Below are positions 1 through 31,541 of a DNA stretch of 31,541 nt, piece by piece. The DNA is from a virus: positions 1-31,541 of the IMG/VR virus record IMGVR_UViG_3300044712_000119, one strand, 5' to 3'. The notes below the pieces were generated by a model. That model saw only the letters and a list, made by a program, of their open reading frames with translations, made no database searches and was not told where the DNA came from. Within the stretch, counting starts at the first letter, position 1. Every line of letters starts with the position of its first letter. The translations under genes were made by a program, and so were the position numbers.

Positions 1-21
1 CTTTTACGCAGAGGATGTATG

Positions 22-49
22 TTGAATGTTTTTTGTAAACGCTTACAGT
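22..49 (+). promoter_or_regulatory. Putative promoter ahead of the terminase genes
   Basis: TTGAAT at 22-27 and TACAGT at 44-49 form a 16-nt spaced, weakly sigma70-like pair (each 4/6 to consensus). The -10 part lies inside a palindromic element (34-49), so a protein bound there would compete with RNA polymerase. This is a motif match only; the palindrome may instead be a terminase site. Confidence 0.3.
34..49. repeat. 16-bp palindromic element, copy 1 (left end)
   Basis: TGTAAACGCTTACAGT has arms TGTAA and TTACA around a 4-nt centre. A second copy, differing at one base, is at 31424-31439. If the molecule circularises, the copies lie about 134 bp apart in the same orientation on either side of the ends. 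I noticed no further full copy. Terminase-binding (cosB-like) or operator roles are both possible. Confidence 0.6.
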
Positions 50-64
50 TGCTAGGGTTAGACC

Positions 65-532
65 ATGCCTAATCCAAAAGTGCCATCAGAAATCAAAGCC
101 AAGCGAGGAACGCTACGCCCAGAGGACAAGCAACGCATGGTTGCTGCACCGAAGGTCGAGGGTGGATACATCGAGCCGTTTAGACCGCTTGAGTTTGCAG
201 GGCTTCAGCTTTGGAAGTCAGCGATGACAACAGGTGCGTCATGGATTGCTAGGAACTCTGACACTCACCTGCTAATGATGACTTGTGAGCAGTTAGATCG
301 CAGGGAAGAAATCCGAAGCCTGATTGTTGAAACACAAGACTGGCATTTGTATAAGCAACTCAATGACCTGGAGCGTCTTATTACTAGTAACCTAGGACTT
401 CTAGGATTCACACCATCAGACCGCACTCGACTAGGACTAGCCGAGGTAAAAACTCAGAGCAAGTTTGAGGAACTGATGGCAAGAAAGGAACAGCGTGTGG
501 CCACCCCAATGGTTGACCCAAGTTCCAACTGA
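65..532 (+). CDS. terS: Terminase small subunit (P27-like)
   Basis: A 155-residue protein of the size and composition of P27-family small terminases: a basic proline-rich start (MPNPKVPSEIKAKRGTLRP), then a helical body. Small terminases bind the packaging site and deliver DNA to the large subunit. The identification rests on the start signature and the immediate overlap (495-532) with an unmistakable large terminase gene. AGGG at 54-57 lies 7 nt before the ATG and can serve as ribosome binding site. The 16-bp palindrome at 34-49 just upstream is a candidate binding site for this protein. Confidence 0.8.
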   Translation: MPNPKVPSEIKAKRGTLRPEDKQRMVAAPKVEGGYIEPFRPLEFAGLQLWKSAMTTGASWIARNSDTHLLMMTCEQLDRREEIRSLIVETQDWHLYKQLNDLERLITSNLGLLGFTPSDRTRLGLAEVKTQSKFEELMARKEQRVATPMVDPSSN

Positions 533-2003
533 CGCAATCGCTAACGGCGAGGGTGAGTTAGTCATTGACTTTGCCGAGGCTTTTGGTGTGATTACCAAAG
601 ACAGCATCGCTGGCAAGCAAGGTTCACCCCTAGTCCTTAGAGACTGGCAGAAAGACCTCATCCGTCACATCTACGCAACAGATGGCAATGATGGATTCAG
701 AGCAAAACTTGCACTAGTCGGGATGCCCCGTAAGTCAGGCAAGTCAGCCATCATGTCTGTCCTCGCTGTTTATGACCTGTTCTTCGGCCCGAAAGGTGGC
801 GAGGTCTACTCCATCGCTGCTGAAAAGGAACAGGCTCGCATCGTGTTCGCAGATGCCAAGAAAACTATTGAGGCAAACCCAGAGCTTCTTGAGCTGACCA
901 AGATCTACCGAGATGCCATTGAAGTTGTCAGCACAGGTTCGGTGTATCGAGTGCTATCTGCCGAGTCCTACTCAAAAGAAGGTCTGTCACCGACTGCGGT
1001 CTACGCTGATGAGCTCCACGCCCACCAGTCCAGAGAGCTGTTTGATGTTATGTCGCTTGCTATGGGTGCTCGTGGTAATCAGGCACACATGGTCGCAATC
1101 ACCACAGCAGGGGTAAAGACAGACCGAACAGGTCAAGACTCAATCGCCTATTCGCTTTACCAATACGGACAGCGTGTAAGCCGAGGCGAGGTTGATGACC
1201 CGTCATTCTTTATGGCTTGGTGGGAAGCACCTGCTGAGATGGATCACAGAGACCCTGAGACTTGGAAGATTGCCAATCCAGGTTTCGGTGACATCTGTGA
1301 CGCAGCCGATTTTGAATCTGCCGTCAAGCGCACACCTGAGCCTGAGTTCAGAACCAAGCGCTGTAACCAATGGGTTTCTAGTGCCCTTGGCTGGCTACCT
1401 ACGGGCTCGTGGGACTCGTGTGTAAGTGAGCTAGACCTAACTGACAAAGACTATGTAATCGGCTTTGACGGCTCGTTTTCTGGTGACTCGACAGTTCTGG
1501 TCGGTGCGACCCTTGAGGATGAACCGCAGGTGTTTATGATCAAGGCGTGGGAGAAAGACCCAAACATTCACGATGACACTTGGCGAGTTGACATCCTTGA
1601 GGTTGAAAACACCATCCGAGAGTTCGTGCGTGACAACCCAAGAGTCAAAGAGATTGTCTGTGACCCCTATCGCTGGCAGAGGTCAATGGAAGTCCTAGCC
1701 GATGAAGGCTACCCAATCGTTGAGTATCCGAGCACCAACGCTCGCCGTATGGTTCCAGCCTGTGCCAAGTTCTTTGATGCCGTAGTTGAGGGCAGACTCA
1801 AGCATGACGGAGACCCTATCCTTGCTCGACACCTCGGCAATGCTGTCATCAAGGTTGACAACCTCGGCCCTCGCATTGTCAAAGAGAACCGCAACTCATC
1901 TCGCAGGATTGACGCAGCTGTCGCTGCTGTGATTGCTGTGGATAGGGCATTAGCAAGTAGAATAGAAGAAGAAGTCCTGACACCAGGCGTATTTGTATTT
2001 TGA
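495..2003 (+). CDS. terL: Terminase large subunit
   Basis: The 502-residue packaging motor has an N-terminal ATPase and a C-terminal RNase H-like nuclease. Visible motifs are Walker A GMPRKSGKS (76-84), Walker B VYADE (169-173), the coupling motif ITTAG (202-206), and nuclease acids at D325/D331 (GFDGSFSGD), D390 (CDPYRW) and the late RRIDAA segment. The protein cuts concatemeric DNA and pumps it into proheads through the portal. The GTG start at 495 has a GAAAGGA sequence 5 nt upstream and overlaps the small-subunit gene by 38 nt, suggesting translational coupling. Length is normal for the family, so the gene appears intact. Confidence 0.96.
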   Translation: MWPPQWLTQVPTDAIANGEGELVIDFAEAFGVITKDSIAGKQGSPLVLRDWQKDLIRHIYATDGNDGFRAKLALVGMPRKSGKSAIMSVLAVYDLFFGPKGGEVYSIAAEKEQARIVFADAKKTIEANPELLELTKIYRDAIEVVSTGSVYRVLSAESYSKEGLSPTAVYADELHAHQSRELFDVMSLAMGARGNQAHMVAITTAGVKTDRTGQDSIAYSLYQYGQRVSRGEVDDPSFFMAWWEAPAEMDHRDPETWKIANPGFGDICDAADFESAVKRTPEPEFRTKRCNQWVSSALGWLPTGSWDSCVSELDLTDKDYVIGFDGSFSGDSTVLVGATLEDEPQVFMIKAWEKDPNIHDDTWRVDILEVENTIREFVRDNPRVKEIVCDPYRWQRSMEVLADEGYPIVEYPSTNARRMVPACAKFFDAVVEGRLKHDGDPILARHLGNAVIKVDNLGPRIVKENRNSSRRIDAAVAAVIAVDRALASRIEEEVLTPGVFVF

Positions 2004-2011
2004 GGGATGAA

Positions 2012-2146
2012 ATGGCAACAGGCTTGCAGGTCGCAGGAGCAGCGGCAATCGTATTCGGGCTAGGGCTGATTTGGCTACCTCTAGCATTTATCTTTGGCGG
2101 TGTCTTTTCCGTCTTGTTCGGTCTTGCCATTGAGAGGCAGAAGTAA
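2012..2146 (+). CDS. Small single-span membrane protein, unknown
   Basis: The 44-residue frame starts with ATG at 2012, six bases after a GAGGG-type ribosome site formed by the end of the large terminase gene, and stops in TAATG, sharing a base with the portal start. It reads MATGLQVAGAAAIVFGLGLI and continues as one long hydrophobic stretch ending IERQK, so it is essentially one transmembrane helix with a short charged tail. Tiny membrane proteins between terminase and portal occur in other actinophages, but no function is known to me. The tight packing on both sides supports it being real. Confidence 0.6.
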   Translation: MATGLQVAGAAAIVFGLGLIWLPLAFIFGGVFSVLFGLAIERQK

Positions 2147-3501
2147 TGCTCAACAACCTATTTGAGACTCGTGCTGTTAGCTTTCAGACCATCTGGGGTA
2201 GCGGTGGAGACATCGAACTGCAAAACAACTCTGGCACTTATGTAACGCAGGACAATGTTTGGAAGCTTGCTGCCATCACAGGTGCAGTCAACCTAATCGC
2301 CTCTAGCATCTCAACCCTGCCAATGGAAGCATGGGTTCGCAGAGACGGACAGAAGCTCCTGATGCGACCAAAGCCAGACTGGGTGAGCCGCCCTGACATC
2401 AGCTTTGTTGACCGCACTCCATTTATCTCGCAGATCATCACCAGCCTCATGTTTGACGGCAATGCCTTCATCCGTATCTTCAGAGACTCTGACGGACTAC
2501 CAATCAACCTGACCGTAATGAACCCGACAGAGGTTGAAGTCAAGAAGAACCCTCTAGGTCGAATTGTGTTTACTCACACCAAGACTGGTGAGGTTCTGTC
2601 GCAGGATGACATCTTGCACATCGTTGAGAGCCTTATCCAGCCAGGTCAGGTGCGAGGCATTTCCCGTATCACGAACCTCAAAGACTCACTAGGTCTTGGC
2701 ATGGCACTTGAGGCTTACGCTCAGCGTTGGTTTGGACAGGGTGCTTCGGGCAACTACGCCATTACAGTTCCAGGTGCTTTGAACCAAGAGCAAGCTAAGG
2801 CAATGGCTGACTCTGTGGACAACAGACATGGCGGATGGCGTAAGTCCTCAAAGACTATGGTGTTCCACTCTGGGGCAGACATCAAGGACATTGGTATTGA
2901 CCCTGAGAAGTCTCAGTCAATCGAGGCTCGCAGAATGTTTGTCGAGGATGTAGCCCGTATCTACGGCATCCCAACTCACAAGCTAGGTCTGCCAGGAACT
3001 AACACCTACTCAAGCATTGAGCAGACTCAGATTGAGTTTGTCACCGACACCCTACGCCCTTACGCTGCTCTGATTGAGAACGCCCTCAGCACTTTGTTGC
3101 AGGTGTATCCAAATGGTCAGGGTGCGTTCCTAGAGTTCAACATGGCTGCATTACTACGAGGCGATGTCAACTCTCGTGCTCAGGCTGCTTCTGTTGCAAT
3201 TCAGGGTGGCTGGCTAACCATCAACGATGTGCGTCAGGGTGAGGGCTTGTCAAAGATTGACGGCGGAGACATCCTACGAGTGCCACTAGCCAATGTGCCT
3301 ATTGACGCTGCTGATCTAACCGCAACCGACAAGCGAGTTGCAATGGCTCAGAAGTTGATTGTTGTTGGTTTCGACCCTGCCTCAGTCCTAGAGGCACTAG
3401 ACCTACCTGCCGTATTGCACACAGGCGTTCCAAGCGTTCAGTTGCAGGGTGTGGCACAGATTGACCCTAATGACCCACAAGCAGTCTATGAGGCTAAATA
3501 A
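2146..3501 (+). CDS. Portal protein (HK97 family)
   Basis: The 451-residue portal forms the dodecameric ring at the capsid vertex through which DNA is packaged. It carries the usual HK97-portal features: an early segment on entering the core (WKLAAITGAVNLIASSISTLP), the DDILHI loop, and a conserved IPTHKLGLPGTNTYSSIEQ block around residues 277-295. Start and stop codons overlap the neighbours (TAATG on both sides). Order terminase-portal-protease-capsid is canonical for this head type. Confidence 0.95.
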   Translation: MLNNLFETRAVSFQTIWGSGGDIELQNNSGTYVTQDNVWKLAAITGAVNLIASSISTLPMEAWVRRDGQKLLMRPKPDWVSRPDISFVDRTPFISQIITSLMFDGNAFIRIFRDSDGLPINLTVMNPTEVEVKKNPLGRIVFTHTKTGEVLSQDDILHIVESLIQPGQVRGISRITNLKDSLGLGMALEAYAQRWFGQGASGNYAITVPGALNQEQAKAMADSVDNRHGGWRKSSKTMVFHSGADIKDIGIDPEKSQSIEARRMFVEDVARIYGIPTHKLGLPGTNTYSSIEQTQIEFVTDTLRPYAALIENALSTLLQVYPNGQGAFLEFNMAALLRGDVNSRAQAASVAIQGGWLTINDVRQGEGLSKIDGGDILRVPLANVPIDAADLTATDKRVAMAQKLIVVGFDPASVLEALDLPAVLHTGVPSVQLQGVAQIDPNDPQAVYEAK

Positions 3502-3761
3502 TGATTACTTCAGGCACACAATCCGTTGGCCCAACCGCAGCGGCGATTGACGGTGTAAGTGCAGCACCGAGCAAAATCAAGATTCGCAACAATGACCAAA
3601 CCAAGACCCTTTACATTGGTGGGCCAACTGTGACTACCGCTAACGGCTTTCCTGTGGACAAGCTGACCACGATTGAGTTTGACCTACCTGCTGGAGAGCA
3701 GATGTGGATGGTGAGCACCGAAAACGGGCACACAGTTTCATGGCTAAGGTTGGTGCAGTAG
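3501..3761 (+). CDS. Small beta-rich head-associated protein (possible decoration or fibre domain)
   Basis: An 86-residue protein with the pattern I-K-I-R-N-N-D…LYIGGPTVTTANGFPV…IEFDLPAGEQMWMVS, seen from memory in many small proteins encoded in head regions of actinobacterial and Firmicutes phages. The alternating hydrophobic pattern suggests a small beta-sandwich. It has no catalytic motif. It lies between portal and protease and its 3' end is overlapped by the next gene. A virion surface or decoration role is an inference from position and composition. Confidence 0.7.
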   Translation: MITSGTQSVGPTAAAIDGVSAAPSKIKIRNNDQTKTLYIGGPTVTTANGFPVDKLTTIEFDLPAGEQMWMVSTENGHTVSWLRLVQ

Positions 3762-5383
3762 TGCCTTATTACATTACAGACAAAGCGCAGGATTGCTCAG
3801 GCTGGGCAGTTACCAAAGAGGATGGCGAAGTCATCGGTTGCCACACAACCAAGCAGGGAGCGATTGACCAAATGGTTGCAGTATCTATTGAAGAAAATCT
3901 TGAGCCAGGTGGAGAGCGTAACGAGTCTGGCCCACCTGCCGTAATCGCAGACATTGACAACACTCTTGTCACCTACCAAGGGCAGAAGATTGACAAGGTT
4001 GCAGATTACCTAGACAGCTTCGATGACACCGAAATTATCATTGTCACCGCTCGCCTAGCCTCAGAGCGTGACGCAACTGTCGCAGAGCTAGACAGCCTAG
4101 ACATTGACTATGACCAGCTATTCATGAAGCCAGATGCCGACACCGACTCAACCGAGTGGAAGAAGCAGACCGCAGAACGCTTGCTGGAAACTTACAATGT
4201 CATGGTTGCAGTTGATGACAACGAGGACATCAGAGCCGCTTATCGTGACCTTGGTATCACTACGGTATCACCGAGCGAAGTGCCTGACTCATCCGACAAC
4301 GAAGATGAAGAGATGCGAGCAGTTGATCTGACACCACCTGCTTACATGAGGGCAGCAGCTCGCAGAGGGCTAGAGTATTACGCAGAGGGGAAGGGTGGCG
4401 ATGGACTGGTTGACCAAACAATCGCTGATGCTAGGAGCATGGCTCAGGGCGAAGTTTCAGAGCGTAAGTGGCGGCTTATCGGCCCTTGGATTGCTCGTCA
4501 CATCGTGGACTTGGATTCTCCTAGTGCTCAGCCTGATTCTCCTGACTACCCTAGTGCTGGTGTTGTCGCAATGCTTCTATGGGGTGCTCCAGCGAATCGC
4601 AGGGGTGCTGAGAGGGCTATGGCCTACGCCGAGGGTGTAGTTGCTAGGCTAGATGCAGAACAAGAACGGAAAGCAAGTATGACCAATCGGGAAACTCGTG
4701 ACTTTGAAACTCAGTTTGAGATCAGAGAATCTGGCGATGGAATGACCTTTGTTGGTTACGCCGCAAAGTTTGACCAGCCATCCGAGAACCTAGGTGGCTT
4801 TGTTGAGTATGTTGAGCGTGGTGCATTTAGTCGCTCGCTCAAGTCTCGCAACGATGTGATGTTGCTGTGGAATCACGATGCAGGTCAGCCACTAGCCTCG
4901 ACCCGTTCAGGCACTATGAAGCTAACCGAAGATGAAATCGGTTTGCGTGTAGAGGCAAAGTTGCCTCAGACTACCCTTGGCAAAGACCTAGCAATTCTGT
5001 TGCGTGATGGAATTGTCGGCAAGATGTCATTTGGCTTCAATGTCATCAAAGACGCTTGGAACTCAGAGGGCACAGAACGCCGCCTGAAGTCTGTTCGCTT
5101 GTTCGAAGTATCAGCAGTCGTATGGCCTGCCTACACCTCAACTGAGGCATCTGTGCGTGGACTAGACAAGGTTGCTCAGCGAGCTTCGGTTGATGCCGAT
5201 GAGTTGGCTGATGTTATGCTAAGGATTGAGGAAGGTGCAGACCTAACTCCTGACCAGGCAGAGCTAATGAAGTCGGTTGTCGAGAGACTAGCACCTGCAC
5301 CAGAAGCATCTACTGAAGAACCACAACCATCGCTACTCGCTATCAAGCAGAAGCAACTTGACCTGCTACTGAAAAGGATCTAA
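3704..5383 (+). CDS. Three-part prohead protease: DCSGWAV domain + HAD-like phosphatase + HK97 (S78) protease
   Basis: This 559-residue protein is over twice the usual protease length. Residues 30-60 hold a small DCSGWAV…GCHTTK…A domain found in several actinophage head proteins. Residues 79-190 are HAD-like: DIDNT (83-87), VTAR (114-117), a lysine at 142 or 153-154, and VDDNED (170-175). A helical block (about 205-325, GLEYYAEGKGGDGL … GWYPSAG-like … LLWGA) follows. Residues 326-559 are the S78 prohead protease with H391 (LLWNHD), S442 (KMSFGF) and E468 (LFEVS), which matures the capsid. The GTG start has GGAG 7 nt upstream but overlaps the previous gene by 58 nt; ATG 3740 or GTG 3761 are alternatives. 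ATG 4679, with GGAAAG upstream, could yield the protease domain alone. Confidence 0.9.
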   Translation: MDGEHRKRAHSFMAKVGAVVPYYITDKAQDCSGWAVTKEDGEVIGCHTTKQGAIDQMVAVSIEENLEPGGERNESGPPAVIADIDNTLVTYQGQKIDKVADYLDSFDDTEIIIVTARLASERDATVAELDSLDIDYDQLFMKPDADTDSTEWKKQTAERLLETYNVMVAVDDNEDIRAAYRDLGITTVSPSEVPDSSDNEDEEMRAVDLTPPAYMRAAARRGLEYYAEGKGGDGLVDQTIADARSMAQGEVSERKWRLIGPWIARHIVDLDSPSAQPDSPDYPSAGVVAMLLWGAPANRRGAERAMAYAEGVVARLDAEQERKASMTNRETRDFETQFEIRESGDGMTFVGYAAKFDQPSENLGGFVEYVERGAFSRSLKSRNDVMLLWNHDAGQPLASTRSGTMKLTEDEIGLRVEAKLPQTTLGKDLAILLRDGIVGKMSFGFNVIKDAWNSEGTERRLKSVRLFEVSAVVWPAYTSTEASVRGLDKVAQRASVDADELADVMLRIEEGADLTPDQAELMKSVVERLAPAPEASTEEPQPSLLAIKQKQLDLLLKRI

Positions 5384-5386
5384 CAC

Positions 5387-5575
5387 ATGGCAAGCAAGGC
5401 ACAAATCAAAGAGACTATTCTCAAGGTTGCAGGTGACCCTATTTCGGGTGTCATCTTTGACCTTGCAGAGGAGTGGGCAGAGGCCATCGTTGCTCTCGAT
5501 GCTCCACAGACTGCGGCTATTGCTCCAGCCGCAACTAAGGAAACCCGTATAACCAAGCCAGAGGAAGTTCGCTAG
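5387..5575 (+). CDS. Small acidic protein, unknown
   Basis: A 62-residue protein beginning MASKAQIKETILKVAGDP with a predicted amphipathic helical N-terminal half (GVIFDLAEEWAEAIVALD) and an alanine/proline-rich, probably disordered tail. It starts 3 nt after the protease stop and is followed by a strong terminator, so it closes the first head operon. Small proteins at this place, just ahead of the capsid gene, are common in actinophages; no function is known to me. Confidence 0.75.
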   Translation: MASKAQIKETILKVAGDPISGVIFDLAEEWAEAIVALDAPQTAAIAPAATKETRITKPEEVR

Positions 5576-5599
5576 ACTCTGCCAAGCTTTAGGGTTTCG

Positions 5600-5642
5600 C
5601 CCCGTCACTCTTTTCCCCTTTCTAGTGGCGGGGTTTTCCTTT
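5600..5642 (+). terminator. Rho-independent terminator before the capsid gene
   Basis: CCCCGTCACT (5600-5609) pairs with AGTGGCGGGG (5624-5633) with one G-T wobble, giving a 10-bp stem, followed by TTTTCCTTT. It separates the terminase-protease operon from the capsid transcript. Confidence 0.85.
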
Positions 5643-5650
5643 ACCCTGAT

Positions 5651-5660
5651 GTATTAGAAT
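5651..5660 (+). promoter_or_regulatory. Putative capsid promoter (-10 TAGAAT)
   Basis: TAGAAT at 5655-5660 lies 22 nt after the terminator stem and about 85 nt before the capsid ATG. No convincing -35 is visible. The leader up to 5745 contains no gene. The motif is shared with the intergenic elements at 19808 and 24965. Confidence 0.45.
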
Positions 5661-5745
5661 AGAAACAACGCTTGCGTGTTAGCACCAGCGTCACAGTTCT
5701 GAGTTAGCTCGGCTGAATAAACAATCATCTAATCTAAGGAGAATC

Positions 5746-6903
5746 ATGTCCGAGACCTTTCTAAAGGCACAGACTGAGGCTCGTGCTCGTGCGTGGGAAG
5801 CTGCTAAGGCACTTCTTGACAACGCTGCTGCTGAGAAGCGTGACCTGACTGCTGAAGAGCAGGTTCAGTTTGACCGCATCAACGCAGACATTGACGAGCG
5901 TGCAGCCGTAATCGAAAACATCAAGTCCATCGAAGAGCGTGAGGCAAAGGCCGCCGAACTATCTCGTGGTCTTGAGATCGCATCCCCAAAGTCTGACTCT
6001 GACCTACTTCGTGCAATCGCTCGTGGTGAGGTTCGTGGTCACAACTTCGAGGCTCGCACCCTAACCCCATCTTCGAACCTAGTTCCAACTGGTTTCTTTG
6101 ACCAGGTTTGGATGAAGGCTCGTGAGGTTGGCCCAATGCTTCGTGTTAGCAATGTTCTAAACACCACCTCTGGTGAGGACATTGTGTTCCCAACCCTAAC
6201 CGCATACAGCTCCGCTGCTCTTGTGGCTGCTGGTGGCACTATCGCTGCAAGCGACCCAACCTTCAGCTCTGTAACCCTAGGCGCATACAAGTATTCATTC
6301 CTTGTTCCTGTTGCTGAGGAATTGCTAATTGACTCTGGTGTGAACCTAGAGGCTGAGTTGGCTAAGGCTGGTGGTAACTCCATCGGTTACGCAGTCAACA
6401 CCGCTCTAACCACCGATGACGGTTCAAGCAAGCCAAACGGTGTAGCTAACGCTGCATCTTCGGCTGTTACTGGAACTGCTGCTGCTGGTGCACCTACTGG
6501 TGATGACATCATCAACCTTTACTACTCGCTAGACGGTGCTGTTCGTGCAGCTCGCAACTTCGCTTTCATGGCGAACGCAACCACCATCTCTAGCATCCGT
6601 AAGCTAAAGGACACCACTGGTCAGTATCTATTCCAGCCAGCTCTATCTGCTGGAACTCCTGACACCCTACTTGGCCGCCCATTGGTCGAGAACCCTGCAA
6701 TGGCTTCTGGAACTTCTGCAAAGTCAATCCTTGCAGGAGACTGGGACGCCTATCGTGTAAGAGTTGCAGGTGGCCTCCAGGTCGCTCAGTCATCCGACTT
6801 CCAATTCAACCTTGGAGTGGTCAACTACCGCTTCCAGATTCGTGTTGACGGTGACTTGCTAGACACCTCTGCTATCAAGTATTACAAGGGCGCAACCGCT
6901 TAG
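5746..6903 (+). CDS. Major capsid protein (HK97 fold)
   Basis: The 385-residue protein begins with a charged coiled-coil delta (scaffold) domain (about residues 1-95, AAEKRDLTAEEQVQFDRINAD), after which the fusion protease upstream would cut near residues 100-110. The remainder has the HK97 shell pattern, including LVPTGFFDQVW, the AELLIDSGVNLE-like spine helix and the C-terminal FRVDGDLLDTSAIKYY-like end. AAGGAG sits at the expected spacing before the ATG. Codons are strikingly uniform (CGT, GGT, GCT), consistent with very high expression. It stands alone between two terminators, as expected for the most abundant virion protein. Confidence 0.95.
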   Translation: MSETFLKAQTEARARAWEAAKALLDNAAAEKRDLTAEEQVQFDRINADIDERAAVIENIKSIEEREAKAAELSRGLEIASPKSDSDLLRAIARGEVRGHNFEARTLTPSSNLVPTGFFDQVWMKAREVGPMLRVSNVLNTTSGEDIVFPTLTAYSSAALVAAGGTIAASDPTFSSVTLGAYKYSFLVPVAEELLIDSGVNLEAELAKAGGNSIGYAVNTALTTDDGSSKPNGVANAASSAVTGTAAAGAPTGDDIINLYYSLDGAVRAARNFAFMANATTISSIRKLKDTTGQYLFQPALSAGTPDTLLGRPLVENPAMASGTSAKSILAGDWDAYRVRVAGGLQVAQSSDFQFNLGVVNYRFQIRVDGDLLDTSAIKYYKGATA

Positions 6904-6924
6904 TAATCACTTACGCAACAGAGA

Positions 6925-6953
6925 ACCCTCGGCAGAAATGTCGGGGGTTTTCT
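6925..6953 (+). terminator. Rho-independent terminator after the capsid gene
   Basis: A 10-bp stem (6925-6934 with 6939-6948, two G-T wobbles) is closed by a GAAA tetraloop and followed by TTTTCT. It ends the capsid transcript and limits read-through into the sugar cassette. Confidence 0.88.
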
Positions 6954-6961
6954 GCTAAGGT
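6953..6961 (+). promoter_or_regulatory. Putative extended -10 promoter for the sugar cassette
   Basis: TGCTAAGGT (TGn plus TAAGGT) starts 5 nt after the terminator stem and 31 nt before the glycosyltransferase ATG. It fits an extended -10 promoter without a needed -35, and matches the terminator-then-promoter layout at 11697 and 19805. Confidence 0.35.
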
Positions 6962-6983
6962 GAAGAAAGAAGAAAGGCAAGAA

Positions 6984-8195
6984 ATGGGCAACCCTAAAAA
7001 GCAAGAGCAAATCAACGGTGCTGTGAGCTGGTTCTCAAATGGCATCACACAGCCAACGGGCTACGGACAGCAGTCATGGGAAGTCGTGACCCGCATGAAG
7101 CGTCATGGCATAGATGTAGCCACTATCGCCAACTATGGGCGAGAGGGCGTGAACGGTTTTGTTGACACTCCGTTTGGCAAAGTGCCTGAATACGCAAGAG
7201 GCGTAGACCTTTACAGCAATGACTCTGCTCCTGTGTCTCACGCACATCACATCAGCAAAGACATCACCAAGCCTTCAATGTTTATGACTCTGTTTGACAC
7301 TTGGGTTCTGACCAACCCTGAGTTCGACAAGATTCCTAAGATCGCAAGCTGGACTCCGCTCGACCATGTATCCATGCCACCTGCGGTCAAGAAGTGGCTA
7401 GACAAGCCGAATGTGCTACCAATCGCAATGGCCCCGTTTGGTGTCGAGCAGATGTCAGAAGTTGGCATCGAGTCCACCTACATTCCGCACGCTATTGACA
7501 CTCACATCTTCAAGCCAACCGAGACTATCGAGGGACAGCTCACTCGCCGATTCCTAAATGTCAAAGACGATGACTTCCTGATTGTTGTGAACAGTGCCAA
7601 CAAAGCAAATAAAAGCATCCACAGAAAAAGTTTTGCGGAGTTGTTTTACGGCTTCGCCTTATTCCGCAAGAAAGTTCCAAACGCTTATCTCTACATCCAC
7701 ACCGAGCCAACTGGTGTTTATGGTGGATTTCACCTACCACGCCTGGCTTCTGCCTGTGGTCTGCCAATGGATGCTGTGCTATTCCCTAACCCGATTGACT
7801 ATCGCTTCGGCTTTGAGCGTGAGCACCTAGCCGCAATCTACACAGCCGCCGATGTAGTTGCTCAGCTGTCCTACGGTGGCGGTTACGAGCTACCAATCAT
7901 GGAAGCGCAAGCCTGTGGCAAGCGAGTAATCTCAATCAACTGGACTGCACCGAAAGACCTAGTGGCTGAGGATGGCTACCTAGTCGGCGGTCAGTTGTTC
8001 TGGGATGAGGCTCAACTTGCTTGGTTCAAGATTCCGCACATCGGCTCAATCACTCAGGCACTTGAGAACGCCTACGAGGACACCAAGGCGAACGGATCTC
8101 ACAGCGAGGTAAGCCGTAAGTTCGCCAAGCAGTTTGACGCTGAGACCGTATGGCTTGAGAAGTGGTTGCCATTCCTCAAGGAACACCTGAAGTGA
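6984..8195 (+). CDS. Glycosyltransferase, GT4-like (GT-B fold)
   Basis: A 403-residue cytoplasmic protein from the ATG at 6984, chosen because AGAAAGG lies just upstream (a GTG at 6960 is less likely). YIPHAIDTHIF (166-176) is the linker typical of GT4 enzymes, and GGGYELPIMEAQACG (298-312) matches the nucleotide-sugar E-x7-E region, although the first glutamate position appears to be glycine (299) while E307 is kept. GT4 enzymes transfer sugar from an NDP-sugar to an acceptor with retention. The gene overlaps the GT2-like gene by GTGA. Virion protein or host envelope are possible acceptors. Confidence 0.88.
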   Translation: MGNPKKQEQINGAVSWFSNGITQPTGYGQQSWEVVTRMKRHGIDVATIANYGREGVNGFVDTPFGKVPEYARGVDLYSNDSAPVSHAHHISKDITKPSMFMTLFDTWVLTNPEFDKIPKIASWTPLDHVSMPPAVKKWLDKPNVLPIAMAPFGVEQMSEVGIESTYIPHAIDTHIFKPTETIEGQLTRRFLNVKDDDFLIVVNSANKANKSIHRKSFAELFYGFALFRKKVPNAYLYIHTEPTGVYGGFHLPRLASACGLPMDAVLFPNPIDYRFGFEREHLAAIYTAADVVAQLSYGGGYELPIMEAQACGKRVISINWTAPKDLVAEDGYLVGGQLFWDEAQLAWFKIPHIGSITQALENAYEDTKANGSHSEVSRKFAKQFDAETVWLEKWLPFLKEHLK

Positions 8196-8818
8196 AACTG
8201 ATTGTCCCAGTCCTCAACCGCTATGACTTGCTTCAGCGGATGGTTGACTCGATTGACATTCCGCTTGAGTTGCTGGTGCTCGACAATGGAGATGCCATAG
8301 AAACCCTGAGAGTCCCAGCGTGGGTTGACGCTAGAGTCCTACACCTGCCAACCAATCAGGGCGTGGCAGGTAGCTGGAATCTTGGTATCAAGTTGCTACC
8401 ATTTGAGCCTGTGTGGTTCTTCAGCTCGGCAGACACCGAGTATCAGCCAGGTGCATTGGCGAAGCTTGCAGAGGCAAAGACAGACGAGATAACCCTCAAC
8501 GGCTCATTCCCTTATTGGCAGACCTTTGCAATTGGTGAGGAAGTAGTCAGACGCATCGGGCTATTCGATGAGAACATCTTTCCGATCTACTTTGAGGACA
8601 ACGACTACATGAAGCGAGCAGCCGAGGCAGGGATTACGGTGACGCACATTGACGCACCTGTCCACCACGACAACAGCTCGACCATCAACAGCGATGCCAA
8701 ACTGAGGCAGCAGAACTCTCGCACCTTCTCAGATAATGAGAGGTATTTCAACGCAAAGACCGAGGGCTTGTGGCATTGGTCACTAGATCGCAGAAGGGCA
8801 AACTATTGGCAAAAGTAG
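8192..8818 (+). CDS. Glycosyltransferase, GT2-like (GT-A fold)
   Basis: The 208-residue protein begins at GTG 8192, within the GTGA stop-start overlap and 9 nt after AAGGA. It opens with VPVLNRYDLLQRMVDSI and VLDNGD, the nucleotide-binding strand of GT2 enzymes, has NQGVAGSWNLGI in mid-domain and SSADTEY at the usual DxD place, then GLFDENIFPIYFEDNDYMKR as in rhamnosyltransferase-like GT2 proteins. It is shorter than most GT2 enzymes and lacks membrane segments. Donor and acceptor cannot be read from sequence. Confidence 0.87.
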   Translation: MKLIVPVLNRYDLLQRMVDSIDIPLELLVLDNGDAIETLRVPAWVDARVLHLPTNQGVAGSWNLGIKLLPFEPVWFFSSADTEYQPGALAKLAEAKTDEITLNGSFPYWQTFAIGEEVVRRIGLFDENIFPIYFEDNDYMKRAAEAGITVTHIDAPVHHDNSSTINSDAKLRQQNSRTFSDNERYFNAKTEGLWHWSLDRRRANYWQK

Positions 8819-9813
8819 TAATCACAGGAGTCGCTGGATTCTTAGGCTCGCACCTAGCAGACCGATTCCTCAAGGAAGGTTGGGAAGTTGTCGGCGTAGA
8901 TAACCTACTCGGTGGCTACTTGGACAATGTGCCAGACGATGTGATGTTTGCAGAGCTAGACCTTGTGCATGACCTCGACTTCTTAGAGGAAGTGACCGAG
9001 GGTGCAGACCTATTCATTCACGCTGCTTGCACCGCTTATGAGGGCTTGTCTGTATTCAGCCCGTCACTTGTGGTCAGCAATACCACTCAAGCGACCACCA
9101 ACGCCCTTGTAGCGGCTGTGAACGCCAAGGTCAAGCGGTTTATCTATCTGTCCTCAATGGCTCGCTATGGGGCACAGCAGACCCCATTTCAGGAGTCCTA
9201 CACCCCTAAACCTCAAGACCCTTATGGCATTGCAAAGGTAGCCTCTGAGGAGCTAGTCAAGAACATCTGCGACACTCACAATCTTGAGTGGGTAATCCTT
9301 GTGCCACACAACATCATTGGCCCTCGTCAGAAGTTTGATGACCCTTTCCGCAATGTTGCCTCGATTATGACCAACAGAATGTTGCAGGGCAAGCAACCAA
9401 TCATCTACGGTGACGGCACACAGCAACGATGCTTCAGTTTTATTGGCGATGTAGTCGAGCCAACCTTTGTTGCTTGCACTCAGGATGTCGCTCTGAGCCA
9501 TGTAATCAACATCGGTCCTGATGAGGAGACCATCACCATCAACGAACTTGCAGAGAAGCTTGCAGGGATAATCGGGTTCGACCTAGACCCTATTTACACC
9601 ACAGGCAGACCACAGGAAGTCAAGCTCGCGACCTGCTCCTCAGACAAGGCTAGAGACCTACTCGGCTACGAAACCAAGACAAACCTCGACCAAGGGCTGA
9701 CTGAACTAGTTGAGTGGATCAGCGAGAAGGGCACAAGAGAGTTTGACTACCACCTGCCGATTGAGATTGAGTCACCTAAAGTTCCTGCCACTTGGCGTGA
9801 CCGCCTGATGTAA
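8806..9813 (+). CDS. NAD-dependent sugar epimerase/dehydratase (extended SDR)
   Basis: The 335-residue protein begins at TTG 8806, chosen for the strong GAAGGG 7 nt upstream and because the Rossmann start (VVITGVAGFLGSH, GxxGxxG) follows at once; a GTG at 8770 is the alternative. Catalytic elements SSMARYG and YGIAK (YxxxK) are present, with the GDGTQQRCF substrate-loop region of NDP-sugar epimerases. It would make or convert the donor sugar for the two upstream glycosyltransferases, whose transcript it shares (13-nt overlap). Confidence 0.9.
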   Translation: MAKVVITGVAGFLGSHLADRFLKEGWEVVGVDNLLGGYLDNVPDDVMFAELDLVHDLDFLEEVTEGADLFIHAACTAYEGLSVFSPSLVVSNTTQATTNALVAAVNAKVKRFIYLSSMARYGAQQTPFQESYTPKPQDPYGIAKVASEELVKNICDTHNLEWVILVPHNIIGPRQKFDDPFRNVASIMTNRMLQGKQPIIYGDGTQQRCFSFIGDVVEPTFVACTQDVALSHVINIGPDEETITINELAEKLAGIIGFDLDPIYTTGRPQEVKLATCSSDKARDLLGYETKTNLDQGLTELVEWISEKGTREFDYHLPIEIESPKVPATWRDRLM

Positions 9814-9822
9814 ACTAGAGAC

Positions 9823-10419
9823 ATGGCAATCACTAACGGATACGCAACTCTGGCTCAGGTCAAGTCAGCACTTCGCATCACCGACAATGTTGATGACTCG
9901 CTGCTAGAGATGGCGATTGAGTCTGCCTCTCGTGTCATTGACGAATACACCAACCGCATCTTCTACAACGCTGGAACTGCTGTGCGCTACTACGCACCTA
10001 GCGATGACTTCAATGTTGACACCGATGACTTCATCAGCGTAAGCAGTTTGCAGACTATGAGCGGTAATGACCAGGTGTTCGACACAACTTGGACTTCTAC
10101 TGACTACCAGCTAGAACCGCTGAACGGCTTTGCAGACGGCATCTCTCAGCCTTACAATCACATCCGAGCAGTTGGAAATTACACTTATCTGACCCTCGGC
10201 GGTGAGGCTACCATCAAGCTCACAGCAGTCTTTGGCTGGAACGCTGTCCCAATTCAGGTGACTCAGGCTTGTGTTATTCAGGCATCTCGTATTTACAAGC
10301 GACTTGATTCGCCTCTAGGCATCATCTCTGGTGAGCTTGGATCTATGCGTGTTGGTGCTCGCATTGACCCTGATGTCGCTCAACTTGTTGACTCGCTACG
10401 CAGAATCAGGTTTGCATAG
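9823..10419 (+). CDS. Head-tail connector (gp6-like adaptor)
   Basis: A 198-residue protein with the pattern YATLAQVKSALRI…DDSLLEMAIESASRVIDEYTNR of HK97 gp6/SPP1 gp15-like adaptors, which form the ring below the portal. The N-terminal helical bundle is followed by a beta-rich insert and a C-terminal helical tail (ACVIQASRIYKRLDSP…). It begins 9 nt after the epimerase and resumes the canonical head-to-tail order. Ribosome site is weak. Stop overlaps the next start. Confidence 0.88.
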   Translation: MAITNGYATLAQVKSALRITDNVDDSLLEMAIESASRVIDEYTNRIFYNAGTAVRYYAPSDDFNVDTDDFISVSSLQTMSGNDQVFDTTWTSTDYQLEPLNGFADGISQPYNHIRAVGNYTYLTLGGEATIKLTAVFGWNAVPIQVTQACVIQASRIYKRLDSPLGIISGELGSMRVGARIDPDVAQLVDSLRRIRFA

Positions 10420-10826
10420 TGGCAAGCATCGCTGAACTTAGAACTGAGATTGCTCAGAACCTAGCCACCATTACAGGTCTAAGAACCTCTGAGTTTATTC
10501 CCGACAACCCAAACCCACCGATTGCTGTCGTGCAGTTTGACCGAGCACAGTATCACCTCGACATGGGCAACGGAATGACGGAATACACCTTTGTTGTGCA
10601 GGTGATTGTTGGTCGAGCAGACGAGCGCACCGCACAAAGAAACCTCGATGCTTACTGCTCAAGCACAGGCAGCTCATCTGTCTTGCTTGCGGTAGAATCG
10701 AATAGGACACTAGACGGTAAGGCCTTTGACTGTGTAGTGACCGAAATGTCTAGCTACGGCCCTGTCCTAGTAAATGACACAACCTATCTCGGTGCTGAGT
10801 TCCAAATCCGAGTGCTTGCAAGCTAA
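10419..10826 (+). CDS. Tail terminator or tail completion protein
   Basis: A 135-residue protein starting with GTG in a TAGTG overlap. Its pattern, an N-terminal helix (IAELRTEIAQNLATI), strands around YTFVVQVIVGRADERTAQRNLDAY and a final strand (TYLGAEFQIRVLAS), resembles tail terminators that cap the tail tube at the head end. Its place between connector and tube genes supports that. A head-closure role is the main alternative. Confidence 0.72.
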   Translation: MASIAELRTEIAQNLATITGLRTSEFIPDNPNPPIAVVQFDRAQYHLDMGNGMTEYTFVVQVIVGRADERTAQRNLDAYCSSTGSSSVLLAVESNRTLDGKAFDCVVTEMSSYGPVLVNDTTYLGAEFQIRVLAS

Positions 10827-10839
10827 TAAGGAGAAATAA

Positions 10840-11250
10840 ATGGCAAAGTTGGTTCTGACCAACGCAGTAGTCAAGATCAACTCTGTTGACTACTCGGCAA
10901 ATGTAAACCAGGTGGAGATCGCAGTCACCGCCGATGAGATCGACACGACCAGCTTTTCGGCTACGGGCTGGCGCACAGTTACTGGAGGCCTAAAATCAGG
11001 CTCTGTAACTCTGTCGTTCCACAACGACTTCGCTGCTGGTGCGCTTGACTCGGCTCTATGGCCTCTGTTCAACACCCTAGCAACTGTTGTTGTTCTACCA
11101 AACGGAACTACCGCTGGAACTTCAAACCCTAGCTACACCTTCACCGCTCTAGTAAACAACCTCACTCCGATTTCGGGTAGTGTCGGGGATCTGGCAACCC
11201 AGAACCTGACCTGGCCTGTTAGCTCGGAAATTACGAGGGCAACCGCCTAG
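10840..11250 (+). CDS. Major tail tube protein
   Basis: A 136-residue beta-rich protein with a perfect AAGGAG upstream. It has the small tail-tube pattern: VKINSVDYSANVNQVEI, then an exposed loop (DTTSFSATGWRTVTGGLKSG), a beta strand SVTLSFHNDF, and ALWPLF…VVVLPNGT. It forms stacked hexamers of the flexible tail. Strong ribosome site and biased codons match an abundant virion protein. It precedes the frameshifted chaperone, the usual order. Confidence 0.9.
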   Translation: MAKLVLTNAVVKINSVDYSANVNQVEIAVTADEIDTTSFSATGWRTVTGGLKSGSVTLSFHNDFAAGALDSALWPLFNTLATVVVLPNGTTAGTSNPSYTFTALVNNLTPISGSVGDLATQNLTWPVSSEITRATA

Positions 11251-11274
11251 TAACCCAACGAAAGGGGACTATAA

Positions 11275-11532
11275 ATGAAAATCAACCTAGAGATTGAATA
11301 CAACTCTGGAAACAAGGTAGAGGTCATCTGCTCTGCTCCTGACATTGTGAAGTTCGAGGACAAGTTCAACATCGCAATCACTAAGGCTGCACAGGACATG
11401 AGACTAACTCACCTGCTATTCTTGGCTCACTCCGCATTGAGCAGGACAAAGCAGACTGATCTCGACTTTGACACTTGGACTCAGAGTGTTGACGGCGTTG
11501 GTGCTGTTGACACCCCAAAATCGAAGGGCTAG
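11275..11532 (+). CDS. Tail assembly chaperone, short form
   Basis: An 85-residue acidic protein (SAPDIVKFEDKFNIAITKAA…HLLFLAHSALSRT) corresponding to the upstream member of the chaperone pair that coats the tape measure during tail assembly. It ends at TAG 11530-11532, ten bases after a CCCAAAA slippery heptamer in the exact X-XXY-YYZ phase, so a share of ribosomes continues in the -1 frame to make the long form (see 11275-11669). Confidence 0.9.
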   Translation: MKINLEIEYNSGNKVEVICSAPDIVKFEDKFNIAITKAAQDMRLTHLLFLAHSALSRTKQTDLDFDTWTQSVDGVGAVDTPKSKG

Positions 11533-11669
11533 GTGACAGCTCCCAGCATTGGGAGATTGCTGCCCTAGCCGTAGAGACAGGGATTGCTCCAAGCCTCTTG
11601 TTACAAGAGTCTGAGCGCATGAGGTTCACAATGGCTCGCTACCTAATCTGGCGGGCACAACAAAGGTAA
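11275..11669 (+). CDS. Tail assembly chaperone, long form by -1 programmed frameshift
   Basis: Slipping one base back on CCCAAAA (11514-11520) continues the protein from codon ATC at 11520 for 49 more codons to TAA 11667-11669, a 131-residue fusion. The extension contains HWEIAALAVETGIAPSLLLQ and FTMARYLIWRAQQR, matching the helical downstream domain of chaperones of the lambda G/GT type. That second segment has no good start of its own. A hairpin (CTCCCA 11540-11545 with TGGGAG 11550-11555) lies downstream and may stimulate slippage. Known biology: the ratio of the two forms is needed for tail assembly. Confidence 0.88.
11514..11520 (+). promoter_or_regulatory. -1 ribosomal frameshift slippery site CCCAAAA
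   Basis: The heptamer is read C-CCA-AAA in the zero frame, so both tRNAs can re-pair after slipping to CCC-AAA. It lies just ahead of the short-form stop codon, at the expected place in the tail chaperone gene. Confidence 0.9.
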
Positions 11670-11698
11670 CCACTCCGAAAGGGGTGGTTTTCCTTTTG
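11668..11698 (+). terminator. Rho-independent terminator after the tail chaperone
   Basis: AACCACTCC (11668-11676) pairs with GGGGTGGTT (11681-11689) around a GAAA tetraloop, followed by TTCCTTTT. It overlaps the long-form stop codon and separates the tube/chaperone unit from the tape-measure unit. Confidence 0.85.
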
Positions 11699-11705
11699 GT
11701 AGACT
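11697..11705 (+). promoter_or_regulatory. Putative extended -10 promoter for the tail tip unit
   Basis: TGGTAGACT (TGn plus TAGACT) begins 8 nt after the terminator stem and 18 nt before TATTGGAGAGGTG-type ribosome sequence and the ATG at 11723. Its TTGGTAGA core recurs at 19804. Confidence 0.4.
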
Positions 11706-11722
11706 TATTGGAGAGGTGACCA

Positions 11723-12358
11723 ATGCTGAAGATGCTGTTGACAGGTGCAACGGGGCAACCCTTTTCTGTCAAAGACATTAGGGAACTGCAACGCAAACTA
11801 AGAGCGATTGAGCCATCTCTACGCACAGAGTTTTTGCGTGAGGTAAAGACCATCGGCAAGACTCCTGAAAAAGCCATCAAGTCAGCCATTCCAAATGAAT
11901 CTCCTCTTAGCGGTCTATCAAAGCCAGGTGCAACCTTGCAATGGGGCAAAGCTAAAAAGGGTTCAGGTGGTGCTAAGTCGACCACTATCCGTTTTCGCAC
12001 AAAAGCTGGCGGTAAATCCTTGACCACCACGCTTCTTGGCATCCGAGTCAACTCAGCCGCATCTTCTGTCGCTGACATGGCTGGTCGCTCAGGTCGGTTC
12101 GTTGGTGCAGGTTACAAAGGCTCAGGTCGCTCAAGACCTATTGTTCGCACTTACTCTGATGGATCGCAGTCAGTATCATTTACTAGGACAGCAAGCAAAA
12201 AGGCTGGACAAGCTTTCATCAACAACCTCAATCGAGGTCTATCTAATCGCCCATCTCGTATGGCGTGGAAGGCAGTTGAGAAAGACCTTCCGCAAATCTC
12301 AAAGTCAATTCAGTATGTGGTGGACAAGTGGGCCATCCGAGCAAGCAAAGGTTTCTAA
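11723..12358 (+). CDS. Basic neck/tail completion-like protein (HK97 gp10-like, tentative)
   Basis: A 211-residue, strongly basic protein: helical start (VKDIRELQRKLRAIEPSLRTEFLREVKTIG-like), a glycine/lysine-rich loop and a C-terminal part FINNLNRG…VEKDLPQISKSIQYVVDKW. Size and pattern resemble gp10-type head-tail joining proteins, but such genes normally precede the tube gene; here it lies after the chaperone and directly before the tape measure (TAAATG junction). A minor tail role is therefore also possible. GGAGAGGT gives a strong ribosome site; ATG 11732 is an alternative start. Confidence 0.6.
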   Translation: MLKMLLTGATGQPFSVKDIRELQRKLRAIEPSLRTEFLREVKTIGKTPEKAIKSAIPNESPLSGLSKPGATLQWGKAKKGSGGAKSTTIRFRTKAGGKSLTTTLLGIRVNSAASSVADMAGRSGRFVGAGYKGSGRSRPIVRTYSDGSQSVSFTRTASKKAGQAFINNLNRGLSNRPSRMAWKAVEKDLPQISKSIQYVVDKWAIRASKGF

Positions 12359-14683
12359 ATGTCAGTAAATGTAACGCTGAAATCCGTCTGGGATGATAGG
12401 GGAATCAAAGCCGCTGAGCGTGACTTCAAGAAACTTGGCAGTGGTGTCTCTAAAGCCCTTGGAGCTGTTGGTCTTTCCCTTGGTGCTGCTGCCCTAGCCT
12501 CAAGCCTCAAAGATGCAGCGAAAGCAGCAGTTGAAGAACAAAAGAGCGCAGCCCTACTTGCTCAGCAGTTGCAGAACACAGTCGGTGCTAATGATGCTCT
12601 AGTTGGTTCGGTTGAAGAATCCATTAGGGCAATGAGCCTAAATGCGGCTGTTGCTGATGATCAGCTTCGCCCTGCTTTTGCTCAGCTTGTTAGAGCTACA
12701 CAAGATGTTGATACCGCAACCTCAATGCTTCAGTTGGCTCTCGATGTTTCTGCTGGCACAGGTAGGGATTTGGGAAGCGTAACCATTGCGCTTTCGAAGG
12801 CTTATCAGGGAAACACCACAGCACTTAGCCGACTAGGTATCAAGGCTCAAGATGGCGTTGACATCTTTGCTCAGTTGCAAGAACAGTTTGCAGGAGCAGC
12901 CGAGACCGCCGCTCGTAATGACCCATTCCAGAGATTGAGCGTTATCTTTGGTGAGGTCAATGAGCAAATTGGTCAGGTTCTAATTCCTTATCTGAACTCA
13001 CTTGCAGACTACTTTTCCAAGGCAGACTTTACAACTGCTATCAGCAATCTATCTGTCGCACTTGGCGAGGCGGCTAACCAGGTCAATTACCTATTTCAAA
13101 CCATCACAGGACAAGATGCCCTGACTTGGTTTATTGACCTGCTAGGTGCGGTCTCAGTCGGTGTTGCTCAGATTGCATTTACTATCGGTGACGCTGGTAA
13201 CACCATCTCTAAGTTCCTTTCAGGTGACTTTGCTGGTGCGGGTAAAAACATCACAAGCTTCTTGGATAGATACAACAAGTTTGTTCAAGGCATCTATGAC
13301 AAGCAGGATGAGGCTAAGGCAAAGCTAAAGCCAATTCAGTTCAACCCAATTACTTTTACCCCTATTACTTCGAATAGCGCAAACCCAACGGCAACTGCAA
13401 AATCGCAGTATGACTCAGTTCGCAAAGTTATCCTCGCTGCTCAGGCAAACATCCTCAAAGCTGAGCGAGACTACTCTCGCACCAAGTTTGAAATCAACCG
13501 AGACTATGAAGCTAGAGTCGCTGATCTACGCAAAGCCGCTGCTGATTCACAGCTAAACCTGATTCAAGAATCGCAAGCTCGCATCACAGACGCTTTTAGA
13601 ACTGCGACTCAGCTAAGCCTAAGCAATCTATTTACTAGCCAAACAACTCGTGAGCTAGTCACTCAGGTCAAGAAGCTAACTCAGAACCTGACCGTCTCAG
13701 TTACAAAAGAAACTGAAAAGACTGCTTACTCATCCGTAACCGACATCATCAACGGATTGCGTGACAGACTAACTGCAAGCAAGACTCTGCTCGCCAACGC
13801 CTCAAAACTAGCAGGACTAGGTTTCAAGCAAACCTTTATCGAACAGGTCTTAGAGACGGGCACAGAGTCTGGCAATGCCCTTGCGGGAGCAATCCTTGAG
13901 GCATCACCTGAAACTCAGTCTGAACTAAAGACCTTATTTGCTGACCTAGAGAATGTATCCGAGACAGGCGCAGACTCACTAGCTAAAAGCATCTACGACA
14001 AGTTTGGTCTTGCAACCAAGGCGATGTCTGACGAAAAGGACAAGATCAACAAACTGCTTGGGATTGCCCTAAAGGAACAAGATGCAATCCTTCTTCAGAA
14101 TCTTGCAGATGCGGCTCTTGCTTTCCAGACTCAAATTGCTGACATCAAAACACAGTTTGAACTTGACCTTCTTGGGTTTGGTGGTGCTTTTGCAGGGCTA
14201 GGAAACACCATTGACGCTGTAAGAGCCAAGCTGGAAAAGCTGTTGTTAGTTGGTGGCGGAGATGTCAAGTCATCTCTAATTGACCCTAAGTCTGGCTCTG
14301 CGGTTGCAGGTGCAACTGTTACCGAGGGTGTTGCAGTCAAGGACATCAAGAACGCAACAGGAATCATCATTGACGAGCTATCAGATGTCAAGGGAACTGC
14401 TGCCTATCTTCAGGCTCGTATCAACGCTGCCAACGCCTTCATCAAGCTTGCCTCATCTAACGCCGCTCAGGATGCCTCTGCTGCTGCTCAGGTTGCTGAC
14501 TGGACTAAGCAGTTGGTGAACCTTCAGGGTGCTGCCGCTACGGGCAATGTCGCAGGAACAGTTGTCAACATAAATGTCAAGACCGACACCACTCAGTCAA
14601 CGGCTATGGTTGGAAAGACCATCGGTAAGATTGTGACCAAGTATGTGACCACAGGTGGTCAAGTAATCGTGAGCGGTAACTAA
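12359..14683 (+). CDS. Tape measure protein
   Basis: A 774-residue, mainly alpha-helical protein with an N-terminal coiled-coil (GIKAAERDFKKLGSGVSKALG), hydrophobic membrane-insertion-like stretches near residues 30-50 and 255-285, and long alanine-rich helical segments. It sets tail length; at about 0.15 nm per residue it predicts a tail near 115 nm. No lytic transglycosylase or peptidase domain is evident. It begins right after the preceding stop and its stop overlaps the next ATG. Confidence 0.93.
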   Translation: MSVNVTLKSVWDDRGIKAAERDFKKLGSGVSKALGAVGLSLGAAALASSLKDAAKAAVEEQKSAALLAQQLQNTVGANDALVGSVEESIRAMSLNAAVADDQLRPAFAQLVRATQDVDTATSMLQLALDVSAGTGRDLGSVTIALSKAYQGNTTALSRLGIKAQDGVDIFAQLQEQFAGAAETAARNDPFQRLSVIFGEVNEQIGQVLIPYLNSLADYFSKADFTTAISNLSVALGEAANQVNYLFQTITGQDALTWFIDLLGAVSVGVAQIAFTIGDAGNTISKFLSGDFAGAGKNITSFLDRYNKFVQGIYDKQDEAKAKLKPIQFNPITFTPITSNSANPTATAKSQYDSVRKVILAAQANILKAERDYSRTKFEINRDYEARVADLRKAAADSQLNLIQESQARITDAFRTATQLSLSNLFTSQTTRELVTQVKKLTQNLTVSVTKETEKTAYSSVTDIINGLRDRLTASKTLLANASKLAGLGFKQTFIEQVLETGTESGNALAGAILEASPETQSELKTLFADLENVSETGADSLAKSIYDKFGLATKAMSDEKDKINKLLGIALKEQDAILLQNLADAALAFQTQIADIKTQFELDLLGFGGAFAGLGNTIDAVRAKLEKLLLVGGGDVKSSLIDPKSGSAVAGATVTEGVAVKDIKNATGIIIDELSDVKGTAAYLQARINAANAFIKLASSNAAQDASAAAQVADWTKQLVNLQGAAATGNVAGTVVNINVKTDTTQSTAMVGKTIGKIVTKYVTTGGQVIVSGN

Positions 14684-15906
14684 TGGGAGTTCCAGCACCA
14701 GTTGTTCAAATTGGTTTCGATTTAGTCGGAGCTAATGCCAACCTGCTGACCCTAGACAACCCTGTCAAGGGCAAACTAGACACCCCTGCTTATCCGCTCG
14801 GTGGACAGATCTTCTACGATGTCACCGACAAGGTAAAGAGCATCGCAACAAGGCGAGGCAAGAACCGCCAGCTCGATGAGTTCGATGGTGGTTTGGCGAA
14901 TGTGGTCTTTGACAACAACGACAGAACCTTTGACCCTGAGTATGTGAACTCGCCTTACTATGGGCAGATTATTCCGAAGCGAGCAATCCGCATCTTCTCT
15001 GGTGGTCAGCCACGCTTTCAAGGTGTCATAGATGACTGGAATCTGAACTACGACCCAGGCGGCTTCAGCGAGGCTCAGGCGGCTGCCTCAGACGCTTTCA
15101 CGCTGTTCAACACCCAGACACTACCTGCTGGGACTGCAACCGCTCAAAAGGCTGGTAGCCGAGTCAACGCAATTCTCGACCTGCCAGATGTCAACTGGTC
15201 ATCACAGGACAGAACGATTGACACAGGACTCACAACCCTAGGTGCAGATGTATTTGTTGAGGACACAAATGTTCTTGAGTATCTGAGAACTGTTGCTCGC
15301 TCTGAACCAGGCAACCTGTTCATTGGTAAGAACGGTCATGTGGTATTTACAGACCGCAACTCCGCACCAACCGCAGGTGAGGTTGTGCTTGCAGATGATG
15401 GCACAGGCATCCCCTATCAGGGCATGAAGGTTGTCTACGGATCAGAGTTGCTTTACAACGAGATTGTCATTGGCTCTGACCTAGCAGGAACGGTTGTCGC
15501 ACAGGACACAGCCTCAATCGCTGAGTATGGTGTGCTGAACCTGACGCAAACAGGGTTGCTGATGAGTGACCCAACCTATGTGCAAAACCTTGCTATCTAC
15601 TACGCAAGCAAGTATTCACAGCCTGAGTATCGCTTTGAGTCTGTTGACATCGTGATTGACGAACTGACAGATGCACAGCAACAGGCAATCCTCGGACTTG
15701 AGATTGCAGACTTTGTGACGATCAAGTTCACGCCAAACGGAATCGCACCTGCCATCGAGAAGATTGCAGAGGTTATCCGCATTGACGATGACATCACGCC
15801 TGAGAGCCATGTGGTCTCGCTAGGCTTTGCAACACTTGACTACTTCCTCTTGGTGCTTGATGACCCAGAGTTTGGTAAACTAGACAGAGGCGCACTCGCC
15901 TTCTAA
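14683..15906 (+). CDS. Minor tail protein (Dit/Tal-like baseplate component)
   Basis: A 407-residue protein of the type that follows the tape measure in many actinophages: N-terminal FDLVGANANLLTLDNPVKG, then YDVTDKVKSIATRRGKNRQLDEFDGG, which recurs in tail-tip proteins with hub-like beta domains, and a C-terminal half with conserved IRIDDDITPESHVVSLGFA. The fold suggests the tail hub bridging tube and fibres. TAATG overlap with the tape measure gene. The exact Dit or Tal assignment cannot be settled by reading. Confidence 0.8.
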   Translation: MGVPAPVVQIGFDLVGANANLLTLDNPVKGKLDTPAYPLGGQIFYDVTDKVKSIATRRGKNRQLDEFDGGLANVVFDNNDRTFDPEYVNSPYYGQIIPKRAIRIFSGGQPRFQGVIDDWNLNYDPGGFSEAQAAASDAFTLFNTQTLPAGTATAQKAGSRVNAILDLPDVNWSSQDRTIDTGLTTLGADVFVEDTNVLEYLRTVARSEPGNLFIGKNGHVVFTDRNSAPTAGEVVLADDGTGIPYQGMKVVYGSELLYNEIVIGSDLAGTVVAQDTASIAEYGVLNLTQTGLLMSDPTYVQNLAIYYASKYSQPEYRFESVDIVIDELTDAQQQAILGLEIADFVTIKFTPNGIAPAIEKIAEVIRIDDDITPESHVVSLGFATLDYFLLVLDDPEFGKLDRGALAF

Positions 15907-15917
15907 GGAGAAATGTA

Positions 15918-16478
15918 ATGGCAGGACAAGGCTACAAGGTCTGGTCAGCTGGCGATGTATTAGCCGCAGCCGATGTAAACGGTTATCTTATGGAGCAGAC
16001 CGTCATGGTCTATGCAAGCTCGGCAGCTCGTAGCTCAGCACTTGGCACAGCAGTATCAGAGGGAATGGTCACCTATCTGAAGGACACCAACGCCCTTGAG
16101 TATTACGATGCAAGCACCTGGCGAACTGTTGGTCTTGACACCACAGTTGCAGGATCAGTCATCGCTTTTGGTTCAACCGCTGTATCTGCTGCCTACACCG
16201 CAGTTGCAGGATTAGACAACGCCTCAATCATCGTGACAGGAACCGCAGCCGTAACCGTTACAGTCCCAGACATCCTCGGGGTCGGTGACTCGCTCAACAT
16301 CATTCGTGACACTTCGGGAACCGTGACCATCGCAGCAGGAACAGGCGTAACTTCTTGGGCAGGTGCAGGAACGGCAGGAACCGCCGTCACCTTCAAGATT
16401 GACCAGCAATACAACGGTGCGCAGGTTATCAAGACCGCCGCCAACACTTACCGAGTAATTGGAAAGATCACCGTCTAA
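15918..16478 (+). CDS. Tail-tip/fibre protein
   Basis: A 186-residue protein with AAGGAG upstream. It opens with YKVWSAGDVLAAADVNGYLMEQTVMVYASSAARSSAL-type sequence and SEGMVTYLKDTNALEYYD, a module seen in many actinophage tail-fibre proteins, followed by a valine/threonine-rich beta region (VTVTVPDILGVGDSLNIIRD). It is likely a virion fibre or fibre base. Its stop overlaps the next ATG. Confidence 0.78.
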   Translation: MAGQGYKVWSAGDVLAAADVNGYLMEQTVMVYASSAARSSALGTAVSEGMVTYLKDTNALEYYDASTWRTVGLDTTVAGSVIAFGSTAVSAAYTAVAGLDNASIIVTGTAAVTVTVPDILGVGDSLNIIRDTSGTVTIAAGTGVTSWAGAGTAGTAVTFKIDQQYNGAQVIKTAANTYRVIGKITV

Positions 16479-17044
16479 TGCCTTTTGGTTTAGGTTTCTT
16501 TGCAACCGCAGGGGTATCGGCTGCGGCTGGTAGCTTTGACCTACTCGAAACGCAGACACTTACAGGCTCACAAGCAAGCGTGACTTTTAGTAATCTCAAC
16601 ACTTCCTACGGCTCTACTTATCAGCACTTGCAGATTAGGGCAACCACTAGAGGCACTAGAGCAGATACGGGCAGTCAGCTATTTATTAGGATAAATGGCG
16701 ATACAGGGAACAACTACCGTGCCCACTACATGTGGGGAAACGGCTCTAGTGTGCAATCTGCCACCTTGTCGGAAAGTGGAATTTGGGGCGGTTGGACTGC
16801 GGGTGCGAATTTTACTGCAAATGGCTTTGGAGCTATGGTTTTGGATTTGCTCGACCCCTTTGAAGCAAATAAAAATCGAGTAGTCAGAATTTTTCAAGGA
16901 ATAGCTGGCTATTCAGAGGTTTCTCTAATTTCTGGCATGAGAATAAATACAGAGGCAGTAAGCAGTTTGACTATCAGCGAAAGAACAGGAGCTAACCTAG
17001 CTCAATACTCTCGATTCTCGCTTTACGGTTGGAAGGCCGCATAA
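16478..17044 (+). CDS. Tail appendage protein, paralogue A
   Basis: A 188-residue beta-rich protein. Its LLETQTLTGSQASVTFSNLN start, YQHLQIRATTRG strand and SRFSLYGWKA end correspond to parts of the next two proteins (SVTFASIPA…YRDLILV…FSLFGVL and SIVFNSIPQTF…FVLFSLRND…ATLYGI). Such short jelly-roll-like proteins at the end of the tail module are candidates for receptor-binding tips. Codon use is visibly more A/T-rich than in the head genes, suggesting separate acquisition. Confidence 0.68.
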   Translation: MPFGLGFFATAGVSAAAGSFDLLETQTLTGSQASVTFSNLNTSYGSTYQHLQIRATTRGTRADTGSQLFIRINGDTGNNYRAHYMWGNGSSVQSATLSESGIWGGWTAGANFTANGFGAMVLDLLDPFEANKNRVVRIFQGIAGYSEVSLISGMRINTEAVSSLTISERTGANLAQYSRFSLYGWKAA

Positions 17045-17523
17045 TGCCAACGAACACCTATACAGCACTGGCGAACATCACGCTAAGCTCGGCAGCTTCC
17101 TCGGTGACTTTTGCTTCTATCCCTGCAACTCCCTATCGTGACCTAATTCTTGTATGCGATTGGGCAGGAAGTGCATCTGCTAACTATTTGGAGCTAAGGT
17201 TCAACACCGATAATACATCAAGCAATTATCCGATTGTGGCTGCCTATGGTTCAAGCGGTGGAAATGGAAGCTATACGGCTAACGGCATGTTGATCGGTGT
17301 CGCTAGGACTACTCGCAACCCGACTATTGCACAAATCTTTGACTACTCAGCTACGGACAAACACAAGAACATGCTTTCAAGATACGGTTTGCAGGACATG
17401 AGCGAGATTGCTATGCATGCAGGCAGATGGGCCAACACCGAAGCCATTAACACCGTAAAAGTTCAACTATCTAGCGGAACAATAAGTGCAGGTTCGACCT
17501 TTAGTCTTTTTGGAGTGCTATAA
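17044..17523 (+). CDS. Tail appendage protein, paralogue B
   Basis: A 159-residue protein from ATG 17044, which overlaps the preceding TAA (TAATG); a TTG at 17029 is less likely. Sequence SAASSVTFASIPATPYRDLILVCDW and the terminal STFSLFGVL align by pattern with its neighbours, so it is probably the second of three tandem paralogues. No enzyme motif. Probably part of the adsorption apparatus. Confidence 0.66.
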   Translation: MPTNTYTALANITLSSAASSVTFASIPATPYRDLILVCDWAGSASANYLELRFNTDNTSSNYPIVAAYGSSGGNGSYTANGMLIGVARTTRNPTIAQIFDYSATDKHKNMLSRYGLQDMSEIAMHAGRWANTEAINTVKVQLSSGTISAGSTFSLFGVL

Positions 17524-18072
17524 ATGCAAGTTATCGAACATCAGGAATTAGCGTCTAGTCAGACTTCGATTGTATTCAATTCAATCCCACAAACTTTCAC
17601 CGACCTTTTTGTCTTGTTTAGTTTGCGTAATGATCGAAGCACAGACGGAGCTTCAAGTTATGCTGGCATAACAATCAACGGAAACTACACCAATCTAAGT
17701 CAGAGGCTTTTACAAGGTAACGGCAGCGCAACTGCAAGTTTTAGCTACACAAGTGGAACTTATCCGCTATGGGTTTACATTCCAGGCTCAGGCTATACGG
17801 CAAGCACTTTTCAAAATGGTTCTATTTACATTCCTAATTACGCTGGTTCAACCGTTAAGTCAATTAGCGTAGATAGCGTAACTGAAAACAATGCAACGAC
17901 AGCTTTTCAGACTATTCACAATGGACTCTATAACAGTTCAACTGCCATCACATCGCTTGGATTCATCTCGCTAAACTCAGATTTGGCAGCGGCTGGCAAT
18001 CTGGTGCAGTTTTCATCAGCGACTCTCTACGGCATCACTAAAGGCAGCTCAAACGGCGTAACCGTTAGCTAA
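17524..18072 (+). CDS. Tail appendage protein, paralogue C
   Basis: A 182-residue serine/threonine/asparagine-rich protein starting immediately after the preceding stop. IEHQELASSQTSIVFNSIPQ, then TDLFVLFSLRNDRS and terminal SSATLYGITKG repeat the pattern of the two preceding proteins. The A/T-rich codon choice continues. Likely surface-exposed; receptor binding is inference. Confidence 0.66.
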   Translation: MQVIEHQELASSQTSIVFNSIPQTFTDLFVLFSLRNDRSTDGASSYAGITINGNYTNLSQRLLQGNGSATASFSYTSGTYPLWVYIPGSGYTASTFQNGSIYIPNYAGSTVKSISVDSVTENNATTAFQTIHNGLYNSSTAITSLGFISLNSDLAAAGNLVQFSSATLYGITKGSSNGVTVS

Positions 18073-18086
18073 CAGAAAGAAAACAA

Positions 18087-18323
18087 ATGACTCAAGAAAT
18101 CCCAACCAAGCTGGTTATCAACTGCGAAACTGGCGAGCGTGAGATTATCCCGCTAACCGCCGAGGAAATTGCCGAGCGTGAAGCAATGGCAGCACAAGCA
18201 CTAGCAGACCAGGCGGCTCGTGAAGCCGAGGAAACCGCAAAGGCAGAGGCAAAGGCTTCTGGTATTGCGAAACTTATGGCACTTGGACTAACCGAAGCCG
18301 AAGCAACCGCTCTAGTAAACTAG
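18087..18323 (+). CDS. Small acidic coiled-coil protein, unknown
   Basis: A 78-residue protein: a short strand-like N-terminus (TKLVINCETGEREIIPLT) followed by a long alanine/glutamate helix (EEIAEREAMAAQALADQAAR…) and a UBA-like end (IAKLMALGLTEAEATALVN). Proteins of this shape sit after tail-fibre genes in many phages, sometimes as fibre-assembly chaperones; the role here is not known. Confidence 0.7.
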   Translation: MTQEIPTKLVINCETGEREIIPLTAEEIAEREAMAAQALADQAAREAEETAKAEAKASGIAKLMALGLTEAEATALVN

Positions 18324-18328
18324 TCATC

Positions 18329-18547
18329 ATGCCTGAGCCAACTCGCCCTAACTCCTCAAATGCCCTACTTGTCCAAATCATTACGGACATTGCAGAGATC
18401 AAAGCAGTCGTAAGAAACTACGCTGACCTTGAGGCTCGTGTTCGAGAATTGGAGAAGGCTCGCTGGCAATCGGCTTGGATTACTGCTTTTGCATCTGCAA
18501 GCTTGACTGCTCTCGCTGTCGTGCTAGTCAATCAGGCGTTCCTATGA
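18329..18547 (+). CDS. Holin-like protein with one C-terminal membrane span
   Basis: A 72-residue protein with a coiled-coil segment (IAEIKAVVRNYADLEARVRELEKARW) followed by a hydrophobic helix (ITAFASASLTALAVVLVNQAFL). This layout matches XhlA-type holin-associated proteins. Its stop overlaps the endolysin ATG (ATGA), supporting a lysis role. A second membrane protein at 19835 could instead be the holin or its partner. The ribosome site is weak, so expression may depend on coupling. Confidence 0.62.
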   Translation: MPEPTRPNSSNALLVQIITDIAEIKAVVRNYADLEARVRELEKARWQSAWITAFASASLTALAVVLVNQAFL

Positions 18548-18975
18548 GATTTCCATTCGAGCCGAAGTTCATCACAGGTCGCTTCGGCACTCTAAGCGAG
18601 TATCGCAAAAAGAACGGGATGCAACCTCACAGCGGCGTTGACTGGGCGAGACCAGAAGGCACTCCAATTCCTGCAATCGCCAACGGCACTATCGTTCTGC
18701 AACAGTTCAGCCAGGTGCTAGGCAATGTCTCGGTGCTACGAGTCATGGACAAAGACGGAAAGTTGTATTACATCGGATTCTGCCATCTAAAGGCTGAAGG
18801 CCACGAGGTAGGTCAGAAGATCAAAGAGGGCGAGACCATCGGCTTCGTAGGCAACACTGGCTCAGCCAGCAGCGGTGCACACCTACACCTAACTGTAAGC
18901 AAGGAGCTCAAGGGTGTTTTTGGGCCAGTAAGTGTTAAGACCGATCCCATTGCTTTCATAAAAGCTAACAAGTAG
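18544..18975 (+). CDS. Endolysin, M23 zinc endopeptidase
   Basis: A 143-residue single-domain peptidase; the start at 18544 is set by the ATGA overlap with the holin-like gene. M23 (LytM/lysostaphin-type) zinc site: H29 and D33 (HSGVD), H81 and the HxH pair H113/H115 (HLHL). It would cut peptide cross-links in the cell wall. There is no signal peptide and no visible wall-binding domain, so release requires a holin. Its last 11 nt overlap the antisense HNH gene. Confidence 0.88.
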   Translation: MRFPFEPKFITGRFGTLSEYRKKNGMQPHSGVDWARPEGTPIPAIANGTIVLQQFSQVLGNVSVLRVMDKDGKLYYIGFCHLKAEGHEVGQKIKEGETIGFVGNTGSASSGAHLHLTVSKELKGVFGPVSVKTDPIAFIKANK

Positions 18976-19741
18976 CAGAACGCAACTTCCAAAGCCGCCA
19001 TTCCATTATGAATTTGTCGTTCTTAGACAAGTTACATTTAGCGCAAGCACCAACTAGATTCCCTATGCGATGTTCTCCACCTCTACTAAGTGGAATCACA
19101 TGGTCTAAATGTTCAGATGCACTACCACAGTAGGCACAAGGGCTTTTGTAAAGTCGGCTTATCTCGTTAGCGGAAATGACAAATGGCGTTTCCATTTGCG
19201 ATCTTCTTTTGTATCTACTCGCTGCCCTTTTTTCAGGGTTGTTTGCAATCCAATTTGCTCGATTTACTTTGGCTAATTCTGGATTGACTTGGTAATTGCG
19301 CCTTGACTTTGCCTTAATTCGGTCTGAATACTTGAGGTAGTATCTGCGCTTTTTATCAGCAACTTTGTCTGGATTATTTTTGCGCCATCGCTCCTGCTTG
19401 GCTGCTACCTTGTCTGGGTTAGCGATAGCCCAATCTTTGTTTTTTTGATAGAGCGCATCACGGTTGTTGTCGTAATACTTTTTACGACTGGCTTTTAGGC
19501 CCTCAGGGTTCTTTTGTTTGTAGGTTTGAAAATAAGTAGCGGTCTTGTCCTTGTTTTGGTCACGCCACTCTTTTGCCTTAGCTCGAGCTTCTTCTGGATT
19601 TTCTAGGCGCTTTGCTTTAGCTGCAGAACTGCGACAAGCACGACAATTTGAGTGCAAGCCATCTTTTTTTGAGGAACACTTAGAAAATGAACTGCTTGGC
19701 AAACTTTGACGGCACTTAGTGCAGGTCTTATACTGTTCCAT
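18965..19741 (-). CDS. HNH homing-type endonuclease, antisense insertion
   Basis: A 258-residue protein read leftward from ATG 19741 (GGAG 7 nt upstream; TTG 19747 is less likely). Four cysteines (7, 10, 33, 36) form an N-terminal zinc site, a lysine-rich helical region repeats NP-D/E motifs (NPEEARAKAKEW, NPDKVAAKQERW, NPDKVADKKRRYY) about every 15-20 residues, and a C-terminal HNH nuclease follows: C202/C205, D213-H214 (LDHVIPLSRGG), N228, C233/C236. Such proteins nick or cut DNA and spread by homing. It is the only antisense gene in the late region, more A/T-rich than its neighbours, and sits between endolysin and terminator, indicating insertion. Confidence 0.9.
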   Translation of the reverse strand: MEQYKTCTKCRQSLPSSSFSKCSSKKDGLHSNCRACRSSAAKAKRLENPEEARAKAKEWRDQNKDKTATYFQTYKQKNPEGLKASRKKYYDNNRDALYQKNKDWAIANPDKVAAKQERWRKNNPDKVADKKRRYYLKYSDRIKAKSRRNYQVNPELAKVNRANWIANNPEKRAASRYKRRSQMETPFVISANEISRLYKSPCAYCGSASEHLDHVIPLSRGGEHRIGNLVGACAKCNLSKNDKFIMEWRLWKLRSATC

Positions 19742-19766
19742 AGTCAAGCTCCTAACTTGGCTCGTG

Positions 19767-19803
19767 CCCCTGGTAGTTGCTGCTACGCAGGGGTTTCTTC
19801 TAC
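19767..19803 (+). terminator. Rho-independent terminator, probable late-operon end
   Basis: CCCCTGGTAG (19767-19776) pairs with CTAC (19783-19786) and CAGGGG (19788-19793), with one bulged G, followed by TTTCTTCT. The T-tract points plus-strand, although the nearest plus-strand gene upstream is the endolysin, 790 nt away across the antisense HNH gene. Confidence 0.82.
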
Positions 19804-19804
19804 T

Positions 19805-19820
19805 TGGTAGAATTGTAGCA
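19805..19820. promoter_or_regulatory. Putative bidirectional promoter core
   Basis: Plus strand: extended -10 TGGTAGAAT (hexamer 19808-19813). Minus strand: extended -10 TGCTACAAT (hexamer at 19817-19812). The two hexamers overlap in the near-symmetrical TAGAATTGTA. They could drive the membrane protein at 19835 rightward and the HNH gene leftward. No -35 is apparent for either. Confidence 0.45.
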
Positions 19821-19834
19821 ACTAAGGAGAACCA

Positions 19835-20188
19835 ATGCGTGAAACCATCAAGCAGATAATCGTCAGATCACTAGGTCTTGTCCTTGCAACCTTCTTCGGC
19901 GGAACTGCTATCGGTGCTGTGGCTGGTAACTGGTGGATGGGTTCACTTATCGGTGTCGGTAGCGCCTTTGCCGTAGTCCTAACAACCATCGGTGTTGCTG
20001 TGGCTTGGAAGGGCACTCTGGAGCTGTCTGACATTCAGAACGCTTATCGAGCAGCAGTAGCCAAGTCTGACTCTGAGGCTGTTGAGGATGCCCTAAAGGT
20101 TACTCAGGATGGCAACTTCGACTTTGACGATGTTGTCTATGACGGCGATGATGACCTTTACGATGACGAGCCTGACAAGGTAGCCTAA
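19835..20188 (+). CDS. Small membrane protein, candidate holin
   Basis: A 117-residue protein with CTAAGGAGAACCA before the ATG. Two hydrophobic helices (about residues 9-30 and 33-58, LGLVLATFFGGTAIGAVAG and GSLIGVGSAFAVVLTTIGVAVAW) are followed by LELSDIQNAYRAA, resembling the end of actinophage holins, and a very acidic tail (DGDDDLYDDEPD). A holin role is plausible from topology, but another terminator separates it from the endolysin. Its stop overlaps the convergent WhiB gene. Confidence 0.6.
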   Translation: MRETIKQIIVRSLGLVLATFFGGTAIGAVAGNWWMGSLIGVGSAFAVVLTTIGVAVAWKGTLELSDIQNAYRAAVAKSDSEAVEDALKVTQDGNFDFDDVVYDGDDDLYDDEPDKVA

Positions 20189-20514
20189 CGCAAAGCTCCG
20201 AGCTTGAATCGCTTGACCCTAACTGAGTTCTGGTCAATAGCCTTGTCGAGAGTTGTCTTGCCCTTGCGGATCTCATCCCTCTGATGCGGTGTCAGTCCAC
20301 CCCAAATGCCGTAAGCCTCATCTGCAACAATCGCATACTGAGCGCATAGCCTCTGCACAGGGCATTGACTACAAATCTTCTTTGCTTGGCGTAGCTCGTA
20401 GGATTCGCCGCCTACCTCTGGAAACCATAACTCCCCGTCAACCTCTTGGCAGACTGGTGTCCCATGCTCTTTGATACCTGCTGCTAAGGCTATAAATGCG
20501 TTTTGAACTTTCAT
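20185..20514 (-). CDS. WhiB-family iron-sulfur regulator 1
   Basis: A 109-residue protein with the four WhiB cysteines C22, C48, C51 and C57 (CSQCPVQRLC) that hold a [4Fe-4S] cluster, then GIWGGLT (69-75) and a basic C-terminal tail (RKGKTT…VRVKRFKLGALR) suited to DNA binding. WhiB proteins bind the host primary sigma factor and act as transcription regulators; the mycobacteriophage TM4 WhiB blocks septation and superinfection. Start at ATG 20514. Convergent with and touching the membrane protein gene; downstream of WhiB 2 on the minus strand. Confidence 0.92.
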   Translation of the reverse strand: MKVQNAFIALAAGIKEHGTPVCQEVDGELWFPEVGGESYELRQAKKICSQCPVQRLCAQYAIVADEAYGIWGGLTPHQRDEIRKGKTTLDKAIDQNSVRVKRFKLGALR

Positions 20515-20547
20515 AAAGCAAACGATAATGCTCGCTTATTGAAAGTG

Positions 20548-20820
20548 TCAAATCCGCTCTGAAGGCAGCGACCCACCCCAGATGCCATGCTTTTGATTGC
20601 TTTCTAATGCGTAATCAAAACATTGTGCCTGGATAGGGCAAGCTCGGCAACCTTTGATTGCCTTAGCGGTTGCGATGACTCTGATCGTAGGGCTCTCTAT
20701 GTCCTCTGGAAACCAAAATTCAGGCTTCCACTCGCAAGGAACTTTGTTACCATTGCGTTGAATAGCGGCTAAGAGTGCGAGGTAATCGCTACTCAATACG
20801 CCAAAATGTCTGAGGGTCAT
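20548..20820 (-). CDS. WhiB-family iron-sulfur regulator 2, short
   Basis: A 90-residue protein with C29, C58, C61 and C67 (CRACPIQAQC) and GIWGGSLPSER (79-89). It stops directly after the WhiB signature, so the basic DNA-binding tail of typical members is missing. It diverges clearly from WhiB 1, sharing FWFPE/LWFPE and the cluster region. ATG 20820 has no clear ribosome site, and TAGGGT lies 9 nt upstream on its strand, so a leaderless or very short leader is possible. Only 32 bp separate it from the divergent exonuclease gene. Confidence 0.88.
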   Translation of the reverse strand: MTLRHFGVLSSDYLALLAAIQRNGNKVPCEWKPEFWFPEDIESPTIRVIATAKAIKGCRACPIQAQCFDYALESNQKHGIWGGSLPSERI

Positions 20821-20852
20821 CGTAAGGTAACCCTATCTAAGAAAGAGGACAC

Positions 20853-21737
20853 ATGAAGGTTCACGCACCACAGGATTTCAACGGAGCAAAGCTAGTCGGA
20901 GTATTCGAGTCAGGCACTAGCGAGTGGCACGAAGCCAGGGCATACAGTCTTGGCGGTTCAGAGATTGGCACGATTCTAGGGCTCAACCCTTGGGAGTCTG
21001 CCTATGCGCTCTGGGCAAAAAAGACAGGCAAGATTGAGAACCCACCGCTAACCAACTGGGCTGTGCGATTTGGACAAGCGTTTGAAGAGCCGATTCTCAA
21101 GCTCTGGGCAGAGGAGCACCCTGAGTATGAGGTGTTTACAACTGGCACTTATCAGGACTGCGACAACCCTTGGCTACACGCTAACCCTGACGCACTTGCT
21201 CGCCACAAGGAAACAGGTGAGTGGCTAGTGGTTGAGGTCAAAACCGCTCGCACTTCTTTTGAGTCCCTGCCACCTACCTACGAGGCACAGGTTCGCCACT
21301 ACATGATGGTGATGAAGATTGAACGGGCTGTTGTTGTCGCTGTTGCAGGTATGACTTGGCAGGAGTTCTGGGTTGAGCGTGACGAGTTTACCGAGCAGGT
21401 GCAACTAGACCAGGCTAAGCGATTCATCTCGCACATCACCAATGACACTAAGCCAGACTATGACGGGGCTGAATCAACCTACGAGGTCATCCGCAAACTG
21501 CACCCTGAAATTGACGAGACTGAGATTGAGATTGACGGACTACACCAGCTAATCCTTGCTCAGCAAGAGTTTGAACAGGCAGAGGCAAAGTTCAATCAGA
21601 TGAAGTCATGGGTGCTAGATCTCATGGGCAACGCAAAACACGCTTACATAGTTGCAGAGGGACAACAAATTAGACTAGCCTCAAGACAGGCTCGCAGAGA
21701 TGGTATGCCTTACCTAGTAGTAAAGAAAGGGAAATAA
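20853..21737 (+). CDS. YqaJ-type 5'-3' exonuclease/recombinase
   Basis: A 294-residue PD-(D/E)xK nuclease of the lambda-exonuclease/YqaJ family: GGSEIGTILGLNPW (34-47), E78/E79 (GQAFEEP), D113 (NPDAL), E128-x-K130 (VEVKTA) and the Q146xxxY150 motif (EAQVRHY). It resects double-stranded ends so that an annealing protein can pair single strands; that partner is likely the Erf-like gene at 22223. GAGGACAC gives the ribosome site. It heads the rightward early operon, divergent from the WhiB pair. Confidence 0.92.
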   Translation: MKVHAPQDFNGAKLVGVFESGTSEWHEARAYSLGGSEIGTILGLNPWESAYALWAKKTGKIENPPLTNWAVRFGQAFEEPILKLWAEEHPEYEVFTTGTYQDCDNPWLHANPDALARHKETGEWLVVEVKTARTSFESLPPTYEAQVRHYMMVMKIERAVVVAVAGMTWQEFWVERDEFTEQVQLDQAKRFISHITNDTKPDYDGAESTYEVIRKLHPEIDETEIEIDGLHQLILAQQEFEQAEAKFNQMKSWVLDLMGNAKHAYIVAEGQQIRLASRQARRDGMPYLVVKKGK

Positions 21738-21943
21738 TGCAGGTGTTTCTAGGTGATCAAGTCACCCTGCTAAACGACAGACACGATGAGGAGAACCCAA
21801 CCTTCATCACAGGTCAGGTCAAAGGCATCGTTCTAAACGAACTAAAGCAGGTCGAGCGAGTCTACCTACACAGCCTCTCAGAGTCGCTATGGATGTCTGA
21901 TGGCTGGAGATTTGTTGATGATGGAGTTGAAGATGTGGACTGA
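21737..21943 (+). CDS. Hypothetical small protein, SH3/KOW-like pattern
   Basis: A 68-residue protein starting in a TAATG overlap. Alternating strands (VFLGDQVTLLN, TGQVKGIVLNELKQVERVYL) suggest a small beta barrel, then an aspartate-rich end (FVDDGVEDVD). Not recognised. Sits between recombination genes and overlaps the next gene by 11 nt. Confidence 0.68.
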   Translation: MQVFLGDQVTLLNDRHDEENPTFITGQVKGIVLNELKQVERVYLHSLSESLWMSDGWRFVDDGVEDVD

Positions 21944-22226
21944 AATTGCATTAGGCGTGGTGGCTGCATACGCCATCTGGGTTCACATTCAGCTGAGCAA
22001 AGTTCGCAAGAGCGTTTTGATGATGGTCAATCTGTTGGCTAACTTTGTCAAATTGACAGACGAGCAGAACAAAATAAACAAGTCACAGAAGCAGCTCAAC
22101 GATGCGATTGCCACCAACCTAGAAATCCTAGGAGTGCACACCAAACTCATTGAGCCAGACATTGCCTATGAAGCATCGGCTTTCTTGGCATGGGTAAACA
22201 ACAAACGAAAGAGGGAAACTGAATGA
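21933..22226 (+). CDS. Small membrane-anchored helical protein, unknown
   Basis: A 97-residue protein from ATG 21933 (GGAG six nt upstream; an upstream GTG at 21900 is less likely). It has an N-terminal membrane helix (IALGVVAAYAIWVHIQL), then helices MMVNLLANFVKL and KSQKQLNDAIATNLEIL, and a basic end. Not recognised. It overlaps the Erf-like gene by ATGA. The membrane anchor is unusual inside a recombination operon. Confidence 0.68.
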   Translation: MWTEIALGVVAAYAIWVHIQLSKVRKSVLMMVNLLANFVKLTDEQNKINKSQKQLNDAIATNLEILGVHTKLIEPDIAYEASAFLAWVNNKRKRETE

Positions 22227-22732
22227 GATTCGACCTAAGCAAATACGCTACCGTTGCCGAGCGACTAGCACAGGCACACGCTGACCATCCTGACCTACGC
22301 ATCGTCACCGAGATCACAAACATTGACGGTGAGATTGGCAAGACCCGTTGGGTGGTCAAGACCTCGCTTTACCTAAACGCTGGAGACCAGGCGAACGGCT
22401 TAGTCAAGGCAACAGGCTACGCCTTTGAGGTTGACGGGACTGGTGGTGCAAACGCCACCTCTGCGCTAGAGAACTGTGAGAGCAGCAGCCTCGGTAGGGC
22501 TTTGATGGTGGCAGGTTATTCCATGAACAAAGAGCCAAATTCCCTAGCTTCTCGTGAGGAGATGGAGAAGGTGCAACGAATAGAGTCACACGCTGTCGCT
22601 GACTACATGGCAAAGCTTGACGAGCTGACTACCAAGGCAGAACTCAAGGAACTCTACGCCGAGGCATTACGCAACCAAGCACCTAAGCAGGTTCTCGATG
22701 CTATCACAGCAAAGGGCAAGACTGCAAAGTGA
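22223..22732 (+). CDS. erf: Erf-like single-strand annealing protein
   Basis: A 169-residue protein with KTSLYLNAGDQANGLVKATG, then GTGGANATSALENCESSSLGRAL (about residues 73-95), the conserved core of phage Erf/SSAP proteins from actinophages. C-terminal part is helical and charged. It would anneal strands exposed by the YqaJ exonuclease, giving a two-component recombination system for replication, end repair or concatemer formation. The assignment relies on the core motif and context. Confidence 0.78.
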   Translation: MRFDLSKYATVAERLAQAHADHPDLRIVTEITNIDGEIGKTRWVVKTSLYLNAGDQANGLVKATGYAFEVDGTGGANATSALENCESSSLGRALMVAGYSMNKEPNSLASREEMEKVQRIESHAVADYMAKLDELTTKAELKELYAEALRNQAPKQVLDAITAKGKTAK

Positions 22733-23055
22733 ACCCGTTAGAGATTCAGCAGCAACTTGCCGAACTCATAGCCGAAAATCAGCGAGGAGCGACTGCCTTA
22801 TTCGAGGCAGAACGCTCTTTGGCTGAGGCTGAGTATGAACTAGACCTAATCGAGCAGAAGGCGTTTATACGGGCTGAGGGAACGGTTAGGGACAGAGAGG
22901 CACTTGCTCGGCTGGAAGCGGCTGAGAAGCGCTTACAGCGTGATTTGAGACGGGCTGAGTTCAATCGCATCAAGGTAAAAATCAAAGCCATCGAGACAGC
23001 GATGATGGCAATCGGCACTCAGGCAAAACTGATGCAGGTTGAGTCTAAGCTTTAG
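22729..23055 (+). CDS. Coiled-coil protein, unknown
   Basis: A 108-residue protein, GTG start in a GTGA overlap. It is almost wholly helical and charged (AERSLAEAEYELDLIEQKAF … RLEAAEKRLQRDLRRAEFNR), so a long coiled coil is likely. Not recognised by sequence. Could be a structural adaptor or DNA-associated protein of the recombination operon. Confidence 0.75.
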   Translation: MNPLEIQQQLAELIAENQRGATALFEAERSLAEAEYELDLIEQKAFIRAEGTVRDREALARLEAAEKRLQRDLRRAEFNRIKVKIKAIETAMMAIGTQAKLMQVESKL

Positions 23056-23058
23056 GGC

Positions 23059-23397
23059 ATGAAGAACAGCGACCTAAAGAAACTCAGAGACAGAGATGGA
23101 TGGTGCTGGCATTGTGGGACTGAACAAGGTCTCGTGCCACATCACCGAGCCAACAGGGGTGCTGGTGGATCTAAAGTCCTCGACACCTTGCAGAATGTCA
23201 TTCTGGTCTGTGCAGAGTTCAACCAGGCGATGGAATCTGATGCGAATGTCGCAAACTGGGCTAGAGATTTAGGGCTAAAGCTAAGCAGATACGCCTCGCC
23301 GTCAGCAGCGGTATTTGACAACTACCTCAAAAAGTGGTTTTATCTTGATGAGAAGGGAAACAGGTTCGAGACAGAACCACCGACTTACCTCATCTGA
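23059..23397 (+). CDS. HNH-like zinc protein
   Basis: A 112-residue protein with C16/C19 (CWHC), H28-H29 (VPHHRANRGAGG), N46 and C51 (NVILVC), N55. This is the pattern of small HNH nucleases found in actinophages, though the third metal ligand is asparagine/absent rather than histidine (CAEFNQ), so activity is uncertain. It differs from the two other HNH proteins of this genome. RBS is weak; gap of 3 nt from the preceding stop. Confidence 0.75.
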   Translation: MKNSDLKKLRDRDGWCWHCGTEQGLVPHHRANRGAGGSKVLDTLQNVILVCAEFNQAMESDANVANWARDLGLKLSRYASPSAAVFDNYLKKWFYLDEKGNRFETEPPTYLI

Positions 23398-23409
23398 AAG
23401 GGAAATTAG

Positions 23410-23649
23410 ATGGACTTGGAGCAACTGGCAAAGACTATGCGAGAGCGAGCTTTGCTGATAGAAGGCGATGACAGCCTTAGCGAGACACTAGCCGTTGATG
23501 CAATCAAGGTTGCAAAGGCAAAAGAGCAGAAACGCAAGCAGGTTGAGAATTTTCGCAAGCTCTACTTCAACGCTGGTCGTTGGGTTGGTGGAGCAAGAGA
23601 TCAGACTGCAAGAGAAGCGTTTGTGACAATGAAAGAAAGGGAGCAATGA
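23410..23649 (+). CDS. Hypothetical protein
   Basis: A 79-residue helical protein (MDLEQLAKTMRERALLIEGDDS … KAKEQKRKQVENFRKLYFNAGRWVGG) with AAAGGGAAA upstream. Basic central helix. Not recognised. Its stop overlaps the next ATG (ATGA). Confidence 0.68.
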   Translation: MDLEQLAKTMRERALLIEGDDSLSETLAVDAIKVAKAKEQKRKQVENFRKLYFNAGRWVGGARDQTAREAFVTMKEREQ

Positions 23650-23825
23650 AAAGGGTAATAGAGCACTATCGGGAGCAAGGCAGACAGGAAATGCTGATAA
23701 AGGTTATTGGCAAGCTTGAGGACTTGTATAACCAATACTATGCAGAGGGCGATGTGACAGCCTGTGACTTTACGGTTGACATGGTTGCATACTTGCAGGA
23801 TGACTTTGAGGGGGGGAGTAAATGA
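23646..23825 (+). CDS. Hypothetical protein
   Basis: A 59-residue protein; ATG 23646 chosen for the ATGA overlap and AAGGGAGCA just before. MKRVIEHYREQGRQEMLIKVIGKLEDLYNQYY is helical, followed by an acidic half. Not recognised. Overlaps the methyltransferase start by ATGA. Confidence 0.62.
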   Translation: MKRVIEHYREQGRQEMLIKVIGKLEDLYNQYYAEGDVTACDFTVDMVAYLQDDFEGGSK

Positions 23826-24967
23826 ATCTGTCAGCAGAGGTAATCGTTGGAGACAACCGAGAGACACTAAAAGCACTACCCGACCAGAGCGTGCAGACCG
23901 TAGTTACCTCACCGCCTTATTGGGGCTTGAGGGATTATGGAACAAAGTCATGGACTGGTGGAGATGAGTCATGTGAGCACATTCAAGACGATAGCAAGAC
24001 TAAGAAGTTTGGTAACGATGAGTTCAACAAGAATCGGCCAAGTCGAGAAGCCACAAAGGTCAAGGGTTATTACTACGAGAATGTTTGCGGTCTGTGTGGA
24101 GCAACTGAAGAGGATTATCAGATTGGTCTTGAGCAAACTCCTGATGAGTTTATTGAGCAGCTTTGCTTGGTCTTTGATGAGGTGTGGAGAGTGCTAAAGG
24201 ATGACGGCACAATCTGGGTAAACCTCGGAGACAGCTACTCAGCGATGAGGGACAGCAAGGCTAATCCTGACAGCCTGAGAACTGGTGAGGGCACAAAGGT
24301 CGGCTCGGCCGCTAACCGCAATCCTGAGAACTTGCGCAAGGCTGGACTAAAGCACAAAGACCTTGTTGGCATCCCTTGGCGATTTGCCTTTGCTATGCAA
24401 GCTAGGGGTTGGTATCTTCGCTCAGACATTATCTGGCACAAGCCAAACCCTATGCCTGAGAGCGTTCAGGATAGACCTACCAAGTCTCACGAATACATCT
24501 TCCTGATGACTAAGAATCCTCGCTACTACTACGACCACAAGGCAATCCTTGAGCCAGTCTCAGAAATAAGCCTCAAGCGTTCAGAGTATGGCTTTGACTC
24601 TGACAGACCATCAACCAAAAACAACAGCATGGGCGGTGGGGGAATCCATGTTGAGCAAATGGGCACTCGGTTTGTAAACCCAGAAGGTCGCAACAAGCGA
24701 ACAGTTTGGACTGTGACAACCAAGGGCTACAAGGAAGCTCACTTTGCAACTTACCCACCAGAGCTAGTCACGCCTTGCATCCTTGCAGGTAGCAAAGAGG
24801 GTGACATTGTGCTCGACCCATTCAGCGGATCTGGCACAACAGGTGAGGTCGCTTTGCAAAAGGGTAGAAACTACATCGGGCTTGAACTCAACCCTGAATA
24901 CGCTGCTCTATCCGAGAAGCGTCTGACCGAAGCTGTCGGAATGTTTGGCGATGTCATCATCCGATAG
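23822..24967 (+). CDS. DNA amino-methyltransferase, beta class
   Basis: A 381-residue methyltransferase with the catalytic motif IV first, TSPPYWGLRDYG (29-40), and the AdoMet-binding motif I last, LDPFSGSGTTGEVALQKGRNYIGLELNPEY (from 331), the beta-class order. SPPY is typical of N4-cytosine enzymes but also occurs in N6-adenine enzymes. A C51-x-H53 … C89-x2-C92 insert (CEH, CGLC) looks zinc-binding. No cognate restriction gene is nearby, so an orphan, anti-restriction or regulatory role is likely. It ends the recombination operon; target sequence cannot be predicted. Confidence 0.92.
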   Translation: MNLSAEVIVGDNRETLKALPDQSVQTVVTSPPYWGLRDYGTKSWTGGDESCEHIQDDSKTKKFGNDEFNKNRPSREATKVKGYYYENVCGLCGATEEDYQIGLEQTPDEFIEQLCLVFDEVWRVLKDDGTIWVNLGDSYSAMRDSKANPDSLRTGEGTKVGSAANRNPENLRKAGLKHKDLVGIPWRFAFAMQARGWYLRSDIIWHKPNPMPESVQDRPTKSHEYIFLMTKNPRYYYDHKAILEPVSEISLKRSEYGFDSDRPSTKNNSMGGGGIHVEQMGTRFVNPEGRNKRTVWTVTTKGYKEAHFATYPPELVTPCILAGSKEGDIVLDPFSGSGTTGEVALQKGRNYIGLELNPEYAALSEKRLTEAVGMFGDVIIR

Positions 24968-24970
24968 AAT
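24965..24970 (+). promoter_or_regulatory. Putative -10 (TAGAAT) before the replication unit
   Basis: TAGAAT overlaps the methyltransferase stop codon. Transcription from here would give a leader of roughly 90 nt holding the hairpins at 24976-25056. No good -35 (TTTGGC at 24944 is too close at 15 nt). Confidence 0.35.
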
Positions 24971-24975
24971 TAGAA

Positions 24976-25056
24976 GAGGCCGCAGAGCGATGAACCCTGC
25001 GACCTCAGAACCGATAACTGGACTATCGGCAGTCATTATTCTACTGCCGAAGATAG
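24976..25056 (+). promoter_or_regulatory. Structured leader with mutually exclusive hairpins
   Basis: Hairpin A: GAGG (24976-24979) and CGCAG (24981-24985) pair with CTGCG (24997-25001) and CCTC (25003-25006). Hairpin B: CCGATA (25011-25016) with TATCGG (25024-25029). Hairpin C: CTATCGGCAGT (25023-25033) with ACTGCCG (25043-25049) and ATAG (25053-25056). B and C share 25024-25029 and cannot coexist. No T-tract follows, so this is not a plain terminator; it lies 10 nt before the initiator ATG. Confidence 0.5.
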
Positions 25057-25065
25057 GTAGTAGCA

Positions 25066-25884
25066 ATGACGCATGAACCTGCGGGTGTTTTTAGACCTCG
25101 CCTTTCTCACGATGGCAATTTCACCATCATTCCAAATGCTTGGATTCGCAATAGCGGTCTATCAGCTCAGGCAAATTATCTTCTGATTTACTTGGTTAGC
25201 CATGAGGTTGGCTACGAAATCAAGTTTGACCAGATAAGTCGAGAGACTGGACTTGGCGTAAAGGGCATTAGATCAGCAATAGCCGAGCTGAAAAAGGCTG
25301 GATGGCTTAGCACCGAGAGAACTCAAAAAAGCAATGGGCAGCTTGGGGCTTACCGATACATAATCCTTGAACCAACCACAGTTCCCCAAGGCACTATGGC
25401 TCAAAGCACTATGGCTGAAGCCACTATGGCTGAGGGAACTGACAATAAGAAGATAAATAATAAAGAAAACAAATTAGAAGAAAACAAAACTAAAGAGCTG
25501 TTTGAGGAGTTTTGGAAAGAGTATCCTCGAAAGCTTGACAAGGGTGCAGCACTCAAAGCCTTCAAGTCAGCACTCAAAGAAACTACATTTGACCAGATTC
25601 TCGCTGGAGCTATTGCCTACCGCAATGATCCTCTACGCAAACCTGAGTTCACTAAATACCCTGCGACTTGGCTAAATGCCTCAGCTTGGGAGAATGAGAT
25701 TCAACCCTCACCAGACTCAGAAGCCACTCAGAGGGCACAGCAACGCCGAGAACGGGAGTTGCAACGCTCTAACGAGTATCTAGCCGAAATACGAGCACAA
25801 GAGGCACAGGCAGCCGCTCCGAAGGTCTGTGAGCATGGCAAGAACCTAGCCCTTTGCGTTCCCTGCTCCAAATCACTAGGCTAA
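25066..25884 (+). CDS. Replication initiator / helicase-loader-like protein
   Basis: A 272-residue protein. Residues 20-100 form a winged-helix domain (NSGLSAQANYLLIYLV … FDQISRETGLGVKGIRSAIAELKKAGWL), then a linker with TMA-Q/E pentapeptide repeats (108-124) and an Asn/Lys-rich stretch (126-143). A second domain (145-210) has FWKEYPRKLDKGAALKAFK and YPATWLNASAWEN, as in phage initiators and DnaT/DnaD-like loaders. The end carries H257, C265 and C268 near CEHG (C255). It probably binds the origin inside its own gene and recruits host helicase. It starts a new unit after a structured leader. Confidence 0.85.
   Translation: MTHEPAGVFRPRLSHDGNFTIIPNAWIRNSGLSAQANYLLIYLVSHEVGYEIKFDQISRETGLGVKGIRSAIAELKKAGWLSTERTQKSNGQLGAYRYIILEPTTVPQGTMAQSTMAEATMAEGTDNKKINNKENKLEENKTKELFEEFWKEYPRKLDKGAALKAFKSALKETTFDQILAGAIAYRNDPLRKPEFTKYPATWLNASAWENEIQPSPDSEATQRAQQRRERELQRSNEYLAEIRAQEAQAAAPKVCEHGKNLALCVPCSKSLG
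25390..25495 (+). other. Candidate replication origin inside the initiator gene
   Basis: Three 15-bp direct repeats, 25390-25404, 25405-25419 and 25420-25434, share the core CACTATGGCT, with a degenerate copy before them. They are followed by an A/T-rich tract at 25441-25490 (about 80% A+T). Iterons plus an unwinding region inside the initiator gene is the lambda ori/O-gene arrangement. Confidence 0.5.
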
Positions 25885-25888
25885 TCTC

Positions 25889-26137
25889 ATGCCAGAACAA
25901 AAATGTCTGCGATGCGGAATAGGCTGGGAAGTGAACTCAGCTCGCAAAGCAAACGACTACTGCGAGAGTTGCAGAGTCAAAAGAGCAACAAAGGTCAACA
26001 GCTGCTTACCTTGGCATGGCAGGTTTGCAGCAGACCAAGTAACACCAATCCATGATGACGGTTCTGAGGTCATGCCAGGCAACAGGACTTGCGGTCACCT
26101 AGACTGCGTAAACAGAGAACACCTAGAAAGGGTATGA
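25889..26137 (+). CDS. Small zinc protein, HNH-like C-terminus
   Basis: An 82-residue protein with C6/C9 and C25/C28 (CLRC, CESC) forming a zinc ribbon, then CLPWHG and CGHLDCVNREHLE (68-80), which resembles the CxHxxCvNPxHL end of HNH nucleases and of zinc proteins common in actinophages. The catalytic histidine of a full HNH site is uncertain. Starts 4 nt after the initiator gene without a clear ribosome site, so coupling is likely. Confidence 0.75.
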   Translation: MPEQKCLRCGIGWEVNSARKANDYCESCRVKRATKVNSCLPWHGRFAADQVTPIHDDGSEVMPGNRTCGHLDCVNREHLERV

Positions 26138-26138
26138 A

Positions 26139-26417
26139 ATGGCAACCATCACTATTGAAAACGGCAAGGTCTCACGCATCATCGAAAACTATGGTTTCGA
26201 AGTAACTGAGATCCGCACCGTCAAGGGCGAGGAATACAAGTCCTACTACACCGTTTGGAACAAGGATGTAAAGGTAAGCATCGGTGACATCGTGACCGTA
26301 GAGGGTGACTACTCGGCAAAGGTTGACTCCTACACCGACAAGACCAACACCCCTCGCACTAAGATTTCAGTAAGCGTCAACAACGCTGAAGTGATGCTGG
26401 CTGACGCTCCGTTTTGA
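26139..26417 (+). CDS. OB-fold-like single-strand DNA-binding protein (tentative)
   Basis: A 92-residue beta-rich protein: TIENGKVSRIIENYGFEVTEI, then YKSYYTVWNKDVKVSIGDIVTVEGDYSAKV and TKISVSVNNAEV. The GDIVTVEGDYSAK segment followed by a terminal strand is the ending of OB-fold single-strand binding proteins. It lies in the replication unit between initiator and resolvase, where such a protein is expected. GAAAGGGT precedes the ATG. The acidic tail usual in bacterial SSB is short (MLADAPF). Confidence 0.68.
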   Translation: MATITIENGKVSRIIENYGFEVTEIRTVKGEEYKSYYTVWNKDVKVSIGDIVTVEGDYSAKVDSYTDKTNTPRTKISVSVNNAEVMLADAPF

Positions 26418-26841
26418 TTGAGCTAGAGGTTTTCGGCAACCCTGCACCGCAGGGATCTAAGACTGTCTACAACGGCAGACTTGTCGAAAGCAACGCCAAG
26501 AAACTAAAGCCTTGGCGAGCGGCGATAGCAGAAGCCGCACACAAACTGATTAGCGAAGAACATTCCCTGTTGCTAGGCCCTGTGAGGGTAGAAATAGACT
26601 TCTACCTTCCCAGGCCACCTAGCGTGAAAGCGAGTAAACGGGCGTTGCCAATAGTGCCGCCCGATGTGTAGACAAGCTGGCCAGGGCCGTCTGTGACGGG
26701 TTGAATCAAGGGCACGACACAGGCAAAGTGGGAGATGGCGTTATTTATGCCGATGACTCACAGATTGTTGAGCTGGTAGCTCGTAAGTTCTATGACGATG
26801 ACCGCCCTGCTGGAGCAAGTATCAGAATAACCGCTTTGTAA
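26414..26841 (+). pseudogene. rusA: RusA-like Holliday junction resolvase, broken by a frame change
   Basis: From TTG 26414 (TTGA overlap) the frame gives a RusA start (LEVFGNPAPQGSK … VEIDFYLPRPPS) up to VPPDV, then meets TAG at 26669-26671. The expected continuation DKLARAVCDGLNQG … YADDSQIVELVARKFYDD is present in the frame starting GAC 26671 and runs to TAA 26839-26841. The catalytic aspartates are split between the two parts. Skipping TA at 26669-26670 restores the family sequence exactly; a -1 slip would add one valine. No slippery heptamer is evident. Real mutation, recoding or a sequence error are all possible. Confidence 0.85.
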
Positions 26842-26869
26842 CAGTTTGGTAACACTCGCAAAAATGTGC

Positions 26870-26899
26870 TTGCCATGTCACCCTAATCTGCAATAACCT
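26870..26899 (+). promoter_or_regulatory. Putative early promoter
   Basis: TTGCCA (26870-26875) and TAACCT (26894-26899) are 18 nt apart, in the 86-nt gap before the tiny-gene operon, 29 nt ahead of its first ATG. It is the best -35/-10 pair I see in the window. Confidence 0.45.
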
Positions 26900-26927
26900 A
26901 TTGGTGTTCAGAAGAAAGGGAAATCAA

Positions 26928-27080
26928 ATGGACTATGTAGTATTCGATTCATCAGGAGATAACTGGTTTCAGCCACAGGTCTTTGCAACTTTGCAAGAGG
27001 CGCAAGAATTTTACAACTCGCAGCAATACCGATTTGGTCGTGCAGCAGCCGTAATGCGCAAGCTAGTTGAGGTCGCATAA
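26928..27080 (+). CDS. Hypothetical small protein
   Basis: A 50-residue protein (MDYVVFDSSGDNWFQPQVFA … RAAAVMRKLVEVA) with AGAAAGGGAAATCAA before the ATG, a strong ribosome site. Strand-then-helix pattern; no known family. First gene of the early operon; stop overlaps the next start (TAATG). Confidence 0.7.
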   Translation: MDYVVFDSSGDNWFQPQVFATLQEAQEFYNSQQYRFGRAAAVMRKLVEVA

Positions 27081-27220
27081 TGACCACTCGCACCAAAGAC
27101 GCAATCACCGTCACCGTTCTAATGCTGCTAGGTCTCGCCTTCATCGGAGACCTGCACCGCACCTTCCTAGCGTGGGCATGGCCCATCGTTACCGCTTACC
27201 TTGACTGGCTGGTGAAGTAA
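27080..27220 (+). CDS. Small membrane protein, unknown
   Basis: A 46-residue protein starting in a TAATG overlap. Two hydrophobic helices (ITVTVLMLLGLAFIG and LAWAWPIVTAYLDWLV) are joined by DLHRTF. Likely an early-expressed inner-membrane peptide. Function unknown; superinfection exclusion is one possibility but nothing in sequence shows it. Confidence 0.65.
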   Translation: MTTRTKDAITVTVLMLLGLAFIGDLHRTFLAWAWPIVTAYLDWLVK

Positions 27221-27384
27221 TGCCAGGCGAACTCAAGGATCTAACGCTTGACGAGCTGTATGCAGTCCTCAAGCACACAACACAGCACCGAGAGCAAGCT
27301 GTTCTGCTTGCAGATTCTGAAGCCGAACACAATGCGGTTTGGCTTATTCAGCAGGTGCGAACAGAACTAAGGAGCAGACTATGA
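27220..27384 (+). CDS. Hypothetical helical protein
   Basis: A 54-residue protein starting in TAATG and ending in ATGA. MPGELKDLTLDELYAVLKHTTQHREQAVLL is helical, and the rest (SEAEHNAVWLIQQVRTELRSRL) continues the helix. Not recognised. Its final codons (AAGGAGCAGACT) provide the ribosome site of the next gene. Confidence 0.66.
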   Translation: MPGELKDLTLDELYAVLKHTTQHREQAVLLADSEAEHNAVWLIQQVRTELRSRL

Positions 27385-27572
27385 AAATCAACGAGCTAAA
27401 GAGCAAGCTCGACTTCTACACCGATGCCATTTACCAGAAGGGCTATGACCTCGGATTCGAGAGCATCCTTGAGGAGCTAGAGCAGATTAGCGACTCATGG
27501 CACAACAACGGATTCACCTCACCAGCAGAGATGCTGCGACTAGAGATAAGAAAACTAAGGAGCGAAAAGTGA
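27381..27572 (+). CDS. Hypothetical helical protein
   Basis: A 63-residue protein; ATG 27381 chosen because AAGGAG lies 6 nt upstream and it overlaps the preceding stop. MKINELKSKLDFYTDAIYQKGYDLGFES contains a YxxGYxxGFE motif similar in style to IRHGRISGLKAD in the next protein. Unknown function. Confidence 0.66.
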   Translation: MKINELKSKLDFYTDAIYQKGYDLGFESILEELEQISDSWHNNGFTSPAEMLRLEIRKLRSEK

Positions 27573-27781
27573 AAATACTGAACTGGATTCAGCGACAGAT
27601 TGCCGAGCTATTGTTCGCCAACATTCTCGATGAGGATTACTGGATGGGTATTCGTCATGGCAGGATTAGCGGTCTCAAGGCTGACATCCTGTTCCTAGAG
27701 AACCTAGCCAAAGGTGAGAACAAGACCAACAACAAGGGCTTGCAGATTGCCATTGCCAAGCTGAAGGAGATGGACAAGTGA
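27569..27781 (+). CDS. Hypothetical helical protein
   Basis: A 70-residue protein; GTG 27569 chosen for AAGGAG six nt upstream and the GTGA overlap. Amphipathic start (ILNWIQRQIAELLFANIL), then MGIRHGRISGLKADILFLENLAKGE. It shares the coil-plus-G-x2-x3-G style of its neighbour, suggesting related early proteins. Unknown function. Confidence 0.66.
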   Translation: MKILNWIQRQIAELLFANILDEDYWMGIRHGRISGLKADILFLENLAKGENKTNNKGLQIAIAKLKEMDK

Positions 27782-28077
27782 TGCGTATTACCGTTTGGGA
27801 GTTGCCCAACTGCGTTCAGTGCAATCAGACCAAAAAGGAATTTGACAAGCGCGGCATCGTTTACACCACTCGCAAGCTCACCCCAAAGGCTGTTGACAAG
27901 TTCCTGAACTACGGCTTTACCTCTGCACCGATTGTCGAGACCGATGACCGCCGCTGGGCAGGATTCCGACTGGACAAGATCAAGAGCCTTGACAATCACC
28001 TGAAGTTTGAGCGGATGCGTGGAGTCAATGTGCCGCTAGAGCCTATGGTGCAGGTAGCAGATGAGGTAGAGGAATGA
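27781..28077 (+). CDS. nrdH: NrdH-like glutaredoxin
   Basis: A 98-residue thioredoxin-fold protein: strand RITVWELPNC, redox pair C11-x2-C14 (CVQC), TSAPIV with the cis-proline P50, and a C-terminal GFRLDKI helix. NrdH proteins reduce class Ib ribonucleotide reductase. No reductase gene is present, so the partner would be the host enzyme, favouring nucleotide supply for phage DNA synthesis. ATG follows a TGATG junction; a GTG three bases earlier is equally possible. Confidence 0.87.
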   Translation: MRITVWELPNCVQCNQTKKEFDKRGIVYTTRKLTPKAVDKFLNYGFTSAPIVETDDRRWAGFRLDKIKSLDNHLKFERMRGVNVPLEPMVQVADEVEE

Positions 28078-28355
28078 AGAAGCCAACAGGCATAAGTCAC
28101 AAAGAATGGGCTAAATACAAGTCTGAACTTGCACTTGCCCTCAATGTGATGAACAGGGCCCTCGATGTAATTGCAGACGCAAATTTCTTAGCTGGAGAAG
28201 AAGTCGAGCGTAACCGCATAATAAAGCTGCTAGAGCCATTAGCAAAGCATGATGAATCTTGTTATTACAAGAAGCAATTAGCTTGCTACCCAGAGGACTG
28301 CCAGGCTTCTAGCTACCAATACGCAATAGACCTAATCAAAGGAGAGCAGAAGTGA
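28074..28355 (+). CDS. Hypothetical protein, GEQK-ended paralogue 1
   Basis: A 93-residue protein (ATGA overlap). GEEVERNRIIKLLEPLAKHDESC and the end AIDLIKGEQK match by pattern GREDEQAYILDILQDPIHHN and the end SAIKGEQE of the protein at 28522. Contains four cysteines in the last third. Families with an ERxRI-LLE helix and IKGE end are frequent in actinophage early regions; function unknown. Confidence 0.7.
   Translation: MKKPTGISHKEWAKYKSELALALNVMNRALDVIADANFLAGEEVERNRIIKLLEPLAKHDESCYYKKQLACYPEDCQASSYQYAIDLIKGEQK
28338..28355 (+). repeat. KGEQK-stop/start cassette, copy 1
   Basis: AAAGGAGAGCAGAAGTGA encodes Lys-Gly-Glu-Gln-Lys-stop and at the same time provides GGAG and the GTG start of the next gene. 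Near-identical copies end at 28525 and 28785. Confidence 0.75.
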
Positions 28356-28525
28356 GCAGAGAGGAACACCTAACTGAGATGGTTCGCCTTGGACAAGAGA
28401 TTCTTCAGGAAAACGAGGGTCACGAATGGGCTGGCTTTGACTCAGGCTGGACAGACTGCACTTGCGGCAAGACTGTTGCCGACCTAAAAGAACACATCGC
28501 AGGAATCGGGGGAGAGCAGAAGTGA
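28352..28525 (+). CDS. Hypothetical small protein, GEQK-ended
   Basis: A 57-residue protein starting with GTG inside the repeated cassette and ending in GEQK. Contains CTCGKTVADLKEHIAG after a tryptophan-rich stretch (HEWAGFDSGWTDC), suggesting a small zinc or cysteine-stabilised fold. Not recognised. Overlaps both neighbours by four bases. Confidence 0.7.
   Translation: MSREEHLTEMVRLGQEILQENEGHEWAGFDSGWTDCTCGKTVADLKEHIAGIGGEQK
28508..28525 (+). repeat. KGEQK-stop/start cassette, copy 2
   Basis: GGGGGAGAGCAGAAGTGA differs from copy 1 only in its first three bases. It ends one gene and starts the next. Confidence 0.75.
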
Positions 28526-28785
28526 CTAACTATTCTCACTACATAAATCAAAACGCCATCATCACAATGACCGCTGCCGAGTTTATGTATGCCATAGATG
28601 CAGCTAAAGATTCCGTTGCTATTGACCCTGATAGTGCTGCTTACCAAGCGGGGCGAGAAGATGAGCAAGCTTACATTCTTGACATTCTGCAAGACCCGAT
28701 ACACCACAACATCGCCTCACCAGACATTCACACAAACTGTTACACCTGTGTCCTCGTAAGTGCAATCAAAGGAGAGCAAGAATGA
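28522..28785 (+). CDS. Hypothetical protein, GEQK-ended paralogue 2
   Basis: An 87-residue protein; GTG 28522 chosen for the GTGA overlap and GGAG seven nt upstream. AAYQAGREDEQAYILDILQDPIHHN and CYTCVLVSAIKGEQE parallel the 28074 protein, so the two probably arose by duplication. Function unknown. Confidence 0.7.
   Translation: MTNYSHYINQNAIITMTAAEFMYAIDAAKDSVAIDPDSAAYQAGREDEQAYILDILQDPIHHNIASPDIHTNCYTCVLVSAIKGEQE
28768..28785 (+). repeat. KGEQ(E)-stop/start cassette, copy 3
   Basis: AAAGGAGAGCAAGAATGA carries the same design with an ATG start. AATCA ahead of it is also shared with copy 1, so the identity extends into the upstream coding sequence. Confidence 0.72.
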
Positions 28786-28988
28786 GCAACTGGAATAGAG
28801 CTAACTACGCTCAAGCGATTGCCCTGCTGAAAGACGACAAGCTGGTCTGGTCACCTGACTTCGATGCAATCCGAGTGCTACTGGCCGATGTGTTCGATGA
28901 GCACCTAATTGACGGCAATTTCAGCTTTGGAACTCTAAACTATCTAGCAGAGAAACTGCTTGAGGATGAAAACGACCTGACGGTCTAA
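28782..28988 (+). CDS. Hypothetical protein
   Basis: A 68-residue acidic helical protein (ANYAQAIALLKDDKLVWSPDFDAIRVLLADVFDEHL … LNYLAEKLLEDENDLTV). ATG within cassette copy 3. Not recognised. Confidence 0.7.
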   Translation: MSNWNRANYAQAIALLKDDKLVWSPDFDAIRVLLADVFDEHLIDGNFSFGTLNYLAEKLLEDENDLTV

Positions 28989-28996
28989 GGGGAATG

Positions 28997-29224
28997 ATGC
29001 TAGAGGACTTGACTCCACCAACTGCTCCAAGAGGGTCGTGCAAAGTTGCAACTATCCTTGAAGGCTTGAGCCAGACAGACCAAGAGATTTTGACTGCTGC
29101 GATCTTTGACTCAAATAACTGGCCCATCAAGACGCTCTCAAAGGCACTTGCGGCTAAGGGCTTGCAGATAAGTGACACACCACTTACCTCGCACCGATTC
29201 AAGAGCTGTGCCTGTTTCCGCTGA
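28997..29224 (+). CDS. Small helix-turn-helix-like protein, unknown
   Basis: A 75-residue protein; ATG 28997 preferred over the adjacent ATG 28994 because AAGGGG then has a usable spacing. CKVATILEGLSQTDQEILTAAIFD and PIKTLSKALAAKGLQISDTPLTSHR read as a small helix-turn-helix, with a terminal C-x-C. Similar small proteins occur near phosphoesterase genes in actinophages. TGATG overlap with the next gene. Possibly DNA-binding. Confidence 0.7.
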   Translation: MLEDLTPPTAPRGSCKVATILEGLSQTDQEILTAAIFDSNNWPIKTLSKALAAKGLQISDTPLTSHRFKSCACFR

Positions 29225-30360
29225 TGCTAGAGAACTTAGAGCCAGCTCCAAAGATTGACGCTGCACCGAACTTCCGACCAGGCATTGAGTTTGACGGCAC
29301 AGAGGGAATAGCCACCACACCAGGTCTGAGCGATAAACCTGACTTTGATGCGTTCCTTATAGACGCTGGGTTTGACCCTGCCGAGATAGAGATTGTCGGT
29401 GTGCCAAAGACCTCAAGGTGGCAACGCTATGACGGAGACTGGCTAACCAGCTACCGCTTCAACTTCCGCAAGCGTAACCCTGACATCAACCTGCCAGCGT
29501 TACTAGCAGAGGCAAGAAAAGCCAAACCGATTACCCCTAAAGGTGGTCAGGATAAGGCACTCATCGTCTGTCCTGCTGATTTACAAGTCGGCAAGGTAGG
29601 CAGCAGAGGTAACTCAAAAGACCTCATCGCTAGAGTCATGGCATCCTTCGACAGCATCGAGCAGATGGCAAAGACAGGTAAGTATGAGCACATCTACATC
29701 CTCGACCTTGGAGACATCATTGAGAGCGTCAGCAACAAAGCCTCGCTGAACCAACTCGAATCAAACGATTTATCGCCAATGCAACAGGTTGATCTCAGCG
29801 CATCTTTGATGTTTGACTTGGTTAAGCGACTCGTCAAGTTCGCACCTGTGACCTACGGCTCAGTAGCCTCTAACCATTGCCAGAACCGCATGAACGGTCA
29901 GCAGGTAGGCAGACCTGGCTTGGATGACTGGGGCATCGTCATCACACAACAGCTCAGGCGGCTCACAACCGAACTCGGCTGGGATGTCACCTACCTCGTG
30001 CCACATCCTCACGATGAGGGCTTTGCCTTCCGCTATGGAGTCAACACAGTCGGTGTTGTGCATGGACATCAAGCCTCACGCCCTGAGAACATGGCAAGCT
30101 GGTGGGAGAAGCAAAGCTTCGGTTCACAATGGAGTGCCGCCTGTAATCTGCTTCTGCATGGGCATTGGCATCATGTGTCCGTCAAGGAACTCGGTCAACA
30201 CGCCTCTGGGGGCTCTCGCTTCATCGTGATGGCCCCAAGCAGCGACAACGGATCTGACTGGTATCGCAACGCTGGTGGCGGCTCAGATGCCTCGACTGGT
30301 GTTATGACCATCGAACTTCACAATGACAAGCTATTCAACGGGACAATAAGGATTCACTAA
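29224..30360 (+). CDS. Metallophosphoesterase (calcineurin-like)
   Basis: A 378-residue protein. Residues 1-105 form an uncharacterised N-terminal domain; residues 113-370 carry the two-metal phosphoesterase motifs: D119 (PADLQVGK; Q121 stands where the usual H is expected), D161-G-D164 (LDLGDIIE), N217-H218 (SNH), H280/H282 (VHGHQ) and H312/H314 (LHGHWHH). Family members hydrolyse phosphodiesters or phosphomonoesters; in phages they are often called nucleases or phosphatases. Substrate unknown. Overlaps the zinc ribbon gene by TAATG. Confidence 0.87.
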   Translation: MLENLEPAPKIDAAPNFRPGIEFDGTEGIATTPGLSDKPDFDAFLIDAGFDPAEIEIVGVPKTSRWQRYDGDWLTSYRFNFRKRNPDINLPALLAEARKAKPITPKGGQDKALIVCPADLQVGKVGSRGNSKDLIARVMASFDSIEQMAKTGKYEHIYILDLGDIIESVSNKASLNQLESNDLSPMQQVDLSASLMFDLVKRLVKFAPVTYGSVASNHCQNRMNGQQVGRPGLDDWGIVITQQLRRLTTELGWDVTYLVPHPHDEGFAFRYGVNTVGVVHGHQASRPENMASWWEKQSFGSQWSAACNLLLHGHWHHVSVKELGQHASGGSRFIVMAPSSDNGSDWYRNAGGGSDASTGVMTIELHNDKLFNGTIRIH

Positions 30361-30533
30361 TGCCAGCCTACGAGTTCACCTGCCTAGTCTGCGACAAGAC
30401 AATCACCATGACGCTCAAGCTCACCGACAGCCAGCAGATAACCTGCACAGACTGTGGCGAGATGATGAAGCGCAGCTATAACTTCGGAGCTGTTACCTTC
30501 AAGGGCTCAGGATTTTACAGGACAGACAAGTGA
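30360..30533 (+). CDS. FmdB-like zinc ribbon protein
   Basis: A 57-residue protein with C8/C11 and C29/C32 (CLVC, CTDC) and the terminal FKGSGFYRTD that marks FmdB/zinc-ribbon proteins. It starts in a TAATG overlap and ends in GTGA. Probably a small regulatory or nucleic-acid-binding protein; partner unknown. Confidence 0.82.
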   Translation: MPAYEFTCLVCDKTITMTLKLTDSQQITCTDCGEMMKRSYNFGAVTFKGSGFYRTDK

Positions 30534-31042
30534 GCTGGACTTATGCCCTCACCGTAGAGGAAGAAGCAACAGCCACTCGCATCGGCTACCTACGCCAAGA
30601 GCCGTATCTCGGCAAGCCAGAGCGTAACCGCAACTTCTCAGAGGGCGATGTGTGGGAAGCATGGCAACACATGGTCACAGTCGGATCAGAGATAGCGGCA
30701 GCGAGGATGCTAGGGCTCTGGGACTTTGTGCCTCATGTCAACACCTTCAAGTCAAGGCAGGACATTCCAGGCTATGAGGTGCGCTATGCCTTCAGCACTC
30801 AGCGAGGACACAGCCTCAGATTCAACGCAGCAGTTGACGCAAAAGAAGAAATCTACATCTTGACCGCACATGGCCTAGAGAACAAGACCAGACGCTCAGC
30901 AGACACAGGATGGAAAGGCACACCATACTCAGCACTTGGTTGGGCTTACGGCTACGAGGTAGAGCAACCTCAGTATCTCTATCAAGGAAAGAGCTACTAC
31001 ATGAACTGGCGTGAGCTGAACCCAATGGAATCTCTGCCATGA
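30530..31042 (+). CDS. Conserved phage protein, possible nuclease-like fold
   Basis: A 170-residue protein, GTG start in GTGA. GSEIAAARMLGLWDFVPHVNTFKSRQDIPGYEVRYAF and LRFNAAVDAKEEIYIL, then GWKGTPYSALGWAYGYE, form a pattern I have seen in actinophage proteins of this size. The acidic/basic residues in NTFKSRQD…EVR and DAKE recall restriction-like folds, but I cannot place them in a catalytic motif. Function unknown. Overlaps the HNH gene. Confidence 0.75.
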   Translation: MSWTYALTVEEEATATRIGYLRQEPYLGKPERNRNFSEGDVWEAWQHMVTVGSEIAAARMLGLWDFVPHVNTFKSRQDIPGYEVRYAFSTQRGHSLRFNAAVDAKEEIYILTAHGLENKTRRSADTGWKGTPYSALGWAYGYEVEQPQYLYQGKSYYMNWRELNPMESLP

Positions 31043-31374
31043 GGCTACCTCGACCCTGCCTCACCTGCCAACGCCTGCACAGGGATAAAGGCGATTATTG
31101 TTCATCTTGTCGAGCAAAACATGAGAGGGCAAGGGAAGCCAACCCTGACCGCCGACTACGCAAGCGATTACTTTACGGCGGAGACTACCCTGCTCGTCGG
31201 GCAAGCATGGTAACAGAGACAATAGAAAACAATCTTCCTTGTCACATTTGTAAAAAGACTTTCACCTCGGCTGCTGAGATCACCGCAGACCACCTGATAC
31301 CAGGTAACCCAAACTCACCACTCGCACCTGCCCACAAGTCCTGTAACAGCAGTAGGGGTAACAAGCCGCTCTGA
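31039..31374 (+). CDS. Terminal HNH endonuclease
   Basis: A 111-residue protein: zinc pairs C7/C10 and C21/C24, then a compact HNH site C68/C71, D84-H85 (ITADHLIPGN), H99, C102-N103, N108. In HK97-type phages an HNH protein encoded beside the terminase stimulates large-terminase cleavage at cos. If the ends join, this gene lies 230 bp upstream of the small terminase, the usual position. ATGA overlap with the preceding gene. Last gene of the window. Confidence 0.9.
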   Translation: MRLPRPCLTCQRLHRDKGDYCSSCRAKHERAREANPDRRLRKRLLYGGDYPARRASMVTETIENNLPCHICKKTFTSAAEITADHLIPGNPNSPLAPAHKSCNSSRGNKPL

Positions 31375-31423
31375 TTTACATTTCAGACACACCCCTGAGA
31401 GGGCACAGACGGCTCATACACGC

Positions 31424-31439
31424 TGTAAAGGCTTACAGT
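31424..31439. repeat. 16-bp palindromic element, copy 2 (right end)
   Basis: TGTAAAGGCTTACAGT matches copy 1 (34-49) at 15 of 16 bases. The surrounding CTGTAA…TTACAG arms extend to 6 bp. Same orientation as copy 1. Confidence 0.6.
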
Positions 31440-31481
31440 CAAGCAATCACCCATTCCGTTACCTAATCGTGACCTCACGCT

Positions 31482-31520
31482 ACCCCCTGGCACTAGATGT
31501 GGGGGTGGGGTGTTTCTTCC
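31482..31520 (+). terminator. Possible terminator at the end of the early operon
   Basis: CCCC (31484-31487) and CAC (31491-31493) pair with GTG (31499-31501) and GGGG (31502-31505) with a three-base bulge, followed some bases later by TTTCTT. The T-tract is displaced by GGGGTG, so termination is less certain than for the other hairpins; it may instead be part of a cos structure. Confidence 0.4.
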
Positions 31521-31541
31521 AGCACTACATACAGGCAAGAC

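Follow-up and report, generated by a model that had tools for sequence, protein, structure and literature searches.

DNA comparisons among relatives of an HK97-type tailed phage demonstrate that the genes lying between a capsid-linked glycosyltransferase (GT1) and the head-tail connector are replaced as one unit between phages, and GT1 itself has apparently never been lost in this large lineage. The phage is represented by a 31.5-kb IMG/VR virus record, the whole of which we refer to as the window. Our preferred reading, which we hold to be probable though well short of secure, is that of a two-tier virion-glycan locus, in which GT1 supplies a core sugar and an exchangeable module supplies its decoration. 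Glycosylation of phage virions is known from a few mycobacteriophages and has been debated mainly in connection with animal antibodies. Aquatic phages whose hosts are planktonic actinobacteria are not exposed to such antibodies, and a constant capsid-linked transferase accompanied by a repeatedly swapped sugar module would imply that the surface sugars of phages are under selection in nature.

Gene layout and transcription signals

The major capsid gene (positions 5746 to 6903, on the plus strand like all features of the locus; HK97 fold, PF05065 at 5.8e-60, phrog_10) is the invariant left neighbor of the locus. An earlier sequence-only reading had called three overlapping genes behind it, two glycosyltransferases and an epimerase, and ORF calls and family searches agree on all three, coordinates included. 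GT1 (6984 to 8195, ATG start) matches Glyco_trans_1_4 (PF13692, 7e-7) and phrog_2170 (3e-35). GT2 (8192 to 8818, GTG start) overlaps the end of GT1 by 4 bp and matches Glycos_transf_2 (PF00535, 1.1e-8) and phrog_29879 (3e-45), and an NDP-sugar epimerase/dehydratase of the extended SDR type (8806 to 9813, TTG start; PF01370, 2.8e-46) overlaps the end of GT2 by 13 bp. All three genes point in the same direction, and the gp6-like head-tail connector (9823 to 10419, ATG start; PF05135, 3e-8; phrog_442) begins 9 bp past the epimerase. GT2 and the epimerase together fill an exchangeable slot (8192 to 9813), of which the connector is the invariant right neighbor. Membrane segments are absent from the locus enzymes, whose maximum 19-residue hydropathy is 0.9 to 1.25. 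Among close relatives, dN/dS indicates purifying selection (0.07 to 0.09 for GT1, 0.06 to 0.09 for GT2, and 0.09 to 0.17 for the epimerase), with similar values for the capsid gene.

The host is probably a planktonic member of the Microbacteriaceae, as judged from the nearest isolate, Pontimonas phage phiPsal1 (MG835450), and from the closest cellular homologue of the epimerase, found in Candidatus Aquiluna (66%). Two features elsewhere in the window may be recorded here. The prohead protease (3704 to 5383; Peptidase_S78 at residues 338 to 489) carries an N-terminal HAD phosphatase domain resembling the polynucleotide kinase 3'-phosphatase (PF25109; phrog_415, 4e-17). This domain is also present in three relatives (L032, L005, and, as Acid_phosphat_B, L069) and was not detected in phiPsal1; the joining of a nucleic-acid-end enzyme to a capsid protease is unusual. 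Two adjacent WhiB-like regulators are encoded on the minus strand (20185 to 20514 and 20548 to 20820).

The sequence-only reading had also given the locus a terminator upstream and a promoter-like element, and both are borne out. An intrinsic terminator, composed of a stem-loop with a T-run behind it, follows the capsid gene at 6918 to 6954; its predicted folding energy is about -27 to -31 kcal/mol (z = -6.1). A simple consensus terminator scan missed this hairpin. Every relative that was folded forms a hairpin in this position, with differing stem sequences, and in the pooled alignment, three stem pairs are changed on both sides with pairing kept. RNAalifold returned a weak consensus from that alignment (-4.2 kcal/mol), since the stems do not line up from one clade to the next; our claim of conservation rests on the individual folds. 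Directly behind the hairpin stands a putative extended -10 promoter element, TGCTAAGGT (6953 to 6961). The relatives provide 46 distinct sequences for this intergenic stretch, and 44 of them conserve the element as TGCTANNNT. TANNNT is the extended -10 type used by actinobacteria. A scan for sigma-70 -35/-10 promoters found nothing in the capsid-GT1 gap. Across the window, the TGCTANNNT pattern is depleted, with 28 occurrences observed and 51 expected.

The conserved hairpin and TGCTANNNT ahead of GT1 suggest that a new transcript, driven by the predicted promoter, probably starts at GT1 and runs into the neck and tail genes. The same arrangement of a hairpin and TGNTANNNT precedes the genes at 11723 and 19835, which suggests a common terminator-promoter punctuation at the starts of transcription units in this phage. 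Terminator hairpins directly before a TANNNT or TGNTANNNT element were noted at 5585 to 5650, 11660 to 11705, and 19770 to 19813. In the first locus sets, only one long gap between capsid and GT1 stood out: relative L261 has an insertion of about 540 bp there (positions 5465 to 6000), with no convincing ORF.

GT1 as a core gene of the lineage

Searches of viral contigs with capsid and GT1 gave 97 relatives with enough sequence (an almost full-length capsid gene plus 250 bp or more beyond it), and GT1 directly follows the capsid gene in every one. GT1 itself had been the query for part of this set. A search with the GT2 family is less prone to that bias: upstream of GT2 it has GT1 in 66 of 69 loci and the capsid gene in 55 of 56, and downstream the connector in 45 of 45. 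All these locus counts include some closely related contigs; the GT2-family search reaches relatives with capsid identity down to about 35 to 50%. Comparison with relatives lacking the cassette had been proposed, and no relative without GT1 was present among the 97. GT1 is also under the same constraint as the capsid gene. The view that a cassette had been inserted here, breaking a conserved capsid-connector order, is therefore wrong for this lineage and was rejected: GT1 belongs to the core genes, and cassette behavior begins only behind it. What survives of the proposal is a sugar-modification locus with its own transcription start, which probably acts on the virion.

The two transferases differ in fold, as had been predicted, with GT1 assigned to GT-B and GT2 to GT-A by AlphaFold2 and Foldseek. 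The GT1 model (pLDDT 90.8) matches 3OY2, MshA, PimB', and PimA. Its best PDB match by both profile (1e-8 over most of the GT1 length) and fold (1.3e-16, TM 0.72) is 3OY2, the B736L protein of chlorovirus NY-2A. GT1 has the GT4-like C-terminal nucleotide-sugar domain, with PF13692 above its cut-off, and departs from the EX7E motif: the first Glu is replaced by Gly299 and the second, E307, is kept, with another Glu at 302, three residues past G299 (residues 299 to 307, window 7878 to 7904). All sampled GT1 proteins of the window's clade and of a second clade carry GGG[YF]E[LI]P...E, and those of phiPsal1, a Microcystis phage, and outer relatives have the canonical GEGFG[IV]P...E. The variant does not change across dozens of loci that are under purifying selection, and so looks like a working form rather than decay. 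We call GT1 GT4-like, with a variant motif, and stop short of placing it in GT4; the Gly in place of the first EX7E Glu leaves some doubt about its activity.

Replacement of gene modules in the slot

The GT2 model (pLDDT 85.5) has a GT-A fold, and its nearest PDB structure is the WrtF fucosyltransferase. Besides the PF00535 match, GT2 has the acidic nucleotide-sugar motif expected of such enzymes, with SAD at the DXD position and an ED.D motif. The best PDB match of the epimerase is the UDP-glucose 4-epimerase 4ZRM (5.6e-42); it scores 102 bits against a GalE equivalog cut-off of 262 (TIGR01179) and reaches no other NCBIfam equivalog cut-off. We had considered assigning the sugar through the neighbors of the cellular epimerase and dropped the attempt: the genes next to the Aquiluna homologue encode an ABC transporter, a nucleoside hydrolase, and a sigma factor and do not form a sugar cluster. 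A close epimerase homologue occurs in only 2 of 150 sampled genomes, the sample being centered on that Aquiluna genome.

Across the relatives, at least 10 other gene sets occupy the place of the window's pair between GT1 and the connector; a census was made of the 70 in which the whole slot is present. Slots are 0.7 to 2.6 kb long, and nearly every one contains at least one glycosyltransferase or methyltransferase. Type A, as in the window, combines GT2 with the epimerase (17 relatives). Type B pairs a separate homologous GT2 clade with a TagD/RfaE-like cytidylyltransferase (15 relatives), and type C pairs another GT2-like enzyme with an RmlD-like reductase (29 relatives, four with added genes). 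Type E consists of a methyltransferase (5 relatives), and a GT2-like enzyme stands alone in three slots; the census also takes in the methyltransferase and GT2 of phiPsal1. Distant relatives bring further glycosyltransferases and methyltransferases. In two slots (L053 and L057), a type C set has a further GT2-like gene plus a cytidylyltransferase behind it, which gives the impression of two stacked modules.

Epimerase-partnered and cytidylyltransferase-partnered GT2 proteins form two tree clades with no exception. The pairing of GT2 with an epimerase is nevertheless not obligatory, since L284 and phiPsal1 have this GT2 type without one. The suggestion that the co-encoded epimerase supplies a specific, phage-made sugar donor thus fits this phage and does not extend to the lineage: elsewhere the place of the epimerase is taken by a cytidylyltransferase, a reductase, or methyltransferases, and in one relative the same GT2 occurs with no epimerase.

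Exchange is most clearly seen in closely related pairs. Two relatives (L087 and L085) share 95.9% DNA identity through the capsid gene and GT1; their similarity ends just past the GT1 stop codon and returns 22 bp before the connector. Another pair (L007 and L032) keeps 98.2% identity for 4.3 kb, as far as the last GT1 codon, and similarity returns 7 bp before the connector. The converse is found in L283, whose capsid and GT1 proteins are 47% and 49% identical to those of the window and whose GT2 and epimerase are both 77% identical; DNA similarity is continuous from base 8193, at the GT1/GT2 junction, into the tail genes. In L284, a GT2 with 72% identity to that of the window lies between flanks near 50%. 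Metagenome chimeras were considered as a cause of these swaps and rejected, because the module types recur in many contigs and the breaks fall at gene borders.

On the GT1 tree, the module type changes at least 15 times, where five changes would suffice; eight changes fall in the nearest clade and six in the second. Each GT2 clade spans both main core clades, whose GT1 proteins are only about 60% identical. It follows that the module polymorphism either predates the separation of the core clades or has crossed it repeatedly. It is conceivable that the locus is serotype-like, with donor-plus-transferase modules held as a balanced polymorphism that would predate the clade split, be selected for a variable virion glycan, and be shuffled at fixed gene borders behind the invariant capsid-linked transferase. 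We offer this extension tentatively, as somewhat less than an even bet.

Acceptors, rival readings, and known systems

In the two-tier reading, GT1, a soluble and cytoplasmic GT-B enzyme, would attach an invariant first sugar to a protein of the virion before assembly or in the course of it; the capsid protein is the likeliest target. We propose this step because of the core and outer-sugar logic of chlorovirus glycans and the virion glycosylation of mycobacteriophages. The module would provide a second step, its GT-A transferase adding a different sugar, polyol phosphate, or methyl decoration, and would usually bring an enzyme for donor synthesis, here the NDP-sugar epimerase. A swap could then give the particle surface a new outer glycan, or "glycotype," with the capsid and core enzyme untouched. 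The presumed order of the two steps derives solely from which gene is constant, and the acceptor and donors named here are putative.

The acceptor might instead be another virion protein, such as the tail tube, a tail fiber, or a decoration protein, with the glycan serving adsorption. This sub-case of the two-tier reading, not exclusive of it, appears rather doubtful to us: both capsid and tail tube are glycosylated in mycobacteriophages (PMC12363180), and the terminator behind the capsid gene means that the transferase genes are apparently cotranscribed with neck and tail genes and not with the capsid gene, but GT1 adjoins the gene for the most abundant possible target. The main rival places the acceptor outside the particle. 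The enzymes would modify the host wall late in infection, blocking superinfection or re-adsorption of progeny to debris, and module diversity would track host wall types. Glycosyltransferases in a variable structural-region island of pelagimyophages have been interpreted in this way (PMC7029224), the Pontimonas genome has many wall glycosyltransferases with frequent horizontal transfer (PMC6106888), and both the TagD-type cytidylyltransferase and the RmlD-like reductase are wall-polymer enzymes. We nonetheless judge modification of the wall to be unlikely. The locus enzymes are soluble and without membrane anchors; the locus stays tied to the capsid gene and is apparently transcribed into late neck and tail genes, which is late for superinfection exclusion; and a constant core enzyme across very diverse phages would be unexpected if host walls differ.

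Glycosylation of phage DNA against restriction, which has been proposed for freshwater actinophage glycosyltransferases (PMC10202952) and would sit well with the DNA methyltransferase encoded in the window, is very improbable here: the genes lie within the late structural region, neither GT1 nor GT2 matches the DNA-glucosyltransferase families, and a scan of the 20 other ORFs turned up no enzyme for a hydroxylated base or any other base that could accept a sugar. Similarly slim is the chance that the slot is a neutral hotspot for any gene, its sugar theme mirroring what the lineage happens to carry. A few slots do have extra genes of no obvious sugar role (a 96-aa ORF in L022), and some slot ORFs lack a Pfam match, but the slot counts, with a glycosyltransferase or methyltransferase nearly everywhere, already make this reading unlikely, and so do partner enzymes that match the GT2 clades and dN/dS values of 0.06 to 0.17. 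For the two-tier reading, the near-identical phages with different modules are ready-made natural pairs for testing the role of surface sugars.

Neither glycosylated virions nor glycosyltransferase genes among the structural genes of phages are new. In the literature we searched, which fell short of most subscription papers, we found no account of an invariant transferase tied to the capsid gene with an exchangeable donor-plus-transferase slot behind it. The mycobacteriophages Che8, Corndog, and Myrna have glycosylated virion proteins (PMC12363180), and the head genes of Corndog include two glycosyltransferases, a putative N-acetylglucosaminyltransferase, and a methyltransferase (PMC4351075). 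Like the window's phage, these are tailed phages of actinobacteria with several GT4- and GT2-sized glycosyltransferases (Che8 gp108 to gp110, Corndog gp36 to gp38). However, the genes lie at the 3' end in Che8 and between portal and protease in Corndog, rather than between capsid and connector, and exchange of donor-plus-transferase modules is absent from the descriptions found. The mycobacteriophage precedent to which the sequence-only reading pointed holds for function and not for homology: hhalign gave a probability of 0.2% each for Che8 gp108 and gp109 against GT1, and of 16% (gp109) and 0.2% (gp110) against GT2, and tblastn returned no mycobacteriophage among its matches. Nor does the locus resemble Gtr-type prophage seroconversion of O antigen or wall, there being no membrane-embedded glycosyltransferase and no integrase among the ORFs scanned.

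Chlorovirus capsid glycans combine a conserved core with virus-specific outer sugars, some of them methylated (PMC9614988, PMC7019647). Glycosylation of the capsid protein Vp54 in these viruses, which encode the GT4 enzyme B736L/A546L, resembles the proposed division between GT1 and slot in being cytoplasmic and virus encoded, with a constant core and a variable outside. Chloroviruses are eukaryotic giant viruses, however, and a capsid-linked module slot is absent from the descriptions of them that we found. B736L binds the GDP form of mannose best, and mannose is absent from that virus's capsid glycan (PMC9614988); its own acceptor is not known, and both points count against the two-tier reading.

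The nearest isolate is phiPsal1, in which the capsid gene, a group I glycosyltransferase, a GT2, and a neck protein occur in the same order, with capsid, GT1, and GT2 about 45 to 50% identical to those of the window. It differs in its slot, which holds a reverse-strand methyltransferase and GT2 with no epimerase, and in the canonical EX7E of its GT1. The islands of pelagimyophages and cyanomyophages likewise place a variable, glycosyltransferase-rich region among the structural genes of aquatic phages. Those islands span tens of kilobases with tail fibers and are interpreted in terms of host recognition and O-chain change, whereas the lineage of the window has a compact slot of 0.7 to 2.6 kb, a fixed glycosyltransferase ahead of it, and clean swaps.
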